64,000 nt of DNA from Rhodoferax sp. U2-2l (lineage in GTDB: Bacteria; Pseudomonadota; Gammaproteobacteria; Burkholderiales; Burkholderiaceae_C). A program made the translations under genes and the position numbers. Of the stretch, positions 1 to 64,000 are shown piece by piece. The notes under the pieces are model-generated. The model worked only from the letters and a program-made list of their open reading frames with translations. It did not search any database and was not told the DNA's origin. The number at the start of each line of letters is the position of its first letter. The first letter of the stretch is position 1. Where the stretch lies: NCBI RefSeq assembly GCF_020594515.1, contig NZ_JAJCTH010000019.1, positions 1-64,000 of the forward strand, read 5' to 3'.

Positions 1-35
1 ACACGGAACGACCGCATTTATCGCTGAAAATGCAA

Positions 36-60
36 ACGCCCGATGTGGTGCATCGGGCGT
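36..60 (-). terminator. Stem-loop, probable terminator of the dctPQM operon
   Basis: The arms ACGCCCGATG and CATCGGGCGT are perfectly complementary over 10 bp around a 5-nt loop. Read on the minus strand, the direction of dctPQM, the stem is followed by a T-rich stretch (TTTGCATTTTC). It lies about 130 bp past the dctM stop. The structure is seen; the terminator role is inferred. Confidence 0.55.
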
Positions 61-155
61 CTATCGCCGGTTAACCCCGGCACTTTTCAACCGTTCTGAG
101 TGTCAACGCAATTCAGGACGGGTCAGTGGGTTGCAAGGAACCCCTTGAACTGACC

Positions 156-177
156 AAGTCGCCACCCCGGGCGACTT
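156..177. repeat. Short inverted repeat just after dctM
   Basis: The arms AAGTCGCC and GGCGACTT form an 8-bp stem with a 6-nt loop, ending 10 bp from the dctM stop codon. No T-run follows on either strand, so it is more likely a 3'-end stabilising hairpin than an intrinsic terminator. Nothing coding is visible in 1-187. Confidence 0.4.
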
Positions 178-187
178 GAACACCTCG

Positions 188-1474
188 CTAACCCGCCCCG
201 AACACCAGATTCGGCAGGAACAACACGCTGGTCGGCCACACAATCATGAGGATCACCAAACCGATCACAGCAGCCAACAAGGGCATGGCTTCCTTGATGT
301 ACTCGTCCATCGGGCATTTGAGAATGCCGCAGACGGTGAACATCGCCACACCCACGGGCGGTGTCATGCCACCCAGCGTGACGCAGGTCATCATCACCAG
401 ACCAAAATGCACCGGGTCAATGCCCACACGCTGGATGATGGGCATCAGGATCGGCGTCAGCAGCAACACAATGACGGTGGACTCCAGGAACATACCCAAC
501 AAGATGATGAAGGTGATCAACAGCAGCATCAAAGCAATCGGGTTCTCAGTGATACCCACCAAGAAAGAAGCCGCATCCTGTGGCACGCCTTCGAGCGTGA
601 TCATGTAACCAATCATCGAGGAGAACATGATGATCAGCATGATCATGCCGATGTCAGACACTGCATGGCGCAGCGCGTTGAGCAGTGCGTCAAGTGACAG
701 TTCACGGTAGATCACCATACCCACAAAAATCGCGTAGGCCACCGCAAATGCACCCGCCTCCGAGGGGGTGAATATCCCGTAACGGATCCCCACAATCAGC
801 AGAATTGGGAACATCAGCGCCCATTTGCATTCCCACATGCGTATCGCAATCTCTTTGAAGGTCGGGGGTTTGGCGAGCTCGGCGGTGTAACCACGGCGCC
901 GTGCCACGATGTAAGCCACACTCATCAGCACAATGGTCATCAACACACCTGGCACGATACCGCCGACAAACAGGCGGCCGATCGATACATTGCCCATGAA
1001 GCCGTAGAGGATCAGCCCGATGCTGGGCGGAATGGTGGCGGTGATCAGTGAACCCACCGCGATCACCGCGCTGGTGTAGCCACGGGTGTAGCCCCGTTTG
1101 ATCATGTCCGGGCCCAGAATGCGGGCCTCCATCGCGGCGTCGGCCACGGCCGAACCCGACACCCCACCCATCAAGGCGCTGAGCATGATGGCGACCTGCG
1201 CCAGGCCACCCCGCATCCAGCCCGTGAGCACGGTTGACAAGGAGATCAAACGGCTGGTGATGCCCGAAGCGTTCATCAAATGCCCGGCAAACACAAACAG
1301 TGGCACCGCCAGCAGCGGAAAGGACTGCGTTGCGGTGGCAATCTTCTGGATCGCAATCTCAGGTGGAACCGGGCCAAAAATGTAGAACATCACGGCCGAG
1401 ATGCCAATCGCAAACGCCACCGGCATGCCGAGGAACATCAGCACCAAAAAGAGAAGAGTAAGGATGCCGCTCAT
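188..1474 (-). CDS. dctM: TRAP transporter large permease (DctM type)
   Basis: This 428-residue, almost wholly hydrophobic protein has the size and look of the DctM large membrane subunit of a tripartite ATP-independent periplasmic transporter, the ion-coupled channel for the captured solute. About a dozen membrane segments are apparent, starting with a hydrophobic N-terminus (MSGILTLLFLVLMFLGMPVA). Family-like stretches include GVSGSAVADAA, ATIPPSIGLILYG and the C-terminal MTCVTLGGMTPPVGV. The start ATG overlaps the dctQ stop by 4 bp (ATGA), which implies translational coupling. It is the last gene of dctP-dctQ-dctM. The substrate cannot be read from this subunit; the neighbouring mannonate dehydratase-like gene suggests a sugar acid. 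Confidence 0.93.
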   Translation of the reverse strand: MSGILTLLFLVLMFLGMPVAFAIGISAVMFYIFGPVPPEIAIQKIATATQSFPLLAVPLFVFAGHLMNASGITSRLISLSTVLTGWMRGGLAQVAIMLSALMGGVSGSAVADAAMEARILGPDMIKRGYTRGYTSAVIAVGSLITATIPPSIGLILYGFMGNVSIGRLFVGGIVPGVLMTIVLMSVAYIVARRRGYTAELAKPPTFKEIAIRMWECKWALMFPILLIVGIRYGIFTPSEAGAFAVAYAIFVGMVIYRELSLDALLNALRHAVSDIGMIMLIIMFSSMIGYMITLEGVPQDAASFLVGITENPIALMLLLITFIILLGMFLESTVIVLLLTPILMPIIQRVGIDPVHFGLVMMTCVTLGGMTPPVGVAMFTVCGILKCPMDEYIKEAMPLLAAVIGLVILMIVWPTSVLFLPNLVFGAG

Positions 1475-1962
1475 ATCGCCGTCCCGTCATGACCTTCAAG
1501 TGAAAGAACCTCGCGCCCGGTCAAACCACGCCACAAACGTGTGACAGCGGTGGCCAGCATCAGGAATGAACCGACCGGGATACACGCGGTGACCCAGCTG
1601 TAGCTGATACCGACGTCACCCAGCACACGTTCCACGTTTTGCAGCGTGAGCTTGGTGCCGTACCAGACCAGGAAACACAGGAAAAAGGTGATGGCGAACA
1701 ACCAGGTAATGGCCAGCACCTTCCTGACCGAACGCGGAAACTTGCGGGTCAGGATGTCGATTTCGATGTGGGTGTTTTTCTTGAGCGCCAGATCGGCACC
1801 CAGCACACACGCCCAGGCAAAACTGAGTTGGGCCAGGTCCACCGCCCAGATGACGGGCACACCCGCCGTCCGGGTGGCAGCCCCGATCAGCACAAAGATG
1901 GAGGTGGCTGCAAAGAACGCCATGGCCAGGCGTTCCTCCAGCTTAAATAGCAGATGTGCCAC
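1471..1962 (-). CDS. dctQ: TRAP transporter small permease (DctQ type)
   Basis: The 163-residue protein has four hydrophobic segments and the family pattern LALKKNTHIEIDIL between segments two and three, as expected for the small membrane subunit that pairs with DctM. It starts with GTG, preceded by AAGGAC on the coding strand, and follows the dctP stop by 9 bp. The 3' end overlaps dctM by 4 bp. It acts in the inner membrane with DctM and the periplasmic DctP protein; the family uses an ion gradient instead of ATP. Length and topology are normal. Confidence 0.9.
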   Translation of the reverse strand: MAHLLFKLEERLAMAFFAATSIFVLIGAATRTAGVPVIWAVDLAQLSFAWACVLGADLALKKNTHIEIDILTRKFPRSVRKVLAITWLFAITFFLCFLVWYGTKLTLQNVERVLGDVGISYSWVTACIPVGSFLMLATAVTRLWRGLTGREVLSLEGHDGTAI

Positions 1963-1971
1963 AAAACGTCC

Positions 1972-2943
1972 TTACTTGGCCAGTACCGCGTTCACCTGCT
2001 TGCGCAGATCGGTGTAGCCCAGCTTCTCATAGACCACGCTGGTGGAGGCGATGAAGGGTTTGGTGTCGATGTCCACAATTTGCACCCCTTTTTCACGCAT
2101 CAGCTTTTCATAGTTGCCAATGGAATCGATGGTGGCTTTGGACGCGGTATCACCAGCCTTGAGGGCTTCATCACCGACCACCTTTTGCAGGTCTGCGGGC
2201 AGCTTGTCGAACCAGACCTTGGAGCCGACCAAACCGGTGATCAGGCTGATGTGGCCGGTCTTGGTGATGTACTTCACCACCTCAAACAAACGCTGGCCAT
2301 AGGTGGCAGGGGCCTGTGCTTCGGCGGCGTCGATGGCCTTCATCTGAAGGGCTGAATACACCTCTGCCCAGGGCATCGGGGTGGGGGTCGCACCCAGGCC
2401 ACGAACGGTTTCCAGCCAGACCGGCGCACCAGGGGTGCGCATACGCACACCAGCCAGATCAGCAGGCACCTTGACCGGCTTCATGGTCAACAACTGGCGG
2501 TCACCCTGGTACCAGTTGAACGACAGGATCTGGTGGCCACTGGCAGCGCGCAGCTTCTGGTTCCAGTCATCCATCAACGGCGAGGTCACCACCTTGCGCA
2601 TTTCGGTGTAACCATGTGTCAGGTAGGGCGCGCCAAGCACTCCAAACTCTTTGACAAACGGTGCCAGTCGGCCACCGTCCACCAGCACCGCCACCCCGGC
2701 ACCGGAGCGCGCTTGTTCAAGCACGTCTTCGTCCGAACCAAGCTGGGAGCTCGGGAACAAACGGACAGAAATCTTGCCACCCGAGTTCTTTTCAACACTA
2801 TCCTTGAACTGCTGCAGACCCTTGAACATCGGGTCATCCACGGTTAGGGACGAGCTCACGTTCAGGTTGAAATCTGCCGCATAGGCCGATGCGGCCAGCA
2901 GGACATTGGCGACCGCCAATGACAACAGTTTGATCTTTTTCAT
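1972..2943 (-). CDS. dctP: TRAP transporter periplasmic solute-binding protein (DctP type)
   Basis: This is a 323-residue secreted binding protein. The first 22 residues are a Sec signal peptide: the basic start MKKIK, a hydrophobic core, and likely cleavage after AYA before ADFN. The motif [11 protein letters not shown] near residue 170 contains the arginine that in DctP proteins salt-bridges the substrate carboxylate, so the ligand is probably an organic or sugar acid. The reading frame stays open far upstream, but only the ATG at 2943 gives a signal peptide, so that start is chosen. It is the first gene of dctPQM and diverges from the mannonate dehydratase-like gene, sharing a 186-bp control region with a GTATAC-centred palindrome. 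Confidence 0.93.
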
Positions 2944-3014
2944 AAGTGTTTCCTCGATCGATGGTTTGTGTGGAACTTTGAGCCCCCGGGTGCCCCCAAA
3001 GGCACTGGTATGGT

Positions 3015-3022
3015 AGTATACT
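3015..3022. promoter_or_regulatory. Candidate GntR-family operator between dctP and manD
   Basis: The divergent 186-bp region 2944-3129 contains the perfect palindrome AGTATACT, in the context TGGTAGTATACTTTTT. FadR/FCD-type GntR regulators commonly bind short palindromes with a GTATAC or similar centre, and such a regulator lies at 4387-5088. The palindrome is seen; the link to that regulator is inferred. Confidence 0.4.
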
Positions 3023-3129
3023 TTTTGCCAGGCCGCAATCGTTTTTGTGCTGATCCATGCCAAGGCACAAACCATCAGCGGACACCCAACCAACCTTTTC
3101 CTCACGATGGATATGAACAGGAGTTCTCG

Positions 3130-4335
3130 ATGAAAATCATTGCTGCGCAAGTGATCGTGTGCTGCCCGGGGCGCAATTTCGTGACCTTGAAGATCACCAC
3201 CGATGACGGCGTGACCGGCTTGGGCGACGGCACCTTGAACGGCCGCGAGTTGTCGGTCGCCTCCTACCTGCAAGACCACGTCTGCCCGCTGCTGATTGGC
3301 CGCGACCCGCAAAAGATCGAAGATATTTGGCAATACCTTTACAAAGGCGCCTACTGGCGCCGTGGCCCGGTCACCATGTCGGCCATCGGCGCGGTGGACA
3401 TGGCCTTGTGGGACATCAAGGGCAAGCTGGCCAACATGCCGGTCTACCAGTTGCTGGGTGGCGCCTCCCGCGAACACGTGATGGTCTACAGCCACGCCAC
3501 CGGCCGCGACATCCCTGAAGCGCTGGACGCCTTTGCCAAATACCAGGAAAAAGGCTTCAAGGCGATTCGCGCCCAGTGCGGCATCCCCGGCATGAAGTCA
3601 ACCTACGGCGTCTCCAAAGGCGGCGCGTATGAGCCCGCCACCAAGGGCTGGCCTGAAGAACAGGTCTGGAACACCGAAAAGTACCTGAATTTTGTGCCCA
3701 AGCTGTTTGAGGCGATCCGCGAGAAGTTTGGCTTTGACACCCACCTGCTGCATGACGCCCACCACCGCCTGACACCGATTGAAGCCGCTCGCCTGGGCAA
3801 GGCGGTGGAAGACTCGCGCCTGTTCTGGCTGGAAGACCCGACACCGGCAGAAAACCAGGAAGCCTTCCGCCTGATCCGCCAGCACACCACCACCCCGATT
3901 GCAGTGGGTGAAGTGTTCAACAGCATCTGGGACTGCAAACAGCTGATCGAAGAGCAGCTGATCGACTACATCCGCATGACGATCACCCACTCGGGCGGCA
4001 TCACCCACATGCGCCGTATTGCGGACTTTGCGGCCATGTACCAGGTGCGCACCGGCAGCCACGGCCCGTCTGACCTGTCACCGGTGTGTATGGGTGCCGC
4101 CCTGCACTTTGACCTGTGGGCGCCCAACTTCGGCATGCAGGAGTACATGGGTTACCACGAGCAGACCATGGACGTGTTCAAGTGCGGCTGGAGCTACCAG
4201 GACGGCTTCATGCACCCGGGCGACCAACCCGGGCTGGGGGTGGAGATCGACGAAGAGCTGGCCAAGAAATTCCCCTATGAGCCAGCCTATCTGCCGGTGG
4301 CCCGCCTGGAAGACGGCACCTTGTGGAATTGGTAA
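3130..4335 (+). CDS. manD: D-mannonate dehydratase family protein (RspA/ManD, enolase superfamily)
   Basis: The 401-residue protein matches the mandelate-racemase/ManD subgroup of the enolase superfamily, which removes water from D-mannonate to give 2-keto-3-deoxy-D-gluconate. The metal ligands fall at D209 (in HDAHHRLTP), E235 (LEDPTPAE) and E261 (VGEVFN), each one residue from the textbook ManD positions 210, 236 and 262. The catalytic histidine two residues after the first Asp and the late [10 protein letters not shown] histidine are also present. The ATG at 3130 has a GGAG ribosome site 7 bases upstream. Some family members have low activity or act on D-gluconate, so the substrate is not certain. 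It is divergent from dctPQM, which probably imports its substrate or a precursor. Confidence 0.85.
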
Positions 4336-4386
4336 TCGACCTGCCGGGCTGCTTCTGACGGTAAGTCAGTAGTGGCCCCTACCGGA
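4336..4386. other. Short convergent gap with weak hairpin
   Basis: The 51 bp separate two convergent stop codons. CTGAC-GGTAA-GTCAG gives a 5-bp stem, too weak and without a T-run to call a terminator. Nothing else is visible. Confidence 0.3.
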
Positions 4387-5088
4387 TCACTCTGACTCGA
4401 AAAGATCCGGAAACTGCGCGGCGATATTGGGCAGCGAGACAATGATCTCGTGTAAATGCGCGCGGATGGCGTTGGCAGCGGCCACCGGGTCGCGCGCTTC
4501 AATGCTGTCCACAATGCGGGTGTGCTGATCAATCAGCACAGACAGCGGCGTGGCGTCGTCCAGACTGAGGTAGCGGATGCGGTCCATCTGCGCCTTGATG
4601 CCTTCAATCACCCGCCAGGCATGGGCGCGGCGAACCGACAACGCAATGGTGCGGTGAAACTCTTCGTCCAGCGCCAGAAAATCCTCGGCGCGTCCATGCG
4701 CCACGGCTTTTTGCTGCGCAATCAGATCTCGCAGGTCTTTGACGGCGCTGGGTGTGGCAGATGTAGCGGCTTCCTGAACCACGGCCACCTCAATGGCTTC
4801 ACGCACAAAGCGGGCGTCCAGCACATCGGCCACCGAAATCTTGACCACAAACGTGCCGCGCTGGGGCAGGATCGCCACCAGCCGCTCTTCGGCCAGCTTG
4901 ATGAAGGCCTCGCGCACCGGCTGGCGACTCGTCGCATATTGTTTGGAAATTTCTGACTCAGATAGCGCCTGGCCAGGGCGAAACTCACCACGGATGATGG
5001 CACCACGCAAATGCCGGTGCAGCTGGGCGCCAATGGTGAGGGGTTCGACGTGCTTGAAAACGCGAACGGAGCGGGGAGACGAGCGCAT
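4387..5088 (-). CDS. GntR-family transcriptional regulator (FadR/FCD subfamily)
   Basis: The 233-residue protein has an N-terminal winged helix-turn-helix (about residues 13-75, with LSESEISKQYATSRQPVREA as the recognition region) and a helical C-terminal FCD ligand domain. The FCD metal or ligand histidines fit in DEEFHRTIAL, DQHTRIVDSIEARD and IRAHLHEII. The frame is open upstream, but MRSSPRSVRV at 5088 fits the family N-terminus and avoids overlap with the MFS gene ending at 5145. It converges on the mannonate dehydratase-like gene and follows the MFS gene on the same strand. The likely role is repressor of the sugar-acid locus, with a hexuronate-type acid as inducer; this is inferred from context. 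Confidence 0.88.
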   Translation of the reverse strand: MRSSPRSVRVFKHVEPLTIGAQLHRHLRGAIIRGEFRPGQALSESEISKQYATSRQPVREAFIKLAEERLVAILPQRGTFVVKISVADVLDARFVREAIEVAVVQEAATSATPSAVKDLRDLIAQQKAVAHGRAEDFLALDEEFHRTIALSVRRAHAWRVIEGIKAQMDRIRYLSLDDATPLSVLIDQHTRIVDSIEARDPVAAANAIRAHLHEIIVSLPNIAAQFPDLFESE

Positions 5089-5144
5089 GCCCCAAGTATC
5101 GCACCTCGCCTGTCGGTGGAGATCTTTCCTGCCACTGCGCCCGG

Positions 5145-6362
5145 TCAGGCCCGCGCCACAGTGCGCCGGCCAACCCCAAGCGCTGCCACCACGCTGAGCA
5201 GCAGCACGGCGGCAGCACCCATCAACGTGGCGCCGTACCAACCGCGGTCCATGAAAGCGCCAAACACCAGCGGCGAGATGGCAAACCCCGTGTCCAGCCC
5301 CGAATACACCAGCCCGTACACGCGGCCGGTCGCGCCCTTGGGCGTGGCTTTTTTGATCATCATGTCACGCGATGGGCCACCAATCCCCACCGCGAAGCCG
5401 GTGGCGGCCAGCACCACCATGCTCCAGGTCGGGCCAAACAGACCGGTGCCACACAGCGCCAGCAACACCGCCGCGGCTGACATCGACATCGCCACCACCC
5501 GGTCGCTGTGGCGCGAATGCGCCGCCACAAAACCGCCAACCAACATGCCCAGGGCGCCGCACAACATGTAGGCCGTGAGGGTGAAGGTTGCCGACTCAAA
5601 ACTGATACCGTGCATCGCTTTCAAAATCGACACCGAAAAACTCTGCACCACCGCCAAGGTCATGGTGGAGAGCAAAAAGAAGGCAAAACACCACCACACC
5701 ACCGGCAACTTCATGAACGCCAGGCTGTGCTCGGCCGGCGTATCCGGGTGGTGCACCGCCGCCTGGGTGCTGAGTTGGTCACGGTTGAACCACAACAGCG
5801 CGATGATGGCCAGGTACATCACCGCCGCCACCAGATACGCGGTACGCCAGTTGTAAAGACTGCTCAAGGTGGCAAAAAACACCGGCGCCAGTGCCCAGCC
5901 CAGGTTGCCAGTCAGCCCGTGCGCGCTGAAGGCATGGCCCAGGCGGGGTGCCGACACCCGCTGGTTCAAAATCGTGAAGTCCACCGGGTGAAAGGTGGCG
6001 TTGGCCAGGCCTGCCATGGCTGCCACCCCCATCAGACCGCCGTAACCCGTGACCTGTGAAGCCAGTAAACAGGCCAGCACAAACAGGCCCAGCGCCCCAA
6101 ACAGCATCGGCCGCGCGCCAATTTTGTCCACCACAAAGCCGGCCGAGGCCTGGCCAATGCCGGAGACCACAAAAAACGTGCTCATCAAGAGGCCCAGCTC
6201 GGAGTAGCTCAGCCCAAACTCGGTCATGAACACCGGAAACAGCGGCGGCAGCAGCAAATGGCCAAAGTGCGAGGCCGCATGCGCCAGCCCAACCAGGCCG
6301 ATGATGCGGGCGTCTTGCTGCAGGGAAACGGGCGTGCGAAGCGTGTGGCTGGCCGACGTCAT
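5145..6362 (-). CDS. MFS transporter (fosmidomycin-resistance-like group)
   Basis: This 405-residue protein has about 12 hydrophobic segments and the major facilitator loop 2-3 pattern GFVVDKIGARPM. Overall resemblance is to the Fsr-like group (early HFGHLLLPPLFPVF, then LSYSELGLL). It sits in the inner membrane and is presumably an effluxer or small-molecule permease; the substrate is unknown. It starts 2 bp after the REC-TPR gene stop and is followed 56 bp later by the GntR regulator, all on one strand. No truncation or odd feature is seen. Confidence 0.8.
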   Translation of the reverse strand: MTSASHTLRTPVSLQQDARIIGLVGLAHAASHFGHLLLPPLFPVFMTEFGLSYSELGLLMSTFFVVSGIGQASAGFVVDKIGARPMLFGALGLFVLACLLASQVTGYGGLMGVAAMAGLANATFHPVDFTILNQRVSAPRLGHAFSAHGLTGNLGWALAPVFFATLSSLYNWRTAYLVAAVMYLAIIALLWFNRDQLSTQAAVHHPDTPAEHSLAFMKLPVVWWCFAFFLLSTMTLAVVQSFSVSILKAMHGISFESATFTLTAYMLCGALGMLVGGFVAAHSRHSDRVVAMSMSAAAVLLALCGTGLFGPTWSMVVLAATGFAVGIGGPSRDMMIKKATPKGATGRVYGLVYSGLDTGFAISPLVFGAFMDRGWYGATLMGAAAVLLLSVVAALGVGRRTVARA

Positions 6363-6364
6363 GC

Positions 6365-7981
6365 TCAGGCCCGCTGCAGCCGCGCCAGCACCAGCGAATA
6401 GCTGTAAAACTTCTTGTTGCCGGGGTTCAGGGTGTGCACGCGCTCCAGCAGCTCACGCGCCTCAGCGGCCAGCGCCTCCTTGTAGCCCGCCTTGCTCATC
6501 TGGGCGATCAGCAGGCCGCACAGGTTGACCAGCATCACCTCGCTGGAGGGCAGCTTTTTGACGGCTTCACGCAACAAGATGACGCCCTGCTCAAACTGAC
6601 CCTGTTTGGCCAGCATCACGCCCTGGTTGTTGATGTCGATGACTTCCTGGCGCGATGACTGGATCAGCGCCTGGCCCTCGCCCGCCAGGTTTTCAGCTTC
6701 AAAAATGGCTTCAATCTGAGATGACAGTTGGGCATTTTCGTGGTCATTGCGGACCGCCTGGCCCAGCAACGCGCAGGCTTTGTCCGTGTGGCCCAGCTTC
6801 AGTTGCGACGTGGCCAGCTCCATCATCAGCTCGGGGCTGAACTTATCACCCAACTGGGTCGCGATTTGTTCGGCACTGGCCAACGCGGCCTGGGCTCGGT
6901 CGGCCTGGCCCAGCTTCTGGTAGATACGGCTCTCGGCAGCGGCTGTTTGCAGCGCCGCCGCGGCGTTGTAACGGAAGTCGGTCTTGCTGCGCTTGAGCAC
7001 GTTCAGTGCCTCTTGTGACTCACCCTTGTCCACCAGCAACTCGGCCAGACGGGTATACACCGCCGGATTTTTGTGGGCGGAAAATTCGCTGATCTTGATG
7101 GTCTTCTCAAACGCAGCTTGCGCCACATCGAGCTCACCGTTTTTCAGGGCGGTGTCGCCCAGCTTCTTTTGCCGCAGGGGCGAGTTGGGCGAGAGCTTGA
7201 TGGCGTCTTGCAGCACCTGCTGCGCCCGCACCGTGTCGCCCAGCGTCTCATGGGTTTTGGCCAGCCAGTCGGCGGCCTCGATGTACATCTGGTTTTCTGC
7301 CAGCACCTGCTCAAACAGGGCCGCCGCCCCGGCGTGGTCACCGGTGTAAAACAGCACCTTGCCTAGCCCGGTTTTGGCCCAGGCCACACTGCGTTGCGCC
7401 AGCACCGTGTCATACACGACACGTGCGGCATCAAAGTCGCCCAGCGTCAGCAGCAGGTCGCTCTTGATGCGCAACACCTCTTGCGGACTGGCCGACTGCA
7501 TGCGCAGCAACAAGTCACACTGCGCCAGCGCGGCGCCAAAGTCTTTGGCGCGGATGGCGTTTTCCACCGCGCCCAGCGACTGCTTGCGGGCAATCAACTT
7601 CTCCAGGCGGCTTTGCAGCAGCACCTGGTTGATGGGTTTGAGCAGGTAGTCATCGGGCTTGATCTCGGCCGCGCCCATCACCATGTCGGCGGTTTTTTCA
7701 GCGGTGACGATAACCCAGATAGTGGAGACACCGATCAGGTTGCGTGCGCGGGCTTCTTCCAGCACCTGCTGGCCGTTGGCACCCGGGCCCAGGTTGTAGT
7801 CACAGATGACGATGTCGTAGCGGCTGGCGGCCAGGTGGCTGATGGCGTCCTTGCCGTGGCAGGCGGTGTCGATGCGCGTCATGCCCATCGATTTGACAAA
7901 GTCGCGCAGCATGGTGCGCATGCTCTGAAAATCATCAACGATCAGGGTATTGGCTTGCTGAAGGGTGAGCGGCGTGGCCAT
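6365..7981 (-). CDS. Response regulator with REC domain fused to TPR repeats
   Basis: The 538-residue protein begins with a CheY-like receiver domain (residues 10-130): acidic pocket D16-D17, phospho-acceptor D61 in VICDYNLG, the T in IVTAEKT and the conserved lysine in LLKPINQ. The remaining 400 residues are a helical tetratricopeptide array (for example LYTGDHAGAAALFEQVLA-like repeats and AKQGQFEQGVILLREA). There is no DNA-binding domain, so output is probably through protein-protein contacts. It starts 17 bp after the minimal histidine kinase at 7999-8691, its likely partner, and ends 2 bp before the MFS gene. The specific pathway is unknown. Confidence 0.85.
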   Translation of the reverse strand: MATPLTLQQANTLIVDDFQSMRTMLRDFVKSMGMTRIDTACHGKDAISHLAASRYDIVICDYNLGPGANGQQVLEEARARNLIGVSTIWVIVTAEKTADMVMGAAEIKPDDYLLKPINQVLLQSRLEKLIARKQSLGAVENAIRAKDFGAALAQCDLLLRMQSASPQEVLRIKSDLLLTLGDFDAARVVYDTVLAQRSVAWAKTGLGKVLFYTGDHAGAAALFEQVLAENQMYIEAADWLAKTHETLGDTVRAQQVLQDAIKLSPNSPLRQKKLGDTALKNGELDVAQAAFEKTIKISEFSAHKNPAVYTRLAELLVDKGESQEALNVLKRSKTDFRYNAAAALQTAAAESRIYQKLGQADRAQAALASAEQIATQLGDKFSPELMMELATSQLKLGHTDKACALLGQAVRNDHENAQLSSQIEAIFEAENLAGEGQALIQSSRQEVIDINNQGVMLAKQGQFEQGVILLREAVKKLPSSEVMLVNLCGLLIAQMSKAGYKEALAAEARELLERVHTLNPGNKKFYSYSLVLARLQRA

Positions 7982-7998
7982 TTTTCAGTGACCCCAAA

Positions 7999-8691
7999 TC
8001 AAGGCAGGGTGACCACAAAGCAGCCGCCACCAAAAGCGCCGCCATTGGCGATTGTCAGCGTGCCGACGCGGCCATGGTTTTGATGCAGTTGCGCCACCCG
8101 GGCCGAAAAATAAAACCCCAGACCGGTGCTGCCGTTGGAGAAATTGACGCCTTTGCTGGCCTGGACACCCTGACCTTGCAGCATGTGGGCGGGGTAACCG
8201 ACGCCGTTGTCCTCCACCCTCAGTGCCAATGTGCCGTCTTGCACATGGGCGGCAATGCGAATCTTGTCGTGGGTGTAGCTGCAGGCGTTGTTCAGCGCGT
8301 TGAGCAACACCCCGGCCATCAGGTCGCGGTCAAAGTACCCATAACAGGTGTCCGCACAGTCCACCTCAACGCTGATGCCCTTGAAGTCGAGCACCGCGCG
8401 CTGCTGCAGCACCGCCTCGGCAATCAGTTCTGCCACCGAGTGTTCCTGAATGTCCAGCGGGTAAGTGGATTTGCCGAACTTGTACAAGCTGAGCAACTGG
8501 ATCAGGTTGGCGTTGACCCGGTGCGCCTGCGCAATCACCCCCACCAGGCTGTTGAAAGCCTCCAGATCGCCCCGCGCCTTGGCTGCGTTGGCGATGTACT
8601 CCAGCGCATGCACCTGCACATTCACCGAATTTTTCATGTCGTGGATGGACGAGGCCATCAAATCGGTGAAGCTGATTTCTTCCAGGCTCAT
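7999..8691 (-). CDS. Soluble minimal histidine kinase (HisKA-like and HATPase only)
   Basis: The 230-residue protein contains a dimerisation helix with candidate phospho-acceptor H17 in SSIHDMKNS. A GHKL ATPase domain follows, with an N-box (NALNNACSYTHD), G1 box (VEDNGVGYPA) and G2-like STGLGFYFSARVA. No sensor domain, signal peptide or membrane segment is present, so it must receive its signal through a partner or sense in the cytoplasm. The start MSLEEISFTD is chosen over a longer in-frame extension because the extension is Pro/Arg-rich and unlike the family. It is directly upstream of the REC-TPR regulator on the same strand and probably phosphorylates it. Confidence 0.75.
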   Translation of the reverse strand: MSLEEISFTDLMASSIHDMKNSVNVQVHALEYIANAAKARGDLEAFNSLVGVIAQAHRVNANLIQLLSLYKFGKSTYPLDIQEHSVAELIAEAVLQQRAVLDFKGISVEVDCADTCYGYFDRDLMAGVLLNALNNACSYTHDKIRIAAHVQDGTLALRVEDNGVGYPAHMLQGQGVQASKGVNFSNGSTGLGFYFSARVAQLHQNHGRVGTLTIANGGAFGGGCFVVTLP

Positions 8692-8834
8692 GGTGCTATG
8701 TCTGGGCGGGCCAGGCGGCAAGTGATCGGGTTTCGATTCTAGAGACAAACCCAGCGCCCCAACAAGGACTTGGGTCCAGCACGCACCGCCAGCCGACTGC
8801 CGCCACACAGCGCCGACGCAGATGGCAGGCTTTT

Positions 8835-8853
8835 TTTGGCAGCGCTTGCCAAA
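8835..8853. promoter_or_regulatory. Perfect palindrome in the kinase/GH19 divergent region
   Basis: TTTGGCA-GCGCT-TGCCAAA is a 19-bp perfect inverted repeat in the 268-bp gap (8692-8959) between two divergent genes, about 106 bp upstream of the GH19 start and 144 bp upstream of the kinase start. It could be an operator. The rest of the gap holds no other feature I can support. Confidence 0.35.
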
Positions 8854-8959
8854 CACATGCATTGCGAGGACGATCTGTTTTTTCCGATGTTCAAATCACC
8901 GGCCCCCGTGGCCTGAAGTCCTGTCGACAACCTGCGCCGCAAGGCGGAAAGGAGTTCGC

Positions 8960-9898
8960 ATGCCGTTCACACTCACCGCCCGGCACCTGGCCAGCATCGC
9001 CGGACGCACCACGCCCCTGATGGCGGACTTGGCCCACTGGATGAACCAGCTGTGCCAGCTGGTCGAGATTGACACGCCGCAGGAGTTTTGCCACTTTCTG
9101 GCGCAGGCCTGCCACGAGTCAGACCATTTTGTGACGCTGCGCGAATACGCCTCGGGCCGTGCGTATGAGGGCCGTGCGGATTTGGGCAACACCCAGCCCG
9201 GCGACGGCGTGCGGTTCAAGGGCCGGGGTATCTTCCAGACCACCGGACGCGCCAACTACCTGCAACTGGGCATCAAAAAAGGCCATCGTGACCTCTTCAT
9301 CAACAACCCCGAGTTGCTGGAGCAGCCCGAATACGCGGTGTGGAGCGCCTGCGAATACTGGCGCACCCGCCGCCTGAACGACATCGCCAACCATGCCGAC
9401 ACGGATGTGTTGAAGAAAAAATACCGCGGCAAGGTCATCGACGTGTCACCCGTTGAATACATCAGCCTGGCCATCAATGGCGGCTACAACGGCATGGACG
9501 AGCGCAAGAAGTTTTATGCCCGAGCGCAACAGGTGCTGGTCGAACCCAGCGCCGTGCCCACGCCGCGCGGTCTGCCTGCCGCGCCAGCCAAGCCCAAAAA
9601 ACGCAGCGCACCCGCACGCAAAAAGCTTGCTGTGCCAGCACGCCAATCACCGGCATCCAAGCTGGCCAGCTTGGCACCCGCGCCAGGCCAAACCATCCAT
9701 AGTGGCACCCTCACCGCCATCAACGGCCACCTACTGACCGTGGTCATGGCCAAAGGCAAAAAACAGACGCTGGAAACCAGCGCACTGCGCGGCCTCAAGC
9801 CCGGCGTGCTGATCGCCTGGTGTGAGGAAGATTGCGGCCGCCTACGCATTGGCGAGCGCTGGCGGAAAGTGAGAAAAATCGCGCCGGTGCAGCGCTGA
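8960..9898 (+). CDS. Glycoside hydrolase family 19 (lysozyme/chitinase-like) protein
   Basis: The 312-residue protein has an N-terminal GH19 catalytic domain (residues 1-190). The likely general acid is E53 in QACHESDHF; FKGRGIFQTTGRANY (near 80) and SLAINGGYNG (near 173) are the family's substrate-cleft motifs. GH19 enzymes of this bacterial/phage type cleave chitin or peptidoglycan. A Pro/Ala/Lys-rich linker (about 195-240) leads to a small C-terminal basic domain (about 240-312). There is no signal peptide. The ATG at 8960 has a strong AAAGGAG site 5 bases upstream, so the longer open frame is not used. No holin or phage genes are near. It could be a domesticated endolysin. Confidence 0.82.
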   Translation: MPFTLTARHLASIAGRTTPLMADLAHWMNQLCQLVEIDTPQEFCHFLAQACHESDHFVTLREYASGRAYEGRADLGNTQPGDGVRFKGRGIFQTTGRANYLQLGIKKGHRDLFINNPELLEQPEYAVWSACEYWRTRRLNDIANHADTDVLKKKYRGKVIDVSPVEYISLAINGGYNGMDERKKFYARAQQVLVEPSAVPTPRGLPAAPAKPKKRSAPARKKLAVPARQSPASKLASLAPAPGQTIHSGTLTAINGHLLTVVMAKGKKQTLETSALRGLKPGVLIAWCEEDCGRLRIGERWRKVRKIAPVQR

Positions 9899-9917
9899 TC
9901 AGCTCATAAAAACAAAA

Positions 9918-9957
9918 CTTCCAGCACCTGTTGCCAAAGCGCTGGAAGCTTCCTTTT
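9918..9957. terminator. Bidirectional terminator between GH19 gene and clpB
   Basis: The arms CTTCCAGC (9918-9925) and GCTGGAAG (9941-9948) form an 8-bp stem. The plus strand continues CTTCCTTTT and the minus strand continues with a T-rich run (TTTTGTTTTTA). Both flanking genes end here, so a shared intrinsic terminator is a good fit. Confidence 0.65.
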
Positions 9958-9989
9958 AAAAAGCCGGCAACAACCCCGGCGCAGCCCGG

Positions 9990-12590
9990 TTACACCGCTG
10001 CGCCCTGGGTAAAGTTGAATTGCCCGGGTGCCTGGATCGGATCAACACCCACCGCAATGGTGTCTTTCGGCGCAAACATGCCTTCGAGCAGCAGCTTGGA
10101 GAGCGGGTTCTCGATGCGCTGCTGGATCGCGCGTTTCAGCGGCCGGGCCCCAAAAATCGGGTCGAACCCCACCTTGGCCAGTTCGGCCACCGCCGCGTCG
10201 CTCACCTCAAAGCCCAGCTCCATGTGCGCCAAGCGGGCTTTCAGCACCGCAAGCTGGATCTTGGCAATCTCGGCAATGTGGCTGGCATCCAGGCTGTGGA
10301 ACACCACCGTTTCATCGATGCGGTTCAGAAACTCGGGGCGGAAGTGGTTCTTGAGCTCATCCGTCACCGCGTCTTTCACATCCTCATAGGGTTGCCCCAC
10401 CATGTTCTGGATCATTTGCGAGCCAATGTTGCTGGTCATCACAATCACCGTGTTTTTGAAGTCCACGGTACGGCCCTGCCCGTCGGTCAGGCGGCCATCG
10501 TCCAGCACTTGCAGCAACACGTTGAACACGTCCGGGTGGGCTTTCTCCACTTCGTCGAGCAACAACACGCTGTAGGGTTTGCGGCGCACTGCCTCGGTCA
10601 GGTGGCCACCTTCTTCGTAACCCACATAGCCCGGAGGCGCGCCAATCAGGCGGGCCACGCTGTGCTTTTCCATGAACTCACTCATGTCGACGCGGATCAG
10701 GTGGTCCTCACTGTCAAACAAAAAGCCCGCCAACGCCTTGCACAGCTCGGTCTTGCCAACACCCGTCGGGCCGAGGAACAGGAAACTGCCGGTGGGCCGG
10801 TTCGGGTCACTCAAGCCTGAGCGAGACCGGCGGATGGCGTTGGCCACCGCGCCAATGGCTTCGTCCTGACCCACCACGCGCTGGTGCAACTTGGTTTCCA
10901 TCTGCAGCAGCTTGTCGCGCTCGCCTTGCATCATCTTGCTCACCGGGATGCCGGTGGCGCGGCTCACCACCTCAGCGATTTCTTCAGCCCCGACTTGCGT
11001 GCGCAGCAGGCGCGGCGCGGTGCCCTCGCCTTTGGATTCTTTGGCCTGGGCTTCTTTCAGGCTCTTTTCAAGTGCGGGCAGCTTGCCGTATTGCAGCTCG
11101 GCCACTTTGTTGAAGTCGCCCTTACGGGTGAGTTCCTCGATCTGGAATTTGAGCTTGTCGATCTGCTCGCGCAGGTCGCCACTGCCTTGGGCGCTGGCCT
11201 TCTCGGCTTTCCAGATTTCGTCCAGGTTGGCAATTTCTTTTTGCAGGCTGGTGATTTCGTCGTTGATAAGGTCCAGGCGCTTGCGTGAGGCTTCGTCCTT
11301 TTCCTTTTTCACCGCTTCGCGCTCAATCTGCAGCTGGATCAAACGGCGGTCGAGCTTGTCCATGACCTCGGGCTTGGAATCCATCTCGATCTTGATCTTG
11401 CTGGCCGCTTCGTCAATGAGGTCAATCGCCTTGTCCGGCAAAAAACGGTCGGTGATGTAACGGTTGGAGAGTTCGGCAGCGGCGACGATGGCCGGGTCGG
11501 TGATTTCAACGTTGTGGTGCTTTTCGTAGCGCTCTTTCAGGCCACGCAGGATGGCGATGGTGGCCTCCACCGAGGGTTCACCGACCAGGATTTTCTGAAA
11601 GCGTCGCTCCAGCGCAGCGTCTTTTTCAATGTACTTGCGGTACTCATCCAGCGTGGTGGCACCCACGCAGTGCAACTCACCCCGCGCCAGGGCGGGCTTG
11701 AGCATGTTGCCCGCGTCCATGGCGCCTTCGGCCTTCCCGGCCCCGACCATGGTGTGCAACTCGTCAATAAAAACAATGGTCTGACCTTCGTCCTTGGCCA
11801 AATCTTTCAGCACGTTTTTCAGCCGCTCTTCAAATTCACCCCGGAACTTGGCCCCCGCCAAAAGCGAGGCCATGTCCAGACTCAGCACACGTTTGCCCTT
11901 GAGCGACTCTGGCACTTCACCGGCCACGATGCGCTGCGCCAGGCCTTCCACGATGGCGGTCTTGCCGACACCGGGTTCACCAATCAACACCGGGTTGTTT
12001 TTGGTGCGGCGCTGCAGCACCTGGATGGCGCGGCGGATTTCGTCGTCGCGGCCAATTACCGGGTCGAGCTTGCCCGCGCGGGCGCGCTCGGTCAGGTCAA
12101 TGCAGTATTTTTTGAGCGACTCGCGCTGGTCTTCGGCATCGGCGCTGTCCACATTTTGGCCGCCGCGCACCGCCTCAATGGCCGCCTCCAGGCTCTTGCG
12201 GGTCAGGCCGTTGGCCCGCGCCACATCGCCCAAGGCGCCCTTGGCATCGCTCAAAGCCAGCAAAAACAGCTCGCTGGCGACAAACTGGTCATTGCGCTTG
12301 ATGGCTTCTTTCTCGGTAGCTTGCAAAATTTTGCCCAGCTCCGGCCCACCCTGCACCTGGTCTTGCCCGGTGACTTGCGGCAGCCGTTTGACTGCAGCCT
12401 CGGCGGCAGACAGCAGACCGGGCACGTTGACCCCGGCGCGTTGCAGCAGCGCCTTGGGACCGTCGGTCTGCTTGATCATGGCCACCAGCAGGTGGGCCGG
12501 CTCAATGTATGCGTGGTCATTGGCGAGCGCCAGCGATTGCGCGTCGGCCAGCGCTTCCTGGAACTTGGTGGTGAATTTTTCGATACGCAT
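9990..12590 (-). CDS. clpB: ATP-dependent disaggregase chaperone ClpB
   Basis: At 866 residues this is a full-length ClpB, the Hsp100 ring ATPase that pulls apart protein aggregates together with DnaK. Visible parts are the Clp_N repeat domain (1-145), the first AAA+ domain with Walker A GEPGVGKT at 204-211 and Walker B FIDELH near 276, the long charged middle coiled coil (about 410-530), and the second AAA+ domain with GPTGVGKT near 605 and [13 protein letters not shown]. No ClpP-binding IGF/L loop is evident, separating it from ClpA. The frame is open upstream, but [10 protein letters not shown] is the family start. It is transcribed from a sigma-32 promoter at 12623-12650. Confidence 0.97.
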
Positions 12591-12622
12591 GGAACACTCC
12601 AATGGATTTTGTACTGCCACTT

Positions 12623-12650
12623 ACATGGGGTGACCAACCCGGCTTTCAAG
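12623..12650 (-). promoter_or_regulatory. Sigma-32 heat-shock promoter of clpB
   Basis: On the minus strand, CTTGAAA (12650-12644) is followed after exactly 13 bp by CCCCATGT (12630-12623). This matches the RpoH consensus CTTGAAA-N11-16-CCCCATNT at every defined base. It sits 33 bp upstream of the clpB start in the 81-bp gap after fadD. The sequence match is direct; heat-shock control is established for clpB in proteobacteria. Confidence 0.92.
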
Positions 12651-12671
12651 CGGTCAATGCCGCACCTGCCG

Positions 12672-14384
12672 TCACGGCCCGGTGGCCGGTCGCAGCGCTT
12701 CGGGGTCGGCCGGTGCCGTCGGTGCACGCAACTGGCGGCGCAAAATCTTGCCGATCGTGGATTTGGGCAACGGCTCATCGCGGAACTCGACGACCTTGGG
12801 CACCTTGTAGTCGGTCAGATGCTGCCTGCAGTGCGCGAGCAAGGCTTCTTGCGTCAGCGCCGGGTCTTTTTTGACCACGACGATCTTGACGACCTCGCCA
12901 GAGTGCTCGCTGAACATGCCGATGGCCGCGACTTCGGCCACACCGGGGTGCAGCGCCACGGCGTCTTCGATCTGGTTCGGAAACACCTTGAAGCCCGAAA
13001 CAATGATCATGTCTTTCTTGCGATCGGTGATCTTGAAATAGCCGCGCTCATCCATGTAGCCCATGTCGCCGGTGCGCAGCCAGCCGTCGGGGGTAAACAC
13101 CTGGGCGGTTTCATCCGGCCGGTTCCAGTAACCGGGCGTGACTTGCGGCCCACGGATGCAGATCTCACCCACCTCGCCGAGCGGCAGTTCGTTGTCACTC
13201 TCGTCCAGAATGGTGGCCTGGGTGGAGGGGATCGGCATGCCGACGGTCCCCGTCCACGCATCGATGTCCAGCGGGTTGGCCATCACCACCGGCGAGGTCT
13301 CGGTCAGACCATAACCTTCAATGATCGGCACGCCTGTGGCTTGCTTCCAGCGCCCCGCCACCACCTGCTGTACCGCCATGCCACCGGCAATGACCACCCT
13401 CAGGGCGCGGGTGTCCACTTCGGCAAATTCAGGGGCATCCAGCAACGCCCGGTACAAGGTGTTGACCCCGATGATGGCCGTGAAGGGGTGCTTTTTGAGG
13501 TCATGGATGAAGGCGTGCATGTCCCGCGGGTTGGTGATCAGGACGCTGTGGCCACCCATCTTGACGAACACCAGCATCGCCGTCAGGGCAAAGATGTGGT
13601 AGAGCGGCAAGGGGCAGACGACCACCTCCTGGCCTTCGCGCAAATTCTGGGCAATCCAGGCACTCACCTGCTGCACGTTGGCCACCAGGTTGCCATGTGT
13701 CAACACCGCACCTTTGGCCACCCCCGTGGTGCCACCGGTGTATTGCAGGAAAGCGATGTCGTCCGGCGTCAGCGCAACAGGCTGCAGGGTGTGTTCGCGT
13801 CCGTCGCGCAAGGCGGCGTTGAACTCGACGGCATCGGCGATCTGCCACGGCGGCACCATCTTTTTGACGAACTTGACCACCATGTTGGTGATCACCTCCT
13901 TGACCAGCGGAAACAAGTCACCCACCTCGGTGGTGATGACGACCAGACTCATCAGCGGGTTGCGTTCCAGCACCGCTTGCACGGTGTGGGCAAAGTTCTC
14001 CAGCACCACAATGGCGACCGCACCCGAATCCTTGAGCTGGTGCGCCAGTTCAGGCACCGTGTACTGCGGGTTGACGTTCACCACCACCAGACCGGCGCGC
14101 AGCACGCCAAACAGCGCCACCGGGTACTGCAGCAGATTGGGGCTCATGATCGCCACCCGGTCACCCTTGTGCAGACCCAGCTCACACTGCAGGTAGGCAG
14201 CGAAATCGCGACTCAGTTGGTCAAGCTGGGCATAGCTGATCGACGCCCCCATGTTGCTGTAGGCCGGCAGGTCGGCAAAACGCTCGCAGCTGCTTTGCAA
14301 CACCTGTGTGAGCGAGGCGAACGCGTGCACATCCGCCTCGGCCGCCACCCCTTTCGGGTAATGGTTCAACCAGATTTTTTCCAT
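12672..14384 (-). CDS. fadD: Long-chain fatty acid-CoA ligase (FadD-like)
   Basis: The 570-residue protein is an AMP-forming acyl-CoA synthetase that activates fatty acids in two steps (acyl-AMP, then thioester). The phosphate-binding loop YTGGTTGVAKG is at 215-225. GYGLTETSPV, the hinge-region WLRTGDMGYMDERGYF with ITDRKKDMII, and the C-terminal catalytic-lysine segment LPKSTIGKILRRQLR follow in the right order. The start MEKIWLNHYP has an AAAGGAG site, and the open frame beyond it is rejected. It ends 81 bp before the clpB start and is probably a separate transcript. The chain-length preference cannot be read from sequence. Confidence 0.88.
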   Translation of the reverse strand: MEKIWLNHYPKGVAAEADVHAFASLTQVLQSSCERFADLPAYSNMGASISYAQLDQLSRDFAAYLQCELGLHKGDRVAIMSPNLLQYPVALFGVLRAGLVVVNVNPQYTVPELAHQLKDSGAVAIVVLENFAHTVQAVLERNPLMSLVVITTEVGDLFPLVKEVITNMVVKFVKKMVPPWQIADAVEFNAALRDGREHTLQPVALTPDDIAFLQYTGGTTGVAKGAVLTHGNLVANVQQVSAWIAQNLREGQEVVVCPLPLYHIFALTAMLVFVKMGGHSVLITNPRDMHAFIHDLKKHPFTAIIGVNTLYRALLDAPEFAEVDTRALRVVIAGGMAVQQVVAGRWKQATGVPIIEGYGLTETSPVVMANPLDIDAWTGTVGMPIPSTQATILDESDNELPLGEVGEICIRGPQVTPGYWNRPDETAQVFTPDGWLRTGDMGYMDERGYFKITDRKKDMIIVSGFKVFPNQIEDAVALHPGVAEVAAIGMFSEHSGEVVKIVVVKKDPALTQEALLAHCRQHLTDYKVPKVVEFRDEPLPKSTIGKILRRQLRAPTAPADPEALRPATGP

Positions 14385-14553
14385 GTTGACGTCTCCTTTG
14401 GCTTGTACTTGAAGCCCACTGCGCGCCAGCGCGAAGCCCGTCAGGTCAGGCTGCCAATCCAGTCCGGCATCCAACCCTGTACCGCAAAAGTCTAACGATT
14501 AGCCGCCCGAACAGCTTGCCAATTTGGGTAAGGGGAACTACTGACGCAGAGGC
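14385..14553. other. fadD upstream region
   Basis: The 169-bp gap between fadD and moaE holds a small palindrome CTAA-CGA-TTAG (around 14493-14503) that could be an operator. No promoter boxes good enough to call and no coding sequence are seen. Confidence 0.25.
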
Positions 14554-15192
14554 TCACCCGCCCATGTCTGCGTTGCTGGCCTTGATGCCCCACTTGGCCA
14601 GCGCTGCGTCGTCGCTGACACGGGCATCAACCCAGTGTGCGCCGTCCGGGGTGGCTTCTTTTTTCCAGAACGGCGCCTGGGTTTTGAGGTAGTCCATCAA
14701 AAATTCGCAGGCCGCAAAACTCTCGCCACGGTGTGCCGAAGTGACGGCCACCATCACGATCTGGTCCAGCGGCGCCAACAGCCCCACGCGGTGGATGACG
14801 CGCGCGCCAAAGATGTCAAACCTGGCATGGGCCGCGTCAATCATCGCCTCGATGGCTTTCTCGGTCATGCCGGGGTAGTGTTCCAGCTCCATGCTGAGAA
14901 CAGAATTTGTCGCCGCCGGGCCGCCCCAAGGCGACGGTGCTCCTGAGGGGCTGAGTCCTGCGGCTCCAGATGAGCCTGCGCTTATCTGGACAGGACGAAG
15001 AGACATCGCCTCTGGCAAGGGCACGTCCAGCGCCGCACACGAAGTGGCAAGCGTGGGGGCATTCCTCTCGCGCACGGTGCCAATAAAGCTGCAGACTGCG
15101 CCGATACGACCGTCCTGCGCGCGAAGCAGGGCAAGCTCGGCCGCCACATCAAAGTCCTGGGTCTGAATGGTCACGCGTGGTGTTTGATGCAT
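14554..15192 (-). CDS. moaE: Molybdopterin synthase catalytic subunit MoaE, with in-frame insertion
   Basis: MoaE, with thiocarboxylated MoaD, turns precursor Z into molybdopterin. The family core is present: GAVCSFIGTVRERN, MELEHYPGMTEKAI, VTSAHRGESF and the active-site YLKTQAPFWKKEA with lysines K170 and K177 matching E. coli K119 and K126. The protein is 212 residues against the usual 150. The excess is a 53-residue Ala/Ser/Pro/Gly-rich stretch (46-98) placed exactly between the GTVRERN strand and MELEHYPG. Its DNA (14899-15057) resembles a Comamonadaceae intergenic repeat. The frame is kept, so the protein may still work if the insert loops out. The ATG at 15192 is preferred over the TTG one codon upstream. 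Confidence 0.9.
   Translation of the reverse strand: MHQTPRVTIQTQDFDVAAELALLRAQDGRIGAVCSFIGTVRERNAPTLATSCAALDVPLPEAMSLRPVQISAGSSGAAGLSPSGAPSPWGGPAATNSVLSMELEHYPGMTEKAIEAMIDAAHARFDIFGARVIHRVGLLAPLDQIVMVAVTSAHRGESFAACEFLMDYLKTQAPFWKKEATPDGAHWVDARVSDDAALAKWGIKASNADMGG
14899..15057. repeat. Repeat-like DNA inserted in moaE
   Basis: This 159-bp stretch encodes the extra residues 46-98 of MoaE. Its ends carry GCCGCCGGGCCGCCCCAAGG (from 14912) and AAGCGTGGGGGC (to 15060), segments I recall as the ends of a GC-rich intergenic repeat common in Comamonadaceae. An internal arm CTCCTGAGGGGC is also repeat-like. The extra length is a direct comparison with remembered MoaE sequences; the repeat identity is from memory and needs a search. 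Confidence 0.6.
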
Positions 15193-15250
15193 CAAAATTC
15201 ACTCCAGCGTTTGTGGCATGAGCGTCAACAGCTATTGAAAATGGAAGCGC
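15193..15250. repeat. Degenerate copy of a dispersed AT-rich palindromic repeat
   Basis: In the 58-bp moaD-moaE gap, the minus strand reads CAATAGCTGTTGACGCTC, then CAAACGCTGGAG and GAATTTTGAT. This follows the layout of the better copies at 20199, 24486 and 49751 (a GATAGCTNCTNGC...GCTAGAG core). It is diverged and its stem no longer pairs well. Confidence 0.4.
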
Positions 15251-15502
15251 CTAACCGCCCGTGACGGGTGGGAAAAACGCCACTTCAGCGCCCTCGCGCA
15301 AGGCCACCGATTCATTCACCATCACCTGATCCAGCGCAAGCCGCACCGCTTTGCCGCGCGCCAGGCTCTCGGCATGCTCACCGCCAAGCGCAATGAGTTC
15401 GTCACGCAAGCCCGCCAAGGTGCTTGCCTGCGTGTCGCGTACCTCGGCGCCCAGACCGATGGCCTCGCGGATGGAGGCGAAATACTTCACAGTGACTTTC
15501 AT
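15251..15502 (-). CDS. moaD: Molybdopterin synthase sulfur-carrier subunit MoaD
   Basis: The 83-residue ubiquitin-fold protein ends in the obligatory Gly-Gly (PPVTGG) that is thiocarboxylated and donates sulfur to precursor Z. The N-terminal MKVTVKYFASIREAIG and the AEVAFFPPVTGG tail are typical. The start ATG overlaps the moeA stop by 4 bp (ATGA), so the two are translationally coupled. moaE follows 58 bp downstream after a repeat remnant. Confidence 0.95.
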   Translation of the reverse strand: MKVTVKYFASIREAIGLGAEVRDTQASTLAGLRDELIALGGEHAESLARGKAVRLALDQVMVNESVALREGAEVAFFPPVTGG

Positions 15503-16815
15503 GACAACACCTCGGCAAACGGGATAAAGCGCACCACATCACCTGGCGCAATGGTCTGGCCGGGCGGGTTGTCCACCAAGCCATCGCCCCACACTGCCGA
15601 GGTCAACACCCCGGCGCTCTGGTTGGGAAACAAAGCCAGCGTCCCGGTCGCCGTACGACGCACACGCAAGAACTCACGACGTTGATCGGCTCTGGGCCAG
15701 GTGAAGTCTGCCGTAGCAGCTATGGAAGTTGGAGCAAGATTGGAGACCCCCTGCAGCTTGAGCAAAAACGGCCGCACCAGCATCAAAAACGTCACAAAGC
15801 TCGACACCGGGTTGCCTGGCAGACCGATGAAGTGCGCCAACCCTTTGCCTGCAGTCGCGTCCGCTGCAGCACTTGCCTCCCCGGCCACACCCACACGGCG
15901 CACCTGGCCGTAGGCAAAGGGTTTGCCGGGTTTGATGGCAATCTGCCACAAATCCAGCTGCCCCAAGGCCTGCACCGCGGGTTTGATGTGGTCTTCTTCC
16001 CCTACCGACACGCCGCCGCTGGTCAAGATCAGGTCATGGTGTTGCGCCGCCTCGCGCAGCGCTTGGATGGTGGCGGCGCGGTCGTCGGGCACGATGCCCA
16101 GGTCACTCACCTCGCAGCCCAGCCGTTTGAGCAGGGCTTGCAAGAAAAAACGGTTGGAGTTGTAAATGGCGCCGGGTGGCATGCGTTCAGGCGGCACGTC
16201 GCCCGGCATCACCAGTTCGTCACCCGTGGAAAAAAGCGCCACGCGCGGAGAACGCACCACCTGCAGCTGGCTCATGCCAATACTGGCTGCCAGCCCAATG
16301 GAGGCTGGCGTCAGGCGCTCCCCTTTTGGGAGGATCACGGCGCCTTGGGTCACGTCCTCGCCACGGCGTCGGATCCATTGCCCCAACGGCACCGGCGCGC
16401 TGATCCGCACCGCACCATCGTCCTGCGGCGTGCAATCTTCCTGCATCACCACCGCGTCGGCACCCGGTGGCACAGGCGCGCCGGTGAAGATGCGCGCCAC
16501 AGACATTGGCGCCAACGCGTGGCCGCTGCTGCCCGCCGCAATGCGCTGGCTGACCGGCAAGGCCACACCCGCGGCCAGATCGGCGCAGCGCACCGCGTAG
16601 CCGTCCATGGCGCTGTTGTCCTGCGGCGGCACTTGCAGGCTTGAGACAACGTCTTGCGCCAGCACGCGGCCATCGGCCGCCAAGGTGGGCACGGATTCGG
16701 TGTTGCTCAGGCAGGTGGCATGGCCCAGCAGTTCGGCCAGCGCGTCGTCCAGCGAGCGCAAGGGTGCGCGGGCCGGTGCGGCCAGGCCAGGCGTGGCAAC
16801 TTGGGCGGGGGTCAT
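15499..16815 (-). CDS. moeA: Molybdopterin molybdenumtransferase MoeA
   Basis: The 438-residue enzyme inserts molybdate into adenylylated molybdopterin. Family signatures include MDGYAVR near residue 70, RIFTGAPVPPGADAVVMQE near 110, RRRGEDVTQGA, GAIYNSN, the MogA-like TSGGVSVGEEDH and GLPGNPVSSFV near the end. It lies between mobB and moaD with 4-bp overlaps on both sides, so mobB-moeA-moaD-moaE is one coupled unit. A 15-20-residue Ala/Gly-rich stretch before HFIGLPGNP is somewhat longer than usual but is in a variable loop. Confidence 0.93.
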   Translation of the reverse strand: MTPAQVATPGLAAPARAPLRSLDDALAELLGHATCLSNTESVPTLAADGRVLAQDVVSSLQVPPQDNSAMDGYAVRCADLAAGVALPVSQRIAAGSSGHALAPMSVARIFTGAPVPPGADAVVMQEDCTPQDDGAVRISAPVPLGQWIRRRGEDVTQGAVILPKGERLTPASIGLAASIGMSQLQVVRSPRVALFSTGDELVMPGDVPPERMPPGAIYNSNRFFLQALLKRLGCEVSDLGIVPDDRAATIQALREAAQHHDLILTSGGVSVGEEDHIKPAVQALGQLDLWQIAIKPGKPFAYGQVRRVGVAGEASAAADATAGKGLAHFIGLPGNPVSSFVTFLMLVRPFLLKLQGVSNLAPTSIAATADFTWPRADQRREFLRVRRTATGTLALFPNQSAGVLTSAVWGDGLVDNPPGQTIAPGDVVRFIPFAEVLS

Positions 16816-17345
16816 GCGTACAGCTCCGGGTTGTAGATGAAGCGCTCACCTTGTGAGAGCAACCAATCGACCACAGCGCTGGGATTGTTCAGGTCCAGCA
16901 CCGGCAGACCGGTGGGTGTGGGCAGATCAGACGGTGAATCGGTGGCGATGGCGACGACAAAATCGTCGCTCGGGTACAGCACGTTTTTGCCGGTGGCGGC
17001 GCGCCAGACCTCGATCTTGAGCAGGTCTGCCTCGCGAAAACCTTCCACCAGCACCCAATCCACCCCGTCGTACAGCTCGGCAATGAGGTTGTGCACGGTC
17101 AGTTCGCAGGGCTGCTCGAACTCGCGCAGCAGCGCCAGGCGCTGTGGCGAGGCCACCACCACCTCCAACGCGCCAGCCTCGCGGTGGCGAAAGCTGTCTT
17201 TGCCCGGCGAGTCCATGCCAAACCCGTGGCGCGCGTGTTTGACCACCGACACACGCAGCCCGCGCGCGCGCAACAGCGCAATGAGCTGCGCCACCAAGGT
17301 GGTTTTTCCCGCGCCCGAATAACCGGCGAACCCTAGGACATGCAT
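16812..17345 (-). CDS. mobB: Molybdopterin-guanine dinucleotide biosynthesis adaptor MobB
   Basis: The 177-residue P-loop GTPase-like protein opens with MHVLGFAGYSGAGKTTLVAQ, whose Walker A motif is at residues 9-16. KHARHGFGMDSPGKDSFRHR (near 40) and LVEGFREADLLKIEVWR (near 105) are family marks. MobB assists MobA in making the guanine dinucleotide form of the cofactor. No mobA is visible here. It overlaps moeA by 4 bp and follows thrC by 61 bp on the same strand. Confidence 0.9.
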   Translation of the reverse strand: MHVLGFAGYSGAGKTTLVAQLIALLRARGLRVSVVKHARHGFGMDSPGKDSFRHREAGALEVVVASPQRLALLREFEQPCELTVHNLIAELYDGVDWVLVEGFREADLLKIEVWRAATGKNVLYPSDDFVVAIATDSPSDLPTPTGLPVLDLNNPSAVVDWLLSQGERFIYNPELYA

Positions 17346-17406
17346 GCTTGATCGCTCTTGGTTAAACCGCTGTCAGCCCATGTCCATCAAGGGCAGCAGC
17401 ATGATG

Positions 17407-18834
17407 TCAGGCACACGTCTTGGCAATGAAGTCTTTGACAGCGGCAGCGTCCGCAGCCATCTCGACGACCCGCTTGGGCAACGCTTCAATGCCATCGAAC
17501 TTGGGCGGCCGATCCGGCTCGCGACCGGTCGCCTCGACGATGGTCTCGGAAAACTTGATCGGCAGTGCGGTCTCCAGCACGATCATCGGGACACCGGCTT
17601 GCAGGTGCTCGCGGGCCACCTTGACACCGTCGGCGGTGTGCGGGTCGATCATCATCGCGTGGCGCTCAAACGTGTCTTTGATGGTGGCCAGACGGTTGGC
17701 GTGGGTGCTGGTGCCGCTGACAAAACCATAACGCAGGCGGCAGTCGTTGAAGGCCGGGTGCTGGCTCAGGTCAAACCGGCCATCACGCGCCAGCGCATCA
17801 CCAAACAGCGCCTTGACACGCGCACCGTCTCGGCCTAACAGGTCAAAAATGAAGCGCTCGAAGTTGCTGGCCTTGGAGATGTCCATCGACGGGCTGGACG
17901 TTTCATGCGTGTCGCTGCTGGTGCGCACACGGTAGACACCCGTCTGGAAGAACTCGGCCAGCACGTCATTTTCGTTGGTGGCCACCACCAGTTTGGCCAC
18001 GGGCAAGCCCATCATGCGCGCCACATGGCCCGCGCAGACGTTGCCAAAGTTGCCGCTGGGCACGGCAAAACTCACCTTCTCAGAATTCTTTTCAGTGGCC
18101 TGGAAGTAACCGGCAAAGTAGTAGACGACTTGCGCCAGCAGGCGCGCCCAGTTGATCGAGTTGACGGTGCCAATCTTGTAACGGCGCTTGAAGTCCAGGT
18201 CATTGCTGACCGCCTTGACCATGTCCTGGCAGTCGTCAAACACGCCGTCCACCGCGATGTTGAAGATGTTGTCATCCATCAGGCTGAACATCTGCGCCTG
18301 CTGGAACGGACTCATGCGGCCAGCCGGGCTGGTCATGAACACACGCACGCCTTTTTTGCCACGCATCGCGTATTCGGCGGCGCTGCCGGTGTCGCCACTG
18401 GTCGCGCCCAGGATGTTGAGCTCTTCGCCACGGCGCGCCAGTTCGTATTCGAACAGGTTGCCCAGCAGCTGCATCGCCATGTCCTTGAACGCCAGCGTCG
18501 GGCCGTTGGAGAGAGCCTCCAGCCAGATGCCGTTGTCCAGATGACGCAGCGGCACGATCTCGCCGGTGCCAAACACCTCGGCGGTGTAGGTCTTGGCGCA
18601 GATGGCGCGCAGGTCGTCAGCCGGGATGTCGTCGATATAGAGCGACAGGATCTCGAAAGCCAGCTCAGCGTAACCCTGCACGTGGTAAACCTTGCGCCAG
18701 CGACTCAGGGTGGCGTCATCCACCTGGGGATAGGACTCGGGCAGGTACAGGCCACCATCGGGCGCCAGGCCTTCGAGCAGGATGTCACAAAACCGCTTGG
18801 GGCTGTGGTCGCCGCGGGTGGAGAGGTAGTTCAT
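17407..18834 (-). CDS. thrC: Threonine synthase
   Basis: The 475-residue PLP enzyme converts O-phosphohomoserine to threonine. The PLP lysine is K117 in GPTLAFKDMAMQ. The N-terminus MNYLSTRGDHSPKRF and the phosphate-binding ATSGDTGSAA are diagnostic of the long (type I) threonine synthases. The start ATG shares one base with the hom stop (TGATG), indicating translational coupling of the last two threonine-branch enzymes encoded here. Confidence 0.96.
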   Translation of the reverse strand: MNYLSTRGDHSPKRFCDILLEGLAPDGGLYLPESYPQVDDATLSRWRKVYHVQGYAELAFEILSLYIDDIPADDLRAICAKTYTAEVFGTGEIVPLRHLDNGIWLEALSNGPTLAFKDMAMQLLGNLFEYELARRGEELNILGATSGDTGSAAEYAMRGKKGVRVFMTSPAGRMSPFQQAQMFSLMDDNIFNIAVDGVFDDCQDMVKAVSNDLDFKRRYKIGTVNSINWARLLAQVVYYFAGYFQATEKNSEKVSFAVPSGNFGNVCAGHVARMMGLPVAKLVVATNENDVLAEFFQTGVYRVRTSSDTHETSSPSMDISKASNFERFIFDLLGRDGARVKALFGDALARDGRFDLSQHPAFNDCRLRYGFVSGTSTHANRLATIKDTFERHAMMIDPHTADGVKVAREHLQAGVPMIVLETALPIKFSETIVEATGREPDRPPKFDGIEALPKRVVEMAADAAAVKDFIAKTCA

Positions 18835-20192
18835 CAGGCCAGTTCCTCCTTGCGGATGCGGGTGATGGGCTCCAACACGCTCGGCAGGGCCTGCATCTGG
18901 GCAATGGCGGCGTTCATGCAGGCTTCCACACAGTCGTGGGTCAAAATGATCACATCGGTTTGTGGCACCTGGCCAATACTTGCCTCGCCGCTGATCTCGT
19001 CAGCCTCGCGTTGCAACACCGCGTCGATGCTGATGCCCGCCTCGGCCAGGATGCCGGTCACCTTGGCCAACACACCGGTCTCATCGGCCACCCGCAGGCG
19101 CAGGTAATAACTGGTGACCACTTCGCTCATCGGCAGCACCGGCAGGTCGCTCATGGCATTGGGCTGGAAGGCCAAATGTGGCACGCGGTGCGCGGCATCA
19201 GCGGTGTGCAGGCGGGTGATGTCGACCAGGTCGGCAATCACCGCGCTGGCGGTGGGTTCACTGCCCGCACCCTTGCCGTAATAGAGCGTGGTGCCGACCG
19301 CGTCACCCTGCACTACCACGGCGTTCATGGCACCTTCCACATTGGCGATCAAGCGTTTGGCGGGAATCAGGCAGGGGTGCACACGCAGCTCGATACCGTC
19401 GGCTGTGCCCTTGGTCGCGTCGCCTTGGCGACGCCTAGTTATTCCCAGCAGCTTGATGCGGTAGCCCAGTTGCTCGGCGTATTTGATGTCGGCGGCGCCG
19501 AGTTTGGTGATGCCTTCAATGTAGGCCTTGTCAAACTGCACCGGCACACCAAAGGCGATGGCGCTCATGAGTGTGGCCTTGTGGGCGGCGTCGACACCTT
19601 CGATGTCAAAGGTCGGGTCAGCTTCGGCGTAACCCAGCGCCTGGGCTTCCTTGAGCACCACAGCAAAGTCCAGGCCCTTGTCGCGCATTTCGCTCAGGAT
19701 GAAGTTGGTGGTGCCGTTGATGATGCCGGCAATCCACTGGATGCGGTTGGCAGTCAGCCCTTCGCGCAGCGCCTTGATGATCGGGATGCCACCGGCCACG
19801 GCGGCCTCAAACGCCACCATCACACCTTTGGCGGACGCTGCCGCAAAAATCTCGGTGCCATGCACTGCCAGCAGCGCCTTGTTGGCGGTGACCACATGTT
19901 TGCCTGCGGCAATGGCTTCCAACACCAAAGCTTTGGCGATGCCGTAACCACCAATCAGCTCAATCACGATGTCGATGTCGGGGTTGGCGATGACCGCACG
20001 GGCGTCGCTGACCACGTTCACACCGGGTCCGACCAGCTCCTGGGCGCGCGCCACATTGAGGTCGGCCACCATCGTGATCTCAATGCCACGGCCAGCACGG
20101 CGTTTGATTTCTTCCTGGTTGCGTTGCAGCACATTGAACGTGCCTGAACCCACCACACCGATGCCGAGCAGACCAACTTGAATAGGTTTCAT
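18834..20192 (-). CDS. hom: Homoserine dehydrogenase
   Basis: The 452-residue enzyme reduces aspartate semialdehyde to homoserine. It has an NAD(P)-binding GLLGIGVVGSGTF at the N-terminus, the catalytic domain motifs TANKALLAVHG, GIINGTTNFIL and YAEADPTFDIEGVDAAHK, and a C-terminal ACT domain (about 360-450, YYLRLRVADETGVLAKV) for feedback by threonine. The ATG at 20192 is preferred over the TTG at 20201. At about residues 248-258 there is a short extra segment (TRRRQGDATKGTADG) where relatives read roughly TRRTDKG; its DNA holds a perfect GCGTCGCC-TT-GGCGACGC hairpin (19417-19434). Confidence 0.95.
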   Translation of the reverse strand: MKPIQVGLLGIGVVGSGTFNVLQRNQEEIKRRAGRGIEITMVADLNVARAQELVGPGVNVVSDARAVIANPDIDIVIELIGGYGIAKALVLEAIAAGKHVVTANKALLAVHGTEIFAAASAKGVMVAFEAAVAGGIPIIKALREGLTANRIQWIAGIINGTTNFILSEMRDKGLDFAVVLKEAQALGYAEADPTFDIEGVDAAHKATLMSAIAFGVPVQFDKAYIEGITKLGAADIKYAEQLGYRIKLLGITRRRQGDATKGTADGIELRVHPCLIPAKRLIANVEGAMNAVVVQGDAVGTTLYYGKGAGSEPTASAVIADLVDITRLHTADAAHRVPHLAFQPNAMSDLPVLPMSEVVTSYYLRLRVADETGVLAKVTGILAEAGISIDAVLQREADEISGEASIGQVPQTDVIILTHDCVEACMNAAIAQMQALPSVLEPITRIRKEELA

Positions 20193-20198
20193 GATTTT

Positions 20199-20268
20199 CA
20201 ATAGTTACAGGTTAAATTAGCCTCTGGCCCTTATGCAATAAGCGCGAGTAGCTCTAAAAAACAGAGTG
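20199..20268. repeat. Dispersed AT-rich palindromic repeat, copy in the hom/alaA gap
   Basis: The minus strand reads GAGCTACTCGCGCTTATTGC, then ATAAGGGCCAGAGGCTAATT. It is the same element as at 24486-24530 and 49751-49797. It fills most of the 78-bp gap between the aminotransferase stop and the hom start, both on the minus strand, and leaves little room for a separate hom promoter. Confidence 0.6.
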
Positions 20269-20270
20269 AG

Positions 20271-21497
20271 TCAGTTGCTGTGGCGCTTGCGGTAGCCTTC
20301 CAGAAACTTGGCAATCCGACCGATGGCCACACGCAAATCTTCCTCATGTGGCAAAAACACAATGCGGAAATGGTCCGGCTGCGGCCAGTTGAAGCCGGTG
20401 CCCTGCACCAGCATCACCCGTGTTTCACGCAGCAGTTCCAGGAAAAACTGGCGGTCGTCGGTGATCGGGTACAGCGTCGGATCCAGCTTGGGGAACATGT
20501 AGAGCGCAGCCTCAGGCTTGACACAGCTCACGCCGGGGATGGCGGTGATCAGCTCATAGGCCAGGTCGCGCTGTCGGCGCAGGCGCCCGCCCTCACACAC
20601 CAGGTCGTTGATGCTCTGGTAACCGCCCAGCGCGGTCTGGATCGCCCATTGGCCGGGGACGTTGGAGCACAGCTTCATGTTCGAGAGCATGGTCAGGCCC
20701 TCGATGTAGTCTCCGGCGGCCTTCTTGTTGCCCGAGACCACCATCCAGCCGGCGCGGTAACCGCAGGATCGGTAACTCTTAGAGAGCGAGTTGAAGGTCA
20801 ACGTCAGCACGTCTGTCGACAGGCTAGCCAGCGCCGTGTGTTTGACACCGTCGTAAAGCACCTTGTCGTACACCTCGTCAGCCAAAATCACCAAGCCGTG
20901 TTCACGGGCGATGGTCACAATACCCTGGAGCAGTTCATCGCTGTACAACACACCGGTCGGGTTGTTCGGGTTGATCACCACGATGCCCTTGGTCCGGGGT
21001 GTGATCTTGGCGCGGATATCGTCCAGGTCCGGCATCCAGCCATTGGCCTCGTCACACAGGTAATGCACCGGTGTGCCACCCGACAGGCTGGTCGATGCGG
21101 TCCACAGCGGGTAGTCGGGCATCGGCAGCAGCAGCTCGTCGCCGTTGTCGAGCAAGGCGTTGGTGGCCATGGTGATGAGTTCACTGGCGCCATTGCCCAG
21201 GTAGATGTCGTCGAGCGTCACACCCACAATGCCCTGCTTCTGGGTTTCGTGCATGACCGCCTTGCGCGCCGCAAAAATGCCCTTGCTGTCCGAATAACCC
21301 GCCGAATTGGGCAGGTTGCGGATCATGTCCTGCTGGATCTCTTCGGGCGCATCAAAACCAAACACCGCCAAGTTGCCCAGGTTGAGCTTGATGATCTTCT
21401 GGCCTTCATCTTCCATCTGGCGCGCCGCGTCCATGATCGGACCGCGGATGTCGTAAAGCACATTGGCCAGTTTGGCTGATTTGCGTATGGTTTTCAA
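20271..21497 (-). CDS. alaA: Alanine-type PLP-dependent aminotransferase (AlaA-like)
   Basis: The 408-residue class I aminotransferase resembles AlaA, which makes alanine from pyruvate and glutamate. The family N-terminus is KTIRKSAKLANVLYDIRGPI, followed by INPNNPTGVLYS and the PLP lysine in FNSLSKSYRSCGYRAGWM. The TTG at 21497 is chosen: it follows GGAGGG and gives the usual N-terminus, and an AT-rich -10-like segment lies just upstream. An ATG at 21548 is the alternative and would add 17 residues. It lies upstream of hom on the same strand, separated by a repeat. Confidence 0.87.
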   Translation of the reverse strand: MKTIRKSAKLANVLYDIRGPIMDAARQMEDEGQKIIKLNLGNLAVFGFDAPEEIQQDMIRNLPNSAGYSDSKGIFAARKAVMHETQKQGIVGVTLDDIYLGNGASELITMATNALLDNGDELLLPMPDYPLWTASTSLSGGTPVHYLCDEANGWMPDLDDIRAKITPRTKGIVVINPNNPTGVLYSDELLQGIVTIAREHGLVILADEVYDKVLYDGVKHTALASLSTDVLTLTFNSLSKSYRSCGYRAGWMVVSGNKKAAGDYIEGLTMLSNMKLCSNVPGQWAIQTALGGYQSINDLVCEGGRLRRQRDLAYELITAIPGVSCVKPEAALYMFPKLDPTLYPITDDRQFFLELLRETRVMLVQGTGFNWPQPDHFRIVFLPHEEDLRVAIGRIAKFLEGYRKRHSN

Positions 21498-21626
21498 AGT
21501 CCCTCCGGGAGTGGCTGCACGTGGGCGAAACTTATAATTTGACCACAAGTGTTTGGCCGTTTGTCCGCGTTGCCGTCACTCGTTTGGTCCAAGCCGATCT
21601 ACGGCCCCTGTAACTTCTGCAACACG

Positions 21627-21995
21627 ATGAAAATACACCCTGACAAGATCAACGTCCAGTCGATCTGGGGCTATGGCCCAGGCTGGGTGCAGGTAGCTGA
21701 CCAGAAAATCACCCACAGTGTCATCATTGGCTCACGCGGCGAGCGCATCAACTGGCTGTGTGAACGCTTTGAGGATCTGACGACCGGCCATTTCGATCAA
21801 CTGGCCGAATTGCGCACCGAGCTGGTCATCTTTGGCAGTGGCGACAAACTGCGATTTGTCAACCCGGCCCTGTCCCGTGCGTTGATCGAGCAACAAATTG
21901 GCCTGGAAACCATGGACACACACGCCGCTTGCCGCACTTACAACATTCTGGCCTCTGAGGGGCGCTGCGTCGCTGTGGCACTTCTAATGCGTTAA
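21627..21995 (+). CDS. Mth938-like domain protein (DUF498)
   Basis: The 122-residue protein belongs to the Mth938/NDUFAF3-like family, a small alpha/beta fold of unknown bacterial function. Recognisable stretches are NVQSIWGYGPGWVQVADQ, LVIFGSGDKLRFV, IGLETMDTHAACRTYNILASEGRCVA-type ending. The ATG at 21627 gives the usual N-terminus; the open frame before it is rejected. It diverges from the aminotransferase, and a TATAAT at 21533-21538 on this strand is a good -10 candidate. Confidence 0.85.
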   Translation: MKIHPDKINVQSIWGYGPGWVQVADQKITHSVIIGSRGERINWLCERFEDLTTGHFDQLAELRTELVIFGSGDKLRFVNPALSRALIEQQIGLETMDTHAACRTYNILASEGRCVAVALLMR

Positions 21996-22096
21996 AATCC
22001 AAGGTTGGCAGTCGGGGGCGCCGCAGCGCTATAACAAAAGGATAGTGCCCACGACTTGAGAGACTGACGCATCCTGTCACACGAGACCGAAGCACC

Positions 22097-22582
22097 ATGG
22101 CGATTGTTGTCAATAAACCCATCCCCGAATTTGAATCCAATGCCACTGGCGGTATCCGGGTCACCAACACCTCCCACCTTGGTCACATTGTTGTCTTGTA
22201 TTTTTATCCCAAAGACAACACCCCAGGTTGTACCACCGAAGCCATGCAGTTCCGCGACAGGTACAAGGATTTTGTCAAGGCAGGCGCCACGGTGTTCGGC
22301 GTGTCGCGCGACAACATGAAGTCGCACGACGATTTCAAGCAGAAGCTGGAACTCCCGTTTGAGTTGATCGCCGACACCGAAGAAAAAATGTGCCACATGT
22401 TTGGTGTGGTCAAAAACAAGATCATGTACGGCAAAAAGGTCAAGGGCATTGAGCGCAGCACCTTCCTGATCGGTGCCGACGGCTACCTCAAGGAAGAATG
22501 GCGCGGCCTGAAAGTGCCAGGCCATGTGGACGAGGTGCTGGAGGCCGTCAAGACGCTCAAAAAAGCCGCGATACCAGCTTGA
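22097..22582 (+). CDS. bcp: Peroxiredoxin of the Bcp/PrxQ family
   Basis: The 161-residue thiol peroxidase reduces hydroperoxides. The peroxidatic cysteine is C45 in DNTPGCTTEAMQFRD. The common PrxQ resolving cysteine five residues later is absent (M50). The only other cysteine is C99 in EEKMCHMFGVV, so resolution may use C99 or an external thiol. R-V-S-RDN and the KGIERSTFLIG segment fit the family. It follows the Mth938 gene by 101 bp, with TAAAAT just past that stop as a likely -10, and is followed by a strong terminator. Confidence 0.93.
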   Translation: MAIVVNKPIPEFESNATGGIRVTNTSHLGHIVVLYFYPKDNTPGCTTEAMQFRDRYKDFVKAGATVFGVSRDNMKSHDDFKQKLELPFELIADTEEKMCHMFGVVKNKIMYGKKVKGIERSTFLIGADGYLKEEWRGLKVPGHVDEVLEAVKTLKKAAIPA

Positions 22583-22700
22583 TCCGTCCTTGCTGCTGAG
22601 GTTGAGATTTTGTTTCCAACGAATCCCCGCCTTGTATCCTGGTCAAATGGCTCATGCATAATGATTTGAATGTTGCTGACAGTTTCGACCGATTCTTTTG

Positions 22701-22740
22701 AAACAGCCGCCGTGGTGACATGGCGGCTGTTTTGCTTTTA
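22701..22740 (+). terminator. Strong intrinsic terminator after bcp
   Basis: The arms AAACAGCCGCC and GGCGGCTGTTT pair perfectly over 11 bp around a 10-nt loop and run into TTTGCTTTTA. It is 119 bp after bcp and 32 bp before the PhoH gene. A -10-like CATAAT near 22659 lies before it, so a transcript starting there would meet the hairpin within the PhoH leader. Confidence 0.8.
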
Positions 22741-22771
22741 AAGCTACCTTTAACTCACTTCGAGAGTTTTC

Positions 22772-24481
22772 ATGCCTTTGCCCTCTGCACCCACCAAACG
22801 CGCTGCCTTGTTGTCACTGCAAGAGTATGAAATACCCGCCAAACCGCGGCCCAGGGCCAAATCTGCCAGCAAGGGCGAGGCACCCAGTCCGCCAGCAGTG
22901 CAGACCAGCACGTCCCCTGCTGATCTGGTTGACGTAACGGCATCGCCTGCGCCCGCGCCGACGCGTTCGCAGGCACCGAAGTCTTTCAAACCAGCCACAA
23001 CCACACCAGCGCCCACGGCGGTGACCGCCACGCCACCTACCGCGGCGACCAAAACGCCCGAGCGCGTGAAAGGCAAAGCCAAGCGCCCGGTGGGACCCAA
23101 GCGCCTGTTTGTGCTCGACACCAATGTGCTGTTGCACGACCCCACCTGTCTGTTCCGTTTTGAAGAACACGACATCTTTTTGCCGATGATCGTGCTCGAA
23201 GAGCTCGACGCCCACAAAAAAGGCATGACCGAGGTGGCCCGCAACGGCCGCCAGACCAGCCGCTCGCTGGACGCGCTGGCCGAACATCAAGGTGGCGACA
23301 TCACAACCGGCCTGCCGCTGGACGCCACCGGTCACCCGGAGGCCCGCGGTCGCCTGTTCTTCCAGACGCAGCTGCTCAACTACGACCTGCCGCTGAGCCT
23401 GCCCCAAGGCAAGGCTGACAACCAGATCCTGGGGGTGGTCGAAGCCCTGCGCCAGCAACATGCGCCGCGTGAGGTGGTGCTGGTGTCCAAAGACATCAAC
23501 ATGCGCGTCAAAGCGCGCGCCCTGGGTCTACTGACCGACGACTACCAAAATGACAAAACACTGGAAGACGGCGATCTGCTGTACTCCGGTGCTTATGCGC
23601 TACCCGCTGATTTCTGGATCACCCACGGCAAGTCGGTGGAAAGCTGGCAGCAGGGTGCCCAAACGTTCTACCGCATCAGCGGTCCGGTGGTGCCGCAGTT
23701 GCTGGTGAACCAGTTTGTCTATTTCGAGTCACCGGGTGAACCCAGCCTGTACGCCAAGGTGACTGAAATCCGGGGCAAGGTGGCGGTGTTCAAAACGCTA
23801 CGCGACTTCACCCACCTGAAAAATGCGGTCTGGGGCATCACCACCCGCAACCGCGAGCAAAACTTTGCCATGAACCTGCTGATGGACCCGGAGGTCGACT
23901 TTGTCACCCTGACGGGCACCGCCGGCACCGGCAAAACGCTGATGGCGCTGGCCTCGGGCTTGACGCAGGTGCTCGACGAGCGGCGCTACACCGAGATCAT
24001 CGTCACCCGCGCCACGGTCAGCGTGGGTGAAGACATCGGCTTTTTGCCGGGCACCGAGGAAGAAAAAATGGGCCCGTGGATGGGTGCGCTCGATGACAAC
24101 CTGGAAGTGCTGGGCAAAACCGACACCGCCGCTGGCGAATGGGGTCGCGCTGCCACCAACGAGTTGATCCGCAGCCGCATCAAAATCAAGAGCATGAACT
24201 TCATGCGCGGGCGCACCTTCCTGAACAAATACGTGATCATCGATGAGGCGCAAAACCTGACGCCCAAGCAGATGAAAACGCTCATTACCCGCGCCGGCCC
24301 CGGCACCAAAATCATCTGTATGGGCAACATTGCGCAGATCGACACACCCTATTTGACCGAAGGCTCCTCCGGCCTGACTTACGCCGTGGACAAGTTCAAG
24401 GGCTGGGCGCACAGCGGGCACATCACTTTGGCGCGGGGTGAGCGCTCAAGGCTGGCAGACTTTGCCAGTGAAGTGCTTTAA
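22772..24481 (+). CDS. PIN domain-PhoH family ATPase
   Basis: The 569-residue protein has an Ala/Pro/Thr-rich, probably disordered N-terminus (1-108), then a PIN ribonuclease domain (about 110-260) starting RLFVLDTNVLLHD with active-site D116 and IVLEELDAHKKG. A PhoH P-loop ATPase domain follows (about 350-569), with Walker A LTGTAGTGKT near 381 and Walker B VIIDEAQNLTP. PIN-PhoH proteins (YlaK/PhoH2 type) are regarded as RNA helicase-ribonucleases. It is a single gene between bcp and the convergent dnaB. The long N-terminal tail is the only unusual part. Confidence 0.92.
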   Translation: MPLPSAPTKRAALLSLQEYEIPAKPRPRAKSASKGEAPSPPAVQTSTSPADLVDVTASPAPAPTRSQAPKSFKPATTTPAPTAVTATPPTAATKTPERVKGKAKRPVGPKRLFVLDTNVLLHDPTCLFRFEEHDIFLPMIVLEELDAHKKGMTEVARNGRQTSRSLDALAEHQGGDITTGLPLDATGHPEARGRLFFQTQLLNYDLPLSLPQGKADNQILGVVEALRQQHAPREVVLVSKDINMRVKARALGLLTDDYQNDKTLEDGDLLYSGAYALPADFWITHGKSVESWQQGAQTFYRISGPVVPQLLVNQFVYFESPGEPSLYAKVTEIRGKVAVFKTLRDFTHLKNAVWGITTRNREQNFAMNLLMDPEVDFVTLTGTAGTGKTLMALASGLTQVLDERRYTEIIVTRATVSVGEDIGFLPGTEEEKMGPWMGALDDNLEVLGKTDTAAGEWGRAATNELIRSRIKIKSMNFMRGRTFLNKYVIIDEAQNLTPKQMKTLITRAGPGTKIICMGNIAQIDTPYLTEGSSGLTYAVDKFKGWAHSGHITLARGERSRLADFASEVL

Positions 24482-24485
24482 ATTG

Positions 24486-24530
24486 AATAACTACTAGCCC
24501 TTACAAAATAAGGGCTAGAGGCTATTTCAT
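24486..24530. terminator. Dispersed repeat forming a hairpin between phoH-like gene and dnaB
   Basis: CTAGCCCTT (24494-24502) and AAGGGCTAG (24510-24518) are perfect 9-bp arms. This is the cleanest copy of the repeat also seen at 20199 and 49751. It sits between two convergent genes and is followed by GAGGCTATTTCAT, so it may act as a bidirectional terminator. The rest of the gap up to 24578 is featureless. Confidence 0.6.
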
Positions 24531-24578
24531 CTATCAACCTGATGATGAGTGGGCCTACCTGGACCCGTCTCAGCAGGC

Positions 24579-25988
24579 CTAGAAGTCACCGGTGCCGCCG
24601 CTAGCCAAAGACTCAAACTTGGTGATGTTTTTCAGGAATGCCAGCTTGACAATCCCGGTCGGGCCATTACGCTGCTTGGCAATGATCACCTCGGCCACAC
24701 CAGGCTCTTTGGAGGTTTCGCGGTTGTAGTAATCGTCGCGGTAGATGAACATGATGATGTCGGCATCCTGCTCAATGGCGCCGGATTCGCGCAAGTCGCT
24801 CATCATGGGGCGTTTGTCAGGACGCTGCTCCACGCTTCGGTTGAGCTGCGACAAGGCAATCACCGGGCATTTGAGCTCCTTGGCCAGCATTTTTAAACCC
24901 CGGGAAATTTCACCCAACTCGGTGGCCCGGTTTTCACCATCGCTGCCGTTGGAGCCACTCATCAACTGCAAATAGTCCACCACAATCAGGCCGAGCTGGC
25001 CGCATTGCCGCGACAGGCGCCGCGCATTGGCGCGCAACTCGCTGGAGGTGAGGCCCGCAGTTTCATCAATGTGCAGCGAAATGGTGCGCAACTTCTCAAT
25101 GGCTTCTGTCAGGCGCGGCCATTCGTCGTCGGTCAGCTTGCCCGTGCGCAGGTGGCCCTGGTCGATGCGGCCAATGGAGCCCACAATACGCACCGCCAAC
25201 TGGGCGGCACCCATTTCCATCGAGAACACCGCCACCGGCAGGCCCTCGTTCATTGCCACATGCTCGGCAATGTTGATGGCAAACGCCGTCTTGCCCATCG
25301 ATGGCCGTGCGGCCAGCACCACCAGGTCACCCGCCTGCAGGCCTGCGGTCATGCGATCGAGGTCGTAAAACCCGGTCGGCACACCGGTGACATCGTTCGG
25401 GTTGTCGGCCATCTCCTGGACACGGTCGAGCAAATCGACCACCAGCGTGTCCATGCTCTGAAAGCCTTGCTTGGTGCGCGCACCCTCTTCGCCAATGTTG
25501 AAGATCTTCTGCTCGGCCTCGTCCAGGATGGACGCCACAGGCCGACCCTTGGGGTTGAAGGCGTTGGCCGAGATTTCTTCGCTGGTGGAGACAAGCTTGC
25601 GCAGGATCGAGCGGTCACGCACGATCTCGGCGTAACGGCGGATGTTGCCGGCACTGGGCACGTATTGCGCCAGCGCGTTGAGGTAACTCAGGCCACCAAT
25701 CTCCTCTGCCTTGCCCGCACTTTGCAGATGCTCATACACGGTGATCACGTCAGCCGGTTTGGACGCGTTGATCAGCAACGCCATGGCAGCGAACACGGCA
25801 CGGTGTTCGTAACGGTAGAAATCCTGCTCGGTCAGCACATCACTCACCCGGTCCCAGGCGGCGTTGTCCAGCAACAAGCCACCCAAGACACTGGATTCAG
25901 CCTCAATGGAGTGCGGCGGAATGCGCAACTGTGCCACCTGGCGATCTGGTATCTGGTCGTCGTGAAGCGCGGAAAAAACAGCGGACAT
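24579..25988 (-). CDS. dnaB: Replicative DNA helicase DnaB
   Basis: The 469-residue hexameric helicase unwinds DNA at the replication fork. The N-terminal domain opens with [19 protein letters not shown]. The RecA-like domain has Walker [11 protein letters not shown] near residue 230, the SMEM motif, and [13 protein letters not shown]. No intein is present. It is downstream of the rpsF-priB-rpsR-rplI operon on the same strand, separated by a terminator. The C-terminus is [12 protein letters not shown]. Confidence 0.97.
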
Positions 25989-26116
25989 GGGTGATTCCTT
26001 GGAGTCCTGAATGCTAGTGCCTGCCAGTCAGGGTGTCGAGTGAGAAGCTGGGGGCGACCTCTGTAAAACCTGTGTACAAGCTGTGCAAATGATGTCTGCA
26101 CGACAGCACCAAAACA

Positions 26117-26148
26117 AAAGCCGCCGAGGTGTACACCCCGGCGGCTTT
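26117..26148 (-). terminator. Intrinsic terminator after rplI
   Basis: AAAGCCGCCG (26117-26126) and CGGCGGCTTT (26139-26148) are perfect 10-bp arms. On the minus strand the stem runs into TTTTGTTTTGG. It lies 19 bp past the rplI stop and separates the ribosomal operon from dnaB. Confidence 0.88.
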
Positions 26149-26166
26149 GACACAATCGTGTGAAGC

Positions 26167-26619
26167 TTAAGCGGTTTCGCCGTAAACCGACACAGTGATG
26201 TCCACCACCACATCGGTGTGCAAGGCAACGCCTACCGTGCTATCGCCCACCACCTTGATGTGGCCATGTGGCATGCGAATTTGTGACTTGGCCACCGCAA
26301 AGCCAGCTTTGGTCAGCTCTTCAGCGATGTCCGCATTGGTGACGGAACCGAACAAACGGCCATCCACACCGGCTTTTTGGGTCAGTTTGCAGGTGGTACC
26401 TGCGAGCTTTTCGCCCAAAGCCTGGGATTCGGCCAGCTTTGCGGCAGCTGCTTTTTCAAGCTCAGCGCGGCGGACTTCGAATTCTTTCTTGGCGGTTTCC
26501 GTGGCGCGACGGGCGCGGCCAGACGGAATCAGGAAGTTGCGGGCGTAACCGTCTTTGACTTTGACGATTTCACCGAGGTTACCAAGGTTCACCACCTTGT
26601 CGAGCAGAATGATTTGCAT
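26167..26619 (-). CDS. rplI: 50S ribosomal protein bL9
   Basis: This is a 150-residue protein of normal length. The N-terminal domain begins [16 protein letters not shown], with the [14 protein letters not shown]-binding signature, then the long connecting helix and the C-terminal domain ([20 protein letters not shown]). It is the last gene of the rpsF operon, 12 bp after rpsR. Confidence 0.98.
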
Positions 26620-26631
26620 GGTAGGTAGTCC

Positions 26632-26916
26632 TTAGATCTTGTGCTGATCGCTGTATGGCAGCATGGCCAAAAAGCGGGCGCGTTTGATGGCAGTGTTGAG
26701 CTGGCGCTGGAAAATCGCACGGGTTCCGGTCAGGCGGGCCGGGATGATCTTGCCGTTTTCAGCAATGAAATCACGCAGCGTGTCGATGTCTTTGTAGTCA
26801 ATCTCTTCCACACCGGTCACGGTGAAGCGGCAAAAGCGCTTGCGCTTGAACAGCAGGTTTTGTGCTGGGCGCTTGGGGCGCTTGTCTTTGTTGTTGAAAC
26901 GTTTTGGTCCGGCCAT
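26632..26916 (-). CDS. rpsR: 30S ribosomal protein bS18
   Basis: The 94-residue protein carries the S18 signature ([24 protein letters not shown]-type block, then [10 protein letters not shown]). bS18 binds bS6 and 16S rRNA on the platform of the small subunit. It has a slightly long N-terminus ([17 protein letters not shown]), common in this order. It follows priB by 29 bp. Confidence 0.98.
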
Positions 26917-26945
26917 GATGGACTCCTTAAATATTTGGAAATGCG

Positions 26946-27242
26946 TTACTGTTGAGCAAATTCTTGAATGTGAAACACAACGTGCTTTGCATGACGTGGT
27001 GTGGCCACAAACCCTTTGAAATTCCAGCTGCTACCGATGTCTTGTTTGGCCAGTTGTTCGGCAACTGCACCAAATGCCACGGATTTCATGATCGCTTTGA
27101 CTTGTCTGAGTTGCCCGGCTTCTGTCGTCTCGGATTGATGCTCAAGTCGGCAGTTGACGGCAGGAACTCCTGACGGCGTGTACCGCAATGTTTCAATTTC
27201 GAGGATGCTGGCAGTCAGGCTCAGTTGGTTGTCAAAACGCAC
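26946..27242 (-). CDS. priB: Primosomal replication protein N (PriB)
   Basis: The 98-residue OB-fold single-strand binding protein assists PriA in restarting stalled forks. [36 protein letters not shown] and [19 protein letters not shown] fit the beta-proteobacterial family. The start codon is GTG at 27242. Its place between rpsF and rpsR is the standard proteobacterial order and supports the call. Confidence 0.93.
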
Positions 27243-27264
27243 TGTTTGCTGGAAGTCTGCGGGC

Positions 27265-27630
27265 TCAAGCCTGGTATTCAGCTTGCTGTGTCTTGCGGGC
27301 GTCTTCGCGCTCGACCGTCTTCATCATGGAAGAGGGGCCGGTATCGGCCTTTTTCTTCAACACGGTGAGGTGGCGCAACACGGCGTCGTTGAACTTGAAC
27401 GCATGCTCCAGTTCAGCCATCACAGCCTGGTCGGCTTCGATGTTGACACACAGGTAGTGGGCCTTGGCCAGCTTGTTGATCATGTAGACCAACTGGCGGC
27501 GACCCCAGTCTTCGACACGGTGCACTTTGCCACCGCCAGCGGTGATCATGCCCTTGTAGCGTTCCAGCATGGCGGGAACTTGTTCGCTCTGATCCGGGTG
27601 GATCATGAGGATGATTTCATAATGACGCAT
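27265..27630 (-). CDS. rpsF: 30S ribosomal protein bS6
   Basis: The 121-residue protein starts [19 protein letters not shown] and has [16 protein letters not shown], both typical of S6. It is the first gene of rpsF-priB-rpsR-rplI. An AAGGAG ribosome site precedes the ATG. The leader contains a hairpin (27670-27697) and the promoter -10 overlaps the end of the upstream symporter gene. Confidence 0.98.
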
Positions 27631-27664
27631 TGAAACTCCTTGTGGAAGTACCTCGACTGAGGCG

Positions 27665-27697
27665 AAAAACCACCCCCAGCGTCTGATTGGGGTGTGG
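27665..27697 (-). promoter_or_regulatory. Hairpin with T-run in the rpsF leader
   Basis: The arms CCACNCCCCA and TGGGGGTGG pair with one mismatch, and on the minus strand the stem is followed by TTTTT. It lies 35-67 bp upstream of rpsF. It could terminate the symporter transcript or act as an attenuator in the rpsF leader, since the probable rpsF promoter lies before it. The known S6:S18 mRNA leader motif has a bulged CCG that I do not see. Confidence 0.55.
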
Positions 27698-27712
27698 CAA
27701 GGTTAGCCAAAG

Positions 27713-27718
27713 ATTATA
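27713..27718 (-). promoter_or_regulatory. -10 box of the rpsF operon promoter
   Basis: The minus strand reads a perfect TATAAT that overlaps the TAA stop of the symporter gene. No strong -35 is visible at 17 bp (a TGCAGG-like hexamer is 18 bp away). The predicted transcript begins about 75 bp upstream of the rpsF start. Confidence 0.5.
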
Positions 27719-30056
27719 GCTTTTTAATCACTTCGTCCTGCACCTCAAGGTGGACGTGGTTCGGCAAACGGGTCATCCAGCTCACCAGCACGGTGACCGT
27801 GATGCCTGCAGCCACACCAAACACACCGGCCGAAATGGGTTCAATGCCGAACCACTGACCGGATGACGCCGTCAGTCCCAACCAGCTCCTGACGCCCGGC
27901 ACGTTGATCAGCATGTAATACAAGGTCAGCCCCAGGCCACTCAACATGCCAGCAACGGCGCCCTGCCGCGTAGCACCACGCCAGTAAATGCCCAGGATCA
28001 TCACCGGGACAAACGCTGCACCCGCCAGGGAAAAAGACGCCGACACCAGAATCAGGATGTCTGCGGGACGCTGCGCTGCCACGTAAGCCGCCACCAAGGC
28101 GACCAGCAGCAAAGCAAATTTGGACAACATGACACGCCGAACGGCACCGGTGCGGTCACTTTTTCCCTTGTAAAACAAGTCGTACGCCAGTGCGTTCCCA
28201 ATGGTCAGCAGCAAACCATCCGCCGTGGACAAGGCAGCGGCCAGACCACCCGCAGCCACCAAACCGGAAATCACGTAAGGCAAGCCGCCAATTTCGGGGG
28301 TGGCCAGCATCACGATATCCGCGCCAAGTCGCAACTCGGCAAATTGCAAAATCTGGTCCCCGTTGATGTCACTGACTGAAATCAGCGATGGCTCCAGCCG
28401 TGTCCACTGCGCTATCCAGGTGGGCAATTCGTCAAACCGCTGCCCCACCAGATGCTCCATGATTTCGAACTTGACGAGCACCGCCAGGGCCGGTGCAGCC
28501 AAATACAGCAAGGCAATAAAAACCAGCGACCAGGTGGCTGAATTGCGCGTTTCTTTCACCGATGCTGTGGTGTAGAAGCGGGTCAGCAAATGGGGCAGAC
28601 CTGCTGTGCCGATCATCAGACAAAACATCAGCGCCAGGAAATTGATCCGCGATGTCTCAAAGCTCATCTTCTCCTCACGAGTCCCATCAGGGTCCCCTGC
28701 GAACGGGTGAGTGTGTGGGGGCATGCCTGCCAGGGGCTTGGCCAGGTCCTGGTTCTCATGCATGGCGCGCGTCCAGCGCTCCCGGGCGCTGGCTTCGTCA
28801 CGCGGCAAAGCGGCCATGGTGCGACGCGCGGCCACAATGCCCGCCTCGTCAGCGTGCGACTGGGTCAGACGCTGGATTTCGTCACGTTGCCGCTTCCTCT
28901 CGATCTCCAATGACTCGGGCAGGTTGCGGATCTTCTCGGCGTAATCCTGCGCCCGCCGGGCATATTCGTTGATCACCGCCAATTCGGACGACGAGATCAT
29001 CAACTGGCGCTCCATCTCAGCAATTTTTGGCAATTGCTGACCGTAAATCATGGGCGCCATCGGGTTGCCAAGCTGCTTGTAAGCCAGCCACGACACGGGA
29101 ATCAAGAAAGCCAGGATCAGCACTACATACTGGGTGACTTGCGTCCAGGTCACTGCCCGCATACCCCCCAAAAATGAACAGACCAACACGCCGCCCAAAC
29201 CCAGCAGGATGCCAATTTCAAACTGCACGCCGGTCAGCCGCGAGGTGATCAGGCCCACGCCATAGATTTGCGCCACCACATAGGTAAACGAACACAGCAC
29301 CGCCGCCCAGGCGGCAATGATGCGTGGCCAACGCCCGCCAAACCGGCGTCCAAAAAAATCCGGTACCGTGTACAGGTTCATTTTTCGCAAATGCGGCGCC
29401 ACCAGCAATGCCACCAGACAGAACCCGCCGGTCCAGCCCAGCACATACACCAGGCCCCCTGGCTGCGAACCGGACCCGGAAAAACCCTGCAAATACAGCC
29501 CACCGGCCATGCTGATGAAGGACGCCGCGCTCATCCAGTCGGCAGCAACGGCCATGCCGTTGTACATCGCCGGGATGCGGCGACCCGCCACGTAATACTC
29601 AGAGGCTTTGGAGGTCCGGTCGTAAATACCAATCAAGGCATAGAGAAACACCGTCGCAAACAAAAAGATGGCCCCAACCCAGATCTTTTTCAGGCCGGCA
29701 CGCTCCGCCAGTCCAAGGGCCACCACAAACAGCAGAAACAGGACGACATAGGCCAAAAATCGCTTGTGAATGCGCCGGGTGTATTTGGCAAAACCTGGGT
29801 CAACCAACAACGGGTCGTTGTCCGCACGGTTGGCGAACCAAGCGTAGCCGCCCACCACCAAAATAAAAACCATCAAGCTGCCTTGCGCAGCAAACCAGTA
29901 CGAAATGGGCCAGCCAGCCAGCACCTGACGCAAATCGTGCGCAAAAAAAACGACGCCGAACGACGCCAGAAACCAGACCAACAAAAACCAAGCCTGCAAG
30001 CGCGAGAAGCTGGTCGTGGGTTGGGGTTCAGAAAAAGACACCTCTGGGTTCATCAT
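27714..30056 (-). CDS. Sodium:solute symporter with fused DUF4212 small subunit
   Basis: This 780-residue inner-membrane protein begins with a DUF4212-like region (about 15-110: two membrane segments with YWFAAQGSLMVF) that in many bacteria is a separate small subunit. The SSS-family permease follows, with SEYYVAGRRIPAMYNGMAVA, ADWMSAASFISMAGGLY and later GGLAAALSTADGLLLTI. These resemble acetate/small-carboxylate symporters of the ActP/VC_2705 type. A charged segment of about 115 residues (roughly 348-465, rich in Glu, Arg and Ala) interrupts the membrane part and is predicted to be a soluble helix or loop. Two adjacent ATG codons open the gene. The substrate is probably acetate or another small acid, by inference. 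Confidence 0.85.
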   Translation of the reverse strand: MMNPEVSFSEPQPTTSFSRLQAWFLLVWFLASFGVVFFAHDLRQVLAGWPISYWFAAQGSLMVFILVVGGYAWFANRADNDPLLVDPGFAKYTRRIHKRFLAYVVLFLLFVVALGLAERAGLKKIWVGAIFLFATVFLYALIGIYDRTSKASEYYVAGRRIPAMYNGMAVAADWMSAASFISMAGGLYLQGFSGSGSQPGGLVYVLGWTGGFCLVALLVAPHLRKMNLYTVPDFFGRRFGGRWPRIIAAWAAVLCSFTYVVAQIYGVGLITSRLTGVQFEIGILLGLGGVLVCSFLGGMRAVTWTQVTQYVVLILAFLIPVSWLAYKQLGNPMAPMIYGQQLPKIAEMERQLMISSSELAVINEYARRAQDYAEKIRNLPESLEIERKRQRDEIQRLTQSHADEAGIVAARRTMAALPRDEASARERWTRAMHENQDLAKPLAGMPPHTHPFAGDPDGTREEKMSFETSRINFLALMFCLMIGTAGLPHLLTRFYTTASVKETRNSATWSLVFIALLYLAAPALAVLVKFEIMEHLVGQRFDELPTWIAQWTRLEPSLISVSDINGDQILQFAELRLGADIVMLATPEIGGLPYVISGLVAAGGLAAALSTADGLLLTIGNALAYDLFYKGKSDRTGAVRRVMLSKFALLLVALVAAYVAAQRPADILILVSASFSLAGAAFVPVMILGIYWRGATRQGAVAGMLSGLGLTLYYMLINVPGVRSWLGLTASSGQWFGIEPISAGVFGVAAGITVTVLVSWMTRLPNHVHLEVQDEVIKKL

Positions 30057-30101
30057 CCGATGATGATGGCACCCGGTGGTGCCAAGCTCTATAGGTGTTT
30101 G

Positions 30102-32495
30102 CTATTGACTCGCCAGGCTTTGCCAGGTGGCCACCACGGTATCCGGGTTCAATGAAATCGACGAGATGCCTTGCGCCATCAGCCAGACCGCAAAATCTGG
30201 GTGGTCACTGGGGCCCTGGCCGCAAATACCGATGTACTTGCCCTGCGCCAGACAGGCACGGATGGCCTGGCTGATCAGTGCCGTGACGGCCGGGTCGCGT
30301 TCATCAAAATCTTTCGCCAGCAGTTCCAGACCCGAATCGCGATCCAGACCCAGCGTCAGTTGCGTCAAATCGTTGGAGCCGATGGAAAAGCCGTCAAAGT
30401 ATTCCAGGAACTCGTTGGCCAAAATGGCGTTGCTCGGGATCTCACACATCATGATCAGCTTGAGGTCGTTGTCGCCCCGTTTCAGGCCATGCCCGGCCAG
30501 CAACTCTGTGACTTTCTTGGCCTGACCCAAGGTGCGGACAAACGGCACCATCACCTGGACATTGACCAGCCCCATGCTTTCGCGGACACGCTTGATCGCT
30601 TCACACTCCATGGCAAACGCCTCGCCAAAATCAGCGCTGACATACCGTGCTGCGCCACGGAAGCCCAGCATCGGGTTTTCTTCTTCCGGCTCGTAGCGGC
30701 TGCCACCGATGAGTTTGCGGTATTCGTTGCTCTTGAAATCTGACAGTCGCACGATCACCGGCTTGGGCCAGAACGCTGCGGCAATGGTGGCCACACCTTC
30801 TGCCACCCGGTCCACATAAAAAGCCCGCGGTGAGGCGTGGCCACGTGCCACCGACTCGACCGCAATTTTCAGGTCTGCGTCAATGTTGGGATAGTCGAGG
30901 ATGGCTTTGGGGTGCACGCCGATGTTGTTGTTGATGATGAACTCCAACCGCGCCAGGCCCACCCCGTTGTTGGGCAACTGGCAGAAATCAAAGGCGAGCT
31001 GCGGGTTGCCCACGTTCATCATGATCTTGACCGGAATCTCGGGCATGGCGCCACGTTGCACTTCGGTGATTTCAGTCTCCAGCAGGCCATCGTAGATGAA
31101 GCCGGTGTCGCCTTCCGCACAACTCACCGTGACCAGCATGCCGTCCTTCAAGACCTGATCCGCGTTGCCGCAACCAACCACAGCGGGGATGCCCAGCTCG
31201 CGGGCAATGATGGCGGCATGGCAGGTGCGACCACCGCGGTTGGTGACAATGGCTGAGGCACGCTTCATCACCGGCTCCCAGTTGGGGTCCGTCATGTCGG
31301 TGACCAGAATGTCGCCAGCCTGTACACGGTCCATTTCGCTGATGCTGTGCACCACCTTCACCGGGCCGGTGCCGATCTTCTGACCGATGGCGCGTCCTTC
31401 AGCCAGCACGGCGCCTTTGCCCTTGAGCTTGTAGCGGTGCTCCACTTTGCCAAAGGCCTGACTTTTGACGGTCTCTGGCCGCGCCTGCAAGATGTACAGC
31501 TCGCCGTCCAGCCCGTCCTTGCCCCATTCAATGTCCATGGGCCGGCCATAGTGCTGCTCAATCACCAACGCGTAGGCGGCCAGTTTTTGCACGTCGGCAT
31601 CGGTCAGCGAATACCGGTTGCGCAACTCGGTGGGCACATCGGTCGTTTTCACGAGCTTTCCGCTGGCCGCTTTTTCTTCGGGCGTGGAGAACTGCATCTG
31701 GATCAGCTTGGAGCCCAGATTGCGCCGGATCAGCGCCTGCTTGCCAGCCTTGAGCATGGGTTTGTGGACATAAAACTCGTCCGGATTCACCGCGCCCTGC
31801 ACCACGGTCTCGCCCAAGCCATAGCTGGACGTGATGAACACCACATCGTCAAACCCTGACTCGGTGTCCAGCGTGAACATGACCCCGGCGGCGCCCAGAT
31901 CAGAACGCACCATGCGCTGGATACCGGCGCTCAGTGCCACATGTTCGTGGGCAAACCCCTTGTGAACGCGGTAACTGATGGCCCGGTCGTTGTAGAGCGA
32001 GGCAAACACTTCGCGGATTTTGTGCAAAACGTCTTCAATGCCGGTGACATTGAGAAAGGTTTCCTGCTGGCCGGCAAACGAGGCGTCCGGCAGGTCTTCC
32101 GCCGTGGCAGAAGAACGCACCGCGAACGATGCCTCGGTGTTGGTGCCGCACAGCACCGCAAAGGCCGTGCGGATCTCCTGCTCGAAATCGGCCGGGAAGG
32201 GCTGGTTTTCCACCATGGCCCGAATCTCGGCACCCGCAACGGCCAGCGCATTGACGTCGTCGGTGTCCAGTTTGGCCAGGCGCTCATTGATTTTTTGGCT
32301 CAAATTGCCAAACGCCAGAAATTGACGAAACGCGTGGGCGGTCGTGGCAAAACCTGTCGGCACCTTCACGCCTGTGGGCAGGTTGGAGATCATTTCACCC
32401 AGACTGGCGTTCTTGCCGCCGACCGAGTCAACGTCGGTCATTCTTAATCTCTCAAACGGAACGACCAGATCAGTCGGTGCGAAAAGTGCTGTCAT
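30102..32495 (-). CDS. ppsA: Phosphoenolpyruvate synthase (pyruvate, water dikinase)
   Basis: The 797-residue enzyme makes PEP from pyruvate and ATP for gluconeogenesis. The N-terminal ATP-grasp region includes [11 protein letters not shown], the swivelling domain has the phospho-histidine H426 in [15 protein letters not shown], and the C-terminal barrel has [14 protein letters not shown] and [11 protein letters not shown] with the catalytic cysteine. It diverges from ppsR, which controls it by phosphorylation of the threonine beside the active histidine (GGRT-C-H here, as in the family). Length is normal. Confidence 0.97.
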
Positions 32496-32729
32496 GTGAG
32501 AACTCCAGAAGTTAAAAAAACTGTCCTGACACCCTTGACAGGTTCAAAGGTCGTCAACGCCCAGCCCGACTCACTGCGTTGTTGTGTTGTTGTGCTGCTT
32601 CGGCAAGGCTGCGCGGCTAATTCCATGAAAGATAATAATTGTAGGCTTGCGGGCGATCGAAAGCCTTCGCGTCTGGCGCCCGAGCGCGCGCATTCGCCCA
32701 GCCGTTACCCATCTGAATGACCCCTTACC
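32496..32729. promoter_or_regulatory. ppsA/ppsR divergent control region
   Basis: The 234-bp gap contains an AT-rich island (GAAAGATAATAATTG, about 32627-32641) in otherwise GC-rich sequence, a plausible -10 area for ppsR or both genes. GATAAT on the plus strand is the best hexamer. No operator palindrome could be identified. Confidence 0.35.
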
Positions 32730-33551
32730 ATGCCCAACCGCACTGTTTTTTTTATTTCTGATGGCACCGGCATCACCGCTGAAACGTTTGGCAATGCCAT
32801 CCTGAACCAGTTCGAGGCGAACCTGCACCGCGTCCGCCTGCCTTTTGTCGACAGCGTGGATAAAGCCCACCAAGCGGTGCGGCAGATCAACCACGCGGGT
32901 GTGATTGACAACAAGCGGCCGCTGGTTTTCACGACCCTGGCCAACCAGCAGGTCCTGCAGGTGATCACGCAAGGCTGTCAGGGCATGCTGATGGACATGT
33001 TCAGCACCTTTGTGGATCCGCTGGAAAAGGAGCTCAACCTCAAATCCAACCACCGCATTGGCCGCTTCAGTGACTCCAGCAAAAGCGAGGAGTACCAGTC
33101 CCGCATCGAAGCCATCAACTTTTCGCTGGAACACGATGACGGGCAATCCAACCGTGACCTGGAGGGCTCTGACGTGATCCTGGTGGGTGTCAGTCGCAGC
33201 GGAAAAACCCCGACATCGCTCTACCTGGCCATGCAATACGGCCTGAAAGCGTCCAACTACCCGCTGATTCCGGAGGACTTTGAACGCCAGGACCTGCCCC
33301 CAGCCCTCAAGGCGCAGCGCAAAAAGCTGTTTGGCCTGACCATCCAGCCTGAGCGGCTCAGCGAAATTCGCAACGAACGCCGCCCCAACTCCAAATACGC
33401 GTCGCTGGCCAATTGCCGCTACGAGGTCAAAGAGGCTGAAAACATGATGCGGCGCTACGGCATCCGCTGGCTGTCCACCACCACCAAATCCATTGAAGAG
33501 ATTTCCACCACCATCTTGCAAGAGCTGCGGCCAGAGCGGCTGACCTACTGA
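32730..33551 (+). CDS. ppsR: PEP synthase regulatory kinase/phosphorylase PpsR
   Basis: The 273-residue DUF299-family bifunctional enzyme inactivates PEP synthase with ADP and reactivates it by phosphorolysis. Visible family features are [19 protein letters not shown] at the start, the P-loop [15 protein letters not shown] near 152, and [15 protein letters not shown] followed by [16 protein letters not shown]. It is divergent from ppsA, its target. Length is normal. Confidence 0.96.
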
Positions 33552-33619
33552 CAGTTTCCGGCCCGCCATGGCAGACAGGCTGGCGAAACGACCAGCCGCT
33601 ACACCCGAAAAAAACAAGT

Positions 33620-34297
33620 TTGAGGATCTTCTACATCAGCGTTGGCGTGGCGTGTTTTCACCTCGCGCTTTTGGGATGGGTTCGGGTCAACCAGCCCGCC
33701 AACCAGAGCGTCACCGTGCTGCCGGCCGTGCAGGTCCGGCAGATCGAGGCAGTACCGCGCCAAATGCCCCAGCCCGCCCCCATCACCCCAAGTCGGCCCG
33801 AACGGGCCCCCGTTCCACCCAAGAAAGCCGTGCCACCCCAGCCAATGCCTGCGCGATTGCCTGACCCGGTGCTCAGGACACCTAACGGCCCCTCCTGGCC
33901 ATCACCAGCGCCCCCAGCCAACGACGCGCCAGCTCCATCGGACAAGGCAACAAGCGCCGGGACGACGCCCCACCCACCGTCCTCAACGCAAGCAACAGTG
34001 TCCGCCAAGGGCACCACCTTGCCATCCAGCCAGGCCGACTACCTCAGCAACCCGCCGCCGCCCTACCCGCCGCTGAGTCTGAGGCTCAACGAGCAGGGCA
34101 AAGTGGTTGTGCGGGTGTTGATCGGCAAGGACGGTCTCGCGCTGGATGGCAACATCGCCCAATCCAGTGGCTTTGACCGGCTGGACCGCGCGGCTTTGAA
34201 AGCGGTCATGGCATGGCGCTACGTGCCCGGGACCGTGGATGGGCAAGCACGGGACATGTGGTTTGATGTGCCAGTCCATTTCAAACCACCACGCTGA
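33620..34297 (+). CDS. TonB-like energy transducer
   Basis: The 225-residue protein has an N-terminal signal anchor (MRIFYISVGVACFHLALLGW), a Pro/Ala/Ser-rich periplasmic spacer (about 35-135) and a C-terminal TonB domain (about 136-225: NPPPPYPPLSLRLNEQGKV, then VRVLIGKDG and AALKAVMAWRYVPG). The start codon is TTG, as no ATG fits before the anchor. TonB proteins pass proton-motive energy from ExbB/ExbD to outer-membrane receptors, but no exbB/exbD is adjacent. It follows ppsR by 68 bp on the same strand. Confidence 0.8.
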   Translation: MRIFYISVGVACFHLALLGWVRVNQPANQSVTVLPAVQVRQIEAVPRQMPQPAPITPSRPERAPVPPKKAVPPQPMPARLPDPVLRTPNGPSWPSPAPPANDAPAPSDKATSAGTTPHPPSSTQATVSAKGTTLPSSQADYLSNPPPPYPPLSLRLNEQGKVVVRVLIGKDGLALDGNIAQSSGFDRLDRAALKAVMAWRYVPGTVDGQARDMWFDVPVHFKPPR

Positions 34298-34412
34298 CAA
34301 ACCGAACGCGCTTGAACAGCCAGCGCAGCCATCGCCGACGCGTTTAGAAGCCAGACGACCTAGAAGCAACCGCCGTTGATATTGAACCTGCCGGACCTGC
34401 TTGATGGACCGC

Positions 34413-34432
34413 TCGCACGCCACAGCGTGCGA
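34413..34432. repeat. Perfect stem-loop between convergent genes
   Basis: TCGCACGC-CACA-GCGTGCGA forms an 8-bp stem with a 4-nt loop in the 139-bp gap between the TonB-like gene and the convergent small membrane protein. No T-run follows on either strand. It may still help end both transcripts. Confidence 0.4.
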
Positions 34433-34436
34433 CAAC

Positions 34437-34766
34437 TTACCGCGGCGTGATCCGCTTGGGCTCCACATCCGTGACTTCCGTGACATCGGTGGCCGCCACA
34501 TCCACCACGCTGCCAGGCGTCGGCGCAGCGCGGCCAGACTGGCCAAATCCACCCTGGTTAAAGCGCTGCCACACCGCTTGACGGTTCACTTGAAAGGTCC
34601 ACGGACTGACCGGCTGGCCAGTCAGCTTGGCCCACAGCGCCCGCAGCAACCACACTAGCAGCACCAGCAAACCGGCTGCCAACAAGCTGGCAAAAAACAC
34701 CAGCCCGGCCAGCAGCAGCCCCACGCGCACCACCCAACCCAACAATTTCAACAACACGTCACTCAA
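34437..34766 (-). CDS. Small membrane protein, function unknown
   Basis: The 109-residue protein has one or two hydrophobic segments (LLGWVVRVGLLLAGLVFFAS and LLAAGLLVLLVWLLRALW, about 8-47) followed by a polar tail of about 60 residues. I do not recognise a family. The start is set at a TTG (34766), because AAGGAG lies 7 bases upstream; longer starts would put a charged tail before the membrane segments. It is 57 bp downstream of the DinG-like helicase on the same strand and may be co-transcribed with it. Confidence 0.6.
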   Translation of the reverse strand: MSDVLLKLLGWVVRVGLLLAGLVFFASLLAAGLLVLLVWLLRALWAKLTGQPVSPWTFQVNRQAVWQRFNQGGFGQSGRAAPTPGSVVDVAATDVTEVTDVEPKRITPR

Positions 34767-34823
34767 AACATCACTCCTTGTGAACCGGGTAAATGGGGAA
34801 CCCCGGCGGCATTGCAAGCCACT

Positions 34824-37010
34824 TTACGTTGCCGACACAACCGGGGCGCTTGCACCCAGCGCCAGCGTCTGCCCGCGCACCCGGCGCAGCACCGCATAAG
34901 GCGGCAAACCCTGCAACATGCGCCGACCATACGGCTGGCTCAGCAGGCGCTTGTCGTAACACACCACCCGGGCCTGGTCGGTCTCGGAACGAATGGCGCG
35001 GCCGGTCCATTGCAGCAGACGGATGCCCGTGGCAGGCACCACCAGCTCGGTAAACGGGTCGCGCCCTTCGCGCTTGAGCCACTCGGAGCGCGCCTCCTCC
35101 ACCGGGTCGGACGGCGAGGCAAACGGCAGCTTGGTGATGAACACGGTTTCACACAGCTGGCCGGGCAAGTCCAGCCCCTCGCCAAACGACTGCATGCCAA
35201 AAATCACGGAGGGCTGGCCCGACTCCACCCGCGCCATGTGGGTACCCAGCAGCCGCGCGCGTGACAGTTGGCCCTGCACCAGCACCACCCCCAGCAGGGT
35301 GGCATCCAGCGCATCGACTGCCGCTTTCATCTGCACACGTGAGGTAAATAACACCAGCGCCCCGTGTGGCACCTGGCGCAAATCAGCCAGCAAAGCCGCC
35401 ACCATCTCGCGGGTGAAACTCTCCACGTGACGCGGATCGGCGACCGTGTCCACCACCACCAGTTCACCCTGCGTGCGGTAGTCAAACGGGCTGTCCACCG
35501 CCAACGTGGTCACATGGCCGACCTGATCCAGCCCGGTTTCAGCCAAAAAGTAGTCAAAGCTGCCACAACTGGTGAGCGATGCCGAGGTGACCACCGCACC
35601 CCGCACCTGGTTCCAGAGGTGTCGGCGCAGCAAATCACCCGGCACAATCGGACAGGCATGCGCGCTCAAGGACACCAGGCCACTGCTGGTGTCAGACTTG
35701 AGCCATTTGGCCATCGGCTGTGCCTCATGCGCGAGCAACATGGCGCTGGTGTTGAGCACACTGTTGAGCTTGGGCGCCATCTGGCCCAGCCGGGCGTATT
35801 GCACAGAGTTTTGTGCGGCTTGCGCCGGGTCTTCTTTGGCGCGGGCTTTGAGTTCGGCACCCAACGCCTCCAGCACCTCTGACAAGCCCCCCGCGTGACC
35901 ATGGATCAGCTTCATCGGGTCAGTCAAGGCTTGCGGGAGCACGCCATCGGGGAAACGGTGCACGATGTCGTAACTGGCGGTCACGCCACGCAGCAGGTCC
36001 ATGGCGATCCGGCCTGCGTCCAGCAGCGCGGTCTTGAGCTGCTGGGCCAGCGTGGTGACGTCCTGCTCCACGGCCACACCCATTTTTTCAGCCACTTCGT
36101 GCAGGATTTTGGGCAACTTGTCGAGCCAGCGCAGGCCGGTCAAGTCCATGGCGCCAGAAAACTGGTCCAGCGCCACGGCGGGCAGGTGGTGGCCTTCGTC
36201 AAACACCACCAGGCAGTTGTCGAGTTCGGGCAGCGCCTTCATGCCCAGAGAAGCCAGCACTAGGTCGTGGTTGGCCACAATCACCTGCGCCTGCGCCAGC
36301 AGCGTGCGGGCGTTGTAGTAGCTGCAGTTGCGAAACAGCGGGCAATGCCGCGCGGTGCAGGTGTGGCGCTCGGCCGCCACGGTGGACCAGTCGCGCGGCT
36401 CGGGCTGCTCGGCCAGGCTGTCGCGGTCGCCATCCCAGCGGCCAGACGCCAGCGCGTTGGCCAGCGTGTCGTACAGCGCCATGCGGCGTTCTTCGGGGTC
36501 TTGCCAGTCCTGACCCTTGAGCTGTTTGGCAAACGCGTTGGTCGGTGGTGGTGCGTCTTCGTCCGTGCCGAACAGTTCACTGCTGTCATCGCCACCGCTG
36601 CCGACCAGGCGCTCCAGCTTGAGCTTGCACACGTACCGGCCGCGGCCCTTGGCCAGCGCGTAGACAAACGGCGTCTCCAGCACCGCGGCCAGCGCAGGCA
36701 GGTCTTTGGTCATGAGTTGCTCTTGCAGCGCCACCGTGGCGGTAGAGACCACCACCCGCGTCTTGCGCGCCAGCGCAAGGGCCACCGTGGTGGACAGGTA
36801 CGCCGCGGATTTACCCACACCCGTGCCCGCCTGGATGACGGTGATGGCCTGGGCGGGGTCGGCGTGCTCCCCCAGCGTGATGCCGTGCAGCTCGGCGGCA
36901 ATGCGTTCAGCCATCTCACGCTGGCCGACGCGCGCGCGAAAGCCCACCGTGGCGGTGACCATCTGGTCAAAAGCAGCCAGCGACAAGGCGGCCAAAGGTT
37001 GATCAGTCAC
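34824..37010 (-). CDS. ATP-dependent DNA helicase of the DinG/YoaA (XPD-like) family
   Basis: The 728-residue superfamily 2 helicase has Walker A AGTGVGKSAAYLS at 61-73, VVSTATVALQEQL (motif Ia), a cysteine set consistent with a [4Fe-4S] cluster (YVCKLKLE near 130, then CTARHCPLFRNCSYYNA near 235), the Walker B variant DEGHHLPAVA, and C-terminal GRAIRSETDQARVVCYD. Such helicases unwind structured DNA such as R-loops and forks during repair. Length is normal. It lies between a small membrane protein and the thiolase gene with no functional link evident. Confidence 0.9.
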   Translation of the reverse strand: MTDQPLAALSLAAFDQMVTATVGFRARVGQREMAERIAAELHGITLGEHADPAQAITVIQAGTGVGKSAAYLSTTVALALARKTRVVVSTATVALQEQLMTKDLPALAAVLETPFVYALAKGRGRYVCKLKLERLVGSGGDDSSELFGTDEDAPPPTNAFAKQLKGQDWQDPEERRMALYDTLANALASGRWDGDRDSLAEQPEPRDWSTVAAERHTCTARHCPLFRNCSYYNARTLLAQAQVIVANHDLVLASLGMKALPELDNCLVVFDEGHHLPAVALDQFSGAMDLTGLRWLDKLPKILHEVAEKMGVAVEQDVTTLAQQLKTALLDAGRIAMDLLRGVTASYDIVHRFPDGVLPQALTDPMKLIHGHAGGLSEVLEALGAELKARAKEDPAQAAQNSVQYARLGQMAPKLNSVLNTSAMLLAHEAQPMAKWLKSDTSSGLVSLSAHACPIVPGDLLRRHLWNQVRGAVVTSASLTSCGSFDYFLAETGLDQVGHVTTLAVDSPFDYRTQGELVVVDTVADPRHVESFTREMVAALLADLRQVPHGALVLFTSRVQMKAAVDALDATLLGVVLVQGQLSRARLLGTHMARVESGQPSVIFGMQSFGEGLDLPGQLCETVFITKLPFASPSDPVEEARSEWLKREGRDPFTELVVPATGIRLLQWTGRAIRSETDQARVVCYDKRLLSQPYGRRMLQGLPPYAVLRRVRGQTLALGASAPVVSAT

Positions 37011-37121
37011 AACAAATTCTGTCCGGTTAATGAAAAAGGTCAGCAGCCACGCCGTGCTGCCTGGCTAACTGACACGGTTCCCAGCTACCCCGGACGATGA
37101 TAGAAGTTTTTGTATTTGCAC

Positions 37122-37143
37122 ACCCCGGGTGGTGACCCGGGGT
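37122..37143. repeat. GC-rich palindrome in the helicase/thiolase gap
   Basis: ACCCCGGGT-GGTG-ACCCGGGGT is a perfect 9-bp stem with a 4-nt loop in the 270-bp gap 37011-37280. No T-run follows in either direction, and a second GCCACCCCGGGCG block lies near 37189. It looks like a REP-type extragenic palindrome. No ORF or promoter in this gap is convincing. Confidence 0.45.
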
Positions 37144-37280
37144 AAACCTGATCGGCAATTCAGGATCCGAATCCAAGAGAGGTGCCGGGCCACCCCGGGC
37201 GCGGTGCTGGATGCGCTGGCTACCGGATGAGATGCGCCAGGTCGGCAACCGCTGGCGCGGTTGCCTGAAGGTGCGCCAGG

Positions 37281-38462
37281 TCAGAGACGCTCAAAGATCA
37301 CCGCAATCCCTTGCCCACCGCCGATGCACATGGTGGCCAGGGCGTATTTGCCGCCGATGCGTTGCAATTCATACACCGCTTTGGTGGCAATGAAGGCCCC
37401 CGAGCAACCCACCGGGTGACCCAACGCAATGGCACCGCCATTGGGGTTGGTTTTGGCCGGGTCAAGTCCCAGGCCCTTGTTGACGGCAATCGCCTGGGCG
37501 GCAAAGGCTTCATTGGCTTCGATGACATCGATCTGGTCCAGGGTCAAGCCAGCCTTTTTGAGCGCCAGCTTGGTGGCGGGGATCGGCCCCTCACCCATGA
37601 TCTCGTTGGGCACACCGGCAATGGCGTAGGACACGATGCGCGCCATGGGCTTTTGACCCGCTTTGGCGGCCACATCAGCCGCCGCCAGCACAAAGAAAGC
37701 GGCACCGTCGTTGATGCCCGAGGCGTTGCCCGCGGTCACGGTGCCATCCTTCTTGAAGGCCGGTTTCATTTTGGCCAGCGATTCCAGGGTGGTGTTGGCC
37801 TTGCCGTGTTCGTCCACTTCAAACACCACGTCGCCCTTGCGGGTTTGCTGGACGATCGGCACGATCTGTGACTTGAAGCGCCCCTCGGCAATCGCCACGG
37901 CGGCGCGGCGCTGTGATTCGCAGGCAAAGGCGTCTTGTTCTTCGCGACTGATGTTCCACTTGGTGGCCAGGTTTTCGGCCGTGATGCCCATGTGGCCGAC
38001 GCCAAACGGGTCGGTCAGCACCGCCACCATCATGTCAATCGCTTTGGCATCGCCCATCCGGGCACCCGAACGCAGTGCCGGCATCATGTAACTGCCGCGC
38101 GACATGACTTCCACACCGCCACCGATGCCGTAGTCAAAATCCCCCAGCATGATGTTTTGTGCGGCAGAGACAATGCCTTGCAGACCCGACGAACACAGGC
38201 GGCTGACCTGCATGGCGATCGAGTCCATCGGCAAGCCAGCCTGGATCGAGGCCACACGCGACACATAACCATAACGCGCATCGGTCGGAATCACATGACC
38301 CACCACGGCATTGCCAATTTGTTGCGGATCGACACCTGAGCGGGCGATGGCTTCCTTCATCACAATGCCGGCCAACTCAGCGGGCTCCATGCTGGACAAC
38401 GAGCCACCGAAGGCGCCAATGGCGGAGCGGGCGGCGCTTAATACAACTACGTCTTGGGTCAT
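37281..38462 (-). CDS. Acetyl-CoA acetyltransferase / beta-ketothiolase
   Basis: The 393-residue thiolase has its acylated nucleophile C90 in SRLCSSGLQ, the histidine in ALGHPVGCSGA (near 350) and the C-terminal general-base cysteine in MCIGGGQGIAVIFERL. The N-terminus DVVVLSAARSAIGAFGG is typical of biosynthetic thiolases (PhaA/BktB group). It may act in polyhydroxybutyrate synthesis or beta-oxidation. The start ATG at 38462 follows AAGGAG by 7 bases; the longer open frame is rejected. A LysR regulator precedes it by 87 bp on the same strand. Confidence 0.92.
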   Translation of the reverse strand: MTQDVVVLSAARSAIGAFGGSLSSMEPAELAGIVMKEAIARSGVDPQQIGNAVVGHVIPTDARYGYVSRVASIQAGLPMDSIAMQVSRLCSSGLQGIVSAAQNIMLGDFDYGIGGGVEVMSRGSYMMPALRSGARMGDAKAIDMMVAVLTDPFGVGHMGITAENLATKWNISREEQDAFACESQRRAAVAIAEGRFKSQIVPIVQQTRKGDVVFEVDEHGKANTTLESLAKMKPAFKKDGTVTAGNASGINDGAAFFVLAAADVAAKAGQKPMARIVSYAIAGVPNEIMGEGPIPATKLALKKAGLTLDQIDVIEANEAFAAQAIAVNKGLGLDPAKTNPNGGAIALGHPVGCSGAFIATKAVYELQRIGGKYALATMCIGGGQGIAVIFERL

Positions 38463-38549
38463 CAAAAAACTCCTTGGATAAAACAATTTGGAAGCCGACC
38501 AATCATGCCCTATATCAGTCACCGAATCAACGCCGTCGCATTCAACACG

Positions 38550-39452
38550 TTACGCAGCACCCCAATCGGCCTTGCCCAGGGCATTGACCAGAAACTCGAT
38601 CAACAGGCGCACCTTGGCAGAGACATGGTGTCGAGTCGGGTACACCGCGTAGATGCCAAACTCTGCGGCGCGAAACTGCGGCATCAAGGCCACCAGGGCG
38701 CCGCTGCGCAAGTCCTCTTCCACCAGAAACGACGGCTGCAAGATGATGCCTTGGTGCTTCAACGCGGCGGCTCGGCAGGTGTCGCCACTGTTGGTGCGTA
38801 GCACGGGTTGCACCTGCACACTCACCTCGCCCTGCGGTCCTGCAAACAGCCACTGATCTCCCGTGGCCAGCAGGCTGTAGGCGAGTACGGCATGCTGGCC
38901 AAGCTCGTCGGGATGCGAGGGGCAACCATGAACCGAGAGATACGTCGGCGAGGCACACAGCACCAGGCGCGTGGCGGCCAGCTTGCGGCTGATCAGCGAT
39001 GAGGTCGCCAGGTGGCCAATGCGCACCGCCAAGTCGTAACCTTCTTCCACCAGATCGACCACCCGGTCCGACAGCGTGACGTCCAGCGTGACCCGGGGGT
39101 GCTGCGCCATGAAGTCGGACCACAGCGGCGCCAGGTGCAAGATGCCGAAGCTGTACGGCACATTGACCTTCAGCAAGCCGCTGGCCTGGGCCGAGCGGGC
39201 GGTGATCTCGGCTTCTGCCTCGTCCAGTTCGCCCAGCAGCGCTTTGCAGCGCGCGTGGAAGGTTCGTCCCTCTTCGGTAAGCGACAGCTTGCGGGTGGTA
39301 CGGTGCAGCAGGCGCACACCCAGGCGCGCTTCCAGGTCCGCCACATAACGCGACACGGCGGCCTTGGACATCGCCAGGGCCTCGGCCGCGCGCACAAAGC
39401 TGCCCGCATCCACAACCGCGGTGAAGGTCTGCATTTCCAGGAACCTGTCCAT
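38550..39452 (-). CDS. LysR-family transcriptional regulator
   Basis: The 300-residue protein has an N-terminal helix-turn-helix (4-62, VDAGSFVRAAEALAMSKAAV, then RLGVRLLHRTTRKLSLTEEG) and a two-lobed effector domain (about 90-295). The type resembles the large CrgA/AaeR-like group. It is upstream of the thiolase gene on the same strand. A dyad at 39463-39484, just before its start, could be its autoregulatory site. Target and effector are unknown. Confidence 0.88.
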   Translation of the reverse strand: MDRFLEMQTFTAVVDAGSFVRAAEALAMSKAAVSRYVADLEARLGVRLLHRTTRKLSLTEEGRTFHARCKALLGELDEAEAEITARSAQASGLLKVNVPYSFGILHLAPLWSDFMAQHPRVTLDVTLSDRVVDLVEEGYDLAVRIGHLATSSLISRKLAATRLVLCASPTYLSVHGCPSHPDELGQHAVLAYSLLATGDQWLFAGPQGEVSVQVQPVLRTNSGDTCRAAALKHQGIILQPSFLVEEDLRSGALVALMPQFRAAEFGIYAVYPTRHHVSAKVRLLIEFLVNALGKADWGAA

Positions 39453-39462
39453 TCATCCCTCC

Positions 39463-39484
39463 AATAGGAACTATCCATTCTATT
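39463..39484. promoter_or_regulatory. Candidate LysR binding dyad
   Basis: AATAG-N12-CTATT is an inverted repeat 11 bp upstream of the LysR start, in an AT-rich patch of the 249-bp gap to ribD (39453-39701). Similar T-N11/12-A dyads are bound by LysR proteins. The rest of the gap shows nothing I can support. Confidence 0.35.
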
Positions 39485-39701
39485 TATCTGCATTTATGCA
39501 CTCGTTAGAAACAAATGCCAGGCCGTCAGGAACTTGAGCGCCACCCAAGGGCGAGCCAAAAGCCCTACCCGGCGTCACTGGCTGGCCTGCGCATCCGCCA
39601 AGACAAGCGCATCTGCAAGAACCCGACGCACCCCCCGGCCAGCCACACACGCTGCGGGCACCACCAGCCTGTCGTTCCAGCGCGATCTCTAAAATCGCCC
39701 C

Positions 39702-40859
39702 ATGACACTCCCTCCCGGCAACGGCCCCTGCGCACACCCCGTGCCCTATCACACCGCTTTCCTCGAACACGCCTTGGCCCTGGCGCAAAGCTGTCTGCTG
39801 CTCACCGCCCCCAATCCGCGGGTCGGCTGTGTCATCACCAGTGCTGACGGCCAGCTCCTGGGCCAGGGCCACACCCAAAAAGCGGGCGGCCCGCACGCCG
39901 AAATCATGGCACTGCGCGACGCCGCAGCCCGTGGCCACGCGGTTCAGGGCGCCACCGCCTACGTCACGCTGGAGCCTTGTGCGCACCAGGGCCGCACCGG
40001 CCCGTGTTGCGACGCACTGATTGCCGCAGGCATCCAAAAGGTGGTGGCCACCCACACCGACCCGAATCCGCGCGTGGCCGGCCAGGGGTTTGCGCGCATG
40101 CGTTCGGCTGGGATCGACGTGCACGTTTTGGCGCCAGATGACCCTCTGGCGATCGCCTCGCGCGAGCTGAACATCGGATTTTTCAGCCGCATGATCCGCA
40201 AGCGGCCATGGGTCCGTATGAAGATCGCCGCCTCGCTGGACGGTAAAACAGCGCTGACCAACTGCACCAGCCAATGGATCACCTCGCCCGAGGCGCGGGC
40301 GGACGGCCACGCCTGGCGCGCACGTGCCTGCCTGATGCTCACGGGCATCGGCACTGCGCTGGCCGACAACCCCAGGCTGGACGTGCGGTTGGTGGAGACA
40401 CCCCGACAGCCTGCGGTGGCGCTGGTCGACAGCCACCTGGCCCTGCCGCTGGATGCGGGCTTATTTCTACCCGGTCGCCCCATGTACCTTTGGGCTGCCG
40501 ACCGACCAGACGACAAATCTTCAGCCCTTGAAACGCGCGGCGCCCAGGTGTTTGTGCGGCCCGATGGCCACGGCAAGGTGGATTTGGCCGCCATGCTGCA
40601 GGACATGGCCGCGCTGGAAATCAACGAACTGCACGTGGAGGCTGGCCACACGCTCAACGGTGCGCTGATATCTGCGGGGTTGGTGGACGAATTTCTGATT
40701 TACCTGGCGCCCAAGCTGCTGGGCCTTGGGCGTGACATGGCCAGCTTTGGCCCCTTGACCGCGTTGTCGCAAGCCGTGCCGCTGACGTTTGTATCCACCC
40801 AGATGGTGGGGCCAGACCTGCGCGTGCTGGCCCGCGTGGCCGGGCGCGACCGGTTTTGA
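39702..40859 (+). CDS. ribD: Bifunctional riboflavin deaminase/reductase RibD
   Basis: The 385-residue enzyme carries out the second and third steps of riboflavin synthesis. The deaminase domain (1-165) has zinc-site residues H65 and catalytic E67 in GGPHAEIMAL, and C93 and C102 in EPCAHQGRTGPCC. The reductase domain (about 170-380) starts near RPWVRMKIAASLDGKTA. It is the first gene of ribD-ribE-ribB-ribH-nusB. No FMN riboswitch is visible upstream. Confidence 0.95.
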   Translation: MTLPPGNGPCAHPVPYHTAFLEHALALAQSCLLLTAPNPRVGCVITSADGQLLGQGHTQKAGGPHAEIMALRDAAARGHAVQGATAYVTLEPCAHQGRTGPCCDALIAAGIQKVVATHTDPNPRVAGQGFARMRSAGIDVHVLAPDDPLAIASRELNIGFFSRMIRKRPWVRMKIAASLDGKTALTNCTSQWITSPEARADGHAWRARACLMLTGIGTALADNPRLDVRLVETPRQPAVALVDSHLALPLDAGLFLPGRPMYLWAADRPDDKSSALETRGAQVFVRPDGHGKVDLAAMLQDMAALEINELHVEAGHTLNGALISAGLVDEFLIYLAPKLLGLGRDMASFGPLTALSQAVPLTFVSTQMVGPDLRVLARVAGRDRF

Positions 40860-40862
40860 CGT

Positions 40863-40942
40863 GGCTTCTGTCATGCCGGGCACCGCCCCGGGCCCCATCA
40901 ATTCGGGGTCACGGAGGGTGGATCCAGCCCGCCATGACAGCC
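40863..40942. repeat. Imperfect long inverted repeat in the ribD-ribE gap
   Basis: GGCTTCTGTCATGCCGGGC (40863-40881) pairs with GCCCGCCATGACAGCC (40927-40942), apart from a 3-nt bulge and one mismatch. A further CCCCGGG and CGGGG lie inside. It fills half of the 157-bp ribD-ribE gap and looks like a REP-type extragenic palindrome. It does not match the FMN riboswitch consensus. Confidence 0.5.
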
Positions 40943-41016
40943 AAGGGGTCGCCAATGACAACGCCGAAGCTGCTGCACCACCCATGGCAGCGCCAATAAC
41001 CTGCGAAAATACCGGC

Positions 41017-41649
41017 ATGTTTACAGGAATCATCACCGGCCTCGGCCGTATCTCTGGCGTCCAGAACTTGGGCGACTCCGCCAGTCATGGCAAACGTCTC
41101 ACCCTCACCTGCCCCGCACATTACCTCGACGATGTGGTGTTGGGCGACAGCATTGCGCTCAACGGCGCCTGCATGACGGTGACCTCGCTGGACGCCGCAG
41201 CGCAGCAGTTCACCGTGGATATCTCCGCCGAGTCACTGGACAAAACCGCCGCGCTGGACGCGGTGGGCGGGGTCAACCTGGAAAAAGCCCTGCGTGCCAA
41301 TGATCGCCTGGGCGGCCACATGGTGTCCGGCCATGTGGACGGCATCGGCCAGGTGACCCGCTTTGAGCAAGTGGGGGAAAGCTGGGTGCTGCAGATTTTG
41401 GCGCCCGCTGCCATGGGCAAATACCTGGCTTACAAAGGCTCGATCACCGTCAACGGTGTCAGCCTGACCGTCAACAGTGTGCAAGACCTTGCTGACGGCT
41501 GCCAGGTGACCATCAACCTGATTCCGCACACCCTCCAGAACACCACCCTGGGCACCCTGGCGGCTGGCAAACGGGTCAATCTGGAGATTGACCTGATCGC
41601 ACGCTACGTTGAACGCATGCTCAGCCCGGCCGCATCACACGCCGCTTAA
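41017..41649 (+). CDS. ribE: Riboflavin synthase, alpha subunit
   Basis: The 210-residue enzyme dismutates two lumazines to riboflavin. It has two tandem lumazine-binding repeats: [12 protein letters not shown] with [14 protein letters not shown] (1-95) and [15 protein letters not shown] with [12 protein letters not shown] (96-195). The start is the family-typical MFTGII at 41017; the frame is open further upstream through the REP-like repeat but that part does not resemble any protein. It follows ribD by 157 bp. Confidence 0.96.
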
Positions 41650-41691
41650 GCCGAGACTGGCTTTTTCCCTTTTTTTGAAAATTTTTTGCCT

Positions 41692-42807
41692 ATGACAACC
41701 CTGCAACCCGTGGCCATTTCCCCCGTCGAAGACATCGTGGCCGACATCAAGGCTGGGCGCATGGTGATCCTGGTCGATGAAGAAGACCGCGAAAACGAAG
41801 GTGACCTGATCATGGCCGCCGACCACGTCACCGCCGAGGCGGTCAACTTCATGGCGCGTTATGGCCGTGGCCTGATCTGCCTGACGTTGACCAAAGAACG
41901 CTGCGAACGCCTGCAACTGCCGCCCATGGCCGCGCGCAATGGCGACAAAAAAGGCACGGCGTTCACCGTGTCCATCGAAGCGGCCGAAGGCGTCACCACC
42001 GGTATTTCCGCCGCCGACCGGGCCCGCACCGTGCAGGCCGCCGTGGCCAAAAACGCCCAACCCGACGATCTGGTGCAGCCTGGCCACATCTTCCCGCTGC
42101 AAGCCGTGGATGGCGGTGTGCTGATGCGCGCTGGCCACACCGAGGCCGGTTGCGACCTGGCCGCCATGGCGGGCTGCGAACCGGCGGCCATGATCTGCGA
42201 AATCATGAAGGACGACGGCACCATGGCCCGGCTGCCGGATTTGCAGCTGTTTGCCGCCGAACACGGCCTCAAGATCGGCACCATTGCCGACATGATCCAC
42301 CACCGCAGCCGGGTCGAGTCCTTGGTGGAGCATGTGGGGCAGCGCCCGTTCAACACCGCTTTTGGCCAGTTCACCGCCCACGCCTTCAAGGACAAAGCCG
42401 CCCATGGCGTGCACCTGGCGCTGGTCATGGGCGAGTGGACGGCTGACGACACCGTGCTGGCCCGCGTGCACGAGCCACTGTCGGTGCTGGACGCGCTTGA
42501 AAAAGGCCGCGCCATGCATTCCTGGAGCCTGGAAGCCAGCCTGACCCGCGTGGCCGCCGAGGGCAAAGGCGTGGTTGTTTTCCTCAACTGCGGCGAAAGC
42601 GGCGCCCAGCTGTTGGCCCAGTTTGAAGGCACGGCACGCGCCAGCCACGGCCCCGAGCGCGGTCGCCTGGACCTGCGCACCTACGGCGTGGGCGCGCAGA
42701 TCTTGCGCGAATGCGGCGTGCACAAGATGAAGCTGCTGGGCAACCCGCGCCGCATGCCCAGCATGGCCGGTTACGGCCTGGAAATTGTGGGCTATGTCGC
42801 GCAGTAG
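41692..42807 (+). CDS. ribB: 3,4-dihydroxy-2-butanone-4-phosphate synthase with degenerate GTP cyclohydrolase II domain
   Basis: The 371-residue protein starts with a DHBP synthase domain (1-205): acidic loop [11 protein letters not shown] at 29-39, [16 protein letters not shown] and [12 protein letters not shown]. The C-terminal domain (about 210-371) is GTP cyclohydrolase II-like, but the zinc site is missing: where active enzymes have C-(V)HSEC-x10-CDC, this reads [16 protein letters not shown] with no cysteines. It therefore probably makes only the four-carbon precursor, and a separate RibA is expected elsewhere. The ATG at 41692 is preferred over a TTG at 41686. Confidence 0.92.
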
Positions 42808-42831
42808 CCACCCCACCTGATTGGATCACCC

Positions 42832-43308
42832 ATGCTGATTGCAAACCAAGGCGCGCTTGACGCCGCCAACCCCCTGTTGAACGGCGCCAAAATGAGCATC
42901 GGCATCGTGCAGGCGCGCTTCAATGCCGACATCACCGATGCCTTGGCGCAGGCCTGCCGCGCCGAACTCATCGCCCTGGGTGTGGCCGAGGAGCACATCA
43001 CCCTGGTCCAGGTACCTGGCGCGCTGGAAGTGCCGGTGGCCTTGATGGCCCTGGCCGAGAGGCGCAAATTTGACGCGCTGGTGGCGCTGGGCTGCATCAT
43101 CCGCGGCGAAACCTACCATTTTGAACTGGTGGCCAACGAGTCAGGCGCGGGTGTCAGCCGCGTCTCGCTGGACTACCAGCTCCCCATTGCCAACGCCATC
43201 CTCACCGTCGAAAACATGGCCCAAGCCGTGGCCCGCCAGACCGACAAGGGTCGTGACGCGGCACGTGCGGCGGTCGAGATGGCCAACCTGCTCGAAAGTA
43301 TTGAATGA
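42832..43308 (+). CDS. ribH: 6,7-dimethyl-8-ribityllumazine synthase
   Basis: The 158-residue lumazine synthase condenses the pyrimidine and four-carbon precursors. Family marks are [14 protein letters not shown] near 21, [12 protein letters not shown] near 63 and [14 protein letters not shown] near 84 with the following catalytic histidine. It is 24 bp after ribB and overlaps nusB by 4 bp (ATGA). Confidence 0.97.
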
Positions 43309-43847
43309 GTGAATCAAGCCACCCCGGCCCCAACAAACGCCCACCCCGCCAGCCCCGCAAGGGCCTGACCAGCACCGGCGCACGCAAAGCGGCCAGCAAA
43401 TCCGACCGCTCCCGCGCCCGTGAATTTGCCCTGCAAGGCCTCTACCAGGTGCTGGTCGGCAAAAATCCGCTGGACGATGTGGACGCCTTCACCCGCGACC
43501 TGGCCGGGTTTTCCAAAGCCGACGCGGTGCATTTTGATGCGCTGTTGCACGGCTGCACCGAGCACGCGGCTGAGCTGGACGCGCAGATTCAACCCGCGCT
43601 GGACCGCCCTTTGACCGAGATCTCGCCGGTGGAACACGCCTGCATGTGGATCGGTGTCTATGAGTTGGCCCACTGCCCGGACGTCCCGTGGCGCGTGGTG
43701 CTCAACGAGTGTATTGAGCTGGCCAAGGAGTTTGGCGGCACCGACGGCCACAAGTATGTGAACGCCGTGCTCAACAGCCTGGCCCGCCAGCTGCGCGAGG
43801 CCGAAGTGGCAGCCGACCGCACCTCGGGCCACAACAAGTCTGCCTGA
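43305..43847 (+). CDS. nusB: Transcription antitermination protein NusB
   Basis: The 180-residue all-helical protein binds boxA RNA with NusE (S10) for rRNA antitermination. [13 protein letters not shown] near 42, [21 protein letters not shown] and [28 protein letters not shown] are family blocks. It has a basic, Pro/Lys-rich N-terminal extension of about 38 residues, common in this order. It overlaps ribH by 4 bp and precedes the aminotransferase by 2 bp. Confidence 0.96.
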
Positions 43848-43849
43848 CC

Positions 43850-45034
43850 ATGAACGTGTCCGAGCGCGCCCAGCGCATTGAGCCGTTTTATGTGATGGAG
43901 GTCGCCAAGGCCGCGCAGGCCTTGGCCGCCAGCACGGCTGACTCGGCCCGGCCGATGATTTACCTGAACATCGGCGAGCCCGATTTCACCGCACCGCCGC
44001 TGGTGCAGCAGGCCGCCAAGCGCGCCATCCGCGACGGCCTCACGCAGTACACCCCAGCCACCGGCCTGCCTGAATTGCGCGCGCGCATCAGCCAGTGGTA
44101 TGCGCAGCGTTTTGGTGCGAGCGTGCCCGCACACCGGATCGTGATCACCGCCGGTGCCTCGGCCGCGCTGCAACTGGCAACCCTGGCGCTGATCAACCCG
44201 GGTGACGAGGTGCTGATGCCCGACCCCTGCTACCCGTGCAACCGGCACTTTGTGACGGCAGCGGATGGCAAAGCGGTGTTGATCCCCACCACGGCGGCCG
44301 AGCGCTTTCAGCTCAGCCACCACAAAGTGGCCGCAGCATGGCGCCCCCAGACGCGTGGCGTGTTGCTGGCTTCACCCTCCAACCCCACCGGCACCTCCAT
44401 TGCGCTGTCAGAACTGCAGCGTATTCATGAGGTGGTACGTGGGCATGGTGGCGTATCGATCATTGACGAGATTTACTTGGGCCTGAGCCATGAGGCCGAG
44501 TTTGGCCAGACTGCGCTGGCCCTGGACGACCAGATCATCAGCGTCAACAGCTTTTCCAAATACTTCAACATGACCGGCTGGCGCCTGGGCTGGCTGGTGG
44601 TGCCGGACGCGCTGGTGCCGGTGATTGAGCGCCTCGCGCAAAACCTGTTCATCTGCCCCAGCACCATCGCCCAGCATGCCGCGCTGGCGTGTTTTGAGGC
44701 CGAGAGCCTGTTGGAATACGAGCGTCGCCGCCAGGAGTTCAAGGCCCGGCGCGATTTTTTCATTCCCGCGCTCAACGCCCTGGGCCTGACCGTGCCGGTG
44801 ATGCCCGATGGCGCCTTCTACGCCTGGGCCGACGGCTCAGCCGCCTGTCAGAAGCTGGGCGTGCAAGGCAGCTGGGACCTGGCGTTTGAGTTGATGAACC
44901 GGGCCCGCGTGGCGGTCACGCCCGGGCGCGACTTTGGCCACTTTGAAACCGGCCGTTTCATCCGGCTGTCCACCGCCAACTCGATGGCGCAACTGCGCGA
45001 GGCGATTGACCGGCTACGCGCTGTGCTGGCATGA
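43850..45034 (+). CDS. Class I PLP-dependent aminotransferase
   Basis: The 394-residue enzyme has YTPATGLPELRARIS, the INPGDEVLMPDPCYPCN region, SPSNPTGT and the PLP lysine in VNSFSKYFNMTGWRLGW (near residue 232). It resembles aspartate/aromatic-type aminotransferases. The substrate is not clear from sequence. It starts 2 bp after nusB and overlaps ybgC by 4 bp (ATGA), so it is co-translated with both. Confidence 0.88.
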   Translation: MNVSERAQRIEPFYVMEVAKAAQALAASTADSARPMIYLNIGEPDFTAPPLVQQAAKRAIRDGLTQYTPATGLPELRARISQWYAQRFGASVPAHRIVITAGASAALQLATLALINPGDEVLMPDPCYPCNRHFVTAADGKAVLIPTTAAERFQLSHHKVAAAWRPQTRGVLLASPSNPTGTSIALSELQRIHEVVRGHGGVSIIDEIYLGLSHEAEFGQTALALDDQIISVNSFSKYFNMTGWRLGWLVVPDALVPVIERLAQNLFICPSTIAQHAALACFEAESLLEYERRRQEFKARRDFFIPALNALGLTVPVMPDGAFYAWADGSAACQKLGVQGSWDLAFELMNRARVAVTPGRDFGHFETGRFIRLSTANSMAQLREAIDRLRAVLA

Positions 45035-45471
45035 GCCGCGTGGCTGCGCCGCCGTCGGGCGCCGAAGCAGCACCGTTTGGCTGGCCGGTTCGGGTGTATT
45101 GGGAAGACACCGATGCCGGTGGCATCGTCTACTACGCCAACTACCTGAAGTTTTTTGAACGCGCCCGCACCGAATGGCTGCGTGAGCGCGGTATCCACCA
45201 GCAAGCCCTGAAGCTGGAGACCGGCGGCATGTTCGTGGTGAGCGAAGCGCGGGTCAAATACGTGAAGAGCGCCCGGCTGGACGATGAACTTTGGCTGACC
45301 ACCTCACTCACAGAGTCGGGCCGCGCCGCCATGACCCTTCATCAGCAGGCCCATTTGAAACACGCGGGCGCGCCTGTGTTGCTGTGCGAAGCCACCATCC
45401 GGGCCAGTTGGGTCAATGCGCTCGGTAAACCCACCCGAATTCCCCAAGTTATCCTGGACAAGCTGTTATGA
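45031..45471 (+). CDS. ybgC: Tol-Pal-associated acyl-CoA thioesterase YbgC
   Basis: The 146-residue hot-dog-fold thioesterase has the catalytic D28 in YWEDTDAGGIVYYANYLKF, matching D18 of E. coli YbgC. It hydrolyses short-chain acyl-CoA or acyl-ACP and is usually the first gene of the tol operon. It overlaps tolQ by 4 bp. Confidence 0.93.
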   Translation: MSRVAAPPSGAEAAPFGWPVRVYWEDTDAGGIVYYANYLKFFERARTEWLRERGIHQQALKLETGGMFVVSEARVKYVKSARLDDELWLTTSLTESGRAAMTLHQQAHLKHAGAPVLLCEATIRASWVNALGKPTRIPQVILDKLL

Positions 45472-46157
45472 ATCAAGACCTTTCTATCCTGAGCATGGTG
45501 CTCAATGCCAGCCTGGTGGTGCAACTGGTGATGTTGTTGCTGATGGGCATCTCCATTGCCAGCTGGGCCGCCATCTTCCGCAAGCTGTTTTCTATCGGCA
45601 AGGTCAAGGCGCTCAACGACAGCTTTGAGCGTGAGTTCTGGTCAGGCAGCAGCCTCAACGACCTGTTTGCCGGTGCCGCCAGAAACGCCAAAACCTCCGG
45701 ACCGATGGAACGCATTTTTGCCAGCGGCATGCGCGAATACCAAAAACTGCGCGAAAAACGCATTGCCGACCCCGGCACGCTGGTGGACGGCGCCCGCCGC
45801 GCCATGCGCGCCAGCCTGCAGCGCGAGATGGACGTGATCGAAACGCACCTGTCGTTTCTGGCCTCGGTGGGTTCGGTGTCGCCGTATGTGGGCCTGTTCG
45901 GCACCGTCTGGGGCATCATGCACTCGTTCACCGGGCTGGCGGCGATGACCCAAGTGACGCTGGCCACGGTGGCGCCGGGCATTGCCGAGGCGCTGGTGGC
46001 CACGGCCATTGGCCTGTTTGCCGCCATTCCGGCAGTGGTGGCCTACAACCGCTTTGCGCGCGACATTGACCGCATCGCCATCCGGCTGGAGACCTTCATT
46101 GAAGAGTTCACCAACATCCTGCAGCGCAATGTAGGCGCGCAGGCCGTGAGTCACTGA
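45468..46157 (+). CDS. tolQ: Tol-Pal system proton channel subunit TolQ
   Basis: The 229-residue MotA/ExbB-family protein has three membrane segments (about 17-37, 130-152 and 170-195). SVSPYVGLFGTVWGIMHSF and PGIAEALVATAIGLFAAIPAV hold the conserved pore residues. With TolR it uses the proton gradient to drive TolA and constrict the outer membrane at division. The 4-bp overlap with ybgC shows translational coupling. Confidence 0.96.
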   Translation: MNQDLSILSMVLNASLVVQLVMLLLMGISIASWAAIFRKLFSIGKVKALNDSFEREFWSGSSLNDLFAGAARNAKTSGPMERIFASGMREYQKLREKRIADPGTLVDGARRAMRASLQREMDVIETHLSFLASVGSVSPYVGLFGTVWGIMHSFTGLAAMTQVTLATVAPGIAEALVATAIGLFAAIPAVVAYNRFARDIDRIAIRLETFIEEFTNILQRNVGAQAVSH

Positions 46158-46171
46158 AGCAGGAGCCGCAC

Positions 46172-46591
46172 ATGCCAGCCGTTGCAAGCCGGGGTCGGGG
46201 CCGCCGCACCATCAACGAGATCAACATGGTGCCCTTCATCGACGTGATGCTGGTGCTGCTGATCATCTTCATGGTGACCGCGCCGCTGATCGCCCCCAGC
46301 ATGATCGACCTGCCCAGCGTGGGCAAAGCGGCCAAACAGCCGGACCAGGTGGTGCAGATCATCATTGGCAAAAACGACAGCCTCGAGATGAAACTCAAGG
46401 ACACCACCACGTCCATCACCCTGAAAGAAGTCGCCAGCGCGGTGAAGCAGGCGCAGGCCGGGGCTGACAACCCGGCAGTGGTGATCAGCGCCGACAAAAC
46501 CGTCAAATACGAAACCGTGGTGAAGGTCATGGACACGCTGCAGCGCGCCGGGGTGGCCCGCGTGGGCCTGTCGGTGCAGCTGGCGAACTAA
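46172..46591 (+). CDS. tolR: Tol-Pal system protein TolR
   Basis: The 139-residue protein has one membrane helix, with the proton-carrying aspartate in NEINMVPFIDVMLVLLIIFM (near residue 26), and a periplasmic domain with VVISADKTVKYETVVKVMD. It follows tolQ by 14 bp and precedes tolA by 10 bp. Confidence 0.96.
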   Translation: MPAVASRGRGRRTINEINMVPFIDVMLVLLIIFMVTAPLIAPSMIDLPSVGKAAKQPDQVVQIIIGKNDSLEMKLKDTTTSITLKEVASAVKQAQAGADNPAVVISADKTVKYETVVKVMDTLQRAGVARVGLSVQLAN

Positions 46592-46601
46592 GAGGCTGAC
46601 C

Positions 46602-47519
46602 ATGCACGCAGGCGCCGACCGGCTCGAATTTGCCCCCCCGCCCACACCCGGCCTGCTGCGCGCGCTGGGTCTGGCGGTGCTGGCGCATGCGCTTCTGCTG
46701 GTCGCCCTCACCTGGAGCGTGGCCTGGAAGCACGACAACCAGATCATCAGCGCCGAGGCCGAGTTGTGGTCTGCCGTGCCCGCCGAGGCCGCGCCACGCC
46801 TGGCCGAGCCACCACCAGCACCCGAACCGCCGCCCCCGCCACCACGCCCCAAAGCCCCGCCCGTGGTGACGCCACCCGCCCCGCCCAAGGTCGACATTGC
46901 GCTGCAGCAGGAAAAGCTGCGCAAACAGAAAGAACTGGCCCGGCTCGAAGAGATCAAACAGGACAAACTCAAACAACAGCTGGAAAAAGAGCGCCTGGAG
47001 AAAGACCAGCGCGACAAAGCCCGCCTTGAGAAGCAGAAACAGGACAAACTCAAGCAAGACAAACTCAAAGCCGAGCAAGACAAACTGAAAGCGGAAAAGG
47101 CCCAGCAAGCCGCCCAGGACAAAAACCAAGCCGCGCTGGAAGCCAAACAACTCGAAGCCCAGCGCCAGAAAAACCTGCAGCGCATGGCGGGTCTGGCTGG
47201 CGCCACCGGGGGTGCCAACGCCACCGGCAACGCCTTGAAATCGTCCGGACCATCAGCCAGCTACGGTGGGCGCATCCGCGCACGCATCAAGCCCAACATC
47301 GTTTTCATTGAGGAAATTGTGGGCAACCCCACCACCGAGGTCGAGGTACGCACGGCACCGGACGGCACCATCGTCGGTCGCAAGATCACCAAGAGCAGCG
47401 GCAACAAGGGCTGGGACGACGCGGTGCTTCGCGCCATCGACAAGACCGAGGTGCTGCCGCGCGACGTCGACGGCAGCATGCCAAGCGCCCTGTTGCTGGT
47501 GTTCCGACCCAAAGACTGA
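46602..47519 (+). CDS. tolA: Tol-Pal system envelope-spanning protein TolA
   Basis: The 305-residue protein has an N-terminal membrane anchor (about 20-40, ALGLAVLAHALLLVALTWSV), a Pro-rich segment, a long Lys/Gln/Glu/Ala helical domain II (about 100-190, repeated KQDKLK-type units) and a C-terminal TonB/TolA fold (about 220-305, GRIRARIKPN to LLLVFRPKD). It links TolQR to Pal/TolB. The usual tolB and pal genes do not follow; instead the next gene is convergent thiC. Confidence 0.93.
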   Translation: MHAGADRLEFAPPPTPGLLRALGLAVLAHALLLVALTWSVAWKHDNQIISAEAELWSAVPAEAAPRLAEPPPAPEPPPPPPRPKAPPVVTPPAPPKVDIALQQEKLRKQKELARLEEIKQDKLKQQLEKERLEKDQRDKARLEKQKQDKLKQDKLKAEQDKLKAEKAQQAAQDKNQAALEAKQLEAQRQKNLQRMAGLAGATGGANATGNALKSSGPSASYGGRIRARIKPNIVFIEEIVGNPTTEVEVRTAPDGTIVGRKITKSSGNKGWDDAVLRAIDKTEVLPRDVDGSMPSALLLVFRPKD

Positions 47520-47535
47520 GCCCTCACTCTTTAAA

Positions 47536-47556
47536 AAATTGGGCCGTAGCCCATTT
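47536..47556. terminator. Stem-loop between tolA and thiC
   Basis: TGGGC-CGTA-GCCCA is a perfect 5-bp stem, extended by AAA/TTT with a one-base bulge. The plus strand continues TTTCTACG and the minus strand continues TTTTTTAAAGAG. It fills the 37-bp gap between the two stop codons and suits a bidirectional terminator. Confidence 0.6.
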
Positions 47557-49796
<2,240 letters not shown>

Positions 49797-52700
49797 TCAG
49801 TCATAAACAATGGCAGCGGTGCCGGGCGCCACCTGCGCCCACCAGCTGGCCAGGGCCGCGTTGCTGGGGTAAAAACGGGCGCGTTCACCGAGCTGCAGTT
49901 CCACTGCCGCAGCGCCCTCATCACCCTGACAGGTCAGCGCCATGCGCACGGGCAAACCAATCACCGTTTCACCCTGCTCGGTCTGCTCGCGCTGCGCCGG
50001 GTAATCCTTGATCAGCCGCGCTACATCGGGCGCCCTGGCCTGCGCCTGCTTGGGCAGGGTCACCCGCAGGAACTTGCCAAAACGGCAGCGCGCCTGCTCC
50101 AGATCCCAGATCTGGGTCACCGTGAGCTGCATGCCACCCGAGAAGCGGTCGGGTTGCTGTTTGCCCATGACGATGACGAGTTCGTCGTCCTTGAGCAGAT
50201 TCTTGTGGGCGTTGATCAGCGCCTCGTCAGCGCGCGCTTCGATCACGCCCGACTTGTCGTCGAGCTTGAACAGCGCCAGCTTGCCGCGCTGGCCGTTGAT
50301 GACCCGGAAATCGGTGATGATGCCTGCGAGCAGCTGTGGCTCACGGGTGTCGATCAGGTCGTTGATGGGGCGCCGGGCAAAACGGCGCACCTCGTCGGTC
50401 ACCTCGTCAAACAAATGGCCTGACAGATAAAAGCCGACCGCGGTTTTCTCAAAGGTCAGACGCTCTTTGATCCCCCAGGGCGTGGCCTGGACCAGCTCGG
50501 GCTCCTGGGTGCTGGAGCCCACCTCGTCTGGCCCCCCCATGTCAAACAGGCTGCATTGGTTGGCGTTGGCCAAGGTGGCCGCGCCAAACTCGAAGGCCAG
50601 ATCGACGCTGGCCAGCAGGCTGGCGCGGTTGAGGTGGATGGCGTCAAAAGCCCCGGCCTTGATCAGCGCCTCGACCGTGCGTTTGTTGATGCGGCTGCGG
50701 TCAACCCGGGCGCAGAAGTCAAACAGGCTTTTGAACGGGCCGCGTGTGTCACCCAGCGGCCCCACACCTCGGCCCTCGCGTGCCGCCACAATGGCTTCAA
50801 TCGCCTGCTGGCCGCTGCCTTTGACGGCACTCAGGCCATAACGGATGACTTTGTCAGAGACTGGCTCAAACCGGCTGACACCCCGGTTCACATCCGGTGG
50901 CTCAAACGTCAGGCCCATTTTGATGGCGTCTTCCAGCAAGACCTTGAGCTTGTCGGTGTCGTCCATTTCCACCGTCATGTTGGCGCAGAAAAACTCGGCG
51001 GTGTAATGCACCTTGAGCCAGGCGGTGTGGTATGCCAGCAGAGAGTAAGCAGCCGCGTGTGACTTGTTGAAGCCGTAGCCGGCAAACTTCTCCATCAAGT
51101 CAAACACTTCGTCAGCCTTGTCCTGACTGATGTCGTTTTTGGCAGCGCCATCGCGGAAGATCTGGCGGTGTTTGGCCATCTCTGCCGCGTCTTTTTTGCC
51201 CATGGCGCGGCGCAACATGTCGGCGCCACCGAGTGAGTAGCCGCCCAGAATCTGCGCGGTCTGCATCACCTGCTCCTGGTAGACCATGATGCCGTAGGTC
51301 TCAGACAACATGTTGGCCACCAGCGGGTGCGGGTACTCGACCACCTCACGCCCATGTTTACGCGCCACAAAACTCGGGATCAGGTCCATCGGGCCGGGGC
51401 GGTACAACGCATTGAGCGCAATCAGGTCTTCCAGCCGGGTCGGTTTGGCGTCACGCAGCATGCCCTGCATGCCACGGCTTTCAAACTGGAACACCGCTTC
51501 GGTTTTGCCGTCCTGAAACAGTCGGTAGGTGGGTTTGTCATCGAGTGGCAGATTCTCAAACGCAAAGTTCTCCTGACCTTTGTGTCGCTTGACGATGAAC
51601 TCGCGGGCGATTTCCAGGATGGTCAACGTGGCCAGGCCCAAAAAGTCGAACTTGACCAGGCCGACGGCCTCGACATCGTTCTTGTCGTACTGGCTCACCG
51701 CCGATTCGCTGCCAGGTTGCTGGTAGAGCGGGCAGAAGTCGGTGAGTTTGCCCGGCGCAATCAGCACCCCCCCGGCGTGCATGCCGATGTTGCGAGTCAT
51801 GCCCTCCAGTTTGCGCGCCAGCTCCAAGAGGGTGCGCACATCTTCTTCCTTGGCCTCACGCTCGGCCAGGATCGGCTCCGCCTCGGAGGCGTAGACCATC
51901 TTGTCGTCTTTGGGTCGGTCTGGCGGCGGCAACTGCAGGGTCACGGCGACACCCGGCTTGTTCGGAATCAGTTTGCTGATGCCGTCACAAAAGGTGTAAC
52001 TCATGTCCAGCACCCGGCCCACGTCACGGATCGCCGCGCGGGCCGCCATGGTGCCAAAGGTGGCGATCTGGCTCACTGCGTCCTTGCCGTATTTGTCCTT
52101 GACGTAGTCGATCACGCGGTCACGGTTGCCCTGGCAGAAGTCGATGTCAAAGTCGGGCATCGACACCCGCTCGGGGTTCAAAAACCGCTCGAACAGCAGG
52201 TTGTATTGCAGCGGGTCCAGGTCGGTGATTTTGAGCGCGTAGGCCACCAGCGAACCGGCGCCGGAACCCCGCCCGGGCCCGACCGGGCAGCCGTTGTTCT
52301 TGGCCCAGTTGATGAAGTCCCCCACGATCAGGAAGTAGCCTGGGAAACCCATTTTCAGGATGGTGACCAGCTCGAACTCGAGGCGTTCGACATAACGCGG
52401 CATCTCGGCCTCGCGCTTGACCGGGTCGGGGTACAGGTGCGCCATGCGCTCTTTCAAGCCCTCATGCGAAGCGTAACGGAAATACTCGTCGGCCCCCATC
52501 ACCACACCGTTGACCGGTGGAATCGGGAAGTCCGGCAGCTGCGGCTTGCCCAGCACCAGGCTCAGGTTGCAGCGTCTGGCAATCTCGACGCTGTTGGCCA
52601 GGGCGCTGGGCACATCGGCAAACAGCTCGGCCATCTGGGCCGCAGTCTTGAAGTGTTGCTCACGCGTGAAACGGCGCACCCGGCGCGGGTTGGCCAGGAT

Positions 52701-53360
52701 TTCGCCCTCGGCAATACAAACCCGGGCTTCATGGGCCTCAAAGTCTTCGGGTGCTGCAAACTGGATCGGGTGAGTCGCCACCACCGGCAACTGCATGCGT
52801 TGCGCCAGCTGCACCGCAGCGGCCACCTGTGGCTCGTCTTCCGCTCGCCCGGCGCGTTGCAACTCCAGGTAAAAACGGTGCGTGAACACGTTGGCCAGTT
52901 GCATCGCGGCATCAAACGCCCGTGCTTCGTCGCCTTGCAGCAGCGCTTGGCCTACCGGTCCGGCCTGCGCACCTGAGAGGCAAATCAGCCCGCCGTTGAG
53001 CTCATTGAGCCAAGCTAGGCTGATGCTGGCCTGGGTTCTAGTGCCGTTTTGGGTCCAGGCGCGTGCCAGCAGCTCGGACAGATTCAAATAGCCCGCAGTG
53101 TTTTGCACCAGCAACACCACGCGGGAAAGTTGCGCGGCGTCCTTGCCCAGGCCTTCAAGCCAGATTTCCGCGCCGATAATCGGTTTGACACCGCGTTTGC
53201 GCCCCTCTTTGTAAAACTTGACGGCACCAAACAGGTTGCTCAGGTCGGTGATGGCCAGCGCTGGCTGCTGGTCCGCAGCGGCAGATTTGACGATCTCATC
53301 AATGCGGTTGGTGCCGTCGATGACGGAAAATTCGGTGTGAAGGCGCAGGTGTACAAACAT
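49797..53360 (-). CDS. dnaE: DNA polymerase III alpha subunit
   Basis: The 1187-residue replicative polymerase has an N-terminal PHP domain (MFVHLRLHTEFSVIDGTNRI onward), the palm with catalytic aspartates in MPDFDIDFCQGNRDRVIDYV near 400 and GPGRGSGAGSLVAYALKITD, the tandem-helix-hairpin-helix region, and a C-terminal OB-fold domain (about 990-1080). The start at 53360 fits relatives; an ATG three codons upstream (53369) is the alternative. The start is only 36 bp from the divergent response-regulator start. Confidence 0.97.
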   Translation of the reverse strand: MFVHLRLHTEFSVIDGTNRIDEIVKSAAADQQPALAITDLSNLFGAVKFYKEGRKRGVKPIIGAEIWLEGLGKDAAQLSRVVLLVQNTAGYLNLSELLARAWTQNGTRTQASISLAWLNELNGGLICLSGAQAGPVGQALLQGDEARAFDAAMQLANVFTHRFYLELQRAGRAEDEPQVAAAVQLAQRMQLPVVATHPIQFAAPEDFEAHEARVCIAEGEILANPRRVRRFTREQHFKTAAQMAELFADVPSALANSVEIARRCNLSLVLGKPQLPDFPIPPVNGVVMGADEYFRYASHEGLKERMAHLYPDPVKREAEMPRYVERLEFELVTILKMGFPGYFLIVGDFINWAKNNGCPVGPGRGSGAGSLVAYALKITDLDPLQYNLLFERFLNPERVSMPDFDIDFCQGNRDRVIDYVKDKYGKDAVSQIATFGTMAARAAIRDVGRVLDMSYTFCDGISKLIPNKPGVAVTLQLPPPDRPKDDKMVYASEAEPILAEREAKEEDVRTLLELARKLEGMTRNIGMHAGGVLIAPGKLTDFCPLYQQPGSESAVSQYDKNDVEAVGLVKFDFLGLATLTILEIAREFIVKRHKGQENFAFENLPLDDKPTYRLFQDGKTEAVFQFESRGMQGMLRDAKPTRLEDLIALNALYRPGPMDLIPSFVARKHGREVVEYPHPLVANMLSETYGIMVYQEQVMQTAQILGGYSLGGADMLRRAMGKKDAAEMAKHRQIFRDGAAKNDISQDKADEVFDLMEKFAGYGFNKSHAAAYSLLAYHTAWLKVHYTAEFFCANMTVEMDDTDKLKVLLEDAIKMGLTFEPPDVNRGVSRFEPVSDKVIRYGLSAVKGSGQQAIEAIVAAREGRGVGPLGDTRGPFKSLFDFCARVDRSRINKRTVEALIKAGAFDAIHLNRASLLASVDLAFEFGAATLANANQCSLFDMGGPDEVGSSTQEPELVQATPWGIKERLTFEKTAVGFYLSGHLFDEVTDEVRRFARRPINDLIDTREPQLLAGIITDFRVINGQRGKLALFKLDDKSGVIEARADEALINAHKNLLKDDELVIVMGKQQPDRFSGGMQLTVTQIWDLEQARCRFGKFLRVTLPKQAQARAPDVARLIKDYPAQREQTEQGETVIGLPVRMALTCQGDEGAAAVELQLGERARFYPSNAALASWWAQVAPGTAAIVYD

Positions 53361-53396
53361 GGTCCCCATTGTAGAAACGCAGTTGGAGCTTCTGAA

Positions 53397-54047
53397 TTGA
53401 AAATTCTGGTCGTGGACGATCATGCACTGGTGCGTGCCGGGCTGTGCCAGGTGCTGCAAGGGCTGGCTGCGGACGAAGTCACCGAGGTCATTGAAGCCCC
53501 GGACTGCGCGCGTGCCTTTGAGCTGGCAGCCAGCCACCCCGACCTGGATCTGGTGTTGCTGGACTACCACCTGCCCGACATGAACGGTCTGGCCGCCTTG
53601 AGCATTTTTGGCGAGCGCCACCCGGAGCTGCCGGTGGTGATTCTGTCGGGCTCGGCCAACCCCAGCATCGCCCAGCGGGTGCTGGCCCAAGGGGCGGCCG
53701 GGTTTGTCACCAAATCGGGCCTGAGTGACGAACTCTTGCACGCGCTGCGTCAGGTGCTCAGTGGCGAGGTGTATTCACCCGCCGAGTTCCGGCCTGCGCC
53801 CAACACCGAATCAACGTCGTCCGACATCAAGGCGCCTGTTTTCACGCCGCGTCAGCTGGAAGTGTTGCAACTGCTGCTGGGTGGCTGCAGCAACCGCGAC
53901 ATCAGCGAACAGTTGTCGCTGTCGGATGAAACCGTCAAAAACCACGTCAGCAGCATCTTGCGGGGTTTTGGTGTCAAAACCCGTACCCAGGCCGCCCTGG
54001 AGGCCGGGCGCTGGGGTTATGACAAGGCAGCGCCCGTCGGACGCTGA
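53397..54047 (+). CDS. Response regulator, NarL/LuxR type
   Basis: The 216-residue regulator has a receiver domain (1-120: acidic D7-D8, phospho-acceptor D56 in LLDYHLPDMNG, conserved T/S in ILSGSANP, K in VTKSGL) and a LuxR helix-turn-helix (about 145-205: FTPRQLEVLQLLLGGCSNRD, ISEQLSLSDETVKNHV). The start is TTG at 53397 with GGAG 8 bases upstream; the frame is open far upstream but inside dnaE. It converges on the hybrid kinase gene and overlaps its 3' end by 31 bp, so the kinase is its likely partner. The target genes are probably the receptor operon at 54-59 kb. Confidence 0.88.
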   Translation: MKILVVDDHALVRAGLCQVLQGLAADEVTEVIEAPDCARAFELAASHPDLDLVLLDYHLPDMNGLAALSIFGERHPELPVVILSGSANPSIAQRVLAQGAAGFVTKSGLSDELLHALRQVLSGEVYSPAEFRPAPNTESTSSDIKAPVFTPRQLEVLQLLLGGCSNRDISEQLSLSDETVKNHVSSILRGFGVKTRTQAALEAGRWGYDKAAPVGR

Positions 54048-55978
54048 CCCGGCGGCGCCATCAGCAGATGCCGCAACAGGCTGCGCAACTTGGCCGGGCG
54101 CACGGGCTTGTGTAACAAGGTGAGTCCGGCAGCCTGCACCGCCTGGATCACCGCCGGATCGGTGTCACCACTCATCAGGCAGGCCGGCGTGGTCTGACCC
54201 AACTGCTGCCGTAACTGCTGCACCAGTTGCAGGCCGGTGAGACCGTCCTGTAACCGGTAGTCGCTCACAATCACATCGGGCAACTCGCCCTGTGCCAGGC
54301 ACTGCAGGGCCGCGACCGGGCCATGGGCCGTTGCCACCCGCATGCCCCAACTCTCCAGTAATCCGGCCAGGGCGCTGCATGCCAGGGTGTCGTCCTCGAC
54401 CACCAGGGCCGATCGGCCTGCCAGATCATCGGGCGCCGCCTTGTCCCTGGCCATGTCGTCCGCCAGAAACGGTTGGCTGGCCACCCAGGGCAGGCTCAGC
54501 GTGAAACGGGTTCCACGCCCCGGTTGGGACGCCAGCGTCAGCGAATGCGACAGCAAATTGACCGTGCGCTGCACGATGTTGAGCCCCAGCCCCAGGCCTT
54601 TGGTGCGGTCACGCGCCGCATTGCCCACCTGGTAAAACTCGGCAAACACCGCTTGCTGGTGCTCCGGCGCGATGCCGATGCCGCTGTCCCACACCTGCAA
54701 CACCACCTGCCCCGAACCGCGCCGACGCGCCGCCACCAGCACACCACCCCGTTCGGTGTAACGCAGCGCATTGCCCACCAGATTGAGCAACACCCGGTAG
54801 ATGAGCGTGGCGTCACTCATCACCCACAGATCGGTGGGGCGCAGGCGCAGGCGCAGGCCTTTCTCAGCCGCTTCGGCGCTCAGGTCCTGCTGCAATTGGT
54901 CAAACAGGGTGGCCAAGGCAAAAGGTCGCTTGTTCACCTGCACGGCGCGGGCCTCCAGGCGGGAAATGTCCAGCAAGCCGTCCAGCAGGTTCTGCATGGC
55001 GCGCACCGAGGCCTCCAGGTTACCGATCAGCGCACCGGTCTGGGCGTCATGCGGCAGCTGTGCCAGGCGCGAGACAAACAGCCCCAGGGCATGGGTGGGC
55101 TGGCGCAGGTCGTGGCTGGCCGCCGCCAGAAAGCGCGATTTGGCCAGATTGGCCTGCTCGGCTTCGTCTTTTTTCTCACGCAATGCCTGCGTGGCCAGCG
55201 CCACCTGCTGCTCCAACTCGCCGCGCGCCTGCGCCAGCCGGTCCGCCATCAGGTGAATATGCCCCTGCAACACCTGCAGCGGATCATGGTCGGTGTCACG
55301 GTCGCGCAACTGGTCCGCCGCCGCAAAATCGCCCCGGCCAATGCGCTCCACCAAGCGGGTGATGCGGTTGATCGGGCGGATCACCCCGCGGCTCAAAAAC
55401 ACGGCCAATGCCATGCCAAAAAGCAGCCCCACACCACCAATCACACCGCCGGTGATCAGCATCCGGGTCTTGCGCGCATCCACACTCTGGCGTGAGAACA
55501 CCATCACCACCTGGCCCAGCTGGTTGGGTTGCCGGTCTGCCTCGACCGCGTTTTTTTCAAACAGGTCATCGAGCTGGACTTCACTGGGGTACACCGGTTG
55601 CACCAGCCAGTCCAACCCCGCCTGCCGGATAAACCCCTGCTGTTCTGAGGCACTCATGGCCGGCGTTGGCACGGGCCCGGCCTCACCTGCGCTGGCCAGG
55701 GTCTGACCCCGGCTGTTCATCACCACCACCCGGCGCACATCGGCCTCATGCAGGGCACCCGCCGCCAAGGCCTGCAGTTGTTGGCCGTTGCCGGCAAACA
55801 GGCCGTACTCGCTGGCCAACGCCATTTGTCGCACCACCGAGCGGTTGTGCTGCTCATACGACGTCTGCAAATCGTCAAAACGCACCGTCAGAAAAGCGGC
55901 CGCCAGCAGGGTGGTGATCAAGGTCAGCGGCAGCAAGGCGGCCAGCAACATGCGGGTACGTATATCCAGTGTTTTCAT
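54017..55978 (-). CDS. Hybrid sensor histidine kinase with receiver domain
   Basis: The 653-residue membrane kinase has a first membrane helix (about 10-30), a periplasmic domain of about 140 residues, a second helix (about 173-195) and a HAMP linker (RPINRITRLVERIGRGDF). The HisKA domain has H289 in AAASHDLRQPTHAL. The ATPase domain has NALRYTERGG, VWDSGIGIAPEHQ and GLGLGLNIV. A C-terminal receiver has D573 in VIVSDYRLQDG. There is no transfer (HPt) domain. The start overlaps the binding-protein stop by 4 bp (ATGA), which strongly suggests the binding protein feeds its periplasmic sensor domain. The PTHALGLF kinase type resembles other kinases paired with NarL-type regulators. Confidence 0.93.
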   Translation of the reverse strand: MKTLDIRTRMLLAALLPLTLITTLLAAAFLTVRFDDLQTSYEQHNRSVVRQMALASEYGLFAGNGQQLQALAAGALHEADVRRVVVMNSRGQTLASAGEAGPVPTPAMSASEQQGFIRQAGLDWLVQPVYPSEVQLDDLFEKNAVEADRQPNQLGQVVMVFSRQSVDARKTRMLITGGVIGGVGLLFGMALAVFLSRGVIRPINRITRLVERIGRGDFAAADQLRDRDTDHDPLQVLQGHIHLMADRLAQARGELEQQVALATQALREKKDEAEQANLAKSRFLAAASHDLRQPTHALGLFVSRLAQLPHDAQTGALIGNLEASVRAMQNLLDGLLDISRLEARAVQVNKRPFALATLFDQLQQDLSAEAAEKGLRLRLRPTDLWVMSDATLIYRVLLNLVGNALRYTERGGVLVAARRRGSGQVVLQVWDSGIGIAPEHQQAVFAEFYQVGNAARDRTKGLGLGLNIVQRTVNLLSHSLTLASQPGRGTRFTLSLPWVASQPFLADDMARDKAAPDDLAGRSALVVEDDTLACSALAGLLESWGMRVATAHGPVAALQCLAQGELPDVIVSDYRLQDGLTGLQLVQQLRQQLGQTTPACLMSGDTDPAVIQAVQAAGLTLLHKPVRPAKLRSLLRHLLMAPPGQRPTGAALS

Positions 55979-56934
55979 GGCAGGCGCTCCTGACGCCGCA
56001 AGGCCTGGCGCAACACGTCCACATCGAACGACCAGCCCAGGGACCGTGCCACCTGGGTGTTCACACCAACCTCGAAATCATTGGGCTCCATCGCCCGATC
56101 TGGCAGCGGTCTGCCGCGCAAGATGCCCAGCACCACCTCAGCCGCCTGTTGGCCCGCCTGCACCGGCGTGGTGTACAGCGCCAGCAGCGCACCGGCGCGT
56201 ACATAAGCCGGGGAAAACGCCACCATCGGCACACGGGCGCGAAAGCTGGAGAGCAAAATATTCTGGATGGTGCTGCTGTTGAACACCAGCGGGTCAGCCA
56301 GGGCCAGCAACACATCACTCTGGGCCAGCAACTGCGGCAGGCTTGCGGCCAAATCGTCTAGGTTGTTCACGGTCACGTCCTGCAGACTCATCTCATGGGC
56401 CGCCGCCACAACGCGCAAGTTGGCCGCAAAGGCAGACGATTCCGGACCCAATACCACCGCCAGGCGCCTGGCCTGCGGCAGCGCCAGGCGAACCAGCGCC
56501 AGCTGACGGGCCAGCGGCTGGTCCAGATAAATGGCGCTCACCAGGGCTGACCCGGCCTTGCCGCTGCTGCGCAGGAGGCGCTCAAAACTGCGGCGCGGAA
56601 TCAGCGCGCTCACCACCGGCGACTTCACAGGGCCGGCCAGCAGAACCCGCGTGGCTTCACTGCCCAGCGCCACACACACCGCCGGGCACAGAGGCAAGCC
56701 CGACTGCTGGCGCAAAACCAGTTCGGAGGCAAAAACCTGCGAAATATCCGAACGCGCCACGCCCTGGCGCACCAGCGTGTCGACCACCGCCTGCGCCGCC
56801 TGGGCATAGGCCACCGCGGTGTCGCTGCTGACAATGACCACCCGCACGGAAGGCCCAGAACCCTGCGCGCGCGCCACGCCGCCAGTCAGGCCCAAGGCCC
56901 AACACAGCAACAGGAGGCGCAGCGCACGGGTCAT
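55975..56934 (-). CDS. Periplasmic substrate-binding protein (ABC_sub_bind-like)
   Basis: The 319-residue protein has a Sec signal peptide (MTRALRLLLLCWALGLTGG, cleavage after ARA at about residue 23) and a two-lobe fold of the ABC_sub_bind (TrpX/YtrF-like) type: VRVVIVSSDTAVAY, VALGSEATRVLLAGPVKSPV, RRLAVVLGPESSAFAANL and MVAFSPAYVRAGALLALYTT. No permease or ATPase gene is nearby. It lies 8 bp after the TonB-dependent receptor and overlaps the hybrid kinase, so it is more likely a sensory binding protein than part of an importer. The ligand is unknown. Confidence 0.85.
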   Translation of the reverse strand: MTRALRLLLLCWALGLTGGVARAQGSGPSVRVVIVSSDTAVAYAQAAQAVVDTLVRQGVARSDISQVFASELVLRQQSGLPLCPAVCVALGSEATRVLLAGPVKSPVVSALIPRRSFERLLRSSGKAGSALVSAIYLDQPLARQLALVRLALPQARRLAVVLGPESSAFAANLRVVAAAHEMSLQDVTVNNLDDLAASLPQLLAQSDVLLALADPLVFNSSTIQNILLSSFRARVPMVAFSPAYVRAGALLALYTTPVQAGQQAAEVVLGILRGRPLPDRAMEPNDFEVGVNTQVARSLGWSFDVDVLRQALRRQERLP

Positions 56935-56942
56935 GGGCAGGG

Positions 56943-58955
56943 TCAGTCTTCCAGACGCAGGGTGATGAAGGCCTGCTTTTGAAACAGGTGCTCGCGCTTG
57001 AAATCTGCGTAGGCCGAGCCCAGGTTCTGCACCACCAGCGCCAGTTCACCGCGGCGTGCGCCCCAGCGCATGGCTTTGGCCAGGCGCAGGTCGGTCCGGG
57101 TGCGCGCTTGCGGGCGGTCGGCCACCAGACCCATCGCGCTGTTCTCGGAATGCAACAGCGTCAGGTCCAGCTGACCCGGCAATTGCTGGAAATAGGCCAG
57201 TGAGCTGGCGCGCCTGGGTGTGGCGGCGTTGATTTCGTCATCCCCCGGCGCAAAGTGCGAGTTGTCGATCCATGTCTGGTTGAAGATGATCTGCGCGCCT
57301 TGCCATGGCTGCCATTTGACCTGGTATTCGGCGCCTTGCAGGTCAAAGGCCGGGTTGTTGGCGTAGTCTTTGCCGATCCGCCCGCTGCGAATGTCGATCA
57401 GCTTGTCAAACCGCTCCTGAAACAGCCGCACATCCACCGCGACGCCCCAGGCAGAGAAATCGCCCAAATAACCCACTTCTTTGGCCAACAGCGTTTCGGG
57501 CACGGTCTGGCCGGTCGCCTGGGTGTCCACCTGCACACCCAGCAAGGGAACATCAAATTGCCGGTCGGCAAACTTTTCATAGGTGCTGGGCGGCCGGAAC
57601 GCCTTGGACACGCCCGCACGCAGCGTGTGGCCAGGCGCCAGGTGCCAATTCATCATCAGACGCGGTGCCAGAGTGTTGCCGGTGACGCTGCTTTTTTCGG
57701 CCAGGGCACCCGCATTGAGCAGCCAATCGGGCGCCAGCCGCCACTCCAGATTGCCAAACAGGCGCAAGAACTCGGTGTCAAAGGCTGCACTGGTGTTGTA
57801 CAGCGGCGCCGAGACAATCCGTTCGCTTCGGTATTCGCCACCCAGCACACTGCGCAGTGTGTTGCTGTGGCGCTGGGTGTACTGCACCGACACCGCGTTG
57901 CTGCTGGCACGGCCGTCGGCATTGACGCTATAAAAATCACTTGGGGTGAACGCCTGAAAACACGCCGCTTTATAGGGGTCCTTCAAACCTGGGCAGAGGT
58001 TGAGCAGACCAACCGGAAACTCTTCCCGGTAACGCTCCTGGCTACGCGACAGCTTGAACGCCACATCTTCTTCGCTACTCAGCGCCAGCTTGTAATCCAG
58101 TTGGGCGTAGGCCGAATCAAAACCAAAGGGCCGTTGCGGGTCAAGCGCCCAATTGGGCTGACCGCGACCCGCATCCAGGTTCAGGGCCCCCAGTCGCAGC
58201 TGCACCTCGTGACCAGGCGCCGGGTACAGGTCTGAGCGGAAGTTCACCCGGCTCACCGAATTGCGGTCATAAGCGCCTTCCAGACCCTCATCGGCCCGGC
58301 GGTCAACACTCAGCCTGAAGCTGCCAGAGCCAACGCCCCAGCCCACGCTGGCCAGCGCGTCATGGATGCCGTTTTCGCCAGTGGTGACCGCCCCCCGCGC
58401 ACCCAGAGAGTCAGCGGTGTGGCGCGTCACGATGTTGATCACCCCCAAAAAGGCGCGGGCGCCATAAGCCGCCGAGTTGGAGCCGCGCAACACCTCGATG
58501 CGCTCAATGTCGTCCAGCGCGACCGTCTGCAGGCCCGGCGCAATGCTCCCAATGAAAAACGGCGAGTATGCCGAGCGACCATCCACGAGCAACTCCACCC
58601 GGTTGGAATAGCGCCCGAAGATGCCGTGGTAACCCACCTGCGGCGCCACACTTTCAAACGCATTGCTGACCCGAAACCCCGGCACCAGCCGCATCAGATC
58701 GGCCACGTCGCGCGCGCCGGAGCGGCGGATCATGTCGCGGTCCAGGATCGTCACCGCACCGGGCGTTTCGTCGAGGCGCTGCGGCAGGCGCGACACGCTC
58801 AGCACAATCGGCATGTCGCTCAGGAAATCGTTTTCAGACACCGACGTGACATCCTGTGCCAGGGCCGGGGCGAGGGCCAGCAGCCCCCCCGCTGTGAGGA
58901 CGGCTGCATACAAGAGAGCTCTCGCCCTGGCAAGGGCGGGTGAAGTGGGCCACAT
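56943..58955 (-). CDS. TonB-dependent outer-membrane receptor
   Basis: The 670-residue protein has a signal peptide (cleaved after ALA, residue 33), a TonB-box-like segment (MPIVLSVSRLPQRLDETPGA), a plug domain (to about 180: IRRSGARDVADLMRLVPGF, YHGIFGRYSNRVELLVDGRS, EVLRGSNSAAYGARAFLGV, INIVTRH) and a 22-strand-type barrel ending in LFQKQAFITLRLED. It resembles BtuB/colicin-I-type receptors but has no N-terminal signalling (STN) domain. The start at 58955 gives the signal peptide; the longer frame to 59057 does not. It opens the receptor, binding-protein and kinase operon. The ligand is unknown. Confidence 0.9.
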   Translation of the reverse strand: MWPTSPALARARALLYAAVLTAGGLLALAPALAQDVTSVSENDFLSDMPIVLSVSRLPQRLDETPGAVTILDRDMIRRSGARDVADLMRLVPGFRVSNAFESVAPQVGYHGIFGRYSNRVELLVDGRSAYSPFFIGSIAPGLQTVALDDIERIEVLRGSNSAAYGARAFLGVINIVTRHTADSLGARGAVTTGENGIHDALASVGWGVGSGSFRLSVDRRADEGLEGAYDRNSVSRVNFRSDLYPAPGHEVQLRLGALNLDAGRGQPNWALDPQRPFGFDSAYAQLDYKLALSSEEDVAFKLSRSQERYREEFPVGLLNLCPGLKDPYKAACFQAFTPSDFYSVNADGRASSNAVSVQYTQRHSNTLRSVLGGEYRSERIVSAPLYNTSAAFDTEFLRLFGNLEWRLAPDWLLNAGALAEKSSVTGNTLAPRLMMNWHLAPGHTLRAGVSKAFRPPSTYEKFADRQFDVPLLGVQVDTQATGQTVPETLLAKEVGYLGDFSAWGVAVDVRLFQERFDKLIDIRSGRIGKDYANNPAFDLQGAEYQVKWQPWQGAQIIFNQTWIDNSHFAPGDDEINAATPRRASSLAYFQQLPGQLDLTLLHSENSAMGLVADRPQARTRTDLRLAKAMRWGARRGELALVVQNLGSAYADFKREHLFQKQAFITLRLED

Positions 58956-59006
58956 GGCGTTCCAATCGTTCTGGTTGTTTTCCCAGATTTTGCCCTGCGC
59001 CACCCC

Positions 59007-59045
59007 CTGCCAACTGACACACGTCACAGAAGGAACAGTTGTCAG
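59007..59045. promoter_or_regulatory. Inverted repeat upstream of the receptor operon
   Basis: CTGCCAACTG (59007-59016) and CAGTTGTCAG (59036-59045) are inverted copies with one mismatch and a 19-bp spacer. A smaller dyad, TGAC-ACAC-GTCA (59015-59026), overlaps its left arm. They lie 51-90 bp upstream of the receptor start in the 105-bp gap after pirin. A NarL-type regulator could bind here. Confidence 0.4.
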
Positions 59046-59060
59046 CTCACAGGCCACTCT

Positions 59061-59759
59061 TCAGTCAGCCAGGGCAAACACCAGCACTTCGGCATCGACC
59101 GCGTCGCGCAGTGTGAGCGCGGCCTCGTCGGCCAGCAGCGCGGCGTCACCGGTATGCAGTGTCAGGCCATTCACCACCAGCTCGCCGCGCACCAGGTGCA
59201 CATAGGCCTTGGTCACACCGTCCAGCGCCAGGGACGCGGTTTGACCGGCATTGAGCAGCCCCGCGTACAACCGGGCATCGGCGTGGAGCGTGACCGAGCC
59301 GTCTGCCCCGTCGGGTGACGCCACCAGCCGCAGGCGACCCTGCTTGTCAGCATCCGTGAACATCTTTTGCTCATAACCGGGCGCGATGCCCTGCACATGG
59401 GGCTCGATCCAGATTTGCAGGAAATGCGTGTCGGTAGCGGCATGGTTGAACTCGCTGTGCTGCACACCCCGGCCCGCACTCATGCGCTGCACCTCGCCCG
59501 GCTGGATGGTTTGCACGTTGCCCAGGCTGTCTTTGTGCGCCAGGGCGCCCGACATCACATAAGAGATGATCTCCATGTCGCGGTGACCATGCGTGCCAAA
59601 GCCCTTGCCGGGTGCAATGCGGTCTTCGTTGATCACCCGCAAATTGCCCCAGCCCATGTGCGCGGGATCGTGATAGCCGGCAAATGAGAAGCTGTGAAAC
59701 GACTTGAGCCAGCCGTGGTCGGCGTAACCGCGTTCTTGCGAGGGTCTGAGCGTGATCAT
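59061..59759 (-). CDS. Pirin family protein
   Basis: The 232-residue bicupin starts MITLRPSQERGYADHGWLKS and has the metal-binding motif THGHRDMEIISYVMSG (histidines near 57-59 and a Glu) and RMSAGRGVQHSEFN. Proteins like YhaK/YhhW have quercetinase activity or act in stress responses; the role here is unknown. The start at 59759 is preferred over one five codons upstream. It is divergent from a LysR regulator and ends 105 bp before the receptor start on the same strand. Confidence 0.92.
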   Translation of the reverse strand: MITLRPSQERGYADHGWLKSFHSFSFAGYHDPAHMGWGNLRVINEDRIAPGKGFGTHGHRDMEIISYVMSGALAHKDSLGNVQTIQPGEVQRMSAGRGVQHSEFNHAATDTHFLQIWIEPHVQGIAPGYEQKMFTDADKQGRLRLVASPDGADGSVTLHADARLYAGLLNAGQTASLALDGVTKAYVHLVRGELVVNGLTLHTGDAALLADEAALTLRDAVDAEVLVFALAD

Positions 59760-59868
59760 GGGGCACCTGTTCAAAGGGGAAAACTTGACTTTAACTTTGC
59801 CAGCGTGGTGGCGGGACCAAGCGCTTTGATGGCATCATTCAAACGTTTCGAACAAAAAACCACCCAAC

Positions 59869-60804
59869 ATGCAAATCGCCCGCAAAGTCCTGACCCCCGA
59901 CGCACTGGCCATGTTGCAAACCATTGCCGACACCGGCAGTTTTGCGGCGGCCGCGCGGGCGCTGGGCATGGTACCCAGTGCGCTGACCTACCGCGTGCGG
60001 CAGATGGAAGACGCGCTGGATGTGTTGCTGTTTGACCGCAGCTCGCGCCAGGCGGTGGCCACCCCCGCCGGGCTGGAGCTGCTGCGCGAGGGTGAACGCC
60101 TGCTGCAAGAGATCGACGCCGTGGCCAACCGCGTCAAACGTGTGGCCACCGGCTGGGAGCCGCAGTTCACCATCGCGGTGGACAGCATCATCGCCAAGAC
60201 CACCGTGCTGGAACTGTGTGAACGTTTCCTGGCCGACGCACCACCCACCCGCATCCGGCTGCGCGACGAAACCCTGTCCGGCACGCTGGAAGCACTCACC
60301 AGTGGCCAGGCTGACCTGGCGCTGGGTGTGGCCGACCTGACGCAAAACACCGGTCTGCACAGCCAGCCGCTGGGTGATGTGCCGTTTGTGTTTGCGGTGG
60401 CGCCGCACCACCCGCTGGCCGGTGCCGCCGAGCCGCTGTGTGATGAAGAACTGCGCCAGCACCGCGTGGTGGCCGTGGCCGACACCGTCAGCCGGGGTCG
60501 CGGCATGAGCATCGGGCTGCTGGGCGGCCAGGACGTGCTGACCGTGGCGACCATGCACGACAAGCTCGACGCGCAGATGCGCGGCCTGGGCTGCGGTTTT
60601 TTACCCGAATCGATGATCGTGGACCACCTGGCCACCGGGCGTCTGGTGGTCAAAACCACCACCCGGGCGCCCCGGGTGATCAGCGTCGACTACGTCTGGC
60701 GCGCCACCAGCACCACGCCCGGGCGCGCGCTGCAATGGTGGCTGAACGTGCTGAGCAGTCAAAACACCCGCGCGGCGCTGCTGCACCGGCACCGGGGCGT
60801 GTAA
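59869..60804 (+). CDS. LysR-family transcriptional regulator
   Basis: The 311-residue protein has an N-terminal winged helix (about 10-70: TIADTGSFAAAARALGMVPS with ALTYRVRQMEDAL) and an effector domain (about 95-300). The MVPSALTYRVRQME form is typical of the YhaJ/PirR-like group, which often lies next to pirin genes. It is divergent from pirin with a 109-bp gap and probably controls it. Confidence 0.9.
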   Translation: MQIARKVLTPDALAMLQTIADTGSFAAAARALGMVPSALTYRVRQMEDALDVLLFDRSSRQAVATPAGLELLREGERLLQEIDAVANRVKRVATGWEPQFTIAVDSIIAKTTVLELCERFLADAPPTRIRLRDETLSGTLEALTSGQADLALGVADLTQNTGLHSQPLGDVPFVFAVAPHHPLAGAAEPLCDEELRQHRVVAVADTVSRGRGMSIGLLGGQDVLTVATMHDKLDAQMRGLGCGFLPESMIVDHLATGRLVVKTTTRAPRVISVDYVWRATSTTPGRALQWWLNVLSSQNTRAALLHRHRGV

Positions 60805-60885
60805 AGTCGGTCCCATCGGCGTCGACACGCTTTCCATCTCAAATACAACACGACGCCCGCGTTTTTTACCTCTGGAGAACAACAC

Positions 60886-61941
60886 ATGAACAAATCCCCC
60901 CGCATCCGCCAACACATCGCCATCATCGGCGCGGGCATGGCGGGTGTCACCTGCGCACGCACGTTGACGCAGGCCGGCCACACCGTCACCCTGTTTGAAA
61001 AAAGCGCGGGCCTGGGCGGGCGCATGGCCACCCGCGACAGCGCTTTTGGCTCGTTTGACCACGGCACCCAGTATTTCACCGCGCGTGACCCGCGTTTTGT
61101 GATGGCGCTGGAAACCTCGCCCACCCTGGTCAAGCGCTGGAGCGCCAACGCGGTGCAAGTGATTGACGAAACCGGCCAGGTCAGCACATCGGCCTCGCCG
61201 GTCAACGAAGCGCACTGGGTCGGCGTGCCGGGCATGACGGCGCTGGTGGCCGGTTGGGCGCAGGAGCTGAAGGCGCCCAGCCAGATTGAGCTGCAAACCC
61301 GGGTGACCCTGATCGAGCCCGATGCGGTCAAACCCGGCCACTGGCAACTGCGCACCGAAGGTCCGGATGATGCGCGCCACGTGTACTCTGGCTTCAGCGC
61401 TGTGTTGCTGGCCATCCCCAGTGCGCAAGCGCAAAGCTTGCTACAAACCTCGAAGCTGGCCGAGGCCTGGATACCGCGGCTGGGCGAGGTCGAGATGGCG
61501 CCGTGCTGGACGCTGATGCTGGCTTTTCCGCAGGCCATGCAACCCGATCTGTCCACGCTGGGCCCGCAGTGGAGCGCTGCACGCAGCAAACACCACCGCA
61601 TTGCCTGGCTGGCGCGCGAGTCCAGCAAACCCGGCCGCAGCCCGATCGAGCGCTGGACCGTACAAGCCAGCGCCGAATGGTCCAAGGAACATCTGCAGGA
61701 CGACCCGGCGCGGGTGGAAGCCAAATTGCTCAAGGCCTTTGGCGAGGTCACCGGCATCCACGCCGAACCCGCCCATGTGGACAGCCAGCGCTGGCTGTAC
61801 GCCAAAACCTCCCGCCCGCTGGGCCAAAGCCACCTGTTCAACGCCGACCAGGGGCTGGGCGTGTGCGGTGACTGGTGCCTGGGTTACCGGGTGGAAAGCG
61901 CCTTTGTCTCCGGGCTGGAACTGGCACTCTCGGTGGTGTGA
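60886..61941 (+). CDS. Renalase-like FAD-dependent oxidoreductase
   Basis: The 351-residue flavoprotein has an N-terminal Rossmann motif (GAGMAG at 15-20, [15 protein letters not shown] near 35-50) and the pattern [15 protein letters not shown] seen in bacterial renalase-type amine oxidases, which oxidise off-pathway dihydro-NAD(P) isomers. [19 protein letters not shown] near the C-terminus binds FAD. It follows the LysR gene by 81 bp and overlaps gluQ by 4 bp (GTGA). The substrate assignment is by family only. Confidence 0.85.
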
Positions 61942-62897
61942 ACCCCTACACCGGTCGCTTCGCGCCCTCGCCCACCGGGCCATTGCATGCAGGCTCGCTG
62001 GTGGCGGCGCTGGCCAGCTGGCTGGACGCCTGCGCCCACGGCGGCCGTTGGCTGGTGCGCATCGAAGATGTGGACACCACCCGCTGCCTGCCCGGGTTGG
62101 ACCGCATCATCCTGGCCCAACTGGCGCAATGTGGCCTGCACAGCGACCTGCCTCCGCTCTACCAGTCACAACGCAGCGCCGCCTACCAGCAGGCGCTGGA
62201 GGCGCTGGTGCAGCGCGGCTTGGCCTACCCCTGCGCCTGCACCCGCCAACAGATCCAAGCCGCGCTGGCGCAACACGGCACCGCCAAACCACGCCATGGC
62301 GAGCTGATTTACCCCGGCACCTGCCGCAACGGCCTGCACGGCGCTACGGCGCGGGCGTGGCGGCTGCGCACCGACCTGGCGCCCCCAACATCAGCCCTGA
62401 CATCGTCGGTAAGCTGGGTTGACCGACGCCTGGGCGCCCAGCAGCAGGACGTGGCCTTTGACGTAGGCGACTTTGTCTTGAAACGCGCCGACGGCTGCTT
62501 TGCCTACCAGCTCGCGGTGGTGGTGGACGACGCGGCACAAGGCATCACCGACGTGGTGCGCGGCGAAGACCTGGCCGACAACACCGCGCGGCAGATCCTG
62601 CTGCAACGCGCGCTGGGCCTGCCCACGCCGCGTTACCTGCACACACCGCTGGTGCGGGGTGACAACGGCGAAAAACTCTCCAAGCAGAACGGCGCGGCGG
62701 CGCTGAACCTGCAAGACCCTTTGACCGCGCTGAACCAGGCCGCCCAGGCGCTTGGCCTGCCGCCACAGGCGGGCCCGGTGCCTGAAGCGTTGTTGTTCTG
62801 GAACCGCCAGTGGCAGGCCCTGTGGCAAGGGCGACAGGTTGCGGTTCCCAAAATACAAACGCCTGCACATAATGCGCTCGGGAGTACTCCAAAATGA
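61938..62897 (+). CDS. gluQ: Glutamyl-Q tRNA(Asp) synthetase
   Basis: The 319-residue paralogue of glutamyl-tRNA synthetase attaches glutamate to queuosine in tRNA(Asp). It has the HIGH-like [13 protein letters not shown], the zinc ligands in YPCACTRQQ and [25 protein letters not shown] and the KMSKS-like EKLSKQNG, but no anticodon-binding domain, which gives the short length. The start is GTG at 61938, 4 bp inside the previous stop. It overlaps the next gene by 4 bp. Confidence 0.94.
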
Positions 62898-64000
62898 CAC
62901 ACCCTCTGGAAGCGACACTGTCCTTTGCCCGCGAGCCTGCACACTCTGTGACCGAGGCCAGCGAAGCCATTGTCGGGTTGCTAGGCTACACGGCGCGGCA
63001 ATTTCTGGACGGATCGGTGCAATGGCACCAGCTGGTGCATGCCGATGACCAGGACATCATCGATTGGCTCTTTTCCCCAGACCTGACCCCCAGCCAGGGC
63101 ATCTTCAACATCCGACTGCGTCACGCCGATGGCCGCATTCGCTGCCTCAAAGGTCACTACACCCTGACGCTGCCTGCAGACCAACCCGGCGACCTGCAAC
63201 TTCGCCTGACAGACGTCAGAACCTTGCACCATGGCAGCCCGGCCATCTTTCTTCCCAACTTCATGGCGATGATGGAGAACACGGATGACTTCATCTACTT
63301 CAAGGACCGCAACCACGTTTTCACCGCAGCCAGCCAGACACTGGTGAGCGTCACCAAGGCCGCCAGACACTGGACAGACCTGATCGGTAAAACCGATTAC
63401 GACGTGTTTCCCGAGGCTTATGCCGATTTGTATTACCGCCTGGAGAAACAGGTGTTTGTCGGCAACCCCATTGCCCACGAAGTTCAGGGCTACCTGGCCA
63501 ACGACGGCCACGCCGGCTGGGTGGACAACCGCAAGTACCCCATGACCGACGCCCAAGGCAACATCATCGGCCTGTTTGGCATTGCCCGAGACATATCCGA
63601 CCTCAAACGCGCCGAAAATACGCTGCTGGAGAGCGAACACAGCTTCAAGACAATTTTTGAGCAACTGCCGTCCATCTCGGTCCAGGGCTATGACCGCCAA
63701 CGCCGGGTCATTTTCTGGAACCAGGCCAGCCAAACGCTATACGGATACACCCGTGAACAGGCACTGGGAAGTCAACTCGAAGACTTGATCATCCCGGAGC
63801 CGATGCGCGACACCGTCATCGGTTTGGTGGACGCGTGGTCCCGTGGCGGCCCGGCCATTCCGTCGTCTGAATTGACCCTGCAGAGCGCCAGCGGTGCACC
63901 AGTGGAAGTGTTTTCCAGCCACGTCATGGTCAACAACCACTCCGGCGCACCAGAGTTGTATTGCATCGACATCGACATCTCCGAGCGGAAAAAGGCAGAG
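62894..64000 (+). CDS. Multi-PAS signalling protein, truncated by the window edge
   Basis: 369 codons are open from the ATG at 62894 to the window end with no stop. Three PAS-type units follow one another: about 20-115 ([15 protein letters not shown], then [10 protein letters not shown]), 125-240 ([20 protein letters not shown], ending [16 protein letters not shown]) and 250-369 ([20 protein letters not shown], ending [13 protein letters not shown]). The last segment is the usual linker before a further PAS, GGDEF/EAL or kinase domain, which lies outside the window. No signal peptide or membrane helix is visible. The start overlaps gluQ by 4 bp (ATGA). The output type is unknown. Confidence 0.8.

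Follow-up and report, generated by a model that had tools for sequence, protein, structure and literature searches.

A predicted trans-envelope sensory module joining a TonB-dependent receptor, an ABC_sub_bind protein and an sCache_4 sensor in Rhodoferax sp. U2-2l

Why should the gene for a periplasmic ABC_sub_bind protein lie between those of a TonB-dependent receptor and a sensor kinase? The question is raised by a four-gene locus of Rhodoferax sp. U2-2l (53397-58955 of the window, the 64,000-nucleotide stretch of contig NZ_JAJCTH010000019.1 that was analyzed), in which the genes for a TonB-dependent receptor, a substrate-binding protein (SBP) and a hybrid sensor kinase follow one another on the minus strand and meet a convergent gene for a NarL-type response regulator on the plus strand. 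Gene coordinates were taken from the sequence and its open reading frames, and domains were assigned by Pfam. The receptor and SBP genes are separated by 8 bp (56935-56942), the SBP and kinase genes overlap by 4 bp (55975-55978, ATGA) and the kinase and regulator genes overlap convergently by 31 bp (54017-54047); the gene order and spacings given in the preliminary description are exact to the base. That description had also reported the lack of ABC permease, ATPase, sigma factor and anti-sigma genes, which holds: open reading frames and Pfam reveal no permease or ATPase adjoining the four genes, no sigma/anti-sigma pair adjoins them (the flanking genes tested by Pfam encode a pirin and a LysR regulator), and the signaling genes of the module itself encode a histidine kinase and a response regulator. 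The locus is quite probably a member of a widespread, ligand-gated sensory module that spans the cell envelope, in which the SBP serves signaling.

The TonB-dependent receptor (56943..58955, minus strand; 670 aa) has a signal peptide, a plug and a barrel (Pfam, 78 bits for Plug and 79 bits for the barrel), and Pfam reports no further domain and no STN signaling domain. About 12 residues separate its likely mature N-terminus from the TonB box and plug, and there is therefore no room for a FecA-type signaling domain, in agreement with the earlier statement that the receptor lacks one. Identity with a FecA/FecIR system is rejected, given a receptor without an STN domain and a locus without sigma or anti-sigma genes. 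The FecA-FecR-FecI system resembles the module in that a TonB receptor is genetically tied to an inner-membrane signaling protein, but the module has no STN domain, anti-sigma or sigma gene and has a binding protein as its periplasmic link. Systems of the PfeA-PfeRS type also combine genes for a TonB receptor, a kinase and a regulator, as the module does; the kinase of the module differs in being a hybrid with an sCache_4 domain, and we know of no SBP in PfeA-PfeRS-type systems. Upstream of the receptor gene lies a probable operon promoter region (58956..59060, minus strand) with a block, GGCAAAATC, that appears to be conserved in close relatives in an alignment read by eye. In this upstream alignment a CAAAAT-like block is conserved and a CATCTG-type repeat weakly visible, too little to name a regulator-binding operator.

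The SBP (55975..56934, minus strand; 319 aa), predicted to be the ligand-presenting subunit, belongs to the ABC_sub_bind family (PF04392; 66.8 bits, over the Pfam cut-off of 25.9) and is the only PF04392 gene in the 4.2-Mb genome. Its AF2 model (pLDDT 95) is a complete two-lobed type-I periplasmic binding protein (PBP), closest in fold to CD0873 (Z 26.2, rmsd 3.0, 275 aligned); other close folds are 3lkv and the TrpX-like, L-Trp-bound 3lft, and the matches include the LuxP/LuxQ complex (2hj9) and XylFII-LytSN (5xsd). TrpXYZ-type ABC transporters share this family and fold, but the module lacks their permease and ATPase and its SBPs differ in conserved residues. Beside the 30 best PF04392 matches among transport SBPs, a TrpY-like permease is found in all 30 cases, an ATPase in 29, and a sensor or TonB receptor in none. 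The TrpY-like permease is absent from all 205 module-survey loci, a collection partly selected by sensor; the fair set for counting sensors is the 85 loci selected by SBP. In an alignment of the two groups, module SBPs share Y43, G91, LDQP (137-140), R143, S241, A247, P257 and Q259, whereas transport SBPs carry D241, R247 and other residues. LDQP, R143, S241 and A247 are diagnostic for the module proteins.

The hybrid kinase (54017..55978, minus strand; 653 aa) comprises a transmembrane segment, an sCache_4 domain, a second transmembrane segment, a HAMP domain (below the Pfam threshold), HisKA, HATPase_c and a receiver, with no Hpt domain detected. Its 140-residue periplasmic domain, to which the preliminary description had given no family, is a recognized sCache_4 domain of the BarA/GacS type (PF09984; 55469..55882, minus strand; 34.7 bits, Pfam cut-off 22.1). 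It is the only PF09984 match in the genome, and thus two families that are each present in single copy are encoded by neighboring genes. The sCache_4 profile matches the solved periplasmic domain 5o7j, which we take to be that of GacS, a relation at the level of sequence; the model of the input domain (pLDDT 91) gives weak matches to extracellular Cache-type domains, such as those of WalK/YycG and DctB. The C-terminal part of the kinase is NahK/ErcS-like (NF041832; 340.3 bits, below the curated cut-off of 400), and the match to the BarA model PRK11107 (212.6 bits) is likewise below its curated cut-off of 890.

The receptor/SBP/sensor set is found again in many other beta- and gammaproteobacteria, and the gene order of the locus is not due to chance, since it is found in well over 100 loci. 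Among the 85 SBP-selected loci, an sCache_4/HAMP-type sensor is directly adjacent in 84, where this and the following adjacency counts take in related genomes and the domain models behind them were built from these same loci, with HAMP included in the 'sensor' model. The sensor is adjacent in all 45 loci found by SBP sequence in a species-genome collection, and in 39 of 40 loci fetched from a class-wide search (the exception being L364) in which 113 of 369 genomes matched the module-SBP profile; the class (Gammaproteobacteria) and the order surveyed next are named after record titles and GTDB usage. When Burkholderiales are approached from the sensor side, sCache_4 is present in 79 of 399 genomes, and a comparison of two lists places PF04392 in 78 of these 79 as against 181 of the 399 overall. 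The SBP gene is adjacent and on the same strand in 87 of 105 sCache_4 regions from this order, with a TonB receptor in the SBP operon in 57 regions and nearby in 10 more. Of the 18 regions without an adjacent SBP, most hold kinases, often next to the gene of a LuxR-type regulator; the others hold three GGDEF-EAL proteins or lie at contig ends. Further genomes, including a phylum-level sample, show the order unchanged in the short flanks that were read, and a search of a plasmid collection gave no match. The preliminary description had named rare neighborhood of the four genes in relatives as refuting its reading; co-occurrence is conserved, but the unit is not one of four genes. The pairing of SBP and sensor is widely conserved among beta- and gammaproteobacteria, whereas 137 of 175 modules have a TonB receptor within 3 kb and the regulator is confined to a minority of the kinase versions. 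The invariant core is the SBP together with the sCache_4 sensor, which the TonB receptor frequently accompanies. No description of the receptor/SBP/sensor combination was found in the open-access literature (subscription papers and preprints lay outside the scope of the search), and the module, which is real and conserved, is apparently undescribed as such.

About one-fifth of modules have no TonB receptor nearby (e.g. the Thiobacillus-type loci L047-L052), and receptor-based delivery of a ligand is therefore not essential everywhere. Loci L047-L052, L054, L056, L061, L063 and L076, which derive mostly from Thiobacillus/Hydrogenophilales, pair an SBP with an sCache_4-GGDEF-EAL protein in this receptor-free form. 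The nearby receptor is sometimes convergent, as in Azonexus types, and two loci (L158, L188) have a tandem pair of receptor genes upstream of SBP and sensor. In L015 and L251 the receptor and SBP share one frame of 982 aa (L251:3-2948); this apparent fusion is likely a frame artefact, as the SBP retains its own signal peptide and the last strand of the receptor is garbled.

The output of the sensor varies. Among 175 distinct modules, 81 end in a histidine kinase, 62 in GGDEF-EAL and 27 in GGDEF, with five mixed or unresolved; Pfam confirmed sCache_4 in all representative sensors tested but that of L008. Two module sensors (L242, L246) carry a kinase, several receivers and GGDEF-EAL in a single protein. 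The SBP tree requires at least 17 switches between kinase and c-di-GMP outputs. SBP distance correlates with sensor-input distance at r 0.85-0.90, with GGDEF distance at 0.75 and with kinase-core distance at 0.52, values that are inflated by shared ancestry through the species tree and are informative in their order. Such closer tracking of the input domain than of the output domains would be expected of an SBP that makes up the working unit together with the input domain. Across 175 SBP-sensor pairs, mutual information between the two proteins exceeds that of shuffles, but is equal in strength between and within the proteins, has one hub column and is confounded by phylogeny.

The regulator (53397..54047, plus strand) is of the NarL/FixJ type (Response_reg and GerE in Pfam), has a TTG start and converges on the kinase gene. 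Of 81 kinase modules, 24 have a NarL/LuxR-type regulator within 3 kb, as against none of 89 c-di-GMP modules (p=2e-9), and the regulator is therefore best seen as an accessory output arm that belongs to the kinase versions only; in 16 related kinase modules it is convergent and adjacent, as at the present locus. The gene is divergent from dnaE, with about 34 bp between the likely starts (window 53363-53397), and its promoter therefore probably overlaps the dnaE leader.

These elements suggest a route for the signal. The TonB receptor, to judge by its family, would concentrate a scarce ligand into the periplasm, where the SBP, having left transport, would bind it and dock on the inner-membrane sensor at its sCache_4 domain, as the conserved pairing and co-divergence of the two suggest. 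Docking would set the HAMP-linked output, which here is a histidine kinase with a receiver; the kinase would then act via the convergent NarL-type regulator, through a presumed phosphotransfer and on presumed target genes, among which the preliminary description had counted the operon itself. In relatives, whose domain content is directly observed, the same input would instead drive GGDEF or GGDEF-EAL c-di-GMP enzymes. By analogy, the module may work like a variant of SBP-dependent, LuxPQ-like sensing that has been joined to a TonB receptor. As in LuxP-LuxQ, TorT-TorS and XylFII-LytS, the proposed target of a type-I PBP is the periplasmic domain of the sensor encoded next to it, and LuxPQ-like systems share with the module the conserved placement of an SBP gene beside that of a membrane sensor that has such a domain. 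The module differs from all three in its SBP family (PF04392), its single sCache_4 input, its linked TonB receptor and its GGDEF/EAL outputs. The GGDEF-EAL versions may be likened to NspS-MbaA of Vibrio, a binding protein with a GGDEF-EAL sensor; to our knowledge, that binding protein is of a different family and has no TonB receptor.

Alternatively, the sCache_4 domain might bind the ligand itself, with the SBP only buffering or scavenging the compound or passing it to an ABC permease encoded elsewhere; the genes would then cluster through a shared ligand. Cache domains commonly bind small molecules directly, and 23 matches to PF02653 (BPD_transp_2), a family of permeases, occur in the genome and might supply such a transporter. 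However, the best of its TrpY-type matches is only 25% identical, so that no close relative of the permease is present (a cognate permease elsewhere in the genome was what the preliminary description had named as counting against its reading), and TrpY-type permeases are missing from every module-survey locus. Moreover, the SBP has been kept through the output switches, whereas those sCache_4 kinases of the survey that resemble GacS/BarA do without one. Direct sensing by the Cache domain is thus unlikely, and the SBP is best read as signaling rather than transport machinery.

The other alternative concerns the receptor, whose best NCBIfam match is the TOL_0244 family (NF053590; 177.6 bits, below the curated cut-off of 645). 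Proteomic work has linked TonB receptors of this family (TOL_0244/OmpS) to alkane uptake (PMC6304351). These receptors are the best-scoring NCBIfam relatives of the module receptors and similarly have genes for a periplasmic protein and for a HAMP sensor of variable output as neighbors, but differ in their partners, which in the loci read are YfiR-like, and in the CHASE8 domain of the sensor. A second receptor/periplasmic-protein/sensor arrangement is seen in L281-L305 (e.g. L282:1375-4798, L284:133-3700, L285:3-3708): in those that were read, the gene of a TOL_0244-family receptor precedes one of YfiR/HmsC type (PF13689) and one for a CHASE8-HAMP sensor with HisKA, chemoreceptor-like or GGDEF output. 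The SBP could instead be a mechanical adaptor, with ligand binding by the receptor or TonB-driven movement of its plug passed by contact to the SBP and then to the sensor, much as FecA signals to FecR and with no free ligand in the periplasm. The parallel arrangement counts toward this account, since YfiR is a regulator of its sensor and is not known as a solute receptor, as does the presence of a TonB receptor in the operon or nearby in most modules. Against it, the receptor has no N-terminal domain of FecA-type transducers, the SBP retains the full two-lobed type-I PBP fold, and some modules have no receptor nearby. Transmission by contact alone is accordingly improbable, and delivery of a ligand to the sensor by the SBP is preferred.

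The chances seem about even that both arrangements belong to a general, unnamed class of envelope-spanning receptors, composed of a TonB receptor, a periplasmic mediator (ABC_sub_bind or YfiR-like) and a HAMP sensor, with outputs exchanged freely among histidine kinases, chemoreceptors and c-di-GMP enzymes. If the proposed function is true, the module would let many environmental beta- and gammaproteobacteria detect compounds that are scarce outside the cell, through both membranes and with no need of an ECF sigma factor. It would also account for many genes that are at present annotated as orphan 'ABC transporter substrate-binding proteins'. The diagnostic residues tell module SBPs from real transport proteins and would allow such annotations to be corrected. 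Because its outputs can be exchanged, the module lends itself to testing and to the construction of sensors in laboratory strains. One locus (L367; G645:C153) links the SBP/sCache_4 and TOL_0244/YfiR-like arrangements: the gene of a TonB receptor that exceeds the TOL_0244 cut-off precedes there a gene with a receiver domain, one for an ABC_sub_bind SBP and a truncated one with sCache_4.
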